From: Chloroflexota bacterium
GTDB lineage: Bacteria; Chloroflexota; Anaerolineae; Anaerolineales; Anaerolineaceae
Reading direction: 5' to 3'
DNA: 64,000 bases
Assembly: GCA_012797815.1 (NCBI GenBank)
Contig: JAAZOK010000156.1
Location: 1 to 64,000, forward strand
Below are positions 1 through 64,000 of the stretch, one piece after another; the first letter of the stretch is position 1; the number at the start of each line of letters is the position of its first letter. The notes below the pieces were generated by a model. The model saw only the letters and a program-made list of their open reading frames with translations. It had not been told where the DNA came from and did no database searches. Both the position numbers and the translations under genes were made by a program.

Positions 1-575
1 GCATCGGTCAGCAGGGTCCAATACCCGGTATACCAACCATCGGTGTTGGGCGCTGTCATTTTGATGCTGACGGTGGTGCTCATGCCGGGACTGACACTTT
101 GCGTCAGGTTAAAGCTGTCACTGGTTGCTCCCAGTTGGTCACCGCTTTCATAGACCATTCTGTAAGCAGTACTCCAGGTGCAGGTTCCACCGTTGATAAT
201 GCGCCATTCTTTGGTGAATGAAGCACCTTTAGCAATTACCGTACCATCCGGGATGGTTTCACTGACCAACCCGGCGATCAGGCAGTTGGTAGGAAGTTGC
301 ACGCTTGCCATGGTGGCAGTCGGCAGATTGACAGCTGCAGTGGTGGCGGTCGGCGAAGAAAGATTATCAGAAGTAGCCGTGCTCTCAGGGGTTGGGGTTA
401 CCTCGGCAGCTTGGGTCTGTGCCATGGCTTCCATCGTTTGTGCGATCGAGGTTGCAATGACACTGTCTGTGTCAACGGTCGGTGTGGTTTCAGCTGGAGT
501 GCCTCCGCACGCAGCCAATAAAGGCAGTGCGAGGACTAAAAGACTTGTTAATATAGAATATTTATGTTTCAGCAT
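1..575 (-). CDS. Lipoprotein with NBR1-type Ig-like domain (3' end outside window)
   Basis: Reading the minus strand from ATG 575 gives 191 uninterrupted codons that run off the window edge, so the C-terminus is missing. Residues 1-20 form a lipoprotein signal peptide ending in a lipobox (LLAAC), so the mature protein should be lipid-anchored outside the membrane. A Thr/Pro/Ala-rich linker follows to about residue 95. The rest (FTKEWRIINGGTCTWS and SVSPG nearby) matches the NBR1 Ig-like beta-sandwich family often found in Chloroflexota surface proteins. It is divergent from the rRNA methyltransferase starting at 720. Function beyond a surface-exposed binding or adhesion-type domain cannot be assigned; the family call is by motif memory. 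Confidence 0.8.
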   Translation of the reverse strand, partial: MLKHKYSILTSLLVLALPLLAACGGTPAETTPTVDTDSVIATSIAQTMEAMAQTQAAEVTPTPESTATSDNLSSPTATTAAVNLPTATMASVQLPTNCLIAGLVSETIPDGTVIAKGASFTKEWRIINGGTCTWSTAYRMVYESGDQLGATSDSFNLTQSVSPGMSTTVSIKMTAPNTDGWYTGYWTLLTD

Positions 576-719
576 TTTTCTATTATAACTGTTTTTAAGC
601 GAATTTCGGAGTTTTTTCAAATCCGGTATAAAATACCCGTTCTGGCGGGTGCGGATTGTGAGAAAATGGAATCATCGATCGCTTTAATGGTCACTTGGGA
701 AGATGGAAGTGTGGAAAAC

Positions 720-1952
720 ATGCAAACCTATGAGATAACGATTGAACATTTGGCTTATGGTGGTGACGGGCTTGCCCACCTGCCGGATGGCAGGGCAGTC
801 TTTGTGCCGCGGGTAATTCCGGGTGAAAAAGGAGTCATCCATATCGTGGATGATAAACAGAAATATGTACGAGGTGAATTGCAGCGCATCATCATTCCCT
901 CACCCATACGTATAGAACCACCCTGCCCCCACTTTGGAGTATGCGGTGGCTGCCATTACCAGCATATCCCGTATGCGCAACAGGTAGAGTACAAAAAAAC
1001 TATCTTGCAGGAACAATTGCAACGCATTGCTCATCTGGATTTCATTCCGGACATTGCTGTCTTTCAATCCGACGAACCTTTTAATTACCGCAATGTCATG
1101 CAGTTCCATCTTACCGAAGGTGGTAAATTGGGCTTCAAAAAGCGTTCCTCAGATGAGGTGTTCGAACTCACCCGCTGCTTGCTGCCTCAAGCGGCGATCC
1201 GGCAGCTCTGGCAAAATGTGAATCTGGAGCCGCAGTCGGGAATCGCGCGTATCGAAATGCGCCAGAATGAAAGCGGGGATGTTCTGGTGCTCATGCAGGG
1301 AGATGAACAGGGCATCCCCGAGATCGAATTGGATTTTCCTGTTTCGCTGGTGCACCGCGTGGATAACGAGATGATCGTATTGAGCGGGGAGGATAACATC
1401 CATATATCTGTTCTGGATCACTCCTTCCGTGTCTCGGCGGGTTCTTTTTTCCAGGTCAATATTGAGGTGGCGGAAAAGATGGTGAGCCGCCTGCTTTCTA
1501 TTCTGGAGCAAAAAGCGCCTCACCGCGTGCTGGATCTGTATGCCGGGGTGGGGCTGTTCTCGCACTTCATGGCACCCCTGGTGGATGAGTTGGTGGCAGT
1601 GGAAAGCAATTCCTTTGCCTGCCAGGATTTTGCTGTCAATCTGGACGAATATGAGCATATCTCCCTGTATCAGGGATTGGTGGAAAAGATCCTGCCCGCT
1701 CTGGAGGTGAAGGCAGATCTGGCGGTGTGTGATCCGCCGCGTGCCGGGCTGCATCCGCGGGTCATTGATGCACTGGCAGCCAGCGCGGTCACGTCGCTGG
1801 TGTATATCTCCTGTGATCCGGCTACCCTGGCAAGGGATCTGCGGCGTTTGGGTGAAAAAGGATTCGCTATCGAGAGTATTGCCCTGTTTGATATGTTCCC
1901 GCAGACCTACCATTTTGAGACGGTGGTTTTAATGACAACTGCCGCAAAATAA
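720..1952 (+). CDS. 23S rRNA (uracil-5-)-methyltransferase, RumA/RlmD type
   Basis: About 410 residues. Residues 1-60 form a TRAM RNA-binding domain. A Cys cluster (PCPHFGVCGGCHY, around residue 65-75) matches the 4Fe-4S site of RumA/RlmD. The C-terminal half is a SAM-dependent fold with a VLDLYAGVGLF motif, a DPPRAG motif, and the catalytic cysteine in VYISCDPATLARD. It should methylate U residues of 23S rRNA at C5. I chose ATG 720 because the TRAM domain begins there; in-frame starts at 564, 666 and 687 would add unconserved sequence, and 564 would overlap the divergent lipoprotein gene. Whether the target is U747 or U1939 cannot be told. Confidence 0.88.
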   Translation: MQTYEITIEHLAYGGDGLAHLPDGRAVFVPRVIPGEKGVIHIVDDKQKYVRGELQRIIIPSPIRIEPPCPHFGVCGGCHYQHIPYAQQVEYKKTILQEQLQRIAHLDFIPDIAVFQSDEPFNYRNVMQFHLTEGGKLGFKKRSSDEVFELTRCLLPQAAIRQLWQNVNLEPQSGIARIEMRQNESGDVLVLMQGDEQGIPEIELDFPVSLVHRVDNEMIVLSGEDNIHISVLDHSFRVSAGSFFQVNIEVAEKMVSRLLSILEQKAPHRVLDLYAGVGLFSHFMAPLVDELVAVESNSFACQDFAVNLDEYEHISLYQGLVEKILPALEVKADLAVCDPPRAGLHPRVIDALAASAVTSLVYISCDPATLARDLRRLGEKGFAIESIALFDMFPQTYHFETVVLMTTAAK

Positions 1953-2005
1953 AGGGAATCGATCATGTCATTTGGACGGAGAATATAAAAATAGGGACCG
2001 GGGAG

Positions 2006-2257
2006 ATGGATGATTTGGGCTTGCCTTGCTGCTATTTTCAAACTGCACATCAGTTTGCCATCAACACTGCCGAAGAGGAAAACTTTGAGGAGTTCATGGT
2101 CAAAGAGCTGGCTGCCGGCAGATTAAAGGAAGTCTGCGGAAGGGTACAACTGGATGAAGCTTTTTTCAATATCGATCGGGAGCAGTTGGAGCAGTATGAC
2201 AGCGCTTTTCCGCACAGAGAGAAAAAAGTGACGGACACACAATTAAAGAGAGGTTGA
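2006..2257 (+). CDS. Small hypothetical protein, acidic helical
   Basis: An 83-residue reading frame with GGGGAG directly before its ATG; the frame is open further upstream but has no other good start. The product is charged and probably helical (repeated Glu/Leu/Lys segments such as EENFEEFMVKEL), with no signal peptide or membrane segment. It ends one base before the start of the next small gene at 2259, so the two are probably cotranscribed. I recognise no family. Coding status rests on codon pattern and tight spacing, so it remains moderately uncertain. Confidence 0.5.
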   Translation: MDDLGLPCCYFQTAHQFAINTAEEENFEEFMVKELAAGRLKEVCGRVQLDEAFFNIDREQLEQYDSAFPHREKKVTDTQLKRG

Positions 2258-2258
2258 T

Positions 2259-2549
2259 ATGAAGAAGATTATCAGGTGGGTAAGCCGCATTTTCCTTGCT
2301 TATTGTGTTACTGGTTTGATATATGGGAGCGCGGGATACCTAAATAGAAGCATAGCGGGGAAAGAACAGGTATTTTCCCCTTGGCTGGGTCTCCCTCTGG
2401 ACATGCTTGGTTGGCCGTGGATGCTTTATGCCGATCTGAAACACATTGGAATGCAGCTACAAGATTTGCTGGCGCTGGTTTCGATAGGGATTGCTGGGGT
2501 GTTCATCGTGAAGAGTGTCTTGCATAAAAAACGCCCGGTAGAAAAATAG
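2259..2549 (+). CDS. Small membrane protein of unknown function
   Basis: A 96-residue protein starting at ATG 2259 behind AAAGAGAGG, immediately after the previous stop codon. It has an N-terminal hydrophobic segment (about residues 8-28) and a second near the C-terminus (about 68-86), with a Trp/Pro-rich stretch between them (WLGLPLDMLGWPWM) and a basic C-terminus. Two membrane passes with both ends inside fits the positive-inside rule. No family is recognised. Pairing with the preceding small soluble protein suggests a joint role, but nothing shows what it is. Confidence 0.6.
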   Translation: MKKIIRWVSRIFLAYCVTGLIYGSAGYLNRSIAGKEQVFSPWLGLPLDMLGWPWMLYADLKHIGMQLQDLLALVSIGIAGVFIVKSVLHKKRPVEK

Positions 2550-2647
2550 GGTCGGTCTATATTTCCCGCCTGTATGCTTCCAAAGATGGCATTGGGGTGA
2601 TGGGAAGGTTGTGATACCATATTAACGATCAAAGGAGTATAAGGTAT

Positions 2648-3547
2648 ATGCGGAAAAAACTTCTCCTCGTTATGCTTTTGATGGGGTTGCTGGCAGCCTG
2701 CAATTTTCCCTTCCTGAAAGCGGAAGAGCCCAAAAGCATCTTTGACCAACCCGCTCAAACCCTCACAGCCCTCTTTGCTTCTTATCCAACCCAAACAAGC
2801 GGCGCTGTTGTGCAAACAACGCAGGAACCAACCTCACAAGCAATATCTACCCCCACACCTCCACCCCAACACACTGCTACGGCATCGCATCTTGAACGCA
2901 GTGCCCAACATGTGACTGCCAAGTACCTTTCTAAAAAACCGGTGTTGGACGGGGATTGGGGAGACTGGAAGCAGAGTACCATCGCTTATCCGGCTTATTA
3001 TGTGGTTTATGGATTGCAGGAATGGAAAGATGATTCCGACCTGGAAGGTTCGTTTATCCTTGGTTGGGATGAAAGTTTCCTGTATGTGGGAATCAAGGTC
3101 AAGGATGACCACTATGTGCAAAATTCCACCGGAGAAATGATTTTTAAAGGGGACAGTATTGAATTGCTGATTGACACGGATCTGCAAGGCGATTTCTCCA
3201 CCACCTCCTTGAATGCGGACGATTTTCAACTTGGATTTTCCCCGGGTAAAGGTTCTACCAGTGGGGTGCGGGAAGCCTACCTGTGGTATCCAAGTGATCG
3301 CAGGGGTTCCATCTCCGATCAGGTGGATGTTGTTTCGACCAGCACAGCGGGTATCTATCGCATGGAGATACGCATCCCATGGAGTGTGCTGCAGATCACA
3401 CCGCAAACGGGCATGCGATTAGGTTTTGTCTTTTCTGTTTCGGATGACGATGATCCCTCCAATACCATACAACAGAGTATGGTATCGAATATCGCCGGGC
3501 GTGTTTTTACCAATCCGACCACCTGGGGAGAATTGATTCTTGATTAG
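2648..3547 (+). CDS. Lipoprotein with CBM9-like carbohydrate-binding domain
   Basis: 299 residues behind a good SD (AAAGGAGT). The signal peptide ends in a lipobox (GLLAACN, Cys at 18). A Thr/Gln/Pro-rich linker covers about residues 40-80. From about residue 95 to the end the sequence (VLDGDWGDW at the start, LGWDESFLYVGIKVKDDHYV, GDSIELLIDTDLQGDF, YRMEIRIPWSVL) matches the family 9 carbohydrate-binding fold seen as a stand-alone domain in many surface lipoproteins. It probably binds a glycan or another extracellular ligand. It converges on the thioredoxin-TPR gene with a 13-base gap. No catalytic domain is present. Confidence 0.8.
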   Translation: MRKKLLLVMLLMGLLAACNFPFLKAEEPKSIFDQPAQTLTALFASYPTQTSGAVVQTTQEPTSQAISTPTPPPQHTATASHLERSAQHVTAKYLSKKPVLDGDWGDWKQSTIAYPAYYVVYGLQEWKDDSDLEGSFILGWDESFLYVGIKVKDDHYVQNSTGEMIFKGDSIELLIDTDLQGDFSTTSLNADDFQLGFSPGKGSTSGVREAYLWYPSDRRGSISDQVDVVSTSTAGIYRMEIRIPWSVLQITPQTGMRLGFVFSVSDDDDPSNTIQQSMVSNIAGRVFTNPTTWGELILD

Positions 3548-3560
3548 AAACCGGAATCGG

Positions 3561-4394
3561 TTAGAACAGGATATTGGATAATTCGCGGCGATAGGCAGAA
3601 GTAAGGGGATTTTCTTCGCCAAACATCTCAAGCATTGCCAGGGCGCATTGGTGAGCGATGCCATCGTGATAGTGTTTGTCGTGTCTGAGGATTCCCAGCA
3701 ATCCATCCATGGCCGCCTCAAGGTTCCCCTTGCCCGTTAACCGCATGGCGTTGCGGAAGGCTGCATCGTTTTCATTGTGGTCGGGTAATTTATCTTGCTT
3801 GAACTTACCCACATTCTCTGCCAGCGGGATCAATAATTGAGCCCGGCTGTATTCACGACTGGCGGGGAATTCGCGCAGAAAAGCCAGCGCTTCCGTTGAT
3901 TTTCCCTGCGCGATGAGAGATTTTGCCAATCCCAGCAGTCCGTTGCTGGAGTTGGGTTTGTTCTTCAGCGCGTCGCGGAAGATCGATTCCGCCTCCTGCC
4001 ATTTGCCGGTGATCAACAGGTTGGAAGCTTTCTCCACTGCCAATTCGACCGGGCTGGGGGGAGCCAGCGTATCCAAAAAAGCCCGTACGCGGTCAGGGGG
4101 CTGGGCACCTACGAATTCGTTGACCACCACACCCTGGACGAAGGCTTTGACGGTGGGGATGCTGCGCACAGCATACTGTATTGCCAGGTTGGGATTCTGG
4201 TCGATGTTGACCTTCGCCAGGCGGATAGTTCCACCTGCCTCCAGGATGATATTTTCCAGGGTGGGTCCTAACGTTTTACAGGGTTGGCACCATTCTGCCC
4301 AGAAATCCACAACAACGGGGGTATTCATCGAATAGGAGATCACCTCATATTCGAAATTGAGTTCATTTGCCGTGATAATAAAATCAGAAGTCAT
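3561..4394 (-). CDS. Thioredoxin-TPR protein, CnoX/YbbN-like
   Basis: 277 residues. Residues 1-110 are a thioredoxin fold with an intact WCQPC active site near residue 36 and the conserved cis-Pro region (RSIPTVKAF). Residues 115-277 are helical TPR-like repeats. This order matches the CnoX/YbbN family, a thioredoxin-like holdase that hands clients to chaperonin in Escherichia coli. Unlike E. coli CnoX, both active-site cysteines are kept here, so redox activity is likely. No signal peptide is present, so it acts in the cytoplasm. It is the last gene of a minus-strand run (next upstream gene ends 48 bases away). Confidence 0.85.
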   Translation of the reverse strand: MTSDFIITANELNFEYEVISYSMNTPVVVDFWAEWCQPCKTLGPTLENIILEAGGTIRLAKVNIDQNPNLAIQYAVRSIPTVKAFVQGVVVNEFVGAQPPDRVRAFLDTLAPPSPVELAVEKASNLLITGKWQEAESIFRDALKNKPNSSNGLLGLAKSLIAQGKSTEALAFLREFPASREYSRAQLLIPLAENVGKFKQDKLPDHNENDAAFRNAMRLTGKGNLEAAMDGLLGILRHDKHYHDGIAHQCALAMLEMFGEENPLTSAYRRELSNILF

Positions 4395-4442
4395 TTTTCA
4401 CCGAATCGCTATTCATAATTGTACTTGAAATATCGATTGCAG

Positions 4443-4859
4443 TTACTCTCCATTACTCTCTGCGGGCTGTACGATCTCCAGGATATCGCCGTGTATGTCG
4501 ATCTTGACGCGAAATCCCATCATTCCCATATACTCGCGGTTGCTGGCAGGCATTCCTGTATTGAGGAGCATATCCATCTGTTTGTCGATCTCTCCCAGTT
4601 GATTCTCGATCATCGCTCGGGTGAAAATATCTTCCTGTCCGATCATCTTTGCGGTTTGATCGGTCAGGAGGTCTTTGTTATCTAAGATTTGTTTCTTGAG
4701 ATATTCAAGAATTTGGCGATCTACATACTCGCAGGGGATATGGCGCATAAAACCATCGTCATCTACCACATAGGTTGCTTCGTTTCCAATATAGGTGCTG
4801 GTGACAAGGTTATCGTTCTCGTCAAAAATTAACCCTTCAAATACTGCTTTTGTGCTCAT
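4443..4859 (-). CDS. Conserved hypothetical protein
   Basis: 138 residues from ATG 4859 with AAGGATCGAGA upstream. The N-terminus begins with a short beta-rich segment (AVFEGLIFDENDNLV, then EATYVVDDDGFMRHIP), followed by a long helical stretch (about residues 45-100) and a short beta C-terminus. There is no signal peptide or membrane segment, so it is probably cytoplasmic. No enzyme motif is visible. It lies between the thioredoxin-TPR gene and the L,D-transpeptidase gene on the same strand, but the 70-base gap upstream leaves cotranscription unproven. I do not recognise the family. Confidence 0.65.
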   Translation of the reverse strand: MSTKAVFEGLIFDENDNLVTSTYIGNEATYVVDDDGFMRHIPCEYVDRQILEYLKKQILDNKDLLTDQTAKMIGQEDIFTRAMIENQLGEIDKQMDMLLNTGMPASNREYMGMMGFRVKIDIHGDILEIVQPAESNGE

Positions 4860-4929
4860 TCTCGATCCTTGTAATTGCCAGCATTTTAATCGAAATCCGG
4901 GAGGTGTAATCTAAGAAAATTCTAAAATC

Positions 4930-5982
4930 TCAAGTGACTATGACCAATGTGCCTTTGTTGGACACAAATTTCTCCTGACTGGGTGGGACGACCGGCTGAC
5001 TCCACAAGTAGATCCAGCGTGCAGCCTGGATGGGGAGATTTACACAGCCATGACTCCTCTGCGTGCCAAAATCGTTGTGCCAATATGTCCCGTGAAAAGC
5101 GATGCCACTGGAAGTGAAATAGGAGACCCACGGTACGCCATACAATTCATTGTCATTATCATTGTCACCGATGAGATCGGTATGGACCATGTGCCGGGAG
5201 GGGCGTTTGTAATTGATGTGATAACTTCCCGGTGAGGTGGAAAGGTCGATCCCATCATCCAGTATCCCGGTGGATGCAATGGACATGAAAACTGCTTTCC
5301 CATATTCATAGGCGATCACCATCTGATCTTCGATAATCACTTCGATCATCTTTTCTTCGGGGGGAACATCCGTTGAAAAGGGCAGCAGATCGTCTTCATT
5401 TAACAGTGCTACATGGTTTGCCTCCACGTAATATATATCTCCCCAGCGGTCTTCCCTCACCTTGTAATAGATATCCCCGTTATTCTCGCTGTAAACACCC
5501 ACTATCCAGTGTGTGGAGCCATAAAAAAATAACTGGTAATCTTCTTCGCTGGCTTTAGAGGGGTCCGCTGTCCAGGCTTGGGTGTAGGGGACGCTGATGA
5601 CGCCCAGTTCCCTGTTAGCCTGGATGTGATCCCGCACCGCTGTAATTTGCCGGCGCACCGGCTGGATGCTGTTGGCGGGCAGATAACCGTAATTGGGGAC
5701 TTCAAACCAGGAATGGTTGTGAGCGTTGATGGCATCTCCCATCACTTCATTCCCCAATGGAAGCACCTCATTCATCTTCAGATACTGCTTGACTTGTGAA
5801 GAAAAAGAGGGCTCTTTATAGATGATGGTGTCATGGTGAAAGACTCTCCCCAATAAAGGGCTGGTGGGATCCACGTTTGTCGCGAGAGGGTTTTTAAATA
5901 GAGCATTGACGGTAATAAATCCTCCCAGCGCAGCTTGCACACTTGCTTTGAGAAATTCTCTGCGGGATAGATCTCGCTTCAT
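4930..5982 (-). CDS. L,D-transpeptidase with Tat-like signal (YkuD family)
   Basis: 350 residues. The N-terminus carries a twin-arginine-type motif (SRREFLKAS) before a hydrophobic segment, so export by Tat is likely. Two SH3-like stretches follow (about 45-110 and 120-205), and the YkuD catalytic domain occupies about 210-335. Its conserved His (HGTYWHND) and catalytic Cys (SHGCVNLP) are present. The enzyme should form 3-3 peptidoglycan cross-links or attach proteins to the wall. It is 14 bases downstream of a second L,D-transpeptidase gene, forming a three-gene cell-wall operon with the amidase-like gene. Confidence 0.9.
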   Translation of the reverse strand: MKRDLSRREFLKASVQAALGGFITVNALFKNPLATNVDPTSPLLGRVFHHDTIIYKEPSFSSQVKQYLKMNEVLPLGNEVMGDAINAHNHSWFEVPNYGYLPANSIQPVRRQITAVRDHIQANRELGVISVPYTQAWTADPSKASEEDYQLFFYGSTHWIVGVYSENNGDIYYKVREDRWGDIYYVEANHVALLNEDDLLPFSTDVPPEEKMIEVIIEDQMVIAYEYGKAVFMSIASTGILDDGIDLSTSPGSYHINYKRPSRHMVHTDLIGDNDNDNELYGVPWVSYFTSSGIAFHGTYWHNDFGTQRSHGCVNLPIQAARWIYLWSQPVVPPSQEKFVSNKGTLVIVT

Positions 5983-5996
5983 TAATTCAATTCCCT

Positions 5997-7019
5997 TTAG
6001 TCATGTACGAACACATACGTGCCGATCGATGCATTTTGATAGACCCAGGCGGCATCTTCCGTTCTCATATTAACGCAACCATGGCTCATAGGAGTGCCAA
6101 AATTGCTGTGCCAGTAGGTTCCGTGCAGACTATAGCCCTTATAGAAGAACATAGAATAGGGTACATCCGGTAGGTGATATCCGGGACCGATCATCGTGTA
6201 GGTGGGATACATGGCATAGATCTTATAAGTCCCTTTGATGGTAGGATGGCTGCTGGTGCCGGTGGAGACCAGAAAGGACGCCAGAAAGGTATCGCCGCGA
6301 TAGGTGTAAACCATTTGTTCGCTCAAATCCACCTCGACCCAAAAAGCATTGGTCCCGCTTACCTGCTCTGGAATATCCCAGGAATGGGCAAAATAGGAAA
6401 CGTAGGTTTTATCTACCGTGGCGGTTGGGACCGGAGTTGAAGTGGGTATGGGTGTAGGGGTGAAGGTCGGGGTAGGCGTGACCGTGGGAGTGAGGGTCGG
6501 TTTGACGACCACTCCCTGTGGTCGCGGGTCTTTGAGTGCGGTATGGCTATTATAGAGAATCGGCATCCCATACCAGGCAAACCATGCCAGTCCTCCTATG
6601 ACCAGGAAAATGAAAAGGATGATCGCCCAGGGTGAAGAGTGTTTTTTTTCTTTCTTTTTCAGTTTTTCAGGTTTGCCGGAAGAAGTCTGTTTTGCGCGAG
6701 TTTTTAATTTTGTGGTATCTTCTTGTGCCCTACCTTGTTTTTTCTGGCTCTCTTCTTCTTTTCCCTTTTCGATCGCCCAGCGTAATCCTGCACGTGCTTT
6801 TTTATTTTGTGGATTCAATTCAAGTACTTTAGTAAGATAGGTCATGCTTTCTTTAGGCGTGCTAACGGCTGCCAGGATGAGATAGATTTCTTCATTCTCT
6901 GGCAATCCCTTCAGCGCTTTTAGTGCCCATTCGTGAGCAGCATTCTTATCCCCTGCCTTTAAAGCGCTTTTGGCTTTTTCAAGCATGATGATATATGAAT
7001 TTGAAGTGTTATTGGTCAT
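5997..7019 (-). CDS. L,D-transpeptidase with cytoplasmic TPR region and one membrane anchor
   Basis: 340 residues in an unusual order: residues 5-75 are TPR-like helices, a Lys/Glu-rich linker follows, one membrane segment lies at about 130-150, then a Thr-Pro-rich stalk (about 170-200), and the YkuD catalytic domain at about 205-340. The active-site His (HGTYWHSN) and Cys (SHGCVNM) are intact. The arrangement implies a type II membrane protein with TPRs inside and the transpeptidase outside. Its start overlaps the end of the amidase-like gene by 11 bases, which indicates translational coupling. The TPR part could dock a cytoplasmic partner; that is inference. Confidence 0.88.
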   Translation of the reverse strand: MTNNTSNSYIIMLEKAKSALKAGDKNAAHEWALKALKGLPENEEIYLILAAVSTPKESMTYLTKVLELNPQNKKARAGLRWAIEKGKEEESQKKQGRAQEDTTKLKTRAKQTSSGKPEKLKKKEKKHSSPWAIILFIFLVIGGLAWFAWYGMPILYNSHTALKDPRPQGVVVKPTLTPTVTPTPTFTPTPIPTSTPVPTATVDKTYVSYFAHSWDIPEQVSGTNAFWVEVDLSEQMVYTYRGDTFLASFLVSTGTSSHPTIKGTYKIYAMYPTYTMIGPGYHLPDVPYSMFFYKGYSLHGTYWHSNFGTPMSHGCVNMRTEDAAWVYQNASIGTYVFVHD

Positions 7020-7770
7020 TAGTGTTTTCCAGCGTATCCAAATAGCAAAGAATACCGTTCACGATGCCGTTGGCTACATTTTCAGAATTGTCTATTAGAA
7101 CAGCTTGGTCATAATAAAGAGATCCCATTTCCAGATAGATGGTGGGGGTGTTGGGATTCACCGTTTCGAACAAAGTGTAATAGGGACTGGTGGATGGGAT
7201 GATCTGGTAAGTGAAATCAAGTTTAGTGGATGACTGATAGATCTCGCCCATGCATACTGCCAGTGCGTTGGATGAATTCAGATCGGATGTGGAGAGGGTG
7301 GTGCCGATCGAAAACCCGCTTTTATTCTCAGGGGTGTCCTCGCAGGATCCGGAATATAAAGCGATCAGACTGGCACCACGGAAGTTTACCAGATCGAGAT
7401 CATTGGCGGAAAATAACTTGACGGAGTAGCCGAGCGCGTTCAATTTGATGCTGACCTGATTTGAGATGGCCTCGTTCACATCCGCTTCCACGATGCCGTT
7501 TTCGCAAACATTCCCACTATCGGTCTGCCAGTGTCCGATCAGGATGCCGATGGACGAGGATGCCGATCCTGCTCCCGCGCTGCTCTCATTTTGATTGATC
7601 TGGGCAACTTCTGATTGTGAGAATAATTTGTAGGGGTTCCATAATGTCAGAACGGTAGCCAACATAGCTGCTACCAGCACGATGGTTTGCAGCACACGTC
7701 CGGTGCTATAAATTGCAGGACGCTGGCTGGGTTCATTTTCAGGTGGTAGGGTTGGATCGTTTTTTTTCAT
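7009..7770 (-). CDS. Degenerate N-acetylmuramoyl-L-alanine amidase-like protein (Amidase_3 type)
   Basis: 253 residues with an N-terminal membrane anchor at about 25-45 after a Pro-rich start. The outer domain begins with IGILIGHWQTDSG and has GIVEADVNEAIS, which fit the first His and the Glu zinc ligands of Amidase_3 enzymes. The place where the second ligand His is expected (normally an SIHAN-type motif) reads LIALYSGSCED instead, and a late Glu (IYLEMGSL) may be the catalytic Glu. The protein may therefore be a weak enzyme, use another ligand, or act only as a wall-binding factor. It is first in an operon with two L,D-transpeptidases and divergent from the PBP fusion gene. Confidence 0.65.
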   Translation of the reverse strand: MKKNDPTLPPENEPSQRPAIYSTGRVLQTIVLVAAMLATVLTLWNPYKLFSQSEVAQINQNESSAGAGSASSSIGILIGHWQTDSGNVCENGIVEADVNEAISNQVSIKLNALGYSVKLFSANDLDLVNFRGASLIALYSGSCEDTPENKSGFSIGTTLSTSDLNSSNALAVCMGEIYQSSTKLDFTYQIIPSTSPYYTLFETVNPNTPTIYLEMGSLYYDQAVLIDNSENVANGIVNGILCYLDTLENTNDQ

Positions 7771-7873
7771 ATCTTTAAAATAACAATTGCAAGATCATTA
7801 CCAGTATATGGAAAATAGAATATTACCAAAATAGTCCATTTTGAAATTATACTTTAAGGTAAGCTGAGTTAAT

Positions 7874-10800
7874 ATGATAAATAAAACCGAATTATCCCCG
7901 TTTGAAAAGCAGGTCTTGTTAAAGATCGCACGCGAGGCAATTGCTGCTGCTGTGCATGGTAAACCTTTGCCAGAACTTGACCTGCAAAACATCCCCGCTG
8001 CTCTGCAGGAATACGGTGCCAGCTTTGTAACCCTGACCATCGCTGGTCGTTTACGCGGCTGCATCGGTACCCTTGAAGCTTACCAACCGTTAGCGCAGGA
8101 TGTACAGGAACACGCTGTGGCAGCAGCCATGGAAGATTATCGCTTTTCGCCACTACGGGATGAAGAGCTCGACCGGATAGAGATCGAAATTTCTCGTCTG
8201 ACCCCAACAACATCACTGTCTTATTCCGATCCTGCCGAATTGCCGCAATTGCTGCACCCTTTCGTGGATGGGGTGGTATTGCAGGATGGTTACCGTCGCG
8301 CCACTTTCTTGCCGCAAGTATGGGAGCAATTACCGGATGCGCAGGAATTTCTCACCCATTTATGCTTGAAAATGGGCGCCTCTGGAAACCTCTGGCGGCA
8401 GAAAGTCCTGCAGGTGGGCATCTATTCTGTTGAAGAATTCAAAGAATCCTCCCTTGAAGATCCCGAATCTCGCACTCCCCATGAAAAGGAGATGCATTCT
8501 TCCGATCCGCAGGATAACGATAGTGCTGCTTCCGTTATGGAATCTACCAAGCAGATCAGGGTCAGGGAAGAGACCAAACCTGTCCCGGTCCAGAAACCTG
8601 ATTCCGGGAACCATTTGATACAGAAGGGGATCGATGCTGTCTCTACATTGGCGAAACGTTTATTAAAAGGGATTAAGGAACTCTTTTCGAATGGAAAGGG
8701 CGGTGGTGGGCGGAGAAACAAAAAAGAGAAGGGCGGGAAAGGCTGTTTCCCGCGTGCATTGCTGTGGACAACATTGGGTATTCTGGCACTTTTTGTTATT
8801 TTCTCCATTTTTTTGACCGTCCAATATTTTGCCATCGCAGCCACCCTGCCCAGCGTGGAAGATCTGCGTGCCAAAGCTTCCCAATTTGAGACGACCCGCA
8901 TTTATGATCGCAATGGCAATTTGATCTATGAGATCCTGGATCCGAATGCTGGCTTTCGCACTTATATTCCCCTTGAGAATATGTCCCCTTACATCATCGC
9001 TGCCACCATCGCTACCGAAGATAAGGATTTTTACAATAATCCCGGTTTTGATTTCTGGGGTATTGCCAGAGCTTTGTGGCAAAACTACACTTCAGGTACC
9101 ATCGTGTCAGGGGCATCTACCGTCACTCAGCAACTTGCACGCACGCTGTTGCTTTCCCCTGAAGAGCGGGCGGAACAAACGGTACAGCGCAAAGCCAAGG
9201 AGATCATCCTGGCAGCTGAGATCACCCGCCGCTATAGTAAAGATGAGATCCTGGAATTGTATTTAAACGAGATTTACTACGGGAATCTGGCTTATGGTAT
9301 CCAGGCGGCGGCCGAGACCTATTTCAATACATCGGCTGACCTGCTTGACCTGGCACAGGCTTCTTTTTTAGCCGGTCTTCCACAGGCTCCGGCGGTCTAT
9401 GATGTGTTCAGCAATCCTGAGGCTACCTTCCTGCGCCACCAGGATGTTGTCAATCTGATGTACCAGTTGAGTGCGGAGGAGAACTGCATCGAAGTGAGCA
9501 ACAGCGTCGCACCGGTTTGCGTGAGTATGGATGAAGCAGTGGCAAGTGTGTTGGAGATCGAGGATTATGCTTTTCAACAAAAAGAGATCAGCATGCCTTT
9601 CCCTCATTGGGTGAGTTATGTTCGTGCTTTGTTGGAAGCACAATTTGATGCTCAGACCATCTATCGTTCCGGCTTTAGTATCTACACTACACTTGACCCT
9701 GAATTGCAGAACTATGCCCAAAAAGCAGTTACACAGCAGGTGGCAGCGCTGGTGGAAAATAATGCCTCAGATGGCGCGCTGGTTGCGGTCTATCCCAGGA
9801 GCGGTGAGATCCTGGCAATGGTCGGCTCTGCTGATTTCAATAATGAAGCGATCTCAGGGCAGGTAAATATGGCGGTTTCCCCACGTCAACCGGGCTCATC
9901 CATCAAACCACTTACCTATGCAGCGGCTTTCGAGAAAGGTTGGACGGCTTCCACCCTGATCTGGGATGTGAAGAGTGAATTTCCGCCCTCCGGAGACGAA
10001 AATGATCCCCGCGCCCCCTATATTCCGGTGAATTACGATGGAAAATACCACGGTCCGGTATTGGTGCGCACTGCCCTGGGCAGTTCTTACAATATCCCGG
10101 CGGTAAAAACGCTGCAGTATGTGGGAATCTACGATGACCCTGATACGCCGGAAGAGGATGGATTGATCAAATTCGCAGAACGCATGGGTATCACGACTCT
10201 GACCAGGGATGACTACGGTCTTTCTTTGACGTTAGGTGGGGGGGATGTGTCCTTACTGGAATTGACCTCCGCTTATGCGATTTTTGCCAACAGTGGGGTG
10301 CGTGCTGAACCATACGCCATTTCGCGCATTGTCGATCATGCTGGCAATGTGGTTTATGAACATAGCCAAAATAACCAGCAGGTTCTCAATGCCGATTATG
10401 CTTACCTGATCACCGATATTCTCGCGGATAATGCAGCGCGCAGCCCTGCATTCGGGAACAATTCGATCCTGAACCTGCCCTTTAAAGCATCCGTGAAAAC
10501 CGGCACTACCAACGATTTTCGCGATAATTGGACGCTGGGATATACCCCTGATATCGCGATCGGGGTGTGGGTGGGTAATGCAGATTACACCCCCATGCAG
10601 AATACCAGTGGTCTGACCGGTGCCGCCCCCATCTGGGAGGATGTTATCCAATATGCCATCCAGCGGTATACCGGCGGAGTACCTTCGGTGGTGGAAAAAC
10701 CCTCTACCATCACAAACGAGGTGATCTGTTCCATCAGTGGCGCCAAACCTTCTGAAAGGTGTCCGAGCCAAAGAGGGGAGATATTTGCCATTGATCGCCC

Positions 10801-11506
10801 ACCGCTCTCTGCAGAAAATGATCTGTGGAAAAAGGTCGAGATCGATACCTGGACAAATAAAGAAGTCTCTCTTTACTGCACGGAATATAATGAAGAAAAA
10901 TGGACCCTGAACGTGAGTGATGAATGGGGTAAAAAGTGGATCACGGGTACCAGCGCGGGCAAAGAATGGGCAGCCGATATGGGTTTTGACGACCAGATCA
11001 TTTTCACGCCTGACGAGAAGTGCTCTGAAAATGATTCCCAACCAACCATTAAGTTCGTTGGTTTATCGGATGGCGCCGTTCTCAATCAAAATCCACTTGA
11101 AATAAAGGTGGTCGTTGATGCCCCATCGCATTTTAAGAATTTCAAACTGATGGTAGGGGAAGGATCGGATCCGGATAAGTGGAAGGTAGTGCTGGATGAT
11201 GTCGATCGTACGTATCCCGACGCGACCGTTATTTATACCCTCGACCTGTATGATTACCACAGTTCAATCATCACCCTGCGCTTATTTGTGGAAAATGACA
11301 TGAACGGTTATGCGGAGAAGAAGGTCAAATTATCATTGCAATTGCCAACGCTGACACCCACGGTTACACCCACTCCAACAGAGACGCCCACGCCAACACC
11401 GGAAGTTACTGCCACAGAAACCCCAACGCCTACTGCAACGGGGTCGTTTACCGAAACACCGACTGAAACACTCACAATTGTGCCGGTTTCATCTGCTACT
11501 CCGTAG
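7874..11506 (+). CDS. AMMECR1 domain fused to class A penicillin-binding protein
   Basis: One uninterrupted 1210-codon frame. Residues 10-190 are an AMMECR1 domain (LRGCIGT at 60-66; FSPLRDEEL; IEISRLTP). A charged linker and a basic Gly-rich stretch lead to one membrane segment at about 297-320. Residues 335-510 are a GT51 glycosyltransferase (ATEDKDFY with the catalytic Glu at 382; VSGASTVTQQLAR). Residues 600-930 are a transpeptidase with SxxK at 675-678, SxN at 738-740 and KTGT at 875-878. A C-terminal beta region and a Thr-Pro tail (from about 1155) follow. The PBP part polymerises and cross-links peptidoglycan outside the cell; the AMMECR1 part would stay in the cytoplasm. A second, internal start for the PBP alone is not excluded. 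Confidence 0.9.
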   Translation: MINKTELSPFEKQVLLKIAREAIAAAVHGKPLPELDLQNIPAALQEYGASFVTLTIAGRLRGCIGTLEAYQPLAQDVQEHAVAAAMEDYRFSPLRDEELDRIEIEISRLTPTTSLSYSDPAELPQLLHPFVDGVVLQDGYRRATFLPQVWEQLPDAQEFLTHLCLKMGASGNLWRQKVLQVGIYSVEEFKESSLEDPESRTPHEKEMHSSDPQDNDSAASVMESTKQIRVREETKPVPVQKPDSGNHLIQKGIDAVSTLAKRLLKGIKELFSNGKGGGGRRNKKEKGGKGCFPRALLWTTLGILALFVIFSIFLTVQYFAIAATLPSVEDLRAKASQFETTRIYDRNGNLIYEILDPNAGFRTYIPLENMSPYIIAATIATEDKDFYNNPGFDFWGIARALWQNYTSGTIVSGASTVTQQLARTLLLSPEERAEQTVQRKAKEIILAAEITRRYSKDEILELYLNEIYYGNLAYGIQAAAETYFNTSADLLDLAQASFLAGLPQAPAVYDVFSNPEATFLRHQDVVNLMYQLSAEENCIEVSNSVAPVCVSMDEAVASVLEIEDYAFQQKEISMPFPHWVSYVRALLEAQFDAQTIYRSGFSIYTTLDPELQNYAQKAVTQQVAALVENNASDGALVAVYPRSGEILAMVGSADFNNEAISGQVNMAVSPRQPGSSIKPLTYAAAFEKGWTASTLIWDVKSEFPPSGDENDPRAPYIPVNYDGKYHGPVLVRTALGSSYNIPAVKTLQYVGIYDDPDTPEEDGLIKFAERMGITTLTRDDYGLSLTLGGGDVSLLELTSAYAIFANSGVRAEPYAISRIVDHAGNVVYEHSQNNQQVLNADYAYLITDILADNAARSPAFGNNSILNLPFKASVKTGTTNDFRDNWTLGYTPDIAIGVWVGNADYTPMQNTSGLTGAAPIWEDVIQYAIQRYTGGVPSVVEKPSTITNEVICSISGAKPSERCPSQRGEIFAIDRPPLSAENDLWKKVEIDTWTNKEVSLYCTEYNEEKWTLNVSDEWGKKWITGTSAGKEWAADMGFDDQIIFTPDEKCSENDSQPTIKFVGLSDGAVLNQNPLEIKVVVDAPSHFKNFKLMVGEGSDPDKWKVVLDDVDRTYPDATVIYTLDLYDYHSSIITLRLFVENDMNGYAEKKVKLSLQLPTLTPTVTPTPTETPTPTPEVTATETPTPTATGSFTETPTETLTIVPVSSATP

Positions 11507-11551
11507 GGGAAGGGCTTATTTAACAGAAGAAGTCACCTGTGATAAAATTAC

Positions 11552-11585
11552 ATCCCGTGACTGAAGATCTTCACGGGATTTTTTC
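11552..11585 (+). terminator. Intrinsic terminator after the AMMECR1-PBP gene
   Basis: ATCCCGTGA (11552-11560) pairs with TCACGGGAT (11571-11579), followed by a run of T residues to 11585. It lies 45 bases after the PBP stop codon and just before the ptsH promoter region, separating the two transcripts. Confidence 0.85.
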
Positions 11586-11596
11586 TATTTTGGTAA

Positions 11597-11625
11597 TTGC
11601 CGATTGTTATCGGTTTAGTATTATA
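11597..11625 (+). promoter_or_regulatory. Probable ptsHI promoter
   Basis: TTGCCG at 11597-11602 and ATTATA at 11620-11625 with a 17-base spacer (TATTAT with 16 is an alternative register). It sits between the upstream terminator and ptsH (ATG 11643), leaving a leader of about 10 bases containing the SD AGGAGAAG. Confidence 0.55.
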
Positions 11626-11642
11626 AAAATCAGGAGAAGAAG

Positions 11643-11930
11643 ATGAAGGAAGCTAAAGTTGTTGTAAATAATAAAGTTGGGCTGCATGCAAGACCTGCTG
11701 CACTTTTTGTCCAGACTGCATCAAAGTTTCAAAGTGAAATTAGTGTTTCCTGCCATGATCCCAAGGAAGATAAACTCCGCACAGCAAATGCGAAAAGCAT
11801 TCTCGGAATCCTGACGTTGGGTGTGTTTCAGGGAATTGAGATCACGATCAAAGCTGATGGAACGGATGAAGAAGATGCTGCCAAGGCGCTGGTGGAATTG
11901 GTCGAAAACAATTTCGGAGAAGAAGCATGA
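11643..11930 (+). CDS. ptsH: Phosphocarrier protein HPr
   Basis: 95 residues, slightly longer than the usual 85-90. The phosphorylated His is at 15 in VGLHARPA. The helix with the regulatory Ser is kept as AKSILGILTLG (Ser 52), displaced by a few inserted residues in the preceding loop. HPr takes phosphate from PEP through enzyme I and passes it to EII permeases or other acceptors. The conserved regulatory Ser means HPr kinase control is possible, but no hprK lies in the window. Its stop overlaps the ptsI start by four bases (ATGA), so the two are translationally coupled. Confidence 0.95.
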   Translation: MKEAKVVVNNKVGLHARPAALFVQTASKFQSEISVSCHDPKEDKLRTANAKSILGILTLGVFQGIEITIKADGTDEEDAAKALVELVENNFGEEA

Positions 11931-13660
11931 AAAAGCTGAAGGGCGTTGCAGCTTCCCGCGGGATTTGCATCGGACCAGCCTTTCAATTTCTACGCACTGA
12001 ACTCAATACTGAAAAAATCGAAACAAATGATCCTGAAGCTGAAATTATTCGGCTGGATGCTGCAATTAAAACTGCCAAAGATCAAATCGAAAACATTTAC
12101 CAAAAAGCACGCGGTGAATCAAGTGCAGCCGATGCTGAGATCTTCCAGGCTCATAAGATGATTTTGGATGATCCCGAAATGATTTCTGCCATTAAGACCC
12201 GCATTGTTGATGAGAGGGTGAATGGTGAATTTGCGGTTGCTGAAACAGCCAAGACTTTTGCAGCAACCATGGCAGCCATGGACGACGAATATTTTGCAGC
12301 CCGCGCCACCGATATCATGGATGTGGCGAATCGGCTGCTGCGGGTAATGATGAATGTGGCGGAATCTCCCACGGAAGGATTACAGGAACCTTCCATTATT
12401 CTGGCAGATGACCTGACTCCGTCCGATACGGTTTTATTAGATAAGACCATGGTACTGGGGTTCTGTATTGCACAGGGCTCGGCTACCTCTCACACTGCTA
12501 TTCTCGCACGCGGGCTTGGATTGCCGGCGGTGGCGGGTGCCGGGAATGATGTCATGCAGATCAAAAGCGGCACGAAAATGATTGTGGATGGTAGCAATGG
12601 ATTGGTATTTTTAGACCCTGATGCGGCAACCGAACAGGAATATAAGAGACGCAAAGAGACCAGCCAGAATCTACAGGCAGAAGCATTGAAGTTTGCCCAT
12701 GAACATGCGAAAACGATCGATGGCGCTGAATTCGAGATCGTTGCCAATATTGGAAATGTGGAAGACGCAAAATTTGCAGTAGAAAATGGTGCGGAAGGAG
12801 TTGGTCTGCTACGTACCGAGTTTTTATATCTCGAAAGAAATTCTTTGCCAACCGAAGAAGAACAATACAAGGCTTATAAAGCCATTATGGATGTCTTCGG
12901 AGATAATCCGGTGGTGCTGCGTACCCTGGATGTAGGCGGGGATAAAGAGATACCGTATCTTCATCTGGAAAAAGAAATGAACCCATTTCTTGGTGAAAGA
13001 GCGCTACGTCTGTGTTTGAGTCGTCCTGATATCTTCAAACCCCAATTACGGGCGGCATTACGTGCTGGGGTGGGACATAATTTGAAAATCATGTTCCCCA
13101 TGGTCGCCACCCTGTGTTGTGTGCGCGATGCTAAAGCTGTAGTGGATGAATGTAAAGCTGAATTGCGTGAAGAAGGTATTCCCTTTGCGGAGGATGCAGA
13201 AATTGGCATCATGGTCGAGATCCCCTCCGCCGCCGTGATCGCAGATCAACTGGCCAAAGAAGTTGACTTTTTCTCCATTGGCACAAATGACCTCAGCCAG
13301 TATACGATGGCTGCCGATCGAACCAATCCAAAGGTCGCCAAGTTCTCCAATGCTTTCCAACCGGCAGTGCTGCGGTTGATCAAGATGGTCATCAAGGCTG
13401 CTCACGAAGAAGGAAAATGGGTTGGAATGTGTGGTGAATTAGCCGGTGAACCATTGGCAGCACCGATCCTGGTGGGACTTGGTCTGGATGAGTTCAGCAT
13501 GAGCCCACCCTTCATTCCCCTGGTAAAACAGATCATCCGGAATCTGAAAGCGGATGAAATGGTCGCCCTGGCAGAAGCAGTGTTGCAACTTGAGGCACCG
13601 GAAGACATTCAAGATTTCGTCAGAAAAGAGATCCCGTTCATCGGTGAGATCGCTTCATAA
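11927..13660 (+). CDS. ptsI: PEP-protein phosphotransferase enzyme I
   Basis: 577 residues, the normal length. The swivelling domain has the active His at 189 in GSATSHTAILARGLGLP. The PEP-binding barrel shows VLLRTEF-type (GVGLLRTEFLYLER), LRTLDVGGDKEI, MVEIPSAA and FFSIGTNDLSQYTMAADR motifs, and a late Cys (VGMCGELAGEP). The enzyme autophosphorylates from PEP and charges HPr. It follows ptsH with a four-base overlap and is followed by a terminator. No sugar-specific EII gene is nearby, so the phosphate acceptor may be a regulator or dihydroxyacetone kinase elsewhere. Confidence 0.96.
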   Translation: MKKLKGVAASRGICIGPAFQFLRTELNTEKIETNDPEAEIIRLDAAIKTAKDQIENIYQKARGESSAADAEIFQAHKMILDDPEMISAIKTRIVDERVNGEFAVAETAKTFAATMAAMDDEYFAARATDIMDVANRLLRVMMNVAESPTEGLQEPSIILADDLTPSDTVLLDKTMVLGFCIAQGSATSHTAILARGLGLPAVAGAGNDVMQIKSGTKMIVDGSNGLVFLDPDAATEQEYKRRKETSQNLQAEALKFAHEHAKTIDGAEFEIVANIGNVEDAKFAVENGAEGVGLLRTEFLYLERNSLPTEEEQYKAYKAIMDVFGDNPVVLRTLDVGGDKEIPYLHLEKEMNPFLGERALRLCLSRPDIFKPQLRAALRAGVGHNLKIMFPMVATLCCVRDAKAVVDECKAELREEGIPFAEDAEIGIMVEIPSAAVIADQLAKEVDFFSIGTNDLSQYTMAADRTNPKVAKFSNAFQPAVLRLIKMVIKAAHEEGKWVGMCGELAGEPLAAPILVGLGLDEFSMSPPFIPLVKQIIRNLKADEMVALAEAVLQLEAPEDIQDFVRKEIPFIGEIAS

Positions 13661-13689
13661 AACAATCGAAGATTAAGTCGATAGCATCA

Positions 13690-13715
13690 AAGGGAACAAC
13701 GCCGTTCCCTTTTTT
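13690..13715. terminator. Bidirectional terminator between ptsI and the methyltransferase-like gene
   Basis: AAGGGAAC (13690-13697) pairs with GTTCCCTT (13704-13711) around a six-base loop, with T residues on the plus-strand side. It sits between the convergent ends of ptsI and the gene ending at 13718. Confidence 0.85.
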
Positions 13716-13717
13716 AT

Positions 13718-15952
13718 TTAAAGTAGCTTGAGCTGGGTGGGTGGATCCCATAAGGGCGGGTCGGCATCCAGAATATCCTGCCAGGCTTGCAGGGTAAGAT
13801 TTTCCTGATTGAAGATATTCCTGAGTTGACGATATTTCAAAAGATGACCATTGTGCGTGAGTGCTTCGTTCAGAAGTAAATTTCGTTTGCGCTTGACCAG
13901 AATTAGGCGTGAACGGCTGGCGGGAAAAACCACCACCTTCTCAGTGAGATTTTTAACAGGGTTATCTTGAAGAAACATTTGGAATATCGCGGTGTTGGTG
14001 AGGAAGAAGCGATATCTGGGGCGACCATCCTTGGTTTGCCATTCGATCTCTTCTCCAATGATGGTTTTAAATCCCAGATTCTTTCCTAATTGGATGACCA
14101 GCGTGCGCATTTCGTTGAGATCATTTTCACGTTTTGACGGTTCTTCTCCCGGGTCAAGCTGGTAGGTCTGTGTGTCCAAATTGACACGGGTAGCATATGA
14201 CTCCAAACAGGCTTTGCCGAAGAATCTATCAGGGGTGAACAAACCCTGGAATTGTGTGCATAACGATCGATATATATCGGGGAATTCAAGAATGGGCTGT
14301 TGCCGGATCATCGCTACCACGTGTTGCTCGATGCGGTCATCAAGAGAGGGTTCCATCTGGCGAGGGTCATTGAGACTCCATTGAACATTCCCCGAACTTT
14401 CTCCGGTGAATTGGCGATAAATCGCCCGATTGGCTAGCTCTGTCTGCAAATCGTTAATGATCGCATTGTAAAGATCAGTGTTCTCACCGGTAAGTTGGGC
14501 AGGCAACCCTGCCTGTTCTGCCATGGTCAACAATTTGATGAAATAAAGGTCTTTGAACGTAGCTGGTTCTCCCTTTTTTGCCAGGAAACGGATCAGACCA
14601 TCTCGGATTTGTTGTGACGAATCCTGCGTTTTATTGGGCAGGTTGGATGATCGCGAACTCCAAATATATTGGAATATCTCATCATTATTTCGATATGCAT
14701 ATCCTTCCAGTTGCAATCCAGCCTGATAAGCCCCCAGTATTACAGCCAATTGATAGGAGGGGGTGAAATTCATGGATAAACCTAAAATGTTGTTTTCCGC
14801 AGAGGATTCTGGCTGGAATGATGTGAAAGTTGTCGTCAGGGCTTGAGCGAACCAAAACCAGCCGTAACGTTGCCTGGAAAGCGCGGCTAACATTCCTTCC
14901 GCAGCTTTTTTACCCAGCAGCCAGGCAGACCATACCGCTGAAAAGGTCCAGAAAGCCTGGTTGGGTCGCGGAAAGATGCAATAACATTTCTCCATGTGGA
15001 GTGCGCTATTTTGCGAGTAGAGGTCGTCTGAGATCTTGCGATCGAAAAGGCAGATACTGGAGGATCGATCGGGTAATAACGGGAAAGAAGTGACCTGGCA
15101 GGGTTTTTTGAATCCTGTCCATGTTTTAATTGCCTGAAAAAGAGCATGATAGATATTCTTTTCAAAGAATGTGGCCGGAGTGGTTAATTGTTGGGGGCGA
15201 TAGCCGCGGGACGGCCAATACCATAAGGTCGAAGCATGATCGAAGACCTCTACCAGCAGCGCAGCCAGCATGGCTCTTACTGCACTTGAAGCATTCAACC
15301 TATCCAGAATATTGAAGAGGATCACAATGAGGTGTAACGCACGCGGTGTGTAACAGGCAAGCGTGTACTGAAGTGCTTTTTGGTTGTCGATACCTTCGAT
15401 CGTACAACGTTGCAGAGCTCTAGACCGGTATACGGCGAAATTCCCGATCTGCTGCAGACAATCGATATCATATTGTGCCACCGGGAAAGAACCGCTTTCA
15501 TGGCAGTGCGGGCAAATATAGACGACCAATTCAGGTATCTCTGCGTTCTTTTTCCAGACATATCCCTCTGCCATCACCGACCTGCCACAGTGGCGGCATT
15601 CCGTTTGATAAAGACTCTGGATATATTGATCCAGTTTCCGGGTATGCCATTCCTGCTCCAGAAGAAGATGTACACAGTTGCGGAATTCCTTTTCAGAATG
15701 ATTTTGTGCCAGCACTTCTGTCATCAGGCGCAGGATGGGATTTTTTTGTGCCTGGAAAACACGGAAACCGGCGCCAGCCGCTTCTAACGTATATAAGGGA
15801 TTTGACCCAAAGGGGTCGAGAATGTCACAACCTTCCGGGGCATTTCCTTGTAACCAGGTTGAAATTATCCCCTCATAGTAAGGAGGTAGAAAACGTTTTA
15901 ATGGATAACGATAGATCGATTCCCCGGGTTGTATGAAGGTTATCTCATGCAT
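13718..15952 (-). CDS. Large orphan DNA-methyltransferase-like protein
   Basis: 744 residues from ATG 15952, which has GGAGG 11 bases upstream; a further in-frame ATG at 16081 lies inside the opposing region and adds unconserved sequence. Near the N-terminus ILDPFGSNPLYTLEAAGAG (45-62) resembles the SAM-binding motif of N6/N4 DNA methyltransferases (DPFxGSGT). A zinc ribbon follows (Cys 119, 122, 147, 150). Where the catalytic DPPY motif is expected I find only LFDRKISDDLY, so methylation activity is doubtful. The last 230 residues form another domain (winged-helix-like then LGKNLGFKTIIGEEIEW and VVFPASRSRLILVKRKR), possibly nuclease-fold derived. No partner restriction gene is adjacent. Confidence 0.6.
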   Translation of the reverse strand: MHEITFIQPGESIYRYPLKRFLPPYYEGIISTWLQGNAPEGCDILDPFGSNPLYTLEAAGAGFRVFQAQKNPILRLMTEVLAQNHSEKEFRNCVHLLLEQEWHTRKLDQYIQSLYQTECRHCGRSVMAEGYVWKKNAEIPELVVYICPHCHESGSFPVAQYDIDCLQQIGNFAVYRSRALQRCTIEGIDNQKALQYTLACYTPRALHLIVILFNILDRLNASSAVRAMLAALLVEVFDHASTLWYWPSRGYRPQQLTTPATFFEKNIYHALFQAIKTWTGFKKPCQVTSFPLLPDRSSSICLFDRKISDDLYSQNSALHMEKCYCIFPRPNQAFWTFSAVWSAWLLGKKAAEGMLAALSRQRYGWFWFAQALTTTFTSFQPESSAENNILGLSMNFTPSYQLAVILGAYQAGLQLEGYAYRNNDEIFQYIWSSRSSNLPNKTQDSSQQIRDGLIRFLAKKGEPATFKDLYFIKLLTMAEQAGLPAQLTGENTDLYNAIINDLQTELANRAIYRQFTGESSGNVQWSLNDPRQMEPSLDDRIEQHVVAMIRQQPILEFPDIYRSLCTQFQGLFTPDRFFGKACLESYATRVNLDTQTYQLDPGEEPSKRENDLNEMRTLVIQLGKNLGFKTIIGEEIEWQTKDGRPRYRFFLTNTAIFQMFLQDNPVKNLTEKVVVFPASRSRLILVKRKRNLLLNEALTHNGHLLKYRQLRNIFNQENLTLQAWQDILDADPPLWDPPTQLKLL

Positions 15953-16046
15953 GGGTTTGAGATCCTCCAAATCTAGTATACAGGATATTGAGATCCTGGT
16001 GCGCGATCTTCTGGTGTTAAAATCAGGTAATACGAAGAGGCATAAA

Positions 16047-16817
16047 ATGCAGAGAAAATTGGAAATTCCGGGTAAAACCAAACCCTATGTGATGGCGCAC
16101 CGTGGCAACCGTGTGCAGTGCCCTGAAAATACCCTGACGGCATTTCAACAGGCTTTCAAAGACGGGGCGGATATTCTTGAAACGGATTTGCATTTAAGTA
16201 AGGACGGTCAATTCATCTGTATCCATGATGGCACTTTGGACCGCACAACTGATCGAACAGGTAGGATCGAAGATCTAACCGCAACAGAGATCAAGCAAGC
16301 CTCTGCTTTCAATCACATGCCAGGTTTTGAAAAAGAGCGTGTGCCCTTGTTGAATGAAACAACTGCGATCTTGCCGGAAGATGTGGCGCTGGCGCTTGAG
16401 TTGAAAAGTGACCGTTTTCTGGAAGAAGATATTTGCCGCAGATTAGTAGGGGCATTGAAAGATGCCGGGGTGTTGGAACGCACCATTGTGCTTTCCTTCA
16501 GCATGTCTCGAATTTTAACCGTTCGCAAAACGGCAGCCGATATGCCGATCGGTCTGATCACCATGAAAAAGATCGTTCCACCACCCCAGGTGGATATGGT
16601 GGGACCTTTTTTCCCGATCTTATGGTTAAACCCCTTTTATTTGCATACTGCCCATGATCGTGGTTTGCTGGTCTGTCCGCTTGATCCGGTTCCGGAAGCG
16701 CGTCTGAAGCATTATCTCAGAATAGGTTGTGATGCCATCATCACGGATAATTCTGCTGTCACCTGCCAGGCAGTTGAAGATTTACTGCCGGTGCTCCATC
16801 CTGAGAAAGGAAAATAG
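16047..16817 (+). CDS. Glycerophosphodiester phosphodiesterase
   Basis: 256 residues from ATG 16047 (GAAGAGG upstream); an in-frame ATG at 15933 overlaps the divergent gene. The GDPD fold is clear: VMAHRGN with the first catalytic His, PENTLTAFQQAF, GADILETDLHLSKDG with metal-binding Glu/Asp, and ICIHDGTLDRTTDRTG with the second His. The enzyme hydrolyses glycerophosphodiesters to glycerol-3-phosphate and an alcohol. No signal peptide is visible, so it is cytoplasmic, like UgpQ. It heads a four-gene plus-strand run; the next gene starts 41 bases downstream. Confidence 0.92.
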   Translation: MQRKLEIPGKTKPYVMAHRGNRVQCPENTLTAFQQAFKDGADILETDLHLSKDGQFICIHDGTLDRTTDRTGRIEDLTATEIKQASAFNHMPGFEKERVPLLNETTAILPEDVALALELKSDRFLEEDICRRLVGALKDAGVLERTIVLSFSMSRILTVRKTAADMPIGLITMKKIVPPPQVDMVGPFFPILWLNPFYLHTAHDRGLLVCPLDPVPEARLKHYLRIGCDAIITDNSAVTCQAVEDLLPVLHPEKGK

Positions 16818-16858
16818 GCGGTAGCAAAGATCCTGATTCCCGCTGATCTGGAAATAGC

Positions 16859-17902
16859 ATGCAAATTCTTGAAACTTACCCAACTATGACCATTCTCCAT
16901 CACTTCGATTCGGATGGAAAGTTGTGGGGCACTTCTCACCGTACGGTATGGGTCAGACGGGAGCAGATTTGGGAACGTTATGCGCGTTTTCCGTTCCATT
17001 CTCCACGTGATTATTTCGGCTTTGCCCGTTTGAGTGCACGGGCTTTTCGAGCGGATAAATGTAACCTTTATGTGAACCGCTTTGGCAGGGTATTGGGCAT
17101 TCGGACGGGAAAAGTATATAAACTGGAAGAAGGGAAGAAACCGATTGCCTTGTTCAATATCAGGGGCGATTGTGTTCTGCACGGTTCATTGTGCGAAGAT
17201 GAACAGGGGAATATTTATTTTGGGGAATATTTCATGAATCCTACCCGCGAGCCGGTACACATCTGGCAGGTCGGCAGTGATCTGCAAACCTGGCAGGTTG
17301 CCCATACTTTTCCTGGTGGGAGCATACGGCATATTCATGGCGTCTATCGCGATCCGTATGATGACCGGGCATTTTGGATCACGGTGGGGGATTTCAAGGG
17401 AGAATGTTTTATTTATAAAACCACCGACGGGTTTCACACTTTCACAAAATATGGCAGCGGCGAGCAGATATGGCGAGCGGTGCGGCTTTTCTTCACTTTC
17501 AGCCATGTGTGCTGGATCACCGATTCCAATCTGGAAGCCAACCATGCCTGCCGTATGGATCGTAAAAGTGGACGGCTTGAAACAGGGATCGGGATTGCCA
17601 ATTCCGGCTGGTACGGTGCCACTACCCGCGAGGGATTGCATGTCGCTTTTACTACGGTAGAGCGTGGCGCCGGCATCACATCCAAATTCAGTGAGATTCT
17701 GGTCAGCGAAGATGCATTTCACTGGCGTTCGATCTATCGTTTCAAGAAAGATTGCTATAAACCATTGCAGGTTTTTAAATATGGTGTGATCAGTTGTCCA
17801 TCTGGATGGATGAGTAACCATGATTTCTACATCAGTGGAGAGGGGTTGGTGGGGTTGGACGGAAGAAGTATGCGTATAGATATATCCAACGGGGGCAGGT
17901 AA
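16859..17902 (+). CDS. Unknown protein, propeller-like repeats
   Basis: 347 residues without signal peptide or membrane segment. The sequence is rich in aromatic residues and short beta segments, with recurring BNR-like pieces (CEDEQGNIYFGEY, DPYDDRAFWITVGD, YKTTDGFHTFTKY, VSEDAFHWRSIYRF) that suggest a beta-propeller of sialidase/WD type, without the sialidase Arg triad being evident. It ends one base before the next gene, so the two are coupled. Proteins of this look occur in surface-polysaccharide clusters, but that is memory-based and weak. Enzymatic function is not assigned. Confidence 0.65.
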   Translation: MQILETYPTMTILHHFDSDGKLWGTSHRTVWVRREQIWERYARFPFHSPRDYFGFARLSARAFRADKCNLYVNRFGRVLGIRTGKVYKLEEGKKPIALFNIRGDCVLHGSLCEDEQGNIYFGEYFMNPTREPVHIWQVGSDLQTWQVAHTFPGGSIRHIHGVYRDPYDDRAFWITVGDFKGECFIYKTTDGFHTFTKYGSGEQIWRAVRLFFTFSHVCWITDSNLEANHACRMDRKSGRLETGIGIANSGWYGATTREGLHVAFTTVERGAGITSKFSEILVSEDAFHWRSIYRFKKDCYKPLQVFKYGVISCPSGWMSNHDFYISGEGLVGLDGRSMRIDISNGGR

Positions 17903-17903
17903 A

Positions 17904-18584
17904 ATGACAGGATCTCAAAAGTTCCTGCGGTGGACCAATTCGCTGTTTGCAGAACGCTACCTTTCAGCCGGACGTATCAATCGCTTTATCCTGAAAGAAT
18001 GTCAACATTTGTCTGCTTTTGTCCGGTTGCAGGGGTTGGATGAGTTGAATGATCTGGACCTGCAGTATGTTCATCAGGTTTTCGACCTGACCTCCCAAAT
18101 GGGATGGGTCACCAGTGTGCCGGATCTCTCGTCTGAAAGAAAGGTGGCAGATCGTTCGAAACCATCGCAAATTGATCGGCTGGCAGCCAGTACGGATGGC
18201 AGGTTAATTCACAAGAGCGTCCTTATTCCGGATTCAGCTGCATATTTATTAAAGATGGTGAGAGATGGGCAGATGGATGATCGCCTTGAGAAAAACATGG
18301 AATTGCTACTGCGCCATGTGGAAGTTAAAAGAGTTCGATCTTTGCAAAAATACGAAAAAAAGATGACCAGGACACAAATCTGGACGGAGAAGTGTAACTA
18401 TGCCATTTTGTTTTCTGCTTACGCCCGTCAAAAGAAAGATTGGCGTTATTTGAATGCTGCTTTGAAATTGAATGAGTGGTTATGGAAAGAATACCATCGC
18501 CCGTTCTCGAGCAGACCATCTCTTCCATATCTGACTGCTCTGGTTGAACAAGAATTTACCTTAAGGGGGATAGAACAATGCTGA
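17904..18584 (+). CDS. Unknown helical protein
   Basis: 226 residues behind a good SD (GGGGGCAGG), one base after the previous stop. It looks almost wholly helical and basic (for example RLQGLDELNDLDLQYVHQVF and the C-terminal WRYLNAALKLNEWLWKEY, which resembles a TPR-like helix pair). No signal peptide or catalytic motif is seen. Its last seven bases overlap the start of the formyltransferase-like gene, which argues for a shared role with that enzyme, perhaps as a partner or scaffold. I do not recognise a family. Confidence 0.7.
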   Translation: MTGSQKFLRWTNSLFAERYLSAGRINRFILKECQHLSAFVRLQGLDELNDLDLQYVHQVFDLTSQMGWVTSVPDLSSERKVADRSKPSQIDRLAASTDGRLIHKSVLIPDSAAYLLKMVRDGQMDDRLEKNMELLLRHVEVKRVRSLQKYEKKMTRTQIWTEKCNYAILFSAYARQKKDWRYLNAALKLNEWLWKEYHRPFSSRPSLPYLTALVEQEFTLRGIEQC

Positions 18585-19390
18585 AAGTAGTGTTATTCGC
18601 TCCTATTCAGACCAGCCTTTATTCTCGCCTGATCTTGCATGGCTTGCTGCGTGACGAGCAGGTGCAGGTGATCGGAATAGTGGTGCGTACACCCTGGAAC
18701 TTGAAGCGCATGCGCTCTGAATTCAGCCGCGATGGTGGACGCCTGGCACAAAAATTCATCCAAAAATTCTTGCTGCGAGAAAAAGCTTTTAGTGGCGCGA
18801 AAGTGGATAACCTGGCCGTCGCGGCACAACGTGCGGCTTTGCCGGGTGCCAATTTACGGCAGTTAGCCCGGCAGCATGCCATTCCATTTCAATCCGTCAG
18901 GGATTTGAATGAAGAAAAGTGCCTGGAATTTTTAAAGAAAATCGCCCCCGATATCATCGTTTTCACCGGCGGCGGGCTGGTGCGCCAGGCAGTTTTGGAT
19001 ATCCCTAAACTGGGCGTGTTGAATTGCCATACCGGCGTTTTACCTCCTTTTCGTGGCATGGATGTGGTGGAGTGGACCGCTATGGTGAATGAAGTTAACA
19101 ACACCGGATTTGGCGTGACCTTGCATTATATGAATAAAGGGGTAGATACAGGTCCGATCTTGCTGGTGAAGAAGATCGAGTTGAATGTGCATGATACCTT
19201 TGCCTCCATTCGTATGCGATTGGAAGTGGTGATGGTGAATGCGATGCTGGAGGGAGTGCATGCCATCGCCGCTAGTTCGATCCGTTCAAAGCCCCAGGAT
19301 ATACAGGATGGCAGGCAATATTTTGTGATGCACCCGCGCATCAAGTGCATTGCCGGGCAGAAACTGGCAAAACAATTATCAGGGAAATAA
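18578..19390 (+). CDS. Formyltransferase-fold enzyme (methionyl-tRNA formyltransferase-like)
   Basis: 270 residues. The core matches the formyl transferase N-terminal domain: VLNCHTGVLPPFRGMD contains the catalytic Asn and His, and YMNKGVDTGPILL contains the catalytic Asp. An insertion of about 60 residues (50-110, KFIQKFLLREKAFSG and on) separates the first strand from the core, and there is no room for the Fmt C-terminal tRNA-binding domain. It is more like sugar-nucleotide or amino-sugar N-formyltransferases or related hydrolases than Fmt. A 10-formyltetrahydrofolate donor is expected from the fold. Substrate unknown; the neighbouring unknowns suggest a surface glycan. Confidence 0.8.
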   Translation: MLKVVLFAPIQTSLYSRLILHGLLRDEQVQVIGIVVRTPWNLKRMRSEFSRDGGRLAQKFIQKFLLREKAFSGAKVDNLAVAAQRAALPGANLRQLARQHAIPFQSVRDLNEEKCLEFLKKIAPDIIVFTGGGLVRQAVLDIPKLGVLNCHTGVLPPFRGMDVVEWTAMVNEVNNTGFGVTLHYMNKGVDTGPILLVKKIELNVHDTFASIRMRLEVVMVNAMLEGVHAIAASSIRSKPQDIQDGRQYFVMHPRIKCIAGQKLAKQLSGK

Positions 19391-19400
19391 AGAAAATTTC

Positions 19401-19937
19401 TTACATACCTGTAAAATGATAGGAATACAGCGGGGTGGTCGGTTCAAACTGCACCACTCCCATCGATGCTACACGAATATCGATCGGTAGTTGTATCTTG
19501 CTGCAGATCTGTATGGCATGGTTGATTTTATCTTCGGCGAAATCGGTTGCCAGGGAACAGTGCGGTACCCACTTGCCGGGTTGGTAGAGTTCCCATGGAT
19601 GGTCGGCATCCTTTTTTAGTAAATCATGGAGCTGCTGGTGATACGAAAGCAGCTCCATGGTCACGGTTGCACCTAAAAAGACCACGTTGCTCTCATTTCT
19701 GAATAATCCCAGGTAAGCAAAGTTCAGGTCAAAGCCACGGGTCTCTTTTGCCAGTCCGGCAATTTTTTGTTCACAGGGCTGGCAATCCAGATCATCATAG
19801 ATTGCCAGGGTCACATGCGGTGGAATTTCGGCACTATGTAAATAGGGGGCGACGTTGGTTCGCGCCAGTTCATGAATGACTTGTTCCAGGGGAGTGCTTT
19901 TTTGTGGGTCGAGGTAAAAAACGACAGCGTAAGGCAT
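19401..19937 (-). CDS. 2H phosphoesterase (2'-5' RNA ligase family)
   Basis: 178 residues with the two hallmark motifs of the 2H superfamily: PPHVTLAIY (about 42-50) and PHCSLATDF (about 125-133). These His-x-Thr/Ser pairs form the active site that acts on 2',3'-cyclic or 2'-5' phosphodiesters in RNA or small nucleotides. The protein is soluble. It is separated by 7 bases from the upstream kinase gene and converges on the formyltransferase gene with a 10-base gap. The physiological substrate is unknown for most bacterial members. Confidence 0.85.
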   Translation of the reverse strand: MPYAVVFYLDPQKSTPLEQVIHELARTNVAPYLHSAEIPPHVTLAIYDDLDCQPCEQKIAGLAKETRGFDLNFAYLGLFRNESNVVFLGATVTMELLSYHQQLHDLLKKDADHPWELYQPGKWVPHCSLATDFAEDKINHAIQICSKIQLPIDIRVASMGVVQFEPTTPLYSYHFTGM

Positions 19938-19944
19938 ATTGGGT

Positions 19945-21288
19945 TTAATGATAGTTCAAACTTGAGCCACCGATGAATTCACGGATGACTGAATCGTTTG
20001 GAACAATACTGTCATTGTCAATTGCTTCGATCTTCTGTAGTAATTTCAATATCCGTTGCGAACGTTCCAATGCATCTTCTCGTAGTGCATCACCCTTGAA
20101 TTGTTTCGACCATTTTTCAAAATAAGGAAGTAATTTGGGTTTATAAATTGAAAGTTCATAGGGCATGGCACTGTTGATGATGTAATCGGCACGGTTGATG
20201 TTGGGGATGATGTTGCGCAACTCACTGGAGCGCACGTAGTGCCAGTGGGTGAGGGTGCTTTCTGGATCGAGAGAGCGGAAAGCAGAATCGCGCAGCATAC
20301 GGCGCATAAGCCTGATGTCAGTCCAGCGGATGTATTTGTCATCCTCATCTTTCATTTGCAACAGAGGTTCGAGAAATAACTTGAATTTCTGTTCATCTTC
20401 CACACCTTGTGTCAGGGCCGGGTATAGCCCATGCAAACTGTCGATCAGGATCACTTCGTTTTCCTTTAGCTTCATGGGGGTGTGATTGAGCAGGCGTTTG
20501 CCGGTCTTGAAGTTGTAAAATGGAATGTACACTTCTTCTCCGGCGATCAGACTAACCAGGTGCTCACTGATCAGATTGAGATCAAGTGCTTGGGGTGTTT
20601 CATAATCGTAATCGCCGAATTCATCTTTGGGGTGGTCATCCAGATCGAAGAAATAGTGATCGACATTCAGAGTGATCAGATTGATATTGTTTTGTTTGAG
20701 GATGCTCCCCAATTTGATGGTGGTGGTGGTCTTCCCGGAAGAGGATGGTCCCGTGATAAGCACTACTTTAACCTTATCTTTCCGGTCCAGGATCATCCTG
20801 GCGGCGATTTTGATATCTTCTTCGTAGAATATCTCTGAATCGCGGATGATATCCCCTGCTTCCCCTGCACGAATTCTCTGGTTATAACGCTCAATAGTGT
20901 GTAAATCTCTGGAAGATGCCCAATCCAGCACCTGCCAGATCTTTGCCCAGGGGATGTTTTGGGAAGGCTGGATGGTCTGTTCTTTTCTACCAGAGCGCAT
21001 GCGTGCTCTCTCGTCGCGATATAAGATATATGCTTTGGCAACCTTGGAATGGCTATTTTCGATCAACATCTTTTCAACTGCATCCTGCACATCTTCCACC
21101 GTTGGAGGATTTTGAGAAGAAAAATGTTCTTCAAGATAAGCCACAACCTGCTTGGTTAATTGTTCGGCGGTCTCTTTGTCACGCCCACCGACGGCGACGG
21201 CAGCCCGATAAATAGCGTTGGTAATGCGCTGGGGAGTGAATGGCACTTTGATCCCATTTCTTTTGATAACATATTCAATTTCGCTCAT
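19945..21288 (-). CDS. ATP-cone domain fused to uridine kinase-like P-loop kinase
   Basis: 447 residues behind GAGGGCGAG. Residues 1-97 are an ATP-cone (VIKRNGIKVPFTPQRITNAI and AKAYILYRDERA), the nucleotide-sensing domain best known from ribonucleotide reductases and NrdR. Residues 170-400 are a uridine kinase/phosphoribulokinase-like domain with a Walker A GPSSSGKT (180-187), a NVDHYFFDLDDHP substrate loop, and EVILIDSLHGLYPAL. The combination suggests a nucleoside (perhaps uridine) kinase whose activity is gated by nucleotide levels. The rest of the reaction is inferred from the family. It lies upstream of the 2H phosphoesterase in the same direction. Confidence 0.85.
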   Translation of the reverse strand: MSEIEYVIKRNGIKVPFTPQRITNAIYRAAVAVGGRDKETAEQLTKQVVAYLEEHFSSQNPPTVEDVQDAVEKMLIENSHSKVAKAYILYRDERARMRSGRKEQTIQPSQNIPWAKIWQVLDWASSRDLHTIERYNQRIRAGEAGDIIRDSEIFYEEDIKIAARMILDRKDKVKVVLITGPSSSGKTTTTIKLGSILKQNNINLITLNVDHYFFDLDDHPKDEFGDYDYETPQALDLNLISEHLVSLIAGEEVYIPFYNFKTGKRLLNHTPMKLKENEVILIDSLHGLYPALTQGVEDEQKFKLFLEPLLQMKDEDDKYIRWTDIRLMRRMLRDSAFRSLDPESTLTHWHYVRSSELRNIIPNINRADYIINSAMPYELSIYKPKLLPYFEKWSKQFKGDALREDALERSQRILKLLQKIEAIDNDSIVPNDSVIREFIGGSSLNYH

Positions 21289-21402
21289 CTCGCCCTCGCT
21301 TTTTACGAATTTGGTCTTTCTTTATACTATAACTATAAAGAATCCGGTAAGGGATTTCCATCATTATTGTATAAGAAAAATTATTGTTTCTCAGAAGAGA
21401 AT

Positions 21403-22827
21403 TTATCGGGTTCGAACGCTGCTGAAGTATTCCTGTTCGATCGACTGCCATGTTTCATCGGTTTGTGCGTTGAAATAGGGTCTGAAAAGCTGCATCCTGT
21501 TTTGGATCATTTCCAGCATGCGGTTGGCAACCCGCCGGATGGCGAAATGGGCATTGGGAGCGGTGCGCAACTGGGTGAAATGTATCGCAGTGCGTAAGTT
21601 GAACCCTGCCAGTACGCGCCGATTGTAGGCATTGGGGATCACGTAAGATGCAGCCGCTTGCTGGTGGTGAACGATTTGTTCGTACGTGTCCCTGGCAAGC
21701 TGCATACTTTCTTCGAAATCAGTTTCCAGTCCGGCGTCAACCAGTAAACGCGGTACAGCATATCCCTCGTGAGGTGTCAAAGCTTGTGCAGTTTGTGTCA
21801 TCATGCGGTGGCGTTTGAATTCAAAATAGGCGCCCTGATCCATCAGGATGTCGAAAACGAAGCGGCTGTATTCCAGTTCTCTCAGGGGAATATCATGCGC
21901 ATCCAGGTTGCCGAAAAGAACATCGAGCAATTCGCGTTTTTCATCACCGCTCATCGTCTCCGTCACTTGGGTGAGATTGCCATAAGCAGTCTCTCCGAAC
22001 CGGTACAATAATGCGGTAAGGATACGTTCTTCAAATTCTTCGTCAAGATCGACCAGTTCACACCAATCATGGTTTTGATTTTCACTGGCGGGCAATGAGT
22101 GCAGCAATTCGGAGGTCTGCTGGCAAGCCTGCTTTAAATAGGGAACTGCCTCCACATATTTGATCAGGGCTGGTAAGTGGGTGAGAGCCACCTGTTTGAT
22201 TTCGCTCCCGATCTGGCGCACTTCTTCCAGTGGGTGTGAGAGCATCTTGCGCAGGGCGTGCTCGAGGGAACGTGCATTGATGGTTATACCAACGTTGGCA
22301 GTAGCGGCTGCTGGAAGATAGTAACGGCAAACGTCCATGCAACGGGCATGGATTTCTCGTTCGGTGTAATTCTTGTGTTGAGATTGTGCTTCTTGCTCAA
22401 GGTGAGCTCGAATCACTGGAAGGGCGGCATGGTATTTATTGAATAAGGTGCTGACGGTGCTTTGATAGAGATCCAACCAACCGGATTTCTTTATTTCATC
22501 CGGGATGAAAAAATGATCCGCGCTCCATACTTGATAGCGGGATGATTTTTCAGTGTAGGATGCCAGCCGGTTGGATTCAAGGCATTCTACTGCCAGGCGT
22601 GAGATGTTTTCTACTGCAATATGCAGCACGGCGTGTTCGGCAACGGATGCGTGTCCATAACCAACCACCCATTTCTCATGAAACCGGGAGCTTTTTTCAT
22701 CAGACAGTTCGTGTGCGATTTGGTCGAATGATTGGGGCGAGCGAGAGGTTTTAGCGAATGTAACGGCGATCGTTTCCGGATTTAGTTCCCTGGAATCCAG
22801 GAGGTAAATTCGCCTGTTATCATTCAT
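21403..22827 (-). CDS. Duplicated ThyX-like flavin-dependent thymidylate synthase homologue
   Basis: 474 residues, about twice the length of ThyX. Two ThyX-like halves are visible. The N-terminal half keeps the second part of the signature (R87, S90, E93, S95, R97, Y98 in NRLASYTEKSSRY) but has Ser-Asn in place of the leading Arg-His. The C-terminal half keeps the leading RHR (339-341) but not the rest (MMTQTAQAL follows). Each half also has the late NLRxxxHF-type helix (NARSLEHAL; NLRTAIHFTQLR). A complete site could form only between halves. It overlaps ribF by 8 bases at its start, which fits a need for FAD. True thymidylate synthase activity is not certain. Confidence 0.75.
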   Translation of the reverse strand: MNDNRRIYLLDSRELNPETIAVTFAKTSRSPQSFDQIAHELSDEKSSRFHEKWVVGYGHASVAEHAVLHIAVENISRLAVECLESNRLASYTEKSSRYQVWSADHFFIPDEIKKSGWLDLYQSTVSTLFNKYHAALPVIRAHLEQEAQSQHKNYTEREIHARCMDVCRYYLPAAATANVGITINARSLEHALRKMLSHPLEEVRQIGSEIKQVALTHLPALIKYVEAVPYLKQACQQTSELLHSLPASENQNHDWCELVDLDEEFEERILTALLYRFGETAYGNLTQVTETMSGDEKRELLDVLFGNLDAHDIPLRELEYSRFVFDILMDQGAYFEFKRHRMMTQTAQALTPHEGYAVPRLLVDAGLETDFEESMQLARDTYEQIVHHQQAAASYVIPNAYNRRVLAGFNLRTAIHFTQLRTAPNAHFAIRRVANRMLEMIQNRMQLFRPYFNAQTDETWQSIEQEYFSSVRTR

Positions 22828-23731
22828 TATTAATTATTTCCCTGGTTAACTGGATATCTTTTTCGACTTGACTGGTAAGTTCTTCAGCATTGTTGTATTT
22901 TATCTCATCTCGCAGTCTGCGTACAAATTCGAGGTTAACCAGTTTCCCGTAGATGTCCTGTTCCCAACCCAGGATAAATGCTTCCACGGTGCGATCTCTG
23001 GGGGTGGGATAGAAGGTTGGGCGTACCCCGATGCTGACGGCTGCCGGGCGCACTGCTTCGTTGATGTGGATACGAGCAGCATAGATGCCATTGGCAGGTA
23101 ACAATTTATGATTCTCAAATGCAATATTGGCAGTCGGCATCCCTAACTTTTTACCACGCCCATCCCCGTGTACGACCTCTCCCAACAGGGAGTACCAGCG
23201 TTGTAAGTACGGAAAGAGATTTTCTACCGATCCTTCAGTAACCATATTTCTGATCAGGCTGGAAGAAACCGGGAAATTCCCCAGGGAGATAGGTTGCTGG
23301 ATCTTGACAGAAAACCCCAGTTCTTTGCCAAATTTCTCTAATTTTCCGGCATCCCCCTCACGATTCGCGCCAAAGTGGAAATCATACCCGATATAGATCT
23401 CTTCAAAACGGAACCGTTTGAAAATATGAGTGATGAAATCCCGGGCACTGGTTTGAGCCAGTTCTTGATTGAATGGCAAGATTATAGTCTGGTCAATACC
23501 CATCTGGCGTAATAGCCCTTCTTTTTCCAGATTGGTAGTCAGATAGAAAGGATTTTGAATTTTACGGAAATATACCGTTGGGTTGGGGAAGAAAGTAATG
23601 ACAATCGCAGATTGGTTCGCCTGGTGTGCATTTGAAACAAGCTGTTGAATGATCGTTTGATGGCCTATGTGCAAGCCGTCAAACGATCCAATGGTCAAAC
23701 GAGAATTCAATGAATGGTTGAGGTTGTTCAC
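22820..23731 (-). CDS. ribF: Bifunctional riboflavin kinase/FAD synthetase
   Basis: 303 residues from a GTG start at 23731. The N-terminal adenylyltransferase has GSFDGLHIGHQTII, and the C-terminal flavokinase domain has RGKKLGMPTANIAF and SIGVRPTF. The enzyme phosphorylates riboflavin to FMN and adenylates it to FAD. No clear SD precedes the GTG, and the start is two bases from the truB stop, so reinitiation is likely. Its last 8 bases overlap the start of the ThyX-like gene, placing a FAD maker directly beside a presumed FAD user. Confidence 0.94.
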   Translation of the reverse strand: MNNLNHSLNSRLTIGSFDGLHIGHQTIIQQLVSNAHQANQSAIVITFFPNPTVYFRKIQNPFYLTTNLEKEGLLRQMGIDQTIILPFNQELAQTSARDFITHIFKRFRFEEIYIGYDFHFGANREGDAGKLEKFGKELGFSVKIQQPISLGNFPVSSSLIRNMVTEGSVENLFPYLQRWYSLLGEVVHGDGRGKKLGMPTANIAFENHKLLPANGIYAARIHINEAVRPAAVSIGVRPTFYPTPRDRTVEAFILGWEQDIYGKLVNLEFVRRLRDEIKYNNAEELTSQVEKDIQLTREIINNE

Positions 23732-23733
23732 GT

Positions 23734-24645
23734 CTATGAGAAAAATACTTTTTTAGGTTGATATTCTCCACTTTCACTATCGAATTGCATTAATGCCACC
23801 AGTTCACCCTGTTCGGAAATGGCACGAGTCATGTCGCCAATATTTTCTTCTCTTTTAACCCGGTGCCCGTGGCGAACCAGATCTACTTCTTCATCCGTGA
23901 GGTTGATCGTTGGCCACTCTCCAAGTGCATCCGCTGCCGGGATGAGATATTTGTACCAGGTGCCATCTTGAAAAGCTTCGGTTAATTTTCTAAGTGAGAT
24001 AGCATCTTTCAACGTGAATTTACCACTCTTGGTGCGTCGTAACCCTGCCAGCATAGCTCCGCAACCAAGCACTTCACCCAGGTCGTTAGCTAATGAACGA
24101 ACGTAGGTGCCTGAAGAGCAGTGTACGTCTACTAAAGCTTGCGGAGGATCCCACTCCAACAACTCCAGATCATGTACATGAATGATGCGTGGTTCAAGTT
24201 CTACCTCTTCTCCTTTGCGAGCCATTTCATAAGCTTTACGCCCATTTACTTTCACTGCCGAATAAGGCGGGGGAACCTGTTCGATTTCACCGACAAAACC
24301 TTGCAAGGCTTCGTCGAATTGTTGGGCGGTGATATCTTCTGGGGAAGTTCCACCGGTGACAGTGCCTTCCTCATCAAAAGTATCGGTTTTCTTTCCGAGC
24401 TGGATAACCGCATGATAGCGTTTATCTTCCGCGGAAACATATTCACTCAAGCGTACTGCTGGTCCCAGTAAGATAACCAGAACACCGGAAGCACGTGGAT
24501 CGAGGGTGCCGGTATGCCCGGCGCGTTTGATGCGTGTACCATTGCGAATGATCTGTACCACATCATGAGAAGTGATCCCAATGGGTTTGTCTACGACCAA
24601 AACGCCCGAAACCGAATTCTTGAGTTGAGTTCTTCTATCATCCAT
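23734..24645 (-). CDS. truB: tRNA pseudouridine(55) synthase
   Basis: 303 residues with an AGGAG SD. The catalytic Asp lies in HTGTLDPRASGVL, and DKPIGITSHDVV opens the domain; YSAVKVNGRKAYEMAR and SGTYVRSLANDLG are further TruB hallmarks, followed by a PUA-like C-terminus. It converts U55 of the T-loop of tRNAs. It sits in the classic nusA-infB-rbfA-truB-ribF order, between nrnA (10 bases upstream) and ribF (2 bases downstream). Confidence 0.95.
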   Translation of the reverse strand: MDDRRTQLKNSVSGVLVVDKPIGITSHDVVQIIRNGTRIKRAGHTGTLDPRASGVLVILLGPAVRLSEYVSAEDKRYHAVIQLGKKTDTFDEEGTVTGGTSPEDITAQQFDEALQGFVGEIEQVPPPYSAVKVNGRKAYEMARKGEEVELEPRIIHVHDLELLEWDPPQALVDVHCSSGTYVRSLANDLGEVLGCGAMLAGLRRTKSGKFTLKDAISLRKLTEAFQDGTWYKYLIPAADALGEWPTINLTDEEVDLVRHGHRVKREENIGDMTRAISEQGELVALMQFDSESGEYQPKKVFFS

Positions 24646-24655
24646 TCAAATACTC

Positions 24656-25615
24656 CTAATTGTGAATCTTTTTAAGATAATTTTTCGTAGCCCTTAGTAC
24701 ATCCTGCTGAGTTTTCTGTAATGATAGTCCGATTTCAGCTCCTGCGGCTGCCGGATGTCCACCACCCCCAAATTGTGCTGCGATAGTTGCTACATTAACC
24801 TCTGAGCGCGAACGCCAGCTAACCTTACATGCATTTTCCCCTTGTTGATTGAATAAAATCGATATCTCTGCGTCCTGAATACTGCTGAGAAAATTAGTTA
24901 GATCAGCATCATCTCTTCCTGCATAGCCGGATTTTTCTCGATCTTCACAGGTGATTACAGTATATATGATATTTTCTTCCTTTTGAAGTTTGCTTAATGC
25001 ATAGCTCCATAATAGACTTGCTTCCCAGCTTACGTCCGTTAATGCGCGTTGATAAGTATCGGTAAGTTGTGCACCTTTTTCCATCAATTGTGCTGCCACA
25101 CGAAGTGTATGTGCTGTGGTGTTGGGGGTTCGGAAGCCGATGGTATCCGTGATGATACCCATCAACAATGCATTGGCAGCGGAGACAGGAATGGGCATGC
25201 TCCATTCCTGGAGCAGATCAAAAATGATCTCCGCCGTTGCTGCGGCTTTGTCGTTTACATAATTCAAAGTGGCGAACTGCGTATTGGTAGCGTGATGATC
25301 GATATTGATGTCAATATGCTTATCAGTAAAAGATTTTGCCATACGTGGTTGATCAGCACAATCCAACGCGATGATGATATTTTCATCCCCATTTATTGCA
25401 GGTTCATTTTCAATATTTAAATATCGAAAACGCTGGGGTAGAGTTTCCTCAAATGCCATGCTGACCGGTTTTCCATATGCCTGCAGGGCTGACCCGAATC
25501 CGAGTACAGATCCAATCGCATCGCCATCGGGTCTGATGTGTGCTACCAGTGTAATGGACGAGGCAGTATCAATTCTCTGGAGAATAATATTACTGATCGG
25601 TTCTTCCCTGTTCAT
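24656..25615 (-). CDS. nrnA: DHH family oligoribonuclease/pAp phosphatase, NrnA-like
   Basis: 319 residues from ATG 25615; a longer frame to 25774 runs back through rbfA and is rejected. Metal-binding motifs are IRPDGDAIGS, IALDCADQPR and NIDHHATN (the DHH), and the DHHA1 domain has the QFGGGGHPAAAG motif. The enzyme degrades short RNA oligomers and dephosphorylates pAp. Its start lies 26 bases inside the end of rbfA, so the two are tightly coupled. Position between rbfA and truB is the usual one in many Gram-positive and Chloroflexota genomes. Confidence 0.92.
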   Translation of the reverse strand: MNREEPISNIILQRIDTASSITLVAHIRPDGDAIGSVLGFGSALQAYGKPVSMAFEETLPQRFRYLNIENEPAINGDENIIIALDCADQPRMAKSFTDKHIDINIDHHATNTQFATLNYVNDKAAATAEIIFDLLQEWSMPIPVSAANALLMGIITDTIGFRTPNTTAHTLRVAAQLMEKGAQLTDTYQRALTDVSWEASLLWSYALSKLQKEENIIYTVITCEDREKSGYAGRDDADLTNFLSSIQDAEISILFNQQGENACKVSWRSRSEVNVATIAAQFGGGGHPAAAGAEIGLSLQKTQQDVLRATKNYLKKIHN

Positions 25616-25985
25616 TACCTGATTCTTTCTTTTCGCGTTCCGCCTGAATTTGATCGAGCAGATGCTCGATCCTCTCTGCCCGTTCAGGTACGGGATCCCA
25701 GAAGAAGCGCAGTTCCGGGAATGAGCGTAACTGGATTTTCTTGGCGAGCTGGCTGCGCAAGAAACCCTTGGCATGGTTTAGTCCAGCCAGGATATCCGTT
25801 TCTCGCTCTTTCCCTTCCAGAGCGGATACGAAGATATTTGCAAATGCAAATTCGCGGTCAACATTGATATCTGTAATGTAGATCCCCTCCAGACGGGGGT
25901 CGTGAATATCACCACGTACAAACATCTCTGATAAGTCTTGCTGCATTCGGTCAGCAATTTTTATTAATCGTGTCTTTGATGGCAT
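25590..25985 (-). CDS. rbfA: Ribosome-binding factor A
   Basis: 131 residues. The KH-like fold is recognised by RLIKIADRMQQDLSEMF at the start, DPRLEGIYITDINVDREFAFANIFVS and the terminal LRFFWDPVPERAERIEHLL. It binds immature 30S subunits and helps 16S rRNA 5'-end maturation, acting in the cytoplasm. The Lys/Glu-rich tail is longer than usual and carries the start of nrnA. It is 16 bases downstream of infB. Confidence 0.93.
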   Translation of the reverse strand: MPSKTRLIKIADRMQQDLSEMFVRGDIHDPRLEGIYITDINVDREFAFANIFVSALEGKERETDILAGLNHAKGFLRSQLAKKIQLRSFPELRFFWDPVPERAERIEHLLDQIQAEREKKESGNEQGRTDQ

Positions 25986-26001
25986 TCTAACCTATTCGTA
26001 C

Positions 26002-27786
26002 CTAACCGGCGGCTTTTTCCTCAAATGTAAAACACTCTAAAATATCACCTTCGACAAAGTCATTGAACCCTTTAACCCGGATACCGCATTCAAATCCCTC
26101 ACGCACTTCCCGCACATTCTCTTTTTCACGCCGTAAGGATGCGACCTCTCCTTCGGTTAATACCTCACCATTTCGCATGACACGCATTTGTGCATTTCGA
26201 CGGATAGTCCCTTCAATCACTTTACAGCCAGCAATTTTACCAACTTTTGAGAAAGAAAAAACAGTTAATACCTGCGCTTTTCCAAGAATAACTTCCTGTT
26301 TTTCTGGCTCAAGCATACCTTTTAACGCTTTTTCGATATCTTCGGTCAGACGGTAGATAATATCATAAAGTCGGACGGAGATGCCTTCACTTTCTGCAAG
26401 TTTGCTTGCCGAACCATCCACGTCAACATTAAATCCCACTACGATAGCGTTGGAGGCAGATGCCAGCATGATATCGCTTTCACTGATATTGCCGGTTTCG
26501 GCATGCAAAACGTTGATCTTGATCTCTTTTTGATCGATATCATTCAGGGTCGAGATGATGGGATCCAACGAACCCTGCACATCTGCTTTGATGATCAAAC
26601 GCAGTTCACGTACTTCACCTGCCTGGAAACGGTTGAAGAGGTCTTCCAGGCTGGCTTGTTTTTTATTCAGTTTAGCTTCTGCCAATTTTTCTTTGCGATC
26701 GTTCACGATCATGCGTGCTTCTTTATCAGAATCGGTTACTTGGAAGAGATCACCTGCTTGTGGAACTTCGTTCAACCCCAGGATTTGGATTGGGGTCGAA
26801 GGTCCCGCTTCTTCGATCTTCTCGCCTAAAAAGCCGGACATCGCCTTGATATTCCCGTGGGATAAACCGACTACCACAGCATCACCTTGATGCAAGGTGC
26901 CGTTCTGAACCAGCAGGGTGGCGACCACACCACGGGCTTTATCAATCTTCGCCTCGATGACCGTTCCGATCACTTTCCCTTTTGGATTTGCCAGAATCTT
27001 GCAGTTATCGGCTACCAGCGTGATAGCCTCCAATAGATCCTCTAATCCCAGTTTCATCTTGGCTGAAACGGGCACAACGATGGTATCGCCATCCCACTCA
27101 TCGGGGACCAGGCCGGCGTCTGCCAGTTGTTTTTTAACGCGATCGGGGTTGGCATCGTCACGGTCGATTTTGTTCAAAGCCACAATAATGGGCACCCGTG
27201 CAGCCTTGGCGTGCGCAATAGCTTCTTTGGTTTGAGGCATTACCCCATCGTTGGCGGCGACCACTAACACTACTATGTCGGCTCCCTGTGCCCCGCGCGC
27301 TCGCATGGCAGTAAAGGCTGCATGCCCCGGAGTATCGAGGAAGGTGATCTTGCGATCTTTATGGACTACCTGGTAAGCACCGATATGCTGGGTGATGCCA
27401 CCGAATTCACCGCCTGCCACATCGGAATGGCGGATGGCATCCAATAAGGTGGTTTTTCCATGATCTACATGTCCCAGGATGGTGACTACCGGGGGGCGTT
27501 TTGTAAGATTCTTGGGGTCTTCATCTTCAATCAATTTCCGCCACAGTGGAATTTCTCCGAGATCCTCTTCTTTCAATTCTGGAATCTCCAGGGTTGCTTC
27601 CACACCTAATTCAGCACAAACGATGGCAGCCGTATCAAAGTCAATGATTTGATTGATATTTGCCATGACACCGTTAGACATCAATATCTTGATGATCTGG
27701 ATCGGGCTTGATCCGATCTTTTCCCCTAGATCTCGGATGGTGATGCTGACTGGTAACTCTACGCTCTTTTTCCCGTTCTCGCTCAT
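26002..27786 (-). CDS. infB: Translation initiation factor IF-2
   Basis: 594 residues from ATG 27786 with GGAGG upstream; a start at 27822 would add a short unconserved peptide. The IF2 N-terminal helical domain occupies about 8-60, with no long N-terminal extension, so this is a short form. The GTPase domain has [27 protein letters not shown] and ALNKIDRDD, followed by domains II, III and the C-terminal fMet-tRNA binding domain. It brings initiator tRNA to the 30S subunit. It lies between rnpM and rbfA. Confidence 0.96.
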
Positions 27787-27882
27787 TTTTGCCTCCGTTA
27801 TGCCGTGCCCCTTAACATGCACTGTTTATCATACCTATTATGTGAGCGAGATATCCTGCCCGGTGAAACCAGGCGTTTGCAT

Positions 27883-28188
27883 TCAGTTCTGCATTTTCGA
27901 GGTATTCTCCGGCAGGTTGGCTATATAACCGAGTAGGTATGCCTTATCCTGCTCACTGATATCCGTTCGTAATGCTTTCGCCAGGCTGCCCTTTAAGGCT
28001 CGCTCCCAACATTCCTTAGTGGTGTGAATATACGCGCCACGCCCATTCAACTTGCCGGTCGGGTCGACCAGAATTCCCTCAGACGTGCGGACAATGCGGA
28101 TCAATTCTCTTTTTGAAAGAACTGCCCGGCATCCCACACAGGTTCTTTGGGGAATGTGTTTCTTGGGTAGTTTTTGTGCTTTCACCAC
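27883..28188 (-). CDS. rnpM: YlxR/RnpM family RNA-binding protein
   Basis: 101 residues from a GTG start at 28188. The DUF448 hallmark RTCVGCRAVLSKRELIRIVR and LNGRGAYIHTTKECWERAL are clear. In Bacillus subtilis the homologue binds RNase P RNA and modulates its activity; the same role is inferred here. It sits 12 bases after nusA, the canonical place, and 96 bases before infB. Confidence 0.92.
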   Translation of the reverse strand: MVKAQKLPKKHIPQRTCVGCRAVLSKRELIRIVRTSEGILVDPTGKLNGRGAYIHTTKECWERALKGSLAKALRTDISEQDKAYLLGYIANLPENTSKMQN

Positions 28189-28200
28189 CGTTCTCTTATT

Positions 28201-30111
28201 CTATTCTTCTTCCCAACCCCATTCCTCGTCACCTCTTTTATGTTTCTTTTTAACCAGGGTCAGGTCAAGATCAGGATCATATTCGATTTCCTGATATTTA
28301 CGTTTCTTTTTCTTCTTTCCGTCTTTATCGCTATCCTCTTCTTCATCTTCTTCTTCAAAAGATTTTTCGGAAATTTTCTGCGTTTCCAACTTGAACATCT
28401 CTTCAAAGGATAGCTCTTGTCCGGCTTCTTCCTTATTTTCAGGTTGCTTTTCTTCTTCTACCAAAGCCTCTGCTTCAACAGCGGGCTGTACTATAGCTTC
28501 TTCTTCAATCTCCTCTGTGACTTCGGGCTCGACCTGAGCAGGGGGTTCTGATTCTTCGGCTATTTCCATAGCGGGTTCCTGTTCGATGACCTCGGGTTCT
28601 GCTTGCGCCGGCAGGAAATCAGCCAGGTTGTTCACCATTTCTTCAATCTTTTCCAGTGTCTTGGGTCCGATTCCGGGCAAGCTTAAAATGGCATCGGAAT
28701 TGGTTTTATATTTCAGTGCAAGTTCGCCAAGATTGATGATGCCCCCGTCGCTGAGAATAGCCAGCAAGCTTTCCGGTAGCAACTCGTCTGTCAACGGGAC
28801 GTCAAACGCAACTTTGGGAATGGTCTGTAAGACTTCCTGAATGGCTTTTTCTTGCGCTACCAGTACTTCCTGGCGTTCAGCATACAGGTCATTTTCCACC
28901 ATATCCACAAATTTTGCCAGGGTGTCATAGTCATCCATGTTGAGGATGCGCCCTTCGGTTTTGCGTGCCATGATCTCTTCAGCTTTGCTGATCTCTTCTT
29001 GGTATAAGTCGGCTTTTTCAGACAATTCCTTATCATTCTTCAGAGCAAATAACCAGTCTGAAACTGCTTCTGCCAGGCTCTTGATATCGATCCGCCAACT
29101 GGTCAAACGAGCAGCGAGCCGCGCATTTTGTCCATCACGACCGATGGCCAGTGATAATTGATCTTCGGGTACTACCACCAAAGCGGTTTTAGCATCTCGA
29201 TTGGTTTCGTTGAGATAAACGCCATTGACACGTGCAGGACTGAGCGCTTTCGCAATGTAAATACGAGGGTCTTTATTCCATTCGATCACGTCGATCTTTT
29301 CATCGTGCAACTCGCGTACGATGGCTTGGATGCGCACGCCACGCTGCCCTACACAAGCGCCCACCGGGTCGATGCCCTGCTGGGTGGCAGAAACAGCCAC
29401 CTTGGCACGCTGACCGGGTTCACGGGCGATAGAACGGATCTCTACGATGCCGTGGAAGATCTCGGGAACTTCATTCTCAAGCAGTCTGCGCAAGAAATCG
29501 CGATGTGTTCTGGAGAGGATGATTTGCGGACCGCGTGGTGAGTCTTTGACTTCTGCCACCAGGGCACGTATTCTATCGTGGATGCGGAATCGCTCGAATG
29601 GGATCATCTCCTTGCGTGGCATGGTCCCTTCGGCTTTCATTTCCAACCCAATGGTCAGACCATGAGAACCAGTTGCTTGAACAACACCGCTGATGATCTC
29701 ACCGATCTGTTTGGCATAATAGTCTAATTGCATCTGCCTTTCGGCTTCACGGATCTTTTGCTGAATGACCTGGCGAGCCGTTTGTGCTGCAACCCGCCCA
29801 AAATTTTCAGGAGTACTTTCAACCAATACCATATCGCTTAATTCAGCATTAGGATCATATTCCTTCGCAACTTTCAAGAGGACCTCTGTGCGGTCATCTT
29901 GAACATCATCAACTACTTCCTTCTCTGCAAAGATACGGAATTCCCCTTTATCAAGATCAATTTTAGCAACAACCTGCTGAGCACTGGATGCGTTGACAGA
30001 TTTGCGATAGGCTGAGACCATCGCAGATTCAAGTGCATGATAAATGACTTCTTTGGGAAGCCCCTTATCTTCGAGCACTTCGTTGAATGCTAGAATGATT
30101 TCATTCTTCAT
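28201..30111 (-). CDS. nusA: Transcription termination/antitermination factor NusA
   Basis: 636 residues, longer than typical because of an acidic tail. The N-terminal RNA polymerase-binding domain (1-130), S1 domain (about 135-200) and two KH domains ([44 protein letters not shown]) are present. A helix-hairpin-helix-like segment ([17 protein letters not shown], near 490) is followed by about 110 residues very rich in Glu and then a Lys-rich patch. NusA modulates pausing and termination. It is the first gene of the translation operon; rimP, often upstream, is missing. Confidence 0.95.
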
Positions 30112-30152
30112 GACTCTTTATCTCCACTTTGATTACTCTAATAATACGAAGA

Positions 30153-30173
30153 AAAGTGGGGGTTGCCCACTTT
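30153..30173 (-). promoter_or_regulatory. Hairpin in the nusA leader
   Basis: On the minus strand AAAGTGGG pairs with CCCACTTT across a five-base loop, followed by TCTTC. It lies between the nusA promoter (30209-30237) and the nusA start (30111). It may be a weak terminator acting as an attenuator of the operon, or a leader structure only; the T run is short. Confidence 0.5.
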
Positions 30174-30208
30174 CCGGTATTTTCAATGAAGCTGGAACTA
30201 ACGCATTT

Positions 30209-30237
30209 ATTCTAACATGAATTAGAGAGAGCGGCAA
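30209..30237 (-). promoter_or_regulatory. Promoter of the nusA operon
   Basis: On the minus strand TTGCCG (30237-30232) and TAGAAT (30214-30209) are spaced by exactly 17 bases. The start site would be near 30202, giving a leader of about 90 bases before nusA that contains the 30153-30173 hairpin. Confidence 0.7.
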
Positions 30238-30295
30238 GTTTTCCTGAGATAACTCTCCCATATTAATATTGGAGGTTGTGTTTGACTAAAATATA

Positions 30296-31624
30296 TTAGA
30301 GAACCATGTTGTTTTCAATAAGTAGTGTTTGAAGTTTGCCAATATCGACATCCGCTGGACATGTATTCATCTTTATATAAAGCGCAGCGGCGCTTCCGGC
30401 AGCCTGCCCAAGTGCCATAACCGGGGCAGTGACCCGCAGGGATGCGAAAGCGTCATGACTGGATGAAACCGCGCGACCGGTAACAAGCAGATTGTCTATT
30501 CTTTGCGGAAGTAAAACCCTGTATGGAATTTCATAGGATTTTTTGAAATCTATCAGGGTCATTGCTGCGTTATCCGGCATATGGATATCAATGGGATATC
30601 CGCAGCGCGCGATTCCATCTGGGAACGCTGTGCTGTTGATGATGTCGGTTTCCGATAATTGAAATTGTCCGGCAATCCGGCGGCTCTCACGAACGCCGAT
30701 CTGAGAGGGGGTTTCAAGTAGAAAAGAATTTTCAAATCCGGGCAGACTTTCTTGCATGAAGGTGGTCAGCAGTTCAGCCTGTTTTCTGCCCGTTATTTCA
30801 GCCCGTGTGATAGGCTCTGCCCGGGTAGGGTCTATATCCAGAATTCTGGTGGTATTCACGGTGATCTCTCCCGGGCGCGGTCCGATAAAGAACAGGAATC
30901 GGTCCCTGGGGATGGAAGCCGGAGCTTTTTTCCAGTGTTTGAAAAAGCCGGAAACGCCCGTAAGAGGAAGATTCTTGCTGTCAACCGGGACCGCGGGAGT
31001 ATAGAATTCGTCAGGGTGTTCAAGGTAGTATGCCTTGATCGGTGCAACCTTTACGCCTCCTAATCTGAAAATGTAGGTCATTGCCTGTACCTTGCCATCG
31101 TTGGGACGTCCCAGAACGCAGGGAGCGCCGGAAAGGGCAGCCACATCGGCATCTCCGGTGGCATCAATGATGAGCTTGCCCTTGACTTCTGCATTACCGT
31201 ATTTCCCAACCGTTTTCAGGCTTGTGATTTTGCGGTCAGTAACCTGAAGCTCTGAAACGAAAGAATGAAGCAGGATATCAACATTGGCGTCGGAAAGCAG
31301 ATCCAGAGCCAGTGATTTATAAACCTCTTTATCAAAAGGGGTGACCGACCATACAAATCCCGAGCTATCGCGTAAATGACCGGGAGAACCGCCTCTTTCG
31401 ATCAAATGGTCAACAATTTCCTGGGCAATGCCTTTGATGACCTGATTGCCACTGAGATCGTGGAAGGTGAACCAGGGATAAACCAGCGCAGAAGATGACA
31501 TCCCTCCGAGAAAACCGTATCGCTCGATGAGCAGGGTAGATACATTCGCTCGACCGGCTGCCAGGGCTGCGGTGATCCCTGAGGGACCTCCGCCCACAAC
31601 AATGACATCATATTGCTTTTTCAT
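30296..31624 (-). CDS. FAD-dependent oxidoreductase
   Basis: 442 residues with TTGGAGAG upstream. The N-terminal dinucleotide fold is VIVVGGGPSGITAALAAGRA, followed by LIERYGFLGGMSSSALVYPW, typical of the FAD_oxidored family found in glycan and organic-acid clusters; the C-terminal FAD motif is LLVTGRAVSSSHDAFASLR. No signal peptide is seen. It is divergent from the ROK/ABC operon and its probable TATAAT overlaps the plus-strand -10 box, so the two are likely co-regulated by the ROK repressor. The substrate is unknown; oxidation of a sugar or glycoside is inferred from context. Confidence 0.85.
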   Translation of the reverse strand: MKKQYDVIVVGGGPSGITAALAAGRANVSTLLIERYGFLGGMSSSALVYPWFTFHDLSGNQVIKGIAQEIVDHLIERGGSPGHLRDSSGFVWSVTPFDKEVYKSLALDLLSDANVDILLHSFVSELQVTDRKITSLKTVGKYGNAEVKGKLIIDATGDADVAALSGAPCVLGRPNDGKVQAMTYIFRLGGVKVAPIKAYYLEHPDEFYTPAVPVDSKNLPLTGVSGFFKHWKKAPASIPRDRFLFFIGPRPGEITVNTTRILDIDPTRAEPITRAEITGRKQAELLTTFMQESLPGFENSFLLETPSQIGVRESRRIAGQFQLSETDIINSTAFPDGIARCGYPIDIHMPDNAAMTLIDFKKSYEIPYRVLLPQRIDNLLVTGRAVSSSHDAFASLRVTAPVMALGQAAGSAAALYIKMNTCPADVDIGKLQTLLIENNMVL

Positions 31625-31656
31625 AATTACTCTCCAAAATGTTCACCAAATTGCGC

Positions 31657-31685
31657 TTGACATTGTACCTGCTTCTTATTATACT
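31657..31685 (+). promoter_or_regulatory. Near-consensus promoter of the ROK/ABC sugar operon
   Basis: TTGACA (31657-31662) and TATACT (31680-31685) are separated by 17 bases. On the opposite strand TATAAT (31683-31678) is a probable -10 for the divergent FAD oxidoreductase gene, so the two promoters overlap back to back. Confidence 0.8.
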
Positions 31686-31703
31686 ATGATAGTAAGTACA
31701 ATG
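31661..31703. promoter_or_regulatory. Inverted repeat spanning the promoter, likely ROK operator
   Basis: CATTGTAC (31661-31668) is the exact inverse of GTACAATG (31696-31703), with the -10 box between them. The right arm lies within GTAAGTACA (31692-31700), whose complement TGTACTTAC recurs at 31747 and, with one change, at 39088. Confidence 0.6.
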
Positions 31704-31747
31704 ACTTTACAAACTAATCCCATTCAAATAGCTTCAGGATTAATGCT

Positions 31748-31765
31748 GTACTTACAAAGAAGTAC
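31748..31765. promoter_or_regulatory. Second inverted repeat in the leader, likely ROK operator
   Basis: GTACTT (31748-31753) and AAGTAC (31760-31765) form a perfect inverted repeat around ACAAAG. With the preceding T it contains TGTACTTAC, the element shared with the other two operator candidates of this cluster. It lies about 60 bases before the ROK kinase start. Confidence 0.6.
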
Positions 31766-31825
31766 TGTGCCATTTGATCCAGCATAGTCTGTACATTTTA
31801 CAAATACAAAACCGATGAGAGAAAA

Positions 31826-32809
31826 ATGCATAGAAACACCTATACAATTGGCATAGATATCGGGGGCACTAAAATTGCCTTCGCACTTATTGACAGCGAA
31901 GGGACCGTACGGGAAGATAAAAAAATTCCCACCAACCTGTCAGGGGGCACTGAATTTATTCAAAATGAAATCGGCAAGCAGGTAAATAGTTTTATCAAAA
32001 AATATGGCTCCAGTATTATGGGTATTGGTTTGGCAACACCGGGATATATTGATCCGGTTGCAGGAATCGTGAAAAATGCGGTGAATTTGAATTGGAAAGA
32101 TGTGCATGTGGTCGATATTCTAAAAAATTCAATAGAAATGCCGCTTCCTATATATCTGCAAAGGGATACGGTTGCCGAGACACTGGGCGAATACTATTTC
32201 GGAGCCGGTAAAAATTGTCAAAATTTTGTGTTTTTAGGGATCGGGACCGGTTTTGGGGCAGGGGCGGTAACCTCAGGACATTTGTTAACCGGTTTCCATA
32301 ATATGGCTTTGGAGATTGGACATCTATCGGTTGATGAAAAGGGTCCACCATGCGCCTGTGGAAATGTTGGGTGCATTGAAACGATCCTTTCGGGAAAAGG
32401 ACTGGTCAACCGTGCAAATGAGCTTTTTGATGCTTCCCATGATCCGGTTTATGTAAGAATGAAAGATTCCATCACTGCCAGACAGGTTCTCCGCATGGCA
32501 AAGGCACATGATCCGATGGCTGAAGAATTGATGGAAAAGATGGCGAAATCATTGGGATTCATATGTGCAGTGCTCAAATCTGTCATCGATCCCGAGCGAT
32601 TCATCATCGGCGGCGGGCTTGGAAAAGCCATTTTCAATAAGCTGACTGATGCGGTAGAAAAAGAAATGAATGCCCGTGTTTTTAAAATGGATGATCAACC
32701 TACACATTTCTATAAATCGAGTTTGAAAACAAGCGCAATGGGTGCAGGTGCGATGGTCTGGTATTTCAATAATATATTGCCGAATTCACTAAAGAACAAA
32801 AATGAATAA
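31826..32809 (+). CDS. ROK family sugar kinase
   Basis: 327 residues. The ATP-binding motif IGIDIGGTKIAFALID opens the protein; LATPGYIDPVAGIV, the catalytic-loop region and the ROK zinc motif CACGNVGCIE with its upstream His are present. There is no N-terminal HTH, so it is a kinase and not a regulator. It should phosphorylate a hexose such as glucose or an amino sugar. It is the first gene of the ABC uptake operon and lies behind a strong promoter with two operator candidates. Exact sugar not determined. Confidence 0.88.
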   Translation: MHRNTYTIGIDIGGTKIAFALIDSEGTVREDKKIPTNLSGGTEFIQNEIGKQVNSFIKKYGSSIMGIGLATPGYIDPVAGIVKNAVNLNWKDVHVVDILKNSIEMPLPIYLQRDTVAETLGEYYFGAGKNCQNFVFLGIGTGFGAGAVTSGHLLTGFHNMALEIGHLSVDEKGPPCACGNVGCIETILSGKGLVNRANELFDASHDPVYVRMKDSITARQVLRMAKAHDPMAEELMEKMAKSLGFICAVLKSVIDPERFIIGGGLGKAIFNKLTDAVEKEMNARVFKMDDQPTHFYKSSLKTSAMGAGAMVWYFNNILPNSLKNKNE

Positions 32810-32888
32810 GGAGGATACCAGGAAAATAATAAACTTATAAATAGCTTATCGAAAAAGAATCTATTGTTATTTGGAGGAAAAGATAGTC

Positions 32889-34211
32889 ATGAAAAAGAAT
32901 AAACTGTTTCTTGTTTTTGCCGCCATGATCGTTGTGGCGATGATCTTCTCCGCATGCGGTTCAGAGACTGATGCTGCCGTCAATGAACCTGCGGATGAAG
33001 CTACGCTTGAAGAAGTCAGCGATGAACCTGTGAATATTAAATTCACTTTGTGGGGCAGTGAAACCCACATTGCTCTGCTGACTGAAATTGCAGAAGAGTA
33101 TCGGGTCGATCACCCCAATGTGACCTTTGAATTTGTGAGCATTCCTGTGACCGACTATGTTTCAAAACTGGCTGTTCAGCTGGCTGGGAATGATCAACCG
33201 GATATGGGCTGGATGCTTGAATCCCCGGCTCTGGGTTGGGAGGATGCCGGTGCGCTGGTAGATCTGGCGCCCTATTTAACGGATGATGTCGATTTCAACC
33301 TGGCTGATTTCTCTGATTCTTCCCTCTCGCTCTGGACGCAGGATGAAGCGCTTTATGGTATTCCATTCTCCACCTCTCCGATGTTCATAGCCTATAATGC
33401 GGACCTGTTTGAGGCGGCAGGATTGGATACCCCCTCAGAATCCTATGCCAAAGGCGAGTGGACCTGGGAGAAATTCGCCGGAGATGCCAAAGCTATTACC
33501 GATCTGGGGAATGGCTCGATCGGGTATGTGCATATTGATGAGATCAGCACAAACCCCTGGCGTTTATTGGTACCGGTAATGCAGGCCTACGGCGGTGGCT
33601 CCTGGAACGAAGCTGGAAGCACCTGCTTGATGAGCAGCGATGAGTCCGTTGAGGCAGCTACTTTGATCCACGACATGATGTATGTGGATAACAGTATCGT
33701 AAAACCGAACGAAAAAGTGGATTTCACTTCGGGCACCGTGGGTATGACCATGCGCCAGCTAAGCTGGTTGAGTTCACTGGCTGATGTTACTTTTGATTGG
33801 GATTTTGCTCCCCTGCCCAGCGGACCTGATGGAGCGAAACCGATCGTTGGTCAGGCGGCAGTGGTTGTTTTCAATGCCAGCCCCAACCAGGCAGTGGCGA
33901 TCGATTTCTTGAAATTCTTATTGAATGAAGAGAACAGCGCCAAATTATCGCAGTTCTTCCCGCAGGCTCGCGCTACCGTTCTGGATGCAGGTTCTATTGA
34001 AGCTACCAATCCAACCTTGAATCCCGAAAGCATTCAGACTGCGATCATCGATCAGATCAAGAACGGCACCGTTTTACCCAGCCATGTAGAATATTCAAAG
34101 ATCGATCTGGCTGTGCGCGCGGAATTGGACAAATTGTGGACAACCGATGTTGACGTCGCGGCAATCATGAATTCTGCCTGCGAGGTGATGGCTCCCTATT
34201 TGAATCAATAG
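32889..34211 (+). CDS. ABC sugar transporter solute-binding lipoprotein
   Basis: 440 residues from ATG 32889 (GGAGG 11 bases upstream); a TTG at 32871 in the same frame overlaps that SD and is rejected. The signal peptide ends at MIFSACGSE, a lipobox. The mature protein is a family 1 extracellular binding fold (IKFTLWGSETHIALL, YRVDHPNVTFEFVS, GIPFSTSPMFIAYNADLFEAAGLDTPSE). It captures an oligosaccharide or sugar derivative at the cell surface and delivers it to the two permeases that follow. Confidence 0.92.
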   Translation: MKKNKLFLVFAAMIVVAMIFSACGSETDAAVNEPADEATLEEVSDEPVNIKFTLWGSETHIALLTEIAEEYRVDHPNVTFEFVSIPVTDYVSKLAVQLAGNDQPDMGWMLESPALGWEDAGALVDLAPYLTDDVDFNLADFSDSSLSLWTQDEALYGIPFSTSPMFIAYNADLFEAAGLDTPSESYAKGEWTWEKFAGDAKAITDLGNGSIGYVHIDEISTNPWRLLVPVMQAYGGGSWNEAGSTCLMSSDESVEAATLIHDMMYVDNSIVKPNEKVDFTSGTVGMTMRQLSWLSSLADVTFDWDFAPLPSGPDGAKPIVGQAAVVVFNASPNQAVAIDFLKFLLNEENSAKLSQFFPQARATVLDAGSIEATNPTLNPESIQTAIIDQIKNGTVLPSHVEYSKIDLAVRAELDKLWTTDVDVAAIMNSACEVMAPYLNQ

Positions 34212-34291
34212 ACATTTAGATAAAATAAGAGTGTATCCGGGGTTCCCCGGATACACTACTTTCAATAGGACTATCGTATCTATCGTGAGGA

Positions 34292-35194
34292 ATGATGAAA
34301 CGGAAATCACTTTCACAGGCAAAACTGGATAATCTGGCCGGGCATCTCTTTATTGCTCCTCAATTCATCGGTTTTCTTTTATTTGTGGCAGTACCGATTT
34401 TTGCGGTGATCATATTCAGTTTTCAAGACCGCAATTTGTTAACAGGTACTTGGGAATGGATAGGGTTCGATAATTATTCATTCATGTTTACCAAAGATCC
34501 TTATTTCTATAAGGTTGTGCGCAACAGTCTGGTTTTTTCGTTTGGTTTGATAATCATGAATGTATCATTAGCCCTGTTTCTGGCCCTGATCCTGTTTCAA
34601 AACAAGAAGGGTATGGTCTTCTTCCGCACGTTATTCTTCTCACCTGTGGTTACTTCAACGGTGGCCTGGGTTTTGGTTTGGAGTTTCATGCTGCAGAGCA
34701 ACCAGGGCACCATCAATCAGTTTCTAAACCTCATTGGTATTCAGGGACCCAACTGGTTGGGGAGTACAGAATGGGCGATGTTTTCGGTGATCTTTATTCG
34801 GGTCATTAAGAATGTTGGATTGAACATGGTTATTTTGATCGCAGCATTGAAGGATGTTCCTTACGATCTGGTGGAAGCGGCTCGTGTGGATGGTGCCAAT
34901 ACATTACAGTGCATCAGAAAGATTATCATCCCCATGATCGCTCCAACGATCCTGCTAGTAGTTATCATTACCCTCATTGGCTCCATGAATGTTTTCGATC
35001 ACATTATGCTGCTGACGGCGGGTGGACCCTCCAATTCCACGCTGGTGCTGGCATATTATGTCTACTACCAGGCTTTCTTGACCAATGAGATCGGGTATGC
35101 CAGTGCGTTGGCGGTTGTTCTCTTTGTGGTTGTTCTGGGGTTGACCTTCTTGCAGTGGAATATGAGAAAGAAATGGGTATATTATGAACAATAA
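34292..35194 (+). CDS. ABC sugar permease, MalF/UgpA type
   Basis: 300 residues with six predicted membrane segments. The cytoplasmic EAA loop is seen as EAARVDGANTLQCIRKIIIP, the site that docks the ATPase. Two ATG codons (34292 and 34295) are next to GTGAGG; the second has the better spacing. It pairs with the following permease, whose start lies 11 bases inside this gene. No ATPase gene is in the operon, so a shared MsmK/UgpC-type ATPase elsewhere is expected. Confidence 0.93.
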   Translation: MMKRKSLSQAKLDNLAGHLFIAPQFIGFLLFVAVPIFAVIIFSFQDRNLLTGTWEWIGFDNYSFMFTKDPYFYKVVRNSLVFSFGLIIMNVSLALFLALILFQNKKGMVFFRTLFFSPVVTSTVAWVLVWSFMLQSNQGTINQFLNLIGIQGPNWLGSTEWAMFSVIFIRVIKNVGLNMVILIAALKDVPYDLVEAARVDGANTLQCIRKIIIPMIAPTILLVVIITLIGSMNVFDHIMLLTAGGPSNSTLVLAYYVYYQAFLTNEIGYASALAVVLFVVVLGLTFLQWNMRKKWVYYEQ

Positions 35195-36047
35195 TCAAAA
35201 ACTGCCGCGCCTGCTCCCCAAATGGTTCCGCAATTTTCTGTTCTATCTTGGGTTGCTGCTCCTGGCGATCCCATTTATCTTCCCCTTTTGGTGGATGGCG
35301 ACCAGTTCGTTTAAAACCTATAAAGAAATTTTTGCCTACCCGCCTACGCTGCTGCCCGAATCATGGCATTTTGAGAATTTCATCACGGCTTTTACCTATC
35401 AACCTTTTGGCAGGCAGTATTTGAACAGCCTGTATATTTCTCTGACAGTAACGGCGGGTGTTTTGATCGTTTCTTCTCTTTCGGGATATGCGTTTGCCAG
35501 GATCAATTTCAAAGGACGAAATTTCCTTTTTATGTTGTTGCTGAGTTCTCTCATGATGCCTCCGGAGGTGACCATCATTCCGAATTATTTGATCATGAAC
35601 AGGCTTGGATGGACGAACACCCATATTCCCCTGATCATCATTCCTATTCTGGGGGCTGGGGGAGTATTTGCCACTTTCATGATGCGCCAGTTCTTTATTT
35701 CTCTGCCGAAGGATATGGAAGATGCCGCCAAGATCGACGGGTTGGGCTGGTGGGGTATCTTTTGGAAGATTGGACTTCCACTGGCAAAAGCCCCTATTGC
35801 GGCTGTTGCAATTATCACTTTTTTGAACAGCTGGAACAGCTTTTTAGAGCCATTGATCTATTTGAATGACACCCAAAAATATACTATCCCACTTGCCCTT
35901 ACTGGGTATATCGATGCATATGGAGCACCTATGTGGTCCGTGCAAATGGCGGCAACCACGCTCTCTGTTTTACCGGTTCTAATTTTCTTTATTCTTGCAC
36001 AGCAGCAGGTGGTGGAAAGTTTTGCAATGTCGAGCGTGAAAGGATGA
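35184..36047 (+). CDS. ABC sugar permease, MalG/UgpE type
   Basis: 287 residues, six predicted membrane segments, and the EAA loop in the form EDAAKIDGLGWWGIFWKIGLP. The start overlaps the preceding permease gene by 11 bases. Together the two form the membrane channel of a carbohydrate ABC importer of the CUT1 class. The C-terminus (QQQVVESFAMSSVKG) is typical of the MalG branch. Confidence 0.93.
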   Translation: MNNNQKLPRLLPKWFRNFLFYLGLLLLAIPFIFPFWWMATSSFKTYKEIFAYPPTLLPESWHFENFITAFTYQPFGRQYLNSLYISLTVTAGVLIVSSLSGYAFARINFKGRNFLFMLLLSSLMMPPEVTIIPNYLIMNRLGWTNTHIPLIIIPILGAGGVFATFMMRQFFISLPKDMEDAAKIDGLGWWGIFWKIGLPLAKAPIAAVAIITFLNSWNSFLEPLIYLNDTQKYTIPLALTGYIDAYGAPMWSVQMAATTLSVLPVLIFFILAQQQVVESFAMSSVKG

Positions 36048-36066
36048 AAAACCATAGGAGAAATAT

Positions 36067-37065
36067 ATGAGAGCAGATAAAGTTTATTCCATTGGTGTGA
36101 TCGGATTGGGAGTTTTCGGTGCCAGACATGCTTCGGTTTGTTTGCATCACCCGAATTTTCATCTGGTCGGTGTAGCCGATATAAAAGAAGAAGTGGTTAA
36201 AAAATACTCGAGTGAATTTGATGTTGCTGGTTTCACCGACTACTGCGATTTGCTGGCGGTGCCAGAACTGGATGCCGTAACGATTGCAGTATCAGACCAG
36301 TTCCATCATGAACCCTGCAAGGATGCTGCAAAGAAGGGAATTCATATTTTCCTGGAGAAACCTATTGCCGATAACAGCGTTCATGCGCAAGAAATAATTA
36401 GCGCTGCCAGAAAAAACAATGTCAAATTAATGGTTGGTCATACACTCCGCTTTGATCCGCGGTATATGGCGATCAAGAGAACCATCGATGAAGGAAAACT
36501 GGGAGAGATCATCCATGTGTATGCAAGGCGCAATGCCACCGTAAAAAGCGGAAGAAGGCTGCAGGGCAGAGTGGATGCCATGATCTTCCAGGGTGTTCAT
36601 GATATTGATTTTTTGCAGTGGCTGACCGGTTCGAAAGTATCCAAGGTGTACGCTGAAGCTACTTCCAATATCCTGAAAGACTTGAAGGTCAATGATACGA
36701 CCATGGCAACCCTGCGGTTTGGGAACGGTGTGATCGGATTGCTTGAGCAGTCGTGGGCTTTACCGGCTGATATGCCCTCTCCTCTGGATGTTGAGCTGGA
36801 AGTGGTTGGCACCGAAGGATCGGCGTATCTGGATCTGCGTTCTCAATCTATTTCTATTGTTTCCGGGGGAAGGCTGAATCAGCCTGATCTGATTTATGGT
36901 CTTCCGGATCAGCACTTTTTGATCGATGAATACAACCATTTTGCGAAATATCTGAATGGAGAAGTTGAAGCAAAGGTCAGCGGAGAAGAAGCCTTGAGCG
37001 CCTTAGAAGTAGCGGAAGCAGTCATGCGTTCTGCAGAATCCGGTAAACCTGTTTTATTACCTTAA
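36067..37065 (+). CDS. Gfo/Idh/MocA family NAD(P)-dependent dehydrogenase
   Basis: 332 residues behind ATAGGAGAAATAT. The Rossmann motif is IGVIGLGVFGARHASV, and the EKP motif is present (FLEKPIADNS), with the catalytic region GRRLQGRVDAMIFQGVHDIDFLQWLTG containing the conserved Asp/His pair. Enzymes of this family oxidise or reduce sugars, inositols and sugar acids with NAD(P). Within this cluster it should act on the imported sugar or its derivative. It follows the permease by 19 bases and precedes the barrel enzyme by 21. Confidence 0.9.
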   Translation: MRADKVYSIGVIGLGVFGARHASVCLHHPNFHLVGVADIKEEVVKKYSSEFDVAGFTDYCDLLAVPELDAVTIAVSDQFHHEPCKDAAKKGIHIFLEKPIADNSVHAQEIISAARKNNVKLMVGHTLRFDPRYMAIKRTIDEGKLGEIIHVYARRNATVKSGRRLQGRVDAMIFQGVHDIDFLQWLTGSKVSKVYAEATSNILKDLKVNDTTMATLRFGNGVIGLLEQSWALPADMPSPLDVELEVVGTEGSAYLDLRSQSISIVSGGRLNQPDLIYGLPDQHFLIDEYNHFAKYLNGEVEAKVSGEEALSALEVAEAVMRSAESGKPVLLP

Positions 37066-37086
37066 ATTCAAACTGGAGATGAAGTT

Positions 37087-37791
37087 ATGTCACGATTTGT
37101 AAATGCACTGATGAAGGCACGCCAGGAAAAGAAGCTCGTATTGATCGCCAGCCTGCCGCGCAACGATGCGGAACTTGCCCGTGCGGTGCGGGATGCCGGC
37201 GCCGATGCGGTGAAAATTCACATGAATGTCCACCATCATGCCAGCAACACAACTTTTGGTTCCCTTGATGAAGAACGAGAAAAACTAACCGCGATCCTCA
37301 AGGTCTGCGAAGGCAAACTCACGGGTATTATGCCGTTCGCAGCCCCGGTAAGTGACCCCGATACGCTGAAAGAACTGTCGGAGATGGGATTTGATTTTTA
37401 TTCACAGTATTTGGCGCATGCGGTCTGCGGATGTTTTCCTTCCCCTGAGAAGACCGCCCGCATGCTGGCGCTGGCGGTGGATGACCCTATTGAGCTGGCA
37501 GAGGGGTTGGATCGCCTGCCAACGGAAGTTTGTGAACTATCCATCATGGATGGAAGCACCTATGGCCAGCCGTTTACCTATCATGATCTTTTACGGTATG
37601 CAGCAGTGAGAGGGAAAACAAAGAAACCGCTTGTGGTCCCATCGCAGCATTTGATTACCCCCGAATCTGTTTCAGATCTGATTGAAATTGGAATAGAAGG
37701 ATTGATGATCGGAGCAGTGGTAGCCGGATCGACCGTAGAAAGCTGGGTGGAAAGTGTAAAAAATTTTCGAGAGGCTATTGATAACGTGTAA
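37087..37791 (+). CDS. Unassigned phosphate-binding TIM-barrel protein
   Basis: 234 residues behind CTGGAGATGAAG. The pattern of alternating strands and helices, opening with LVLIASLPRNDAELARAVRDAG and GADAVKIHMNVHHHAS and closing with the phosphate-binding GIEGLMIGAVVAG, fits the ribulose-phosphate-binding barrel superfamily. The motifs KIHMNVHHH and ELSIMDGSTYGQP look like active-site segments but match no family I can name; resemblance to epimerases such as NanE is only structural. As the last gene of the sugar operon it probably acts on a phosphorylated sugar intermediate. Confidence 0.7.
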   Translation: MSRFVNALMKARQEKKLVLIASLPRNDAELARAVRDAGADAVKIHMNVHHHASNTTFGSLDEEREKLTAILKVCEGKLTGIMPFAAPVSDPDTLKELSEMGFDFYSQYLAHAVCGCFPSPEKTARMLALAVDDPIELAEGLDRLPTEVCELSIMDGSTYGQPFTYHDLLRYAAVRGKTKKPLVVPSQHLITPESVSDLIEIGIEGLMIGAVVAGSTVESWVESVKNFREAIDNV

Positions 37792-37854
37792 TCTTGTCTT
37801 TCCCCTTGAAACGGCAGGTGATATGGTGTCGCCTGCCGTTGTATTTTAAGATGA

Positions 37855-39048
37855 CTATGATTGGGAGAACAGCAGGGAATAATCGGTAGCCAGGATGGCA
37901 GTCGCACCCAGGATGATGCTGTTTTCTCCCAGTTGTCCAATTTCTATCTTGGTATTGAGCATGGGCTTTTGCAGTGAGTACTTCTGTGCAGAATCATGAA
38001 TCGCATTCAGCCATTTTTCTCCAAAGCAGGTCATATCTCCTAAAAGAACGATCTTTTGAATGTTCAAGACGCCCACAATACTCGCGATGACTATGCCGAT
38101 GTATTCCGCAGTATCAAGGACGAGTTTTTGGGCGAAAGAATCCCCCGCATCGAACGCTTCTTTTATTGCAGGCAGATCAATTTGCTTTGGCTCATGCGGA
38201 AGAGCGCTTTCGGGGAAATCCCGGATACCTGCTCTGGCTTTTTTGATCAAAGCCTGTGCACTGGCGACCGTTTCGAGACATCCATGGTTGCCGCAGCGGC
38301 AGAGTTCTCCGCCTTCTTTTACCACCACAATATGCCCGATCTCACCCGCGCACCCACCATCTCCCTGAAAAAGTGATCCCTTGATGACTATACCTGCTCC
38401 TATTCCGCGCCGGATGTTGATCAAGACCATACTTTCTTCGGGAGAATAACCTTCTCCAAAAGTCTTTTCCCCAATCGCAGCTGCCTGACTATCGTTAAGC
38501 ACATATACCGGTGTGTTGTATCGTTCTTCCAGCAGGTTGGTGAGGGGCAGGTTTTGCCAGTTCAGGTTCACTGCATTGATGATGATCCCCTCCTGTGTAT
38601 TGACCAGTCCGGGGGTTCCAACACCAATTCCCAGCAGCGGGCGCGTTACCTTCTGCATCAATTGATCCACGATCCGGTACAGCAGTTCCAGTGCTTCATT
38701 TCCATCGTACCCTTCCACCGGTATGCTGATCACATCGCGTATCACCCCTCTGAGATTGACGATTGCTCCGCGAAATTGGCTATGAGAAAGGTCGAGACCG
38801 ATCATCCAACGAGAATCTTCGACCAGGCTCAGGAGAATCGGGTTCTTTCCGCCATACGATGTTCCAACTCCAACTTCCTCTACCAACCCTTCAGCTATGA
38901 TATCGGAAACAATGCTCGATACGGTTGTCCGAGTTAGTTTGGTGATGCGAGCAATTTCTGCTCTGCTGATCTGACTATTGGCAAAGATGGTGCTCAGAAC
39001 AAGAGCGCGATTATGGTCTTTCGTATGCTGACGAGTTGCTTTTTCCAT
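37855..39048 (-). CDS. ROK family transcriptional repressor
   Basis: 397 residues from ATG 39048 (GGAGTG upstream); an in-frame start at 39057 lies within that SD. Residues 5-70 are a winged helix (SRAEIARITKLTRTTVSSIVSDI) and the rest is a ROK sugar-binding fold with the zinc motif CRCGNHGCLE and MIGLDLSHSQFRGAIV. It should repress the sugar operon in the absence of an inducer sugar. It faces the GH13 gene across 170 bases containing its own operator and promoter, and its end converges on the barrel gene. Confidence 0.92.
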   Translation of the reverse strand: MEKATRQHTKDHNRALVLSTIFANSQISRAEIARITKLTRTTVSSIVSDIIAEGLVEEVGVGTSYGGKNPILLSLVEDSRWMIGLDLSHSQFRGAIVNLRGVIRDVISIPVEGYDGNEALELLYRIVDQLMQKVTRPLLGIGVGTPGLVNTQEGIIINAVNLNWQNLPLTNLLEERYNTPVYVLNDSQAAAIGEKTFGEGYSPEESMVLINIRRGIGAGIVIKGSLFQGDGGCAGEIGHIVVVKEGGELCRCGNHGCLETVASAQALIKKARAGIRDFPESALPHEPKQIDLPAIKEAFDAGDSFAQKLVLDTAEYIGIVIASIVGVLNIQKIVLLGDMTCFGEKWLNAIHDSAQKYSLQKPMLNTKIEIGQLGENSIILGATAILATDYSLLFSQS

Positions 39049-39078
39049 AAAAATCACTCCGTATATAGAAGAGAATAA

Positions 39079-39099
39079 TTAGTTGAATGTACTAACTAA
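39079..39099. promoter_or_regulatory. Operator of the ROK repressor gene
   Basis: TTAGTT (39079-39084) and AACTAA (39094-39099) form an inverted repeat, and TTAGT/ACTAA gives a second register. It includes TGTACTAAC (39088-39096), close to the TGTACTTAC element at the ABC operon promoter. It lies just downstream of the -10 box of the repressor gene, where binding would block transcription. Confidence 0.65.
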
Positions 39100-39102
39100 A
39101 GG

Positions 39103-39130
39103 AGTATAACAATTTATGTTTATCTGTCAA
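39103..39130 (-). promoter_or_regulatory. Promoter of the ROK repressor gene
   Basis: On the minus strand TTGACA (39130-39125) and TATACT (39108-39103) with a 16-base spacer. The operator at 39079-39099 follows directly, which indicates autoregulation. Confidence 0.75.
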
Positions 39131-39135
39131 TACAA

Positions 39136-39157
39136 TTGTGAATTACTTGTGAATTAC
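39136..39157 (+). repeat. Perfect 11-base tandem direct repeat upstream of the GH13 gene
   Basis: TTGTGAATTAC occurs twice without a gap (39136-39146 and 39147-39157). The spacing is one helical turn, as expected for side-by-side binding of a regulator. It lies upstream of a TATAAT (39200-39205) that serves the GH13 gene and has no good -35 box. Confidence 0.7.
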
Positions 39158-39226
39158 CTACAAACAAAAACTTTTTATTCGAAAAAGGTCAGCATACTTT
39201 ATAATCAATAAAAAAAGAGGGAATCG

Positions 39227-40840
39227 ATGAAGGACTTTTTATGGTGGCATGACGGCGTGATTTATCAAATTTACCCGCGTTCGTTTATGGATACAAATGG
39301 CGATGGCATAGGTGATCTGGAGGGGATCATCAGCAAGTTGGATTATCTACAAGACTTGGGGGTGGATGCGATCTGGCTATCTCCCGTTTATCCTTCTCCA
39401 GATGTGGATTTTGGTTATGATGTGGCAGATTATCGGGCCATCGATCCGAAGTTCGGATCGATGCGTGATTTTGATAAATTGCTGGTGCAGGCTCACAAGC
39501 GCAATATCCATATCATCATGGATCTGGTCCTGAACCATACTTCTGACCAGCATCCCTGGTTTCAGGAATCTAAAAAGTCTCGCGATAATAAATACCGTGA
39601 TTATTATATTTGGAAAGATCCCAAACCGAATGGAGCCCCACCTAATAATTGGCTTTCCATTTTCGGGGGATCGGGATGGGAATTTGACCAGGGTACCGGG
39701 CAGTACTATTTTCATCATTTTTTTAAAGAACAACCTGATCTGAACTGGCGCAATCCGGAAGTAAGAAAAGAGATGCTGGATGTTTTCCGTTTCTGGCTTG
39801 AAAAAGGTGTGGACGGATTTCGATTGGATGTGTTTTCGGCTTATTTCAAAGACGCCGAATTTCGTGACGATCCCAAGAAATGGGTGGGATTGCGAAAATA
39901 TGACCGGCTGATCCATGAGTATGATGCAGATCGCCCGGAAATGATCCCGCTTTTAAAAGAGATCAGAGTATTGCTGAATGGTTATCCTGAACGGTATGTG
40001 GTTGGCGAAACTTTTATGGCTACTTTCGAAAAAGCAGCCCTGTATTGCGGTGATGATCTTCTGCATGCCGCTTTTTCTTTTGAGGATTTCATCAACGGGC
40101 ATTGGCAGGCAGCGAAATTTCGAAAAGCGATTAAGACCTGGGAAAAAACGCTGGAGGATAAATGCTGGCCTAACTATGTGCTCAATAATCATGATGTAAA
40201 ACGTTCTGCTACACGTTATCGTGATGATGAAAATGATGAGCGCTCTAAAGTCGCTGCTGCCATGCTCCTTACTTTACGTGGTACCCCGTTTATGTATTAT
40301 GGAGAAGAGATCGGTATGCGCGAAGGAAAATTTAAAAAGAGCGAGATCCTGGATCCGGTTGGAATTTTTTACTGGCCGTTCTATAAAGGGAGGGATGGCT
40401 GCCGTACACCCATGCAATGGAATGCTTCGGAAAATGCCGGATTCAGCTCCGCTGCTCCATGGCTACCGGTTAACCCGGATTATGTGAAACGGAATGTTGA
40501 AGAACAGATGCGGGAGGAAGGATCCTTATTCAATTTTTATAAAAAATTATTGAAGCTACGGAAAGACCATCCGGCATTGATGAGAGGCGATCTGGAAATG
40601 GCAACTGTGGTGCCGGGAAATTCTCTGATCTATTTTCGATGTCTACCTGAAGAGCAGGCTATGATCGCGTTGAATTTCAGCTCGGAGCCTAAAAAAATTG
40701 ATCTGGTCAAAAACGGTGCTGCTAATTGCGAAGTGGCGCTTTCCAGCAAGTTGAAACCCAACCGGAATTATGACGAACAATATGTACTGGATGGAAACGA
40801 AGCTGCAATTTTTATTTTGAAAAGTAGCGCTGTCGCATAA
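39227..40840 (+). CDS. GH13 alpha-glucosidase (oligo-1,6-glucosidase-like)
   Basis: 537 residues with AAAGAGGG upstream and no signal peptide, so cytoplasmic. The GH13 regions are all present: DLVLNHTSD, GFRLDVFSAYFKD with the nucleophile Asp, VVGETFMAT with the acid/base Glu, and NNHDVKRSATRY with the third Asp. The start WWHDGVIYQIYPRSFMDTNGDGIGDL and length fit the oligo-1,6-glucosidase/alpha-glucosidase branch. It releases glucose from imported alpha-glucosides. It is divergent from the ROK repressor, and a TATAAT at 39200-39205 plus a tandem repeat upstream suggest separate activation. Confidence 0.93.
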   Translation: MKDFLWWHDGVIYQIYPRSFMDTNGDGIGDLEGIISKLDYLQDLGVDAIWLSPVYPSPDVDFGYDVADYRAIDPKFGSMRDFDKLLVQAHKRNIHIIMDLVLNHTSDQHPWFQESKKSRDNKYRDYYIWKDPKPNGAPPNNWLSIFGGSGWEFDQGTGQYYFHHFFKEQPDLNWRNPEVRKEMLDVFRFWLEKGVDGFRLDVFSAYFKDAEFRDDPKKWVGLRKYDRLIHEYDADRPEMIPLLKEIRVLLNGYPERYVVGETFMATFEKAALYCGDDLLHAAFSFEDFINGHWQAAKFRKAIKTWEKTLEDKCWPNYVLNNHDVKRSATRYRDDENDERSKVAAAMLLTLRGTPFMYYGEEIGMREGKFKKSEILDPVGIFYWPFYKGRDGCRTPMQWNASENAGFSSAAPWLPVNPDYVKRNVEEQMREEGSLFNFYKKLLKLRKDHPALMRGDLEMATVVPGNSLIYFRCLPEEQAMIALNFSSEPKKIDLVKNGAANCEVALSSKLKPNRNYDEQYVLDGNEAAIFILKSSAVA

Positions 40841-40933
40841 AAGGATTGTTTTTCTATGATTTGGAGTGGCTTTATCACTACCTGATAGGGCGGCAGCCCC
40901 TTATACTGGCAAAAAGGAAAAGAAATAGAAATT

Positions 40934-42586
40934 ATGAGTGAATTGGAAAAAGAACATGCTCGCTGGGAAGAGGAAACATTAAACCCGGTTATTAAAAAAT
41001 ATCCCGAACGAAAGGATGCGTTTACCACCCCTTCGGGCATCCCTTTACCCACCGTTGCCTTACCTCGCGATCAAGATTATATGGAAAAACAAGGTTTTCC
41101 GGGTGAATATCCCTATACCCGTGGGGTGCAACCTACCATGTATCGCGGGCGCTTCTGGACGATGCGCCAGTATGCCGGTTATGCTTCAGCGCAGGAATCT
41201 AATGCCCGCTATCGCTTTCTGCTGGAACAGGGGCAGACCGGGCTTTCTGTGGCATTTGATCTGCCCACCCAGATCGGCTATGACAGCGATGATCCCATTG
41301 CTGCCGGAGAGGTCGGCAAGGTGGGAGTCGCCATCTCGTCCATTGAAGACATGGAATTGCTGTTCAAGGATATCCCGCTGGATAAAGTATCAACGAGTAT
41401 GACCATCAATGCACCGGCGGCTGTCTTGCTGGCAATGTATGTGGCGGTGGCAAAGAAACAGGGTGTCGAAGCCGGTAAGCTGCGCGGAACGATCCAGAAC
41501 GACATTCTCAAAGAGTATGTGGCGCGCGGTACCTATATTTTTCCCCCCAAGCCCTCCATGCGCCTGATCACCGATACGTTTGAATTCTGTAAGGAAAATA
41601 TCCCACACTGGAATACGATCAGCATCTCCGGGTATCATATCCGTGAAGCCGGTTCGACTGCCGTGCAGGAAGTGGCATTTACCCTTGCCAATGCCGTTGC
41701 TTATGTAGAAGCTGCTTTAAAGAAAGGGCAACAGGTGGATGATTTTGCCCCGCAGCTTTCTTTCTTCTTTGCCTGCCATAATGATTTTCTGGAAGAAGTG
41801 GCAAAATTTCGCGCAGCGCGTCGCTTATGGGCGAAAATTATGAAGGAGCGTTTTGGCGCAAAAAACGCGAACAGTCTGCGCCTGCGCTTTCACACCCAAA
41901 CGGGTGGTTCGACCCTGACGGCTCAACAACCTGAAAATAATATCGTGCGCACCACCATCCAGGCACTGGCAGCGGTGTTAGGCGGCACGCAATCGCTGCA
42001 TACCAATTCCATGGATGAGGCTTTGTGGCTGCCAACCGAGAAATCGGTGCGTATAGCCTTGCGCACCCAACAGATCATCGCCCATGAATCCGGGGTAGCC
42101 GATTCGGTCGATCCGCTGGCAGGTTCTTATCTGGTGGAATATCTGACCGATGAGATCGAAAAACGGGCAGAGGCTTATATTGAACGGATTGATGATATGG
42201 GCGGCGCTTTGTCTGCCATAGAGAACGGCTATATCCAGCGCGAGATCCAGGAATCTGCATATTCATACCAGAAAGCATTGGAGGGACATCATCAGGTGCT
42301 GGTAGGGGTCAATGATTATCAGATCGGTGAGACGATCGAATTGGAGTCGTTGAAAGTAGACCCGGCTGTTGAACGGGGGCAGGTGGAACGGCTCAAACAA
42401 TTTAAAGCAACCCGCCATGAGCAACAGGTTCAAGCTTTGTTGAATGGTTTAGAGCGAGCTGCCAGATCAGAACAGAATTTATTGCCGGTTATGATCGAAA
42501 GTGTGGAAGGGTCCCTGACCCTGGGCGAGATGTGTGGGGTGCTGCGCAAGGTTTGGGGAGAATATCAGCCACCTGTGTGGGCATAG
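40934..42586 (+). CDS. Methylmalonyl-CoA mutase, catalytic (large) subunit
   Basis: 550 residues, covering only the substrate-binding barrel of the B12-dependent acyl-CoA mutases. Recognisable segments are [63 protein letters not shown] and [20 protein letters not shown]. It interconverts methylmalonyl-CoA and succinyl-CoA together with a separate cobalamin-binding subunit, which is not in the window. The methylmalonyl-CoA epimerase gene follows after 18 bases, which supports methylmalonyl-CoA over isobutyryl- or hydroxyisobutyryl-CoA as substrate. The SD before ATG 40934 is distant and weak. Confidence 0.92.
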
Positions 42587-42604
42587 ATTTGAGAGAATAA
42601 ACAT

Positions 42605-43006
42605 ATGGAAATAAAAAAGATCAATCATATCGCGGTAGCAGTGGAAGATATCGAACAGGCTACCGATTTCTGGGAAAAGACTCTGGGATTATCCCTTGAC
42701 CATGTAGAAGAAGTGCAGAGCCAACACGCTAAAGTAGCATTCTTCCCCTGTGGTGATAGTGAAATAGAGCTGGTACAGCCGACCGATCCTGAAAGTAGCA
42801 CAGCGCGTTTTCTGCAAACTCGAGGACCGGGCATCCACCATTTATGCCTGGAGGTGGAGGATATCGAAGCAGCACTGGCAGAGTTAAAAGCCAAAGGAGT
42901 ACGGCTGATCAATGAGGTTCCCATCACTGAACCGGGCAGAAAAATGGCTTTTATTCATCCGAAAAGCAGCGGGGGAGTACTGCTGGAACTTTATCAGTTA
43001 CTTTAG
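42605..43006 (+). CDS. mce: Methylmalonyl-CoA epimerase
   Basis: 133 residues, the normal size, in the VOC superfamily. INHIAVAVEDIEQATDFWEK gives the first metal His, and PGIHHLCLEVEDIEAAL gives the second, with the late Glu in GVLLELYQLL. It converts between the (R)- and (S)-forms of methylmalonyl-CoA. Placed directly after the mutase and ahead of a strong terminator, it completes a propionyl-CoA/succinyl-CoA module apart from the B12 subunit. Confidence 0.93.
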   Translation: MEIKKINHIAVAVEDIEQATDFWEKTLGLSLDHVEEVQSQHAKVAFFPCGDSEIELVQPTDPESSTARFLQTRGPGIHHLCLEVEDIEAALAELKAKGVRLINEVPITEPGRKMAFIHPKSSGGVLLELYQLL

Positions 43007-43013
43007 AAAAAAA

Positions 43014-43038
43014 GAGGGTTTGGATATTCCAAACCCTC
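43014..43038 (+). terminator. Strong hairpin after mce
   Basis: GAGGGTTTGG (43014-43023) pairs perfectly with CCAAACCCTC (43029-43038) around ATATT. It lies between the convergent mce and UMF1-type transporter genes and can serve both strands; an A-rich stretch before it gives a T run on the minus strand. Confidence 0.8.
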
Positions 43039-43057
43039 AAAATTTAGTTTCATTTCC

Positions 43058-44368
43058 CTAATCGGAAACCACGATCATACGATCGTCTTCTTCCTTGGCA
43101 ACTTGGATACCCCGTTCCACGTTGACCTTGGTTAGTAAGATCATTCCCAGGATGAAGAAAATGATCAGCGATACGATGCTCAAACGGCTCTCACCCATCA
43201 GGGTTGAGACCAGCCCAAAAAGGAAGGGTCCGGCGATGGAGGAAAATTTTTCGAATACGCTGAAGAAACCGTAGAATTCAGCAGTTTTGCTTTTGGGCAT
43301 CATGCGCCCGATCAGAGAGCGACTGAGAGCCTGACTGCCTCCCTGAACGGTGGCAACCGCAAAACCCAATGCCCAGAACTGCCATTCGGTGCTGAGGAAG
43401 TAGCCGCCGATCGCGATCAGAGTATAGATCCCCAAGCTGATATAAATTGATGTTTTGGTGCCGATCTTTTTCGCCAGCCATCCAAATGCTATGGCAAACG
43501 GAGCTGCTACGAACTGCACCATCAGCAACGTCCCGATGAGAGTGGTCTGCCCGATGCCGATCTCGGCGCCATAGATGGTGGACATGGTGATGATGGTACC
43601 GATGCCATTAGAATATAAAAAGAAAGCTACCAGGAACAGGAAGAGGTCCTGGTAATTCTTGATCTCTTTGAAGGTAATTCCCAAACGCCGGAAACTGACC
43701 TTAACAGGATTCATGCCTTCTTCTTTTTCAAGGATACGGCGGGGAGGCTCTGATACATGGCGGAAGATAGGCAAGGAGAAAACGAACCACCAGATTGCCA
43801 CACTAAGGAATGAAAGGCGTGACATCAGGGTTGGGTCGATTCCGGGGAAGAGAGTCTCTCCGAACATGATCATCAATACGTTGATGGCAAGCAGCAATCC
43901 TCCCCCGATATAGCCCATAGCAAATCCCTTGGATGAAACTTGATCGATTTCATCCGGTCCCGCCACATAGGGCAGCAGAGCATCATAAAATACCAGTGAA
44001 CCTGAAAAGCCGATGTTCCCGAAAATGTATAAAATCGAAGCCAACAGCCAATCCCCGGTTGTGACCAGATACAGTAGGGCAGTGGCAGTAACTCCCAAGC
44101 CCATGAAGATGGATAGAAAACGTTTCTTGCTCCCCTTGAAATCTGCGATGGCGCCCAGAACCGGTCCAAGTACTGCCACGATCAATGCTGCGATGGAGGT
44201 GGTGAAACCCCAGCGTGCGGTTGCGATATTGGGAGCCAAGGTTGAGGCTGCAACGGAGGAATAATAGACTGGTAGAACGGCTGCCATGATGGTGGTGGCA
44301 AAAGCTGAATTTCCCCAATCATACATCGTCCAAGCCCAAATTGCCTTTTTCTTTGTTTTTTCTTCCAT
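43058..44368 (-). CDS. MFS transporter of the UMF1/Atg22-like family
   Basis: 436 residues with twelve predicted membrane segments and AAGGAG before ATG 44368. The start KKAIWAWTMYDWGNSAFATTIMAAVLPVYY is the hallmark of the UMF1 family of bacterial MFS proteins related to the vacuolar effluxer Atg22. The usual family inference is amino acid or metabolite efflux; the substrate is not known. It ends near the terminator shared with mce and stands as a single gene. Confidence 0.88.
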   Translation of the reverse strand: MEEKTKKKAIWAWTMYDWGNSAFATTIMAAVLPVYYSSVAASTLAPNIATARWGFTTSIAALIVAVLGPVLGAIADFKGSKKRFLSIFMGLGVTATALLYLVTTGDWLLASILYIFGNIGFSGSLVFYDALLPYVAGPDEIDQVSSKGFAMGYIGGGLLLAINVLMIMFGETLFPGIDPTLMSRLSFLSVAIWWFVFSLPIFRHVSEPPRRILEKEEGMNPVKVSFRRLGITFKEIKNYQDLFLFLVAFFLYSNGIGTIITMSTIYGAEIGIGQTTLIGTLLMVQFVAAPFAIAFGWLAKKIGTKTSIYISLGIYTLIAIGGYFLSTEWQFWALGFAVATVQGGSQALSRSLIGRMMPKSKTAEFYGFFSVFEKFSSIAGPFLFGLVSTLMGESRLSIVSLIIFFILGMILLTKVNVERGIQVAKEEDDRMIVVSD

Positions 44369-44520
44369 GGTTGATTTCTCCTTGTATTAAAAATGGAAAA
44401 CAAAAGCACGATTAATTAATCATATACCGGTTTTTCAAAACAAGTATCAATTCATCTTCTCTTAAGAAAACAATCAACCTTTGTTAATTTAAACACGACC
44501 ATGAAAAAAGAGATATAAAA

Positions 44521-44549
44521 ATAAGGCAGTGCTTCTGCCTTATTTTTTT
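44521..44549. terminator. Terminator of the small membrane protein gene
   Basis: ATAAGGCAG (44521-44529) pairs with CTGCCTTAT (44535-44543) around TGCTT. Runs of T follow on the plus strand and also, as TTTTTATAT, on the minus strand, where it would end the gene at 44558-44971. Confidence 0.85.
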
Positions 44550-44557
44550 CTCACGAG

Positions 44558-44971
44558 TTATGATCGTTGGCTGACTTTTCGCAAGAATTGCACTAGTTCC
44601 ACCAGCGTGCCGATAGGGATCAAAACCAGGATAACGATCAAGGCGATCTTGATACCCTGCGTCCAAATGTCGGCGGGAAATTCAAACGGAAAGATGGTGT
44701 ATATGAAATAGATGGAAATCCAACTGAAAATATTTTCAACCACTTGCATGAGATTATGGAACCATCCGGTATCGTAAAAAATATAAATAAAATTTATAAA
44801 GATGGTGACGCTTAACGAGAGTTGGATTGCCCATAGACACCCTGTGAAGGTTGGCAGAAGATAGGGGATATTCCAGCTTAGTAAATTATTGAATACATAA
44901 ATGAGAACCGCATTGATAATCATCGATACGATATAGCCGAACTTTTTTCCGGCGCTGGCTTGATTTTCCAT
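44558..44971 (-). CDS. Small integral membrane protein, unknown
   Basis: 137 residues from ATG 44971, chosen because AAAGGAG lies 10 bases upstream; a start at 45016 lacks an SD. Four hydrophobic segments are seen (about 14-34, 42-64, 72-94, 103-125). No motif beyond this is recognised. It is divergent from the MarR repressor gene across a short region that holds the MarR operator, so it may belong to the same regulon. It is followed by a clear terminator. Confidence 0.75.
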   Translation of the reverse strand: MENQASAGKKFGYIVSMIINAVLIYVFNNLLSWNIPYLLPTFTGCLWAIQLSLSVTIFINFIYIFYDTGWFHNLMQVVENIFSWISIYFIYTIFPFEFPADIWTQGIKIALIVILVLIPIGTLVELVQFLRKVSQRS

Positions 44972-45065
44972 AATTATTGCTCCTTTTATTTCATTCCATA
45001 TACGCAGAATTTTCATTTATGTTTCTGTCTTTAAATGTTTTGTTAATCTATTTTAGCGGGTCTCA

Positions 45066-45094
45066 TTGACGGATCGTTTATTCGTGATTATAGT
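45066..45094 (+). promoter_or_regulatory. Promoter of the marR-ABC exporter operon
   Basis: TTGACG (45066-45071) and TATAGT (45089-45094) with a 17-base spacer. The operator palindrome at 45091-45109 overlaps the -10 box, an arrangement that permits direct repression. Confidence 0.8.
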
Positions 45095-45109
45095 TAACAT
45101 ACTTAACTA
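45091..45109. promoter_or_regulatory. MarR operator palindrome
   Basis: TAGTTAA (45091-45097) and TTAACTA (45103-45109) form a perfect inverted repeat around CATAC. A further half-site GTTAACTA occurs at 45118-45125, immediately before the marR start codon. Confidence 0.75.
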
Positions 45110-45127
45110 TTAAGAAGGTTAACTATC

Positions 45128-45583
45128 ATGAATGCGTCCGAAGATTTGCTGCAAAACACTATAGAAAAATTTTGGGATACGATTCCGTCGGTTTGGGGCT
45201 ATGTACGTGAAAATTTGCGTGCCAATGCGATTAAAGATTTTGGTCTCACCCTGATTCAATTTCATATCCTGCGGCACGTTTGCCACGGCATCGATTCGAT
45301 TGGTGAATTGGCGGAGAAACAACAGATCAGTCGTCCCGCGATCAGCCAGGCTGTCGATTTATTGGTAGAAAAGGGACTGGCGGAACGCCGGCGGGCGGAG
45401 GATGATCGACGCTATGTGCATATCGATCTGACAGAAGCAGGGAGTGAACTGCTTGACTCAGTCTTTAATAAAAATCATTTATGGATCGCAGAGCAAATGG
45501 CAGACTTAGATGAAGGTCAACTGCAAACCATCATCAAGGCCCTCGATATCATGAAAGAAACTTTTGTGTCAGCGTGTGATTAA
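45128..45583 (+). CDS. MarR family transcriptional repressor
   Basis: 151 residues with the MarR winged helix: LIQFHILRHVCHGIDSIGELAEKQQISRPAISQAVDLLVEKGLAERRRAEDDRRYVHIDLTEAG, where the wing carries DDRR. Dimerisation helices lie at both ends. It should bind the palindrome overlapping its own promoter and be released by a drug or metabolite, thereby controlling the two ABC exporter genes that follow (20 bases downstream). No cysteine redox switch is evident. Confidence 0.93.
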   Translation: MNASEDLLQNTIEKFWDTIPSVWGYVRENLRANAIKDFGLTLIQFHILRHVCHGIDSIGELAEKQQISRPAISQAVDLLVEKGLAERRRAEDDRRYVHIDLTEAGSELLDSVFNKNHLWIAEQMADLDEGQLQTIIKALDIMKETFVSACD

Positions 45584-45603
45584 TCTGACATAGTAAAAAC
45601 CCT

Positions 45604-47367
45604 ATGAAATATTATCGCAGCATTATTAAATTCGTTAAACCGTATTGGAAATTGGCTGTCATAGCCCTGATCATGCTGGTGTTGATGGCGCTGGGGGATC
45701 TGGCGATCCCCAGGCTGATCGAACACATCATTGATCAGGGAGTAAAACAAAATAGGATGGATGTGGTGTTGCATACCTCTGCCATCATGATCGGTATATC
45801 GCTTCTCAGTACGGTTGTAGCAGTCCTTAATAATATCTTCTCCATTCGAACCGGGGAGAGTGTGGCAAGGGATATGCGTGAAGCAATCTTTGTCAAGATA
45901 CAGCAGTTTTCGTATGGTGACCTTGATCGATTTAGCACGGGTAAATTGATGGTACGTCTGACCAGTGATGTGAATGCAGTGCAGCGCTTGGTGCAGGTGT
46001 CATTACGTATTGGAACCCGTGCGCCACTTTTAATGGTGGGCAGCATTATCCTTATGTTCATGACCAGTGCCCGGCTGGCAACTGCCATGATCCCGGTTTT
46101 GTTGGTTACTCTGGTCGTGATCGTGTTGTTCAGCGCCAAAATGGAACCGCTTTTCCGCATTGTTCAGGTCAAACTCGATTACCTGAATACCGTCCTGCAG
46201 GAAAATATCGCCGGTGCTCATCTCATCAAAGCCTTTGTGCGTGCTGACTATGAAACACAACGTTTTGATAAGGCAAATGATGATCTCACTGACAATACCA
46301 TTCGCGTGATGCAGTTCATGGCAACCATGTCGCCGGTTCTGACGACCTTTGTGAATATTGGTATTGTGTTGGTGATCTGGTATGGCGGTCTGCAAACCAT
46401 TTCAGGCAGTTTGCAGATTGGGCAGATCATCGCTTTTACAAACTATCTGTTGACCACCATGACGCCGCTCATCTTGATGGCTCAGCTTTCCAACGTATGG
46501 GCGAATGGCAGCGCTTCGATCAGACGTATCAATGAGGTGTTAGACACGGAACCGGAAGTGCAATTCAAAGAAAATGCCATTGCGCTAACGGAAGAGATGG
46601 ACGATAGTGTTGATTTTAGGAAAGTAGATTTTCATTATCGTGGTAACAGTACCGTCGAGGTCCTGGAGGGCATCGATCTGCGCAATGAACCGGGAGAGAC
46701 TGTCGCCGTCCTGGGAGCGACCGGAGCGGGGAAGTCATCCCTTGTTAACCTGATCCCGCGTTTCTATGATGTCACGGGCGGGCAACTCTTGGTGGGAAGA
46801 ACGGATGTGCGTGATCTGCAGGAAGGGTCGCTGCTAAATCGTATCGGAATTGTGCCGCAGGAATCCATCCTGTTTTCTGGTACGGTGCGAGAGAATATTT
46901 GCTATGGGAAACCGGACGCCAGCGAGGACGAGATCATCCGTGCGGCTCAGATTGCACAGGCTCATGATTTTATCATGCAAATGCCACAGGGCTATGACAC
47001 TTATATTGAAGAACGGGGCGTCAATTTATCAGGTGGTCAAAAACAACGTCTCTCCATTGCGCGGGCGGTCATCAACCGACCCCGCATCCTGATATTGGAT
47101 GATTCGACATCATCGGTGGATGTAGAGACCGAAACTCACATCCAGGAGGGGCTACGTACTGCGCTACAGAATTGCAGTGTTTTTATTGTAGCGCAACGTA
47201 TCAGTACCGTGCTCAACGCCGATAAGATCATTGTGCTCGATAAGGGACATATTGTAGCGCAGGGGCAGCATGACCGATTGATGAAAACCAGTGCGGTCTA
47301 TCGTGAGATCTACGATTCGCAGCTCGGTAATGGTTTTAATGGTTCCCCCGGAAAGGATAGGGAATGA
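45604..47367 (+). CDS. ABC exporter half with degenerate ATP site (TM287-like)
   Basis: 587 residues: six membrane segments then an ATPase domain. Walker A is GATGAGKSS and the signature is the canonical LSGGQ, but Walker B reads LILDDSTSS, with Asp in place of the catalytic Glu, and the switch His is Gln (FIVAQRIS). This matches the partner of heterodimeric exporters such as TM287/TM288, BmrCD and LmrCD that carries the degenerate site. It probably exports drugs or amphipaths with the next gene, which overlaps it by four bases. Confidence 0.93.
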   Translation: MKYYRSIIKFVKPYWKLAVIALIMLVLMALGDLAIPRLIEHIIDQGVKQNRMDVVLHTSAIMIGISLLSTVVAVLNNIFSIRTGESVARDMREAIFVKIQQFSYGDLDRFSTGKLMVRLTSDVNAVQRLVQVSLRIGTRAPLLMVGSIILMFMTSARLATAMIPVLLVTLVVIVLFSAKMEPLFRIVQVKLDYLNTVLQENIAGAHLIKAFVRADYETQRFDKANDDLTDNTIRVMQFMATMSPVLTTFVNIGIVLVIWYGGLQTISGSLQIGQIIAFTNYLLTTMTPLILMAQLSNVWANGSASIRRINEVLDTEPEVQFKENAIALTEEMDDSVDFRKVDFHYRGNSTVEVLEGIDLRNEPGETVAVLGATGAGKSSLVNLIPRFYDVTGGQLLVGRTDVRDLQEGSLLNRIGIVPQESILFSGTVRENICYGKPDASEDEIIRAAQIAQAHDFIMQMPQGYDTYIEERGVNLSGGQKQRLSIARAVINRPRILILDDSTSSVDVETETHIQEGLRTALQNCSVFIVAQRISTVLNADKIIVLDKGHIVAQGQHDRLMKTSAVYREIYDSQLGNGFNGSPGKDRE

Positions 47368-49178
47368 TGAATCGCCCTCCTGATTTTCGTTCCAGCATGC
47401 ATCGTCGTCCAAGCCAGCCCGGGCGAATTGAAAAAGCACGCGACCCGCGTAAATCATTGATCAGGTTAGTGCTTTATTTGAAACCCTATCTGGCACGTAT
47501 CAGTGTGGTGGTTATATTCATCATCATCTATACCTTGCTTGGTCTGGCGGGTCCTTATCTGATGGGGATAGCCATTGATCGATTTATGGGAGGGGGAGAC
47601 AAAATTGGTCTGGTGCGCATTGCTCTGACGATGTTGTTAACATATGCCCTCAGCAATCTATTTAATGCTATTGCGAATCGGTTGATGGCACGCATCTCGC
47701 AACATGCCCTGCGGGAACTGCGCCGTGATCTTTTCATGCATTTGCAAACTCAGTCTATGAGCTTTTTCGACTCTAACCCTGCCGGTAGTTTAATGAGCAG
47801 GTTGACCAATGATATTGACGCCATTAACCAGGCAGTTTCGCAAAATATTACTTCATTGGTGGCAAGCATTCTATCCATGGTGGGTATTCTGATTACCATG
47901 TTTGTCCTGAATGCCTGGCTGGCAATGGGAAGTCTGATCGTGGTGCCCATCATGCTGTGGTTTACCCAGTTCGTGGCTCGTTATACCCGCCGGGGTTTTC
48001 GGGAATTACAGAAAAATCTGGGCGGTCTGAATGCCATCGCAGAGGAAGCCATCAGTGGGCAGAAGGTCATCAAGGCTTTTGGACGAAATGAGGCTGTCAT
48101 CGCCGCATTCCGAAAACAAAATGAAGCTGTATTTCATGCGGGAGTATACGCCAATTCGTATGCCCTGTTATTGATGCCTCTCACTAATGTATTGGGAAAT
48201 CTGTTCGTGATCGTTCTGGCGAGCCTGGGCGGCTGGCTGGCATTACAAAATCTGGCGAGCGTAGGTATGATTGCCACCTTTATCAATTATGGACAGAATT
48301 TCATCTCCCCCTTACGACAAATTGCGAATTTATATAATTCCATTCAAGCTGCATTGGCGGGTGCGGAACGGGTCTTTGAGATCATCGATACCCCTCCCGA
48401 GATCGTGGATCGACCGGATGCTCTGCCGTTGAAAAAAGTGCGGGGCGATGTGCGTTTTGAAAATGTGAATTTTAGCTATGTCAGTGATCGTCCGGTGATT
48501 AAAAATATGACCTTGCAGGTACAAGCCGGGCAAACTGTTGCCCTGGTTGGACCAACCGGCGCGGGAAAGACTACCATCATCAACCTGTTGAATCGTTTCT
48601 ACGAAATCCAGAGTGGCAGCATCAGCATTGACGGGCATGACATCCGCACCCTCCAAAAACAAGATTTGCGACGCAATTTAGGCATAGTCCTGCAAGATAC
48701 ATTCCTATTCGCCGATACGGTCATGGAAAATATCCGGTTTGGAAGGTTGGATGCTACTGATGAAGAATGCCAATCCGCAGCGCAGATGGCGGACGCTGAT
48801 CACTTCATTCGCCAACTTCCCCATGGTTATCAGACCAACCTGTCAGAACGTGCCAATAATCTCAGTCAGGGTCAACGTCAGTTATTGGCGATCGCCCGTG
48901 CCATCCTGGCAGATCCGGCGATCTTGATCCTGGATGAAGCTACCAGCAGTGTAGATACCCGCACGGAGGCGCGTATCCAGGAGTCATTGCTACGTTTGAT
49001 GCGCGGGCGTACCAGTTTTGTGATCGCTCACCGCCTCAGCACCATTCGTGATGCGGATAGGGTGGTGGTGATCAACAACGGAGAAATTGTTGAGCAAGGC
49101 ACCCATCAAGAATTGCTGGATCGGCAGGGTTTCTACCATCACCTTTATCTCAGTCAATTCAAAGGCAAAGCCATCTAA
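47364..49178 (+). CDS. ABC exporter half with catalytic ATP site (TM288-like)
   Basis: 604 residues with an N-terminal extension, six membrane segments and an ATPase domain. Walker A is GPTGAGKTT, Walker B is canonical (LILDEATSS), and the switch His is kept (FVIAHRLS), while the signature is altered to LSQGQ. These changes complement the first half exactly. The two proteins should form one heterodimeric exporter with one working and one degenerate ATP site. Repression by the upstream MarR protein indicates induction by its substrate. Confidence 0.94.
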   Translation: MMNRPPDFRSSMHRRPSQPGRIEKARDPRKSLIRLVLYLKPYLARISVVVIFIIIYTLLGLAGPYLMGIAIDRFMGGGDKIGLVRIALTMLLTYALSNLFNAIANRLMARISQHALRELRRDLFMHLQTQSMSFFDSNPAGSLMSRLTNDIDAINQAVSQNITSLVASILSMVGILITMFVLNAWLAMGSLIVVPIMLWFTQFVARYTRRGFRELQKNLGGLNAIAEEAISGQKVIKAFGRNEAVIAAFRKQNEAVFHAGVYANSYALLLMPLTNVLGNLFVIVLASLGGWLALQNLASVGMIATFINYGQNFISPLRQIANLYNSIQAALAGAERVFEIIDTPPEIVDRPDALPLKKVRGDVRFENVNFSYVSDRPVIKNMTLQVQAGQTVALVGPTGAGKTTIINLLNRFYEIQSGSISIDGHDIRTLQKQDLRRNLGIVLQDTFLFADTVMENIRFGRLDATDEECQSAAQMADADHFIRQLPHGYQTNLSERANNLSQGQRQLLAIARAILADPAILILDEATSSVDTRTEARIQESLLRLMRGRTSFVIAHRLSTIRDADRVVVINNGEIVEQGTHQELLDRQGFYHHLYLSQFKGKAI

Positions 49179-49197
49179 AAAATAAGTGTCTGGAACT

Positions 49198-49225
49198 GAA
49201 AGCCCTTCCGAAAGGAAGGGCTTTC
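49198..49225. terminator. 12-base-pair GNRA-type hairpin after the ABC exporter
   Basis: GAAAGCCCTTCC (49198-49209) pairs perfectly with GGAAGGGCTTTC (49214-49225) around a GAAA loop, between convergent genes. No T run follows directly on the plus strand, so it may work as a transcript-end stabiliser or a non-canonical terminator. Confidence 0.7.
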
Positions 49226-49255
49226 ACAGTAAAGGGACTTAAGACAGTAATCAAA

Positions 49256-50500
49256 TTAAAGAATTTCAACACCTTCGGCTTGGAGTTCTCTTTTTACATC
49301 TTGAGGATTTTCTCTGGTTTTCAGGAACCCAAATGCAGCGATGACACATAGTACCCCACCACCATACCATACCCATTGCGGGTGGCTTGTTTCCATAACA
49401 TAGCCTGCCACTAATGGTCCGGCAGCCGCCGCAAAACTATAACTGATGTTCAGAAATGCCATATAACGTCCACGCATGTCGATGGGTGCGAATTCAGCTG
49501 CCACGCTTTGATACAAGGGCGAACTGATCAATTCGCCTAAAGTGACAATGGCAAATGCGATGATGAAATGTGCATAGGTGTTGCCGAAACCCACCATGCT
49601 AAAGCCCACCGCATACAGTAAAGTACCGATGAACATCATCACCGGTCGCTTGAATTTAGCAGTAAGGCGGGTGACGGTGAACTGGAATAATACGATCATG
49701 CCTGCATTCAGGGTCAACAGATACCCGAATTGTTTGGCAGTGATGCCATGCAGGCGATTCAGATATACCGACAACGTGGTGTTGTAATTCATATAAACCA
49801 ACATGGTCATGACGATGAGGGCTACCAGTGTTACAAAGACGCGATCGCGCATTACCTGCCCATACCCGGCAAACGTCTCACGCAGATTTTGTTTTTGGGT
49901 ATTCTCTGTTTCCTGAGGCTGTGTTTCTGGCATTTTGAAAATCAGAAAGATCCCTGTTCCAACGCTCAAAATGCAATCGACAATGAAAAGCAGTAAGAAA
50001 GAGTGTGTCGCCAGTAATCCACCCAACATCGGTCCAATGGCTCCCGCAAGGTTGCCGATCACATACATGGCGCTGTATCCCTGAGAACGCTTTTCAGAGG
50101 GCAGTAGATCGGCGATCAGCGCTTGAAAAGCGGGACTGGCAAAATGCCCCATAAACGAAGTTAATAAGTTGAAGATGATGAATACTCCCCAATTGCCGGT
50201 CAAACCCAAAGGGATGGTGATCAAGGCACTGCCGAATAACCCTATCAGACCGATCGTTTTCCGACCAAATTTATCAGCCAGTGCTCCACCGACACTGGTA
50301 CCGACCACATTCACCATGGTGCTGACAACGTGGATCCAGCCGATATCGATCAGAGAAACCCCAAAACGTTGAGTAACATATAGCGTAAGAAAAGGAAAGA
50401 GGAGCGAACCTCCAATATTATCGATGAACATTCCAAATATTACTATCCAAAAATCTTGGGGGAAATCATGGTAGGTTTTTTTGAGGTTTGCGATCATCAT
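49256..50500 (-). CDS. MFS transporter, drug-efflux type
   Basis: 414 residues with twelve predicted membrane segments. The loop 2-3 motif is GGALADKFGRKTIGLIGL, and NIGGSLLFPFLTLYVTQRFG near the start resembles the DHA1-type efflux proteins. It converges on the ABC exporter operon but has its own orientation, so co-regulation is not shown. Substrate unknown. An AT-rich region of about 110 bases lies upstream, between it and rplI. Confidence 0.85.
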   Translation of the reverse strand: MMIANLKKTYHDFPQDFWIVIFGMFIDNIGGSLLFPFLTLYVTQRFGVSLIDIGWIHVVSTMVNVVGTSVGGALADKFGRKTIGLIGLFGSALITIPLGLTGNWGVFIIFNLLTSFMGHFASPAFQALIADLLPSEKRSQGYSAMYVIGNLAGAIGPMLGGLLATHSFLLLFIVDCILSVGTGIFLIFKMPETQPQETENTQKQNLRETFAGYGQVMRDRVFVTLVALIVMTMLVYMNYNTTLSVYLNRLHGITAKQFGYLLTLNAGMIVLFQFTVTRLTAKFKRPVMMFIGTLLYAVGFSMVGFGNTYAHFIIAFAIVTLGELISSPLYQSVAAEFAPIDMRGRYMAFLNISYSFAAAAGPLVAGYVMETSHPQWVWYGGGVLCVIAAFGFLKTRENPQDVKRELQAEGVEIL

Positions 50501-50657
50501 GTCTCCAGCAGCTTGATTGAAACTTTAGCAATTATAACAATAATAAAAAAAATAATAAATATTACAATAGTACACTTGAATAATATTAAGTAATAAATAC
50601 ATATAATTAATATGATATCAAGTAAAAATGTGGGAAATACTAAGCCTGTTGGGTTGA

Positions 50658-50686
50658 TTGACGATTCGGAATGGCTCTGGTAGAAT
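50658..50686 (+). promoter_or_regulatory. Promoter of rplI
   Basis: TTGACG (50658-50663) and TAGAAT (50681-50686) are spaced by 17 bases, with the rplI start at 50752. Confidence 0.75.
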
Positions 50687-50751
50687 TGCTGCGCTGAACG
50701 CGTTGTACCCTTCGCGTGACAGACAAAAATGAGAAAGGGCTTGAAGAACAA

Positions 50752-51318
50752 ATGAAAGTCTTATTAATTCGTGATGTATATAATCTGGGCAGGGCGGGGG
50801 AGATCAAGAAAGTTGCCAATGGCTATGGCAGGAACTTCCTTATCCCACAGAAGCTGGCAGTGATCGCCACACCAGGGGCACTCAAACAAGTAGAAAAGAT
50901 TCAGCAGGCTGCCGAAAAACGCCGTATCGCTTTGAATGAAGAGATGGCCGGCGTAGCTGAAAAGATCGCCGGGCTGGAATTAAGCTTCACGGCTAAAGTT
51001 GGCGAGACCGGTCGTTTATACGGTTCTATTACTCAGCAGATGATCGCGGATGCAATCTCCGATAAAACCCGCTTGGAAATCGATCGCCATTGGATCGAAT
51101 CGCAACCATTGCGTGAGGTTGGAACCCATGATGTCAAGGTTCGCCTGACCTTTGATCTTATCCCTGAAGTGAAAGTGACCGTTGTTAGTGAAGAAGAAGC
51201 TGGGAAGGAGCAAAAGGCTTCTAAAGAAAAAGGCAAGGAAGAGAAGACCAAACTCCCTACCATCGATGAAATTCCATCGTTCACTGAGCCAGCCTCAGGC
51301 GAAGAACAAGCAGCATAA
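50752..51318 (+). CDS. rplI: 50S ribosomal protein L9
   Basis: 188 residues from ATG 50752, where the conserved MKVLLIRDVYNLGRAGEIKKVANGYGRNFLIP begins; an in-frame start at 50716 adds an unconserved peptide. The rRNA-binding N-domain, connecting helix (about 42-75) and C-domain are present. A Lys/Glu-rich tail of about 40 residues beyond the usual L9 end (GKEQKASKEKGKEEKTK) is an addition. L9 binds the base of the L1 stalk on 23S rRNA. rplI here is followed by the RodZ-like gene, with a small hairpin (AACCGGCTTG/CAAGCCGGTT, 51331-51360) between. Confidence 0.94.
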   Translation: MKVLLIRDVYNLGRAGEIKKVANGYGRNFLIPQKLAVIATPGALKQVEKIQQAAEKRRIALNEEMAGVAEKIAGLELSFTAKVGETGRLYGSITQQMIADAISDKTRLEIDRHWIESQPLREVGTHDVKVRLTFDLIPEVKVTVVSEEEAGKEQKASKEKGKEEKTKLPTIDEIPSFTEPASGEEQAA

Positions 51319-51330
51319 GAAATGTTCAAA

Positions 51331-51366
51331 AACCGGCTTGGGAGTGATCGCAAGCCGGTTCTTTAA
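51331..51366 (+). terminator. Terminator after rplI
   Basis: AACCGGCTTG (51331-51340) pairs with CAAGCCGGTT (51351-51360) and is followed by CTTTAAAT. It lies between rplI and the RodZ-like gene; the T run is short, so read-through is possible. Confidence 0.7.
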
Positions 51367-51393
51367 ATCTATTTCCGCATATAATCAATACCG

Positions 51394-52968
51394 ATGAATA
51401 AAACTGTTGGACAGATCCTAAAAGATACACGCGAGTTTAAGGATATCAGCCTCCAGGATGTCGCCAAAGCAACCCACATCCGTTTGCAGTATTTGCACGA
51501 GCTTGAAAACGATCATCCTGAATTACTGCCGTCCAAAGCGCAGGCACGTGGTTTTCTGCGCTTATATGCAGCATTTCTGGAACTGGATCCCCAGGAGCTG
51601 CTCACACAGTGGGAGAACTCTCCTGAAGTTGATGAAGAACCGCCGGCAGTTAAACGAGATGGCTTAAAACAGAAGAGTGATATTTCATCGCAGGATGTGC
51701 AACCGGCTCCGGTTGAAAAAAAAGAAGAAGCCCTTCCACAAGAAAAAAACAAGGAACGGAAATTCCAGCTCCCCAAATTTTTACGATCTAAAAGTGTGGA
51801 TGATGAAGGCGAAGAAAAAGGAGAGCCACGAGAAAAAAGCAAACGCAAGTTCTCTCTGACGAAATTATTAAAGACCAGGGCTGCAAAGCGCTCCGATCTT
51901 TCTACTGATAAACCCGAGGTGGCGAAAATAAAAGAGGAAGAAGCACAGCCCCAGGAAGTTGGAGAGAAACAGGCGCGATCCGGAGTACCTGCGGACAATT
52001 TCTCTGGTCGCCCCTCGGAAGAGATCTTCAAAGAAGTCGGGCAGCAGATGCGCGCCCGGCGTGAAAAGATGGGTCTTTCGCTTTCGGATGTGGAGCAATT
52101 TACTCGTTTGCGCCGGATGTATGTGCAAGCCATCGAGGATGGGCGGATTGACGACCTGCCTTCTTCTGTTCAAGGACGCGGCATGGTTTCCAATTATGCG
52201 CATTTCCTGGAGATGGATGATGATGCGGTATCTTCACTTTATGCGGAAGGACTTGAAACCCAGCGTCGTGAAAACATGCAGGAAAAATGGACCCCGCGCG
52301 AACCAACCGTCAAGGTTAGCGTCCATCTCCCCGATAAACTTCGCCGTTTTCTTTCACCCGATTTGATCTTTGGTTCACTGGTTGTGGTAGGGTTGTTTGT
52401 GTTCATCTTCTGGGGAGCATCGCAGATCTTTGGAAAAGGTGCCGATGAAACCCCCACGGCTGCTCCCTCTATTTCTGAAATGTTGCAGAATACCTCCACC
52501 CCCACCGTTATTTTGGAAACACAATTGACCGAGGAAGGAACGCTAACCGGAGAACAAACCGGCGTTCCGGTCACGACGCAAGCGGAGACGCAGGTGGTTG
52601 CACCGGTTGCCACAGCCAATGCAGCTCCATTACAGTTGTATATCATTGCCCAGCAGCGTGCCTGGATGCGTATCACGGTGGATGGAGTGATTGGATTTGA
52701 AGGACGCACCGTGCCTGGTAATGCTTATACGTTCTCAGGTGACGACCGCATTGTGTTACAGAGTGGTAACGGGGCTGCCCTGGAAGTGTATTTCAACCAG
52801 GAATATCTTGGAAACCTGGGCGCAATGGGTGAGGTGATCAATCTTGATTTTAGCCAGTCAGGGCTGACTGTACCCACACCCACCATTACCCCTACACCGG
52901 CAGCAACTTCGACACCGACGGTGACACCTTCTGCAACGCCAACTGCAACACAAAGTACGACTGAATAA
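51394..52968 (+). CDS. RodZ-like protein with two N-terminal HTH domains
   Basis: 524 residues. Two HTH domains of the RodZ/Xre kind are present: residues 5-70 (GQILKDTREFKDISLQDVAKATHI) and about 207-285 (GQQMRARREKMGLSLSDVEQFTRL), each ending with the RodZ-type GFLRLYAAFLELD / GMVSNYAHFLEMD turn. A charged linker joins them. One membrane segment lies at about 323-343, followed by a Thr-rich stalk, a DUF4115 domain (about 405-490, QRAWMRITVDGVIGFEGRTV) and a Thr-Pro tail. RodZ links MreB to wall synthesis; a single HTH is normal, so the duplication is notable. Confidence 0.88.
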   Translation: MNKTVGQILKDTREFKDISLQDVAKATHIRLQYLHELENDHPELLPSKAQARGFLRLYAAFLELDPQELLTQWENSPEVDEEPPAVKRDGLKQKSDISSQDVQPAPVEKKEEALPQEKNKERKFQLPKFLRSKSVDDEGEEKGEPREKSKRKFSLTKLLKTRAAKRSDLSTDKPEVAKIKEEEAQPQEVGEKQARSGVPADNFSGRPSEEIFKEVGQQMRARREKMGLSLSDVEQFTRLRRMYVQAIEDGRIDDLPSSVQGRGMVSNYAHFLEMDDDAVSSLYAEGLETQRRENMQEKWTPREPTVKVSVHLPDKLRRFLSPDLIFGSLVVVGLFVFIFWGASQIFGKGADETPTAAPSISEMLQNTSTPTVILETQLTEEGTLTGEQTGVPVTTQAETQVVAPVATANAAPLQLYIIAQQRAWMRITVDGVIGFEGRTVPGNAYTFSGDDRIVLQSGNGAALEVYFNQEYLGNLGAMGEVINLDFSQSGLTVPTPTITPTPAATSTPTVTPSATPTATQSTTE

Positions 52969-52973
52969 GGCTT

Positions 52974-53231
52974 TTATTCAAGAATATGCAGCTTTACGGC
53001 GACATAAACCGCTTCAGCCGTGGAATGGACATCCAACTTTTTCCGTGCTCTACTCAGGTGTTCCCGCACCGTTCTTTCTGTGATTCCTAACTGTTCGGCG
53101 ATCGCGCGGTGAGGGGTTCCAATTGCCACGTGCTGTAGGCATTGCTTCTGACGCTTTGTCAATCGCATAGGTGGCGTGACATTTCTGCTTTGATTCTGAT
53201 TGGCTGTTATTGATGACATCCTGTTCCCCAT
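52974..53231 (-). CDS. Small stand-alone LuxR-type HTH protein
   Basis: 85 residues, essentially only a GerE/LuxR DNA-binding domain: LTKRQKQCLQHVAIGTPHRAIAEQLGITERTVREHLSRARKKLDVHSTAEAVYVAV. There is no receiver or ligand domain. ATG 53231 follows a palindrome with no SD; ATG 53219 has GGGGAACAGG before it, so the true protein may start four residues later. It converges on the RodZ-like gene with a 5-base gap and is divergent from rimO. The palindrome at its start suggests autoregulation. Confidence 0.8.
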   Translation of the reverse strand: MGNRMSSITANQNQSRNVTPPMRLTKRQKQCLQHVAIGTPHRAIAEQLGITERTVREHLSRARKKLDVHSTAEAVYVAVKLHILE

Positions 53232-53257
53232 TAAAATAGAATTTATGTTCTATTTTA
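53232..53257. promoter_or_regulatory. Palindrome over the start of the LuxR-type gene
   Basis: TAAAATAGAA (53232-53241) and TTCTATTTTA (53248-53257) form a perfect 10-base inverted repeat around TTTATG, placed between the -10 box and the start codon. A shorter overlapping repeat CTATT/AATAG spans 53250-53263. Confidence 0.7.
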
Positions 53258-53285
53258 GAATAGCACAAAACCGACCAAGAATCAA
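53257..53285 (-). promoter_or_regulatory. Promoter of the LuxR-type gene
   Basis: On the minus strand TTGATT (53285-53280) and TATTCT (53262-53257) with a 17-base spacer, directly followed by the 10-base palindrome. Confidence 0.65.
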
Positions 53286-53396
53286 GAAATACCCCGGCAT
53301 GCTGTGCATAGAATTCGATAAAATATGGATGCCTAAAACGGAATGGTGTATGCGCTATCCCCTCATTTTTATCGAACCCTTTATAATAGAGCACCT

Positions 53397-54716
53397 ATGA
53401 AAAAGAGTTTTTACATTTATGCGTTGGGATGTCCAAAGAACAGTGTGGATTCGCAATCCATGGCGGAGCTTTTGCATAAGCATGGATATGCATTCGCCGC
53501 TGACCGGCATGCGGCAGATGTGATCATCGTTAATACCTGCGGATTTATCGAACCTGCTCGCACAGAAGCGCTGGATCTCTTGAAAGAAATTGCCTCGGAA
53601 AAACGTACCTCTCAATACTTGATCGCAGCCGGCTGCTTGACCCAACGTGAATCGGAATTGGTCGCCAGGCAGGTGCCGGGGGTGGACGCAATGCTTGGTA
53701 CCCGGCGCTGGATGGACATCCTGCCGGTGATGAAAAAACTCGAGGATAGCGCTCAAAAAGACATCCGTTTTATAAATACTTCACCCTTGATGATGGAAGC
53801 CGAAGATATTCCACGGGTGGTTCAGTATGGAGGGTATGCTTATCTCAAGATCGCGGATGGTTGTGACCGCCGTTGTGCATTTTGTGCCATTCCTAATATC
53901 AAAGGACCGCAAGTAAGCCGTCGAATGGAAAATATCCTGCACGATGTTAACAGATTGGCAGATCTGAAAATCCAGGAACTGATCCTGATCGCCCAGGATG
54001 TCACTTCCTATGGACATGATATGGGTATGAAAGACGGGCTACCGGACCTGCTCATGGAAATTATGAAAACCGCTCCCCATATCCCCTGGGTGCGTTTGTT
54101 ATATACCTATCCGGGTCAAATCAGTTCACGTCTGATCGAGATGCTGGTTGAGCAACCTCGCTTACTGCCCTATCTTGATATCCCATTGCAGCATGCCCAC
54201 CCTGACGTTCTGCGACGCATGCATCGTCCGGCAAATATGCATCAGGTCCGGGATACGATTGCGGAAATGCGCGCTCGTATTCCCAACCTGGCGATCCGCT
54301 CTACGTTTATCGTGGGATTTCCTGGCGAGAGCGATACGGAGTTTCAGAGCCTGCTCGATTTTGTGGATGAAATGCAATTCGACCGGGTGGGTATCTTCCC
54401 GTATTACCATGAAAAAGGAACGGCAGCTTTCCGGTTGAAAGATAACGTATCTCCGGAATTGAAGGAGGAGCGTCTCCAACAACTGGCAGCGCTGCAGGAG
54501 GACATCTCAGAACAGAAAAATCGCCAATTCATCGGCAAGGAAATGAAAGTGATCGTGGATGGTGTGGGTGAAGGCATGTCCATTTGTCGCTCTTACCGTG
54601 ATGCCCCTGAAATTGATGGCATGGTGATGGTAGAAGAAGAATTGGAGGTGGGAAAAATAACAGCGGTGGAGATCACCGCTGCTCTTGTACATGATTTGGT
54701 AGCAAAAAAGATCTGA
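53397..54716 (+). CDS. rimO: Ribosomal protein S12 methylthiotransferase RimO
   Basis: 439 residues from ATG 53397, where YIYALGCPKNSVDSQSMAELL starts; an in-frame ATG at 53343 adds an unconserved peptide. The N-terminal domain supplies three cluster cysteines (LGCPKN, VNTCGF, AGCLTQ). The radical SAM site is CDRRCAFCAIP, and a TRAM domain closes the protein (IGKEMKVIVDGVGEGMSICRSYRDAPEIDG). LGCPKN with VDS marks RimO and not MiaB. It methylthiolates Asp of S12. A weak SD precedes it; the upstream region is shared with the LuxR-type gene. Confidence 0.94.
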   Translation: MKKSFYIYALGCPKNSVDSQSMAELLHKHGYAFAADRHAADVIIVNTCGFIEPARTEALDLLKEIASEKRTSQYLIAAGCLTQRESELVARQVPGVDAMLGTRRWMDILPVMKKLEDSAQKDIRFINTSPLMMEAEDIPRVVQYGGYAYLKIADGCDRRCAFCAIPNIKGPQVSRRMENILHDVNRLADLKIQELILIAQDVTSYGHDMGMKDGLPDLLMEIMKTAPHIPWVRLLYTYPGQISSRLIEMLVEQPRLLPYLDIPLQHAHPDVLRRMHRPANMHQVRDTIAEMRARIPNLAIRSTFIVGFPGESDTEFQSLLDFVDEMQFDRVGIFPYYHEKGTAAFRLKDNVSPELKEERLQQLAALQEDISEQKNRQFIGKEMKVIVDGVGEGMSICRSYRDAPEIDGMVMVEEELEVGKITAVEITAALVHDLVAKKI

Positions 54717-54732
54717 CGGTTATCTACTTGTG

Positions 54733-55809
54733 TTATTCTGGAGTTCCTTCCGGCGTTGGAATCACTATATAAGTAGCAGTGGGGGTGGCTGCTGCTGGTG
54801 CCGCTTCTTCTGCCGGACCTTCACAATTGGCACGTGCTTCTTCTTCTAATTGATAAACGGCATCATCATAGAGGATGTTAAGGGACAGTTGAAATTGCTG
54901 TTGCGCATCACAATATTCCTGCTGGTCCATCAGAACCTTTCCATATTCTCGCAATCCAATGCGATAGCGATCAATGGAAGTCCAGCCTGATCCATCGTAC
55001 ATGTAAGGAAAGGCACTATAGAGCTGGCTGAAATAATGCACTACCTGACTCCAATCGATTTCCCAATAACTGGCGCCGGTTACATACATTCTTGCCCAGG
55101 TGGCATAATTGACCGCTTCGTGATCAAGCGGGGTGTATTTTTGAACCAGGGATAAATAATATAGACCACCTTCCAGATCGCCATCTGCCGTGATCTTTTT
55201 GATGGCACAATTGCGCAGGGAAGTCCATAACATGCCATCCACCGTCAAGGTCTGATAGGTGTAATCTTCATCGCGCAGATCTTGCATTGCATCCACTGCC
55301 AGGCACCAGTCCTGATTGTTCATATCTTGTTGGGCTTGCTGGAACAGAGCCTGCGCACCCTGGATATCGCGGGTAGGAGTGGCGGTTGGCAAGGAGGTGG
55401 CTTGTTCGGTCTTTGCCAGATTGATCAGTACCTGGCTATATTTATCGCTGATATCCGGAAAAGTAGGATAGATCTCGATCACATATTCAAATTGAATGCG
55501 TGCAACTTCATAATTCCCGCTTGCCAGAGCCTCCATCCCATAACGGTAATGAGTGGTAGCAACGGTGAGCCGTTGGTTTTCTTCTTCAGCGCGACGTTGT
55601 TGGATCCCGGAATAGTATCCCAGTGAACCGCTGATCAATGCAGCCACAATGATCAATAAAATACCGGAAAGGACGGCACGGACATAGCGTGGTTTCCCAC
55701 CCTTGCGAGTACCCCGTTTGGGGATGGATTGGGTATCCTCTTGGGTGGAGTTTGCTTCCGTCTTTATCGCGGTAGTATCTTCTTTATTTTTTTTATTATT
55801 CTTTGCCAT
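54733..55809 (-). CDS. Membrane-anchored TPR-like protein
   Basis: 358 residues. A hydrophilic N-terminus of about 45 residues precedes one membrane segment (about 47-68); the rest is outside and mainly helical, with TPR-like pieces (GMEALASGNYEVARIQFEYVIEIYP, AQQDMNNQDWCLAVDAMQDL, QQQFQLSLNILYDDAVYQL), a Thr-Pro break near 145, and a Thr-Pro tail. It probably works as an adaptor at the outer face of the membrane. It follows murJ by 42 bases on the same strand (murJ is downstream in coding order), and its end converges on rimO. Confidence 0.75.
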   Translation of the reverse strand: MAKNNKKNKEDTTAIKTEANSTQEDTQSIPKRGTRKGGKPRYVRAVLSGILLIIVAALISGSLGYYSGIQQRRAEEENQRLTVATTHYRYGMEALASGNYEVARIQFEYVIEIYPTFPDISDKYSQVLINLAKTEQATSLPTATPTRDIQGAQALFQQAQQDMNNQDWCLAVDAMQDLRDEDYTYQTLTVDGMLWTSLRNCAIKKITADGDLEGGLYYLSLVQKYTPLDHEAVNYATWARMYVTGASYWEIDWSQVVHYFSQLYSAFPYMYDGSGWTSIDRYRIGLREYGKVLMDQQEYCDAQQQFQLSLNILYDDAVYQLEEEARANCEGPAEEAAPAAATPTATYIVIPTPEGTPE

Positions 55810-55851
55810 GCGCGTTATTATACCGTTGTTTTTGATATGGCTTTGGCATTG

Positions 55852-57423
55852 CTAAAGATGGAGAAATACCCGGATTTCTTTCCAAATAAATGGCAGAATT
55901 ACGACCATTCCGATCAGAAAGCTGCCCAGTCCCTGTATCAGAGGAGAGTAGGAACTGCTGAAGTGCAGAATAACCAGGGCTGCTGCGGCTGCCAGGGCGC
56001 TTCCAATGAACGTGCGTAAAAGGGTCTGTTTCAGGTCTTTAGAAATAGGCGTGAAGGGTGGTAGCGTGCTCTCTTTTCCCGCTGTTTTCTTCTCCCTGTA
56101 AAAGAAAACCAGCATCAGGAAAAGTGCTTGTATGGTAAAGGCGATCGAATCAGCCAGCGCAACACCGGGTGCATCCAGGCTGGCGGATAAACTTCTTCCC
56201 AGTACTACATAGATGCCCAAATTCAATGCAGCCGCTATCAATGGCACCACGGCATTTTGTTGGGAGAAGAAGATGCGCGCGCCTAATTCCAAGAAACAAT
56301 GTCCGAGCAGTCCGACCAGAAATCCCTGCGATACCGACAACAAACGTTGGGTGGCAATGGCATCAAATCCGAAAGCCAGCTGAATGAAGGGTTTTAGTGT
56401 TAATGAAAGTATCACTGCAATTGGGATGGCTAATGCGATCAGCACCCGTTCAACTCTATCGATGGTTTCGCGATATGCCAGCCGCTCATTGCGCGCAAAT
56501 AGCTCTGAAATGGTTGGTAATAGCGCAGTGCCGATGGCAGTGCCGATCAATGTCTCCGGCACTTGCTGGATCATCCAGCCGTAGGTCAGAGCAGTCGGCG
56601 CTCCTTCAGCCAGATAGGAGGCGATATTATCCCGCGCGATGAAAGTCAATTGAAAGCATAGCATGCTGCCAACCCGTGGCACCAGCATGTTGAGGATCTT
56701 CCTGACATAACTGTTTTTGGTGTCAAATCCGGCAGACCATTTGAAATGATAGCGAACCAGACCGGGGATCAGGACGATGAAGTACAATGCTGATCCGATC
56801 AAGACGCCATATACGATCCCATATACTCCCATGCCGTAAGCCGGAAGGCTGATTCCTCCCAGCGTGACGCTTTCTTGCGGTGCCAGAATGAGTGCCCCGA
56901 AAATCTGTCCCAGGTTATACATGATCGGTGCGATGGCGGGTAACAGGAAATGCTGATTTGCCTGCAACCCTGCTACGAACAAACCTGCCATGGAAAAGAT
57001 CAGGGTGGCGATCAAGTCTAGGCGCATGATACTGACCACTAACTTTTGCTGTTCAGGTGAGAATCCAGGGGCAATGCCGAATGGGCTTTTCACAAGTGGT
57101 TCTGCAAAAACGCCCACCAAAATGGAGAGGATGGCGGTTGCCAGGAAAGCGATGTTTGCAACCTTGCTGAACACCTTCCAGGCTTGTTCCTGTCCATCCT
57201 TGGTCAGCACCTCGGAGAGTACCGGGATGATCGCCATTGCCAATGCACCACCGGATATCAATGCATATAACATGTCGGGTACATTGTTTGCGACGTTGAA
57301 AACATCCAACTCGGCGGAAAGTCCAAATTGACGTGCGATGATCAATTGCCGGACGATCGCCAGTATTTTATTGACTGCGAAGCTTAATGCGACAATAATA
57401 GTTGCGCGTGATAGTTTGCTCAA
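55852..57423 (-). CDS. murJ: Lipid II flippase MurJ (MviN family)
   Basis: 523 residues from a TTG start at 57423 with AAAGGAAA upstream. Fourteen predicted membrane segments and the family start ATIIVALSFAVNKILAIVRQLIIARQFG are clear, with NVANNVPDMLYALISGGALAMAIIPV following. It moves lipid II across the membrane for peptidoglycan synthesis. Together with the PBP fusion and the L,D-transpeptidases it shows that the organism makes peptidoglycan. It is transcribed toward the TPR-like gene. Confidence 0.92.
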   Translation of the reverse strand: MSKLSRATIIVALSFAVNKILAIVRQLIIARQFGLSAELDVFNVANNVPDMLYALISGGALAMAIIPVLSEVLTKDGQEQAWKVFSKVANIAFLATAILSILVGVFAEPLVKSPFGIAPGFSPEQQKLVVSIMRLDLIATLIFSMAGLFVAGLQANQHFLLPAIAPIMYNLGQIFGALILAPQESVTLGGISLPAYGMGVYGIVYGVLIGSALYFIVLIPGLVRYHFKWSAGFDTKNSYVRKILNMLVPRVGSMLCFQLTFIARDNIASYLAEGAPTALTYGWMIQQVPETLIGTAIGTALLPTISELFARNERLAYRETIDRVERVLIALAIPIAVILSLTLKPFIQLAFGFDAIATQRLLSVSQGFLVGLLGHCFLELGARIFFSQQNAVVPLIAAALNLGIYVVLGRSLSASLDAPGVALADSIAFTIQALFLMLVFFYREKKTAGKESTLPPFTPISKDLKQTLLRTFIGSALAAAAALVILHFSSSYSPLIQGLGSFLIGMVVILPFIWKEIRVFLHL

Positions 57424-57457
57424 AAGGTTTCCTTTATATTTATCTTATGCATTAATC

Positions 57458-58270
57458 TTACCCTAAAGCGACGTCTAAGATCATCATAACGGTAAATCCG
57501 ATCATAGCGCCCCAGGTGGGGATATCTGTATCTTCCCCCCGTTCAGCTTCCGGGATTAATTCTTCGATCACCACATAGATCATAGCGCCCGCTGCAAAAG
57601 CCAATGCATAGGGTAGTACTTCACGCATGACCAGCACTGCAGCCGCACCGATCACGGCTCCGAATGGTTCTACAATGCCGGAAAGTTGTCCGTAGAAGAA
57701 ACTTTTTCCACGTGACATGCCCTCTCGCCGCAAAGGAGCGGAGATAGCCAGCCCCTCCGGAAAATTCTGAATGCCGATGCCTAATGCCAGTGCGATGGCA
57801 CCGGTGAGGGAGGCACCCTGCACACCGGCTGCTGCCGCACCGAATGCCACCCCTACTGCCAGTCCCTCCGGAATATTGTGCAGTGTTATTGCGAGCACCA
57901 GCAGGATCGACCGGTGCCATGAAGTTTTAATACCCTCCGCTTCTGCGATTGGAAGACCTAAATGGAGGTGGGGGAGGATCTTGTCGATGCCCCACAAAAC
58001 CAGCCCACCCATTAAAAATCCGACTGCCGGGGGGATCCAGGGAATTGCTCCCAAGGATGTGGAAATCTCGATCGAAGGAGCCAGCAGCGACCAGTAACTG
58101 GCGGCGATCATCACCCCTGCGGCAAATCCTAACATGGCATCCAGCAGTTTCTTATTTATTTCTTTTGATAGGAAGACCCCGGCAGCGCCAAGAGCGGTGA
58201 CCCCGTACGTGAACGCTGTTCCAAAAAGTGCTTGAATAATAGGGTTGAACTTTTCAAAGAATGCAATCAT
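57458..58270 (-). CDS. ZIP family divalent metal transporter
   Basis: 270 residues with eight predicted membrane segments. The signature [14 protein letters not shown] (TM IV) and [17 protein letters not shown] (TM V) carry the His, Asn and Glu metal ligands. It should import zinc or related metals. It is 34 bases upstream of murJ on the same strand but likely has its own unit. The intergenic 58271-58459 is a divergent promoter region with the RsmI-like gene; no clear Zur-type palindrome is seen. Confidence 0.92.
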
Positions 58271-58459
58271 GTTCTTTATACCTCCAAAATACTGCCATGG
58301 ATTGATCTTAATAATAATATTGTATGCGATGTTTCATGTAAATATAAACTTATCCAAAATGCTTACATTTTGTTAAACAATCAAAACCCGGAAATAGGGA
58401 TCAAACAGGTGCCTGCATACTATAATACAGTTTGATTAAACGAAGAAGGATTACCTGAT

Positions 58460-59128
58460 ATGCAAACCGGAACACTTTATGTTGTTGCTACCCCGATAGG
58501 AAACCCGCGAGATATGACCCTGCGTGGGATCGACGCTTTAAAGCAGGCGGATCGGATTATTTGTGAAGAGCGCAGGATGGGTAGCACACTTTTGAAACAT
58601 CTGGGGATTGAGAAGAAACCGCTGGTTGAGTTAAATGAGCATAATGAAGAGACTCTGGCACAGGAACTGGCTCTCACGCTTGCGCAGGGGGAAACCCTGG
58701 CGTTGATTTCTGATTGTGGCACCCCCGCGTTTGCCGATCCGGGGGCTTTGCTGGTCCAGTATGCCATGGAGTACGGAGTCGATGTGATCCCACTGCCGGG
58801 AGCCTCGTCGTTAATGACGCTCCTTTCGGTGGTCCCGGTGCCCTTAAAAGAATTCTATTTTGCAGGTTTCCTACCGCGGAAAGAAGAAGCCCGCCGTGGA
58901 AAATTCAATCAATTGGTGCGCATGCGGATGCCAATTGTTATTATGGATACTCCCTACCGCCTGGACCGTACTCTCCACGATATTCAGCAATTTTTTGGCA
59001 AGGGGCGCATGATCACCATCGGGCTTGATCTGACCACCACACATGAAAAGATCTACCACAAAGCAGTGGGGGAAATCTACCAGACATTGAACGGTAAAAA
59101 AGCCGAATTTATCTTGGTTATTCACTAG
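58460..59128 (+). CDS. Short RsmI-like SAM-dependent methyltransferase
   Basis: 222 residues with AGAAGGA upstream. The tetrapyrrole-methylase fold of the RsmI family is clear: GTLYVVATPIGNPRDMTLRGIDAL, LISDCGTPAFADPG and PLPGASSLMTLLS. The usual AEDTR motif is changed to CEERRM, and the C-terminal 50-60 residue domain of RsmI is absent. RsmI methylates the ribose of C1402 in 16S rRNA; this shorter form could do the same or act on another substrate. Confidence 0.82.
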   Translation: MQTGTLYVVATPIGNPRDMTLRGIDALKQADRIICEERRMGSTLLKHLGIEKKPLVELNEHNEETLAQELALTLAQGETLALISDCGTPAFADPGALLVQYAMEYGVDVIPLPGASSLMTLLSVVPVPLKEFYFAGFLPRKEEARRGKFNQLVRMRMPIVIMDTPYRLDRTLHDIQQFFGKGRMITIGLDLTTTHEKIYHKAVGEIYQTLNGKKAEFILVIH

Positions 59129-59550
59129 AGATACACGGTTCACGGACGATCTATTCGTCGATGAGTCGCAGTATTTTTTGCTCTTTGGAAGAACCTATAC
59201 TTTTTTAAAGAAGGGAAAGGGACGTCCTATGATCAGGGTGTTCATTCCAGGACACAATACTTCCATGATCTGTACCCCCCTCATTACGGAAGCGCGGAAA
59301 TATCGTACCGTGCAGCCGTGTGATTCCCCCAACAATTTCATTGATTTGTACAACAATCGCTAAAACAGCACCGGGGATATATTCCGGCACATCTCTATGG
59401 AGGATGAACCCATTGTGTTATTGACCTGTCTAGCCGGGGGAAATAATCCAGAATGAGAGAGTGCTTCAAAATTCCGAAGCGGTAATATCTTGTTAAGCAA
59501 TCGGGAAACCAAACCTGTTTTTTTTCGTAAAAATAACAGAAAGGAAAGTT
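59129..59550. other. Intergenic region of about 420 bases without a convincing gene
   Basis: I find only a 44-codon frame at 59229-59363 (behind AAGAAGGGAAAGGG) with no recognisable product, and short hairpins such as GCTTC/GAAGC near 59462-59479. There is no tRNA, no clear terminator after the RsmI-like gene and no known riboswitch shape. It may hold a decayed gene or a small RNA, but nothing here proves one. Confidence 0.4.
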
Positions 59551-59754
59551 ATGGATACGAGAAGACCTGGTTGTTTATCTGGACTAATGAAGTTATTTTT
59601 TCTCGACAGGATCTATGATTGGTCCCAGCGTCGCTTTGGCTATCGAAGCGGAGGTTGCATGGGATGTGGTTGTGGAACAATTCTGCTGGTAATATTTCTT
59701 TATCTATTTGTCAAGATCGTGTTTGGTACGGATTGGTTGCGAATAGGATTTTAA
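59551..59754 (+). CDS. Small Cys/Gly-rich membrane protein
   Basis: 67 residues with AAAGGAAAG before the ATG. The middle carries GGCMGCGCGT, a cysteine/glycine cluster directly before one hydrophobic segment (about 42-60, ILLVIFLYLFVKIVF). The N-terminal half is basic and aromatic, with a further Cys at 8. It lies 16 bases upstream of the GIN-domain lipoprotein gene and is probably cotranscribed. No family is recognised; the cysteines could bind metal or be acylated, which is inference. Confidence 0.65.
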   Translation: MDTRRPGCLSGLMKLFFLDRIYDWSQRRFGYRSGGCMGCGCGTILLVIFLYLFVKIVFGTDWLRIGF

Positions 59755-59770
59755 ATACAGGAGTTGTAAA

Positions 59771-60508
59771 ATGAAAAAATTTCCAATAATTCTGACAGTA
59801 GTAGCAATGATGGGGTTGATGAGCGCATGTGTTCTCCCCATCCAAAACACTCGTATTCAAGGTTCGGGCAACCTGGTCTCAGAAACACGGGAGGTATCAG
59901 GGTTTAACGGGATTATCTTATCGGGCTTGGGTGATCTTGAGATCAAGGTCGGTGATACCGAATCCCTCACCATTGAAGCTGATGACAATGTTATTAACCA
60001 CATTGAAAGCTACGTCTCTGGTTCAACTCTGCATATCGGCTTTGAACGTTTCTTTAACATCATCCCATCGGGGGGCATCAGCTACACTCTGACCGTAAAA
60101 GATTTGAACAGAATTGAAGTTTCAGGATACGGAGACGTTTACCTGGCATCATTGGACACGGACTCGCTGAACGTGGAAGTGAGCGGTGGGGGCAGGATAG
60201 TGATCGACGATATCACTGCTGACAATTTAACCGTGAATTTGAGCGGTGCGGGCGACTTTAACCTTGCCGGAACAATCGAGCGCCAGAAGGTTAATTTGAG
60301 TGGCGCAGGTAGTTATAATGCCAGTGATTTACAAAGCCGCGAAGCAGAGATCGATATCTCCGGAGCCGGGTCAGCGCAGATGTGGGTTACGGATGCGCTG
60401 GATGTGAACTTAAGCGGTGTGGGGAGTCTGCAATACTATGGTGATGCGAGCGTGACACAAAATATTAGCGGAATTGGCAAGATCATCGCGCTGGGTGCGC
60501 ACGATTAA
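59771..60508 (+). CDS. GIN-domain (DUF2807) lipoprotein
   Basis: 245 residues with AGGAG upstream. The signal peptide ends in a lipobox (GLMSACV). The mature protein is a beta-helix of the DUF2807 family, with repeated steps such as LSGLGDLEIKVGD, VSGYGDVYLASLD, VSGGGRIVIDD, LSGAGDFNLAG and ISGAGSAQMWV. Such domains are surface proteins of unclear function, sometimes called putative adhesin heads. It is followed by a strong terminator. Confidence 0.88.
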   Translation: MKKFPIILTVVAMMGLMSACVLPIQNTRIQGSGNLVSETREVSGFNGIILSGLGDLEIKVGDTESLTIEADDNVINHIESYVSGSTLHIGFERFFNIIPSGGISYTLTVKDLNRIEVSGYGDVYLASLDTDSLNVEVSGGGRIVIDDITADNLTVNLSGAGDFNLAGTIERQKVNLSGAGSYNASDLQSREAEIDISGAGSAQMWVTDALDVNLSGVGSLQYYGDASVTQNISGIGKIIALGAHD

Positions 60509-60512
60509 TGAG

Positions 60513-60545
60513 AAAGGCTCCCGATTCAACCGGGAGCCTTTTGTT
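60513..60545 (+). terminator. Terminator after the GIN-domain lipoprotein
   Basis: AAAGGCTCCCG (60513-60523) pairs with CGGGAGCCTTT (60531-60541), followed by T-rich sequence to 60546. It separates the lipoprotein gene from the convergent DegV gene and may serve both. Confidence 0.88.
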
Positions 60546-60547
60546 TT

Positions 60548-61387
60548 TTAAGCAGGATAGGCAGCCAAACCGATGGCACCTGGTCCGAAATGGGTTGCCA
60601 GTGAGATGGAAACTTCTGTGAAGACGATGTCGACGTAATTGAACATTTTTTTCACCTGCTCTAATATCAATTCCCCGGCGGCCGGGTCATGGGCATGTGC
60701 AACAGCTATATGGAGAGGTTGATCGCCCATTTTTTCTTGCATATAACGGATCAGGCGTGCCAGAGAAGATTTGCGTGTGCGCACCTTGTCGATCGTTTCG
60801 ATAAGACCATTTTGAACTTCCAGGATCGGTTTGATATCCAATACCGAAGCTAAAATAGCTTCAAAAGAATTGATGCGCCCGCTCAATCGTGCAAATTTCA
60901 ACGTGTCCAGGGTGAATAAGAATTCCATTTTCTGACGGATGATGGAGAGTTTTTCTAGAATATGATCAAGCGATGTTCCGGCTCTTTCCATGAGACGCGC
61001 TTCTTTGCACATCATACCCATGCAAGCAGCACCCGAAGCGGAATCAAAGGGATGGATATTGTATTCGCCTTTTAGCATTTCAGCGGCTTGCAGCGCCGAC
61101 GCCATCGTCCCGGACAATTTTTCGGTGATATGGATCGATAAGATATCATCACCGGGTTTGGCAATCTTTTTATAGAATTCAACGAACTGGTATGGTGTGG
61201 GTTGAGAAGTCGTGGGGATGATTCCTTCTTCTTCTACGATCTGGTAGAAATCATCATACTTGATATCGATTCCCTGCTTGTAGGATGTTCCATGATGGAT
61301 GATATTGATAGGGATCAGATCAATATCGTATTTTTCCTGCCAGCCTTCGCCAAGGTCTCCGGTTGTGTCCATTACGATTCTTAACAT
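60548..61387 (-). CDS. DegV family fatty-acid-binding protein, copy 1
   Basis: 279 residues, the normal DegV length. The N-terminus (IVMDTTGDL), the TTSQPTPYQFVEFY segment and the SIHITEKLSGTMASALQAA segment are family hallmarks; the last contains the Ser/Thr region that contacts the lipid head group. DegV (FakB) proteins bind a fatty acid and present it to the FakA kinase for phosphorylation. No fakA is in the window. It is a tandem paralogue of the next gene, with which it aligns without gaps. Confidence 0.9.
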   Translation of the reverse strand: MLRIVMDTTGDLGEGWQEKYDIDLIPINIIHHGTSYKQGIDIKYDDFYQIVEEEGIIPTTSQPTPYQFVEFYKKIAKPGDDILSIHITEKLSGTMASALQAAEMLKGEYNIHPFDSASGAACMGMMCKEARLMERAGTSLDHILEKLSIIRQKMEFLFTLDTLKFARLSGRINSFEAILASVLDIKPILEVQNGLIETIDKVRTRKSSLARLIRYMQEKMGDQPLHIAVAHAHDPAAGELILEQVKKMFNYVDIVFTEVSISLATHFGPGAIGLAAYPA

Positions 61388-61534
61388 TATTTACACCTTT
61401 GTCTGTATATTTATTAAAATAATGATGACCACTTGGGAATGAAGACTTCAGAAGTTCAAAATGATTGCCACTAACTCGAATAATAATAAATTATACGCTT
61501 TTCTCCAACATGATGAAAAAAGTTTACAAATAAT

Positions 61535-62374
61535 TTACACTGGGTAAGCAGCAATCCCGATCGTTCCGGGTCCAAAATGAGCAGCCAGAGATATGGAGAT
61601 TTCTGCCAGAGCCACATCCACACAATTAAAGGTGCTTTTGATCTGCTCTAGAATGGAATCAGCGGTACCGGGATCATGGGCGTGCACCACAGCGATTTGA
61701 ACCGGTACGTCTCCGACTTTCTCTTTCAGCCTTTTGATTATCCTCGCCAGGGAAGCATTGCGGGAACGGACCTTGTCCTTGATTTCGATGATACCGTCTT
61801 GAAGTTCAATGATGGGCTTGATATCCAGAACAGAAGCCAACGTGGCTTGCAGTGATTTCACCCGACCGCTGAGTTTGGCGAATTTCATGGTTTCCAGAGT
61901 GAAGATCAGTTTCATATTTTCCCGGATGGTCTCCAGTCGCGCGATGATCTCCGAGAGCGAGTAATGATTGCGTTCCATATTGCGAGCTTCTCGACACATC
62001 ATTCCCATACAGATCGTTCCTGAAGCGGAATCGAATGGGATGATATTATAGGTGCCTTTCAGCTCATCCGCTGCCTGGCGGGCGGAATTCATGGTACCTG
62101 AAAGTTTGTCCGTCACATGGATGGATAGGATATCATCCCCTGGTTTGGCGATACTTTTATAGAATTCAACGAACTGGTAAGGGGTCGGTTGGGATGTGGA
62201 CGGAATGGCACCATCTTTCTCTACCATGTTGTAAAAATCATCATATTGCAGATCGATGCCTTGCAAGTACGATACCCCATCGTGGATGATATTGATGGGG
62301 ATCAGATCAATATCGTACTCCTTTTTCCATCCCGAACTCAAATCTCCTGCGGTATCCATGGCTATTCTTAACAT
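61535..62374 (-). CDS. DegV family fatty-acid-binding protein, copy 2
   Basis: 279 residues behind GAGGTAGAAC. It aligns over its full length without gaps with the protein at 60548-61387 and is visibly identical at most positions, including STSQPTPYQFVEFY and HVTDKLSGTMNSARQAA. The pair thus comes from a local duplication. The copies may bind different fatty acids, as FakB1 and FakB2 do in Staphylococcus aureus. The 147-base gap between them is AT-rich and could hold a promoter. Confidence 0.9.
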   Translation of the reverse strand: MLRIAMDTAGDLSSGWKKEYDIDLIPINIIHDGVSYLQGIDLQYDDFYNMVEKDGAIPSTSQPTPYQFVEFYKSIAKPGDDILSIHVTDKLSGTMNSARQAADELKGTYNIIPFDSASGTICMGMMCREARNMERNHYSLSEIIARLETIRENMKLIFTLETMKFAKLSGRVKSLQATLASVLDIKPIIELQDGIIEIKDKVRSRNASLARIIKRLKEKVGDVPVQIAVVHAHDPGTADSILEQIKSTFNCVDVALAEISISLAAHFGPGTIGIAAYPV

Positions 62375-62508
62375 GTTCTACCTCGTAAATCATATTTACA
62401 CTATAAACCCATCTTATTTGAAAAAGATATGGTCTGGTAGTTAACCTGTGACTTCTCTCACCATGATCCTTTCAAATTATTAACCAAAGTAATCTGAATT
62501 TAAATAAA

Positions 62509-62550
62509 AAATCCTCATAACAAACCTGTGTGTTGGTCTTATGAGGATTT
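62509..62550 (-). terminator. Terminator of the AlaX gene
   Basis: AAATCCTCATAA (62509-62520) is the exact inverse of TTATGAGGATTT (62539-62550). On the minus strand the hairpin is followed by TTTTTTATTT. It lies 21 bases after the AlaX stop codon. Confidence 0.85.
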
Positions 62551-62570
62551 ATATAAGAACCGATAGGGAA

Positions 62571-63293
62571 TTAGTCTTCAATACTTACATAAATACGTTT
62601 GTTGATCTTCCCTTTGCTCTTGTAATCGCTGATGCGAATATGCCCCACTTCACTGGAATTTGCCACATGCGTACCACCATCCGCTTGCAGATCGAGCCCA
62701 ACGATCTCCACCGTGCGGATCTCGGAGATGTGTTCGGGTAGCAGGTTGATCTTAGTGCGGATCAGGTCGGGAATTTGAAATGCTTCTTCCCGTGGCAGGA
62801 TCTTTACCCTGATCGGGTGCGCTTGCTGTACTTCCTTGTTGACTGCCTCTTCAATAACCCCGATCAGTTCCTTGCTTAGAGTTTCAAATTCGAAGTCCAT
62901 ACGCGCTTCCAGAGCCTGCATGTCCCCGCCGGTCACCTGGGCACCGTAATCCCGAAAGATCACTCCACATAGGATGTGCATGGCGGTATGCGTGCGCATT
63001 AACTGATGACGATATTCCCAGTCGATACTGCCATGTACACTGCTGCCAATTTCAGGCAGGTTTTGTGAGCTTTCCAATACATGCCAGTGTTCGCCATGGA
63101 TGGTCCTGGCTCGCATGAAATGCAGATCTGTTCCATCCGTACTTAATGAACCTTTGTCAAAAGGTTGCCCACCGCCACCGGGGTAGATGCACGTTCGATC
63201 CAGTTGGATGGCATTGAACTCAGGATTAACGGCTAAAACGTGAGCGTCGAAATCCTTGCAGTAACTGTCCAGTTGATATATTAATTCAGTCAC
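62571..63293 (-). CDS. Alanyl-tRNA editing protein AlaX
   Basis: 240 residues from GTG 63293, chosen because AAGGAGG lies 6 bases upstream; frames beginning at ATG 63314 or 63326 run through that SD. The AlaRS-type editing domain has LMRTHTAMHILCGV (two zinc His) and LQADGGTHVANSSEVG (third His). Its N-terminus has the CIYPGGGGQPFDKG segment typical of AlaX. It hydrolyses Ser-tRNA(Ala) or Gly-tRNA(Ala) in trans. It follows the MFS gene with a one-base gap. Confidence 0.92.
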   Translation of the reverse strand: MTELIYQLDSYCKDFDAHVLAVNPEFNAIQLDRTCIYPGGGGQPFDKGSLSTDGTDLHFMRARTIHGEHWHVLESSQNLPEIGSSVHGSIDWEYRHQLMRTHTAMHILCGVIFRDYGAQVTGGDMQALEARMDFEFETLSKELIGVIEEAVNKEVQQAHPIRVKILPREEAFQIPDLIRTKINLLPEHISEIRTVEIVGLDLQADGGTHVANSSEVGHIRISDYKSKGKINKRIYVSIED

Positions 63294-63294
63294 T

Positions 63295-64000
63295 CTAATC
63301 CTCCTTAATTTCATTCTTTGAATCAATTTTCTCGTTTGGGATGAGAAAAATGAAGAACAAACCCACCAGACTGAGAATTCCGCTCAAAAGGAATGCGAAT
63401 TTACCGCCGAATTGGTCATATAGAAAACCCATTATGATATTTGAAACGGCACCCATGGTGAAAAGGATGGCCAGGTAAGTGCCGTTTGCGAAGGAACGGT
63501 CTTGCGGCGAATATCCCTGTATCATGGAAAGTGCCGTAGGAAGGTACATACCGGAGAAAAATCCGCTGAAGAACAAACTGGCGATTTGGAGAATATTTTC
63601 CGAATAAATGAATGCGAAAAGAAATATAGCAGATCCAAGTAAAGAGGTAAATAATACCGGTTTTCCTCCTATCTTGTCTTTATAGATGCCCCCCACAACC
63701 GTTCCAAGCACTCCGCCGCCCATCACCAGGGTCAACGCGGTACCTGCTAACCACAGGTTGATCCCGTTTTCTGTCAGATAAGTTGGCACGTAAACATTGG
63801 TTGTGGATTGGAGCGCCGCTCTTGAGGTTGCTACCAGGATGATGGGAAACAGCATGGGTGCGATGTTCTTCAAAGATGACTTAACCGAGCCATGGCTGAC
63901 TTTTACGTGGTTGCGTACCGCATCGATCTTGTTCAGCCGGAAATATAAAATGAAAGAGGCTATGGCTGCCGGAATGATCAAATAGGGCATGGCTTTCATC
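63295..64000 (-). CDS. MFS transporter (5' end outside window)
   Basis: At least 234 residues; the gene enters from beyond the window end, so the Met at 63999 may be internal. Six or more membrane segments fit the second half of an MFS protein, with GTVVGGIYKDKIGGKPVLFTS resembling the loop 8-9 motif and SMIQGYSPQDRSFANGTYLAI. The substrate is not known; the layout recalls efflux carriers of the fosmidomycin-resistance kind. It ends one base before the AlaX start codon. Confidence 0.85.
   Translation of the reverse strand, partial: MKAMPYLIIPAAIASFILYFRLNKIDAVRNHVKVSHGSVKSSLKNIAPMLFPIILVATSRAALQSTTNVYVPTYLTENGINLWLAGTALTLVMGGGVLGTVVGGIYKDKIGGKPVLFTSLLGSAIFLFAFIYSENILQIASLFFSGFFSGMYLPTALSMIQGYSPQDRSFANGTYLAILFTMGAVSNIIMGFLYDQFGGKFAFLLSGILSLVGLFFIFLIPNEKIDSKNEIKED

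Follow-up and report, generated by a model that had tools for sequence, protein, structure and literature searches.

An AMMECR1 domain joined in frame to a class A penicillin-binding protein in one genus of the Anaerolineaceae

AMMECR1 occurs in archaea, bacteria and eukaryotes and has been tied to human disease. To our knowledge, no biochemical activity has been assigned to the AmmeMemoRadiSam protein A family. The function of AMMECR1 is described as "still unknown" (PMC5502304). For penicillin-binding proteins (PBPs), GpsB was found to bind the cytoplasmic mini-domains via arginine motifs (PMC6335420). In the literature searched for this study, no paper naming both AMMECR1 and penicillin-binding was found.

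The window analyzed here, a stretch of 64,000 nucleotides from a member of the Anaerolineaceae, contains a single frame of 1210 codons without internal stop (Table 1). The original prediction had described it as an AMMECR1 domain fused in frame to a complete class A PBP with intact motifs, and this description was borne out by the domain and motif searches. Pfam identified AMMECR1 at residues 16–189 (E 5e-44), Transgly/GT51 at 349–529 (1e-56) and Transpeptidase at 634–924 (5e-20), each with a score well beyond the threshold. The LRGCIG motif of AMMECR1 is located at residues 60–65 (nt 8051–8068). Both catalytic glutamates of GT51 are present, namely Glu 382 (EDKDF) and a second one in LNEIYYG (464–470), and the SxxK, SxN and KTG motifs of the transpeptidase are all intact. 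The score against TIGR02074 (PBP1A subfamily) is below the cut-off (490.8 vs. 508.75). This is not caused by the fusion, since the free PBP of Pelolinea falls short likewise (489.8).

Table 1. Features of the AMMECR1–PBP locus (positions within the 64,000-nt window).
Feature	Position	Strand	Basis
Two YkuD L,D-transpeptidase genes (4930–5982, 5997–7019), in conserved island	4930..7019	-	Pfam, gene clustering
Amidase_3 gene, divergent, in conserved island	7009..7770	-	Pfam, gene clustering
AAATTATACTTTAAGG block directly 5′ of AMMECR1 start; candidate promoter −10 (TATACT)	7844..7859	+	alignment; function inferred
AMMECR1–PBP fusion gene, 1210 aa	7874..11506	+	same frame in 4 congeners
AMMECR1 domain (AmmeMemoRadiSam system protein A), residues 16–189	7919..8440	+	Pfam PF01871, TIGR04335, fold match
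Variable junction, residues 191–221	8444..8536	+	stop-free and in frame in 5 species
Second half of linker: conserved stretch MEST...(E)TxP(I/V)P(I/V), then basic juxtamembrane segment	8537..8749	+	alignment
Single transmembrane segment, residues ~296–320	8759..8833	+	hydropathy and charge
GT51 glycosyltransferase domain, catalytic Glu 382 (nt 9017)	8918..9460	+	PF00912, motifs
Transpeptidase domain: SSIK 675, SYN 738, KTGT 875	9773..10645	+	PF00905, motifs
C-terminal extension with Thr/Pro-rich tail at the end	10664..11503	+	translation

The charge around the sole hydrophobic segment was found to be net +10 on the N-terminal side vs. 0 on the C-terminal side. This is consistent with a cytosolic N-terminus carrying AMMECR1, and GT51 and the transpeptidase would lie outside, in agreement with the topology predicted originally. 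In the genomes searched, the protein is a new architecture of two known domains, in which AMMECR1 is put on the predicted cytosolic face of a PBP. Apart from this fusion, which is present in all five species searched of the genus, no AMMECR1 open frame of more than 713 aa was detected in 400 Chloroflexota genomes, and no other AMMECR1–PBP architecture was found among the matches listed for 396 genomes of the class. Beyond Chloroflexota, a peptide-pattern scan reaching close relatives only was used. As far as searched, the fusion is limited to one genus with one origin and has no independent repeat.

The assignment of the N-terminal part to AmmeMemoRadiSam protein A was supported by the NCBIfam model TIGR04335 (AmmeMemoSam_A), which matched with 198.5 bits (cut-off 99) over model positions 2–175 of 175. 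The AlphaFold model of the domain reached a pLDDT of 94.5 (13-row alignment) and matched PDB 1zq7 with Z 23.0 and 1.6 Å over 182 residues; the Z values for the three family members 1zq7, 1wsc and 1vaj are 21–23. For residues 1–339, a single-sequence fold model gave a pLDDT of 47. All 58 invariant AMMECR1 positions, including LRGCIG, are retained in the fused forms, and LRGCIG is invariant in fused and free AMMECR1 alike, as the original prediction had asked to see.

Statements on the organism's own genome are based on searches of a 92% complete MAG of 179 contigs, in which the fusion is the sole AMMECR1 and the sole GT51 protein found. One match to each of the two domains was also obtained per fused genome (five species). 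Memo (194.8 bits, contig C99) and the AmmeMemoRadiSam radical-SAM enzyme (TIGR04337; 299.7 bits vs. cut-off 220, contig C88) are encoded apart from each other and from the fusion (contig C3). The possibility that this separation reflects loss of the system was rejected, as both the Memo and the radical-SAM gene were found. That the genome retains the complete AmmeMemoRadiSam set had not been noticed in the original prediction. Most genomes of the genus g4 (G427–G438; e.g., L112 and L117) carry a divergent AMMECR1 in frames of ~440–477 aa (some shorter), and Memo was not matched in these genomes.

Next, the junction was compared between species. The same single frame is present in four congeneric genomes (G502–G505, corresponding to L034, L035, L036 and L033; open frames 1220–1236). 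VEEF at the end of AMMECR1 and MEST, the first conserved stretch of the linker, are separated by 22, 31, 32, 36 and 40 codons in the five species, and these stretches are dissimilar in sequence. The junction frame is stop-free in all of them, with 3 to 7 stops per species in the other two frames together. An artificial joining of two genes during assembly or sequencing would be in line with the separate genes of the sister genera. Such an artefact is nevertheless extremely improbable and was rejected, because five species, whose MAGs stem from several independent projects, share the one frame and differ in their junction sequences. The original prediction had named two observations that would speak against it: the separate genes in relatives were indeed found, whereas a frameshift or assembly join was not. 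Sequence comparison thereby confirms that the fused frame is real.

The conservation of the parts differs. In a comparison of the two closest species, AMMECR1 had a dN/dS of 0.07, whereas the membrane segment plus GT51 gave 0.037 and the transpeptidase 0.031. The value for the junction is ~0.69, a rough figure as it covers only 30 codons. Judged by its dN/dS of ~0.07, the AMMECR1 part of the fusion is under strong purifying selection, and the fast-evolving linker argues against a rigid coupling interface.

The internal ATG at position 8537 (Met 222, MEST) is conserved in 5/5 fused species, and the sequence becomes more conserved from this codon on. The PBP could thus also, or mainly, be made from this codon, or the chain could be cleaved in the linker, which looks disordered and would be accessible to proteases, so that the two parts act apart. 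An independent PBP start at this ATG was considered and no ribosome site was found: a Shine-Dalgarno sequence ahead of it is absent in 5/5 species, although several genes of this window have none either. In addition, none of the five species has a stop or a break of frame in the stretch before the ATG, although a PBP made separately could do without it. Two separately acting products are considered improbable on this evidence, and a single chain is strongly implied. The block AAATTATACTTTAAGG directly upstream of the gene is nearly invariant in the alignment of all five fused species, which fits one transcript that may begin there.

For the origin of the fusion, ~20 kb around AMMECR1 were taken from 40 genomes of the family, and the genes were clustered and the clusters named. 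In the common family layout, one strand encodes a thioredoxin-TPR protein, a protein of ~140 aa, one or two YkuD L,D-transpeptidases and Amidase_3. Divergent from these are a flavin reductase and AMMECR1, with the class A PBP further on along the same strand. Genes for a DUF4013 protein, a cyclic-di-AMP receptor (PF06153) and an MGH1-like glycoside hydrolase lie on the opposite strand between AMMECR1 and the PBP.

Both AMMECR1 and the PBP could be placed on one contig in 64 family genomes. In 45 of these (18 genera), the PBP is located 2.6–9 kb downstream of AMMECR1 on the same strand; the two are adjacent or fused in 10 genomes (3 genera), and the PBP lies elsewhere in the remaining 9. The distance from the AMMECR1 stop to the PBP start is 11 nt in Pelolinea submarina (L038), 8 nt in genome G396 (L037) and 2 nt in L050, and these gaps of 2–11 nt suggest that the adjacent genes are translationally coupled.

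In the PBP tree, Pelolinea, then G396 and then the five fused proteins form one clade with 100/100 support. The fused domains are likewise one clade in the AMMECR1 tree (97/96). By these trees, the fusion goes back to a single event in the ancestor of the genus. The gene-order series and the two trees together therefore give the order of events: the intervening genes were lost, the two genes became adjacent and were then fused. Compared with the separate genes, the variable junction (residues 191–221) stands where the AMMECR1 stop and the start and N-terminus of the PBP formerly lay.

A basic motif, R[LMF][RK][RK][LI], was found near the N-terminus of 17 of the 23 free PBP relatives. No counterpart was found in the fused linkers, where the single pattern match belongs to the juxtamembrane helix, a non-equivalent place. 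As this comparison shows, the fusion event stripped the PBP of its short N-terminal basic motif.

Most of the family (L142, L143, L149, L153, L156, L169 and others) has the PF06153 gene in the interval from AMMECR1 to the PBP; in the fused and adjacent genera, the locus has lost it. In two families (L143, 8952–9476, and many family loci; L189–L195), a flavin reductase gene (PF01613) directly precedes AMMECR1 in the same orientation. The fused genus lacks this gene at the locus, and the organism's own genome has just a weak match on another contig. Directly 3′ of the fusion, genes for HPr and PtsI (11643–13660, +) are present in the fused genus as well as in Pelolinea (L158), and other loci rarely have them. 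A protein of 787 aa without Pfam match (13718–16081, −) is conserved beside the PBP in 18 of 41 loci. It has a DPFGS-like segment and CxxC pairs, recalling a methyltransferase with a zinc ribbon.

The original prediction had further suggested that the fusion could reveal a wall-related role of AMMECR1, and this part was sustained only in part. Across the family, AMMECR1 has genes for an amidase, L,D-transpeptidases and the PBP as its neighbors, and it has remained under purifying selection while fused. In the sister family, AMMECR1 again follows flavin reductase and is divergent from Amidase_3 and YkuD genes in several loci, so that amidase and L,D-transpeptidase genes flank it there too. A cluster HMM hint at an L,D-transpeptidase directly 3′ of AMMECR1 in this sister family was rejected, as the protein of ~600 aa contains only TPR in Pfam. 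Of 20 loci from outside this genus, 16–17 retain the wall genes and the PBP, and only 0–10 retain more distant genes.

As a control, ThyX from the same window was used as anchor, and its own block is kept in 18–20 of 20 loci. Gene order is modest evidence for function, because this control block is equally conserved and long blocks are normal in the family. Synteny as strong proof of function was set aside on account of the control block and because ThyX itself often remains in the region. The window also encodes a frame of 474 aa with two tandem Thy1/ThyX domains (21403–22827, −). Such a double ThyX in one frame of ~470–600 aa was found in nearly all family genomes searched.

However, the gene order suggests fusion by loss of the intervening genes, and the control block is well conserved too. 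Sensing of a metabolite or modification of a partner by AMMECR1 is therefore hypothetical. Losing the genes in between is enough to produce a fusion by a neutral route. The fusion could accordingly be passive, brought about by gene loss and stop loss, with both parts keeping their independent old jobs and the tether being without regulatory meaning; from its place at the membrane surface, AMMECR1 would then act on the usual substrate of AmmeMemoRadiSam. The stepwise loss of intervening genes visible in the gene-order series, the weak constraint on the linker, the complete AmmeMemoRadiSam set still present in the genome, the separate genes in most relatives and the single origin are all consistent with such a course. 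However, the fused state has been retained down to ~70% AMMECR1 identity across the fused species with no re-split in five species, the N-terminal basic motif of the PBP was sacrificed, and the tight packing already existed in the adjacent state of two sister genera. A passive fusion is thus a serious possibility, although it falls short of being probable.

A functional coupling of AMMECR1 to the PBP and wall synthesis is plausible, with the arguments close to balanced. As the comparison shows, the ancestor had AMMECR1 and the class A PBP in one conserved wall-gene island, with opposite-strand genes between them. Loss of the DUF4013, cyclic-di-AMP receptor and glycoside hydrolase genes made the two adjacent, and a further deletion then took the stop codon of AMMECR1 together with the start and the basic motif of the PBP, merging the frames. 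The resulting protein would be a membrane-anchored chain whose AMMECR1 part faces the cytosol and whose GT51 and transpeptidase domains are outside. There, AMMECR1 may keep its AmmeMemoRadiSam A role, one-to-one with the only class A PBP detected, and most likely serves as a cytosolic module replacing the regulatory N-terminus of the PBP; the binding of GpsB to PBP mini-domains in other bacteria is a precedent for such a docking site (PMC6335420). The ligand or partner state of AMMECR1 could in this way be linked in space, in amount and perhaps in activity to wall synthesis. A broader proposal sees AMMECR1 of the Anaerolineaceae as a module that regulates or modifies peptidoglycan synthesis from the cytosol. 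The fusion would then fix a partnership that the family already has as neighboring genes, and AmmeMemoRadiSam would act on or report to the wall machinery. This proposal is speculative and rather unlikely.

The fusion is one of few sequence clues to a partner of AMMECR1, and the partner here belongs to an enzyme class that is well understood and for which assays are at hand. Pelolinea submarina MO-CFX1, for which a complete genome exists, offers the unfused neighbor state, so that the function of AMMECR1 is open to direct tests. If the link is passive, the locus is still a clean worked case of domain fusion through gene loss.

Compared with known systems, the N-terminal part resembles AmmeMemoRadiSam system protein A (TIGR04335/PF01871) in its full-length domain, the LRGCIG motif, the fold and the presence of Memo and radical-SAM partners in the genome. 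It differs in that it is not free-standing but the N-terminal module of a membrane PBP, and in that its gene is not clustered with a Memo or radical-SAM gene. The C-terminal part is similar to class A PBPs (PBP1a-type; TIGR02074, PF00912 and PF00905) in its single membrane segment with predicted N-in orientation, the order of GT51 followed by transpeptidase and the catalytic motifs, whereas a folded cytosolic domain of 190 residues replaces the short N-terminal tail.

The gene pairs of Pelolinea submarina MO-CFX1 (L038/L158) and G396 are orthologous and have the same order and strand. In contrast to the fusion, they encode separate proteins, and their PBP retains the N-terminal motif RLRRI or RMRRI. 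With the GpsB-regulated PBPs (PMC6335420), in which a cytosolic N-terminus with an arginine motif is the docking site, the fusion would share the principle only: the fused proteins are without the motif and carry a folded domain instead.
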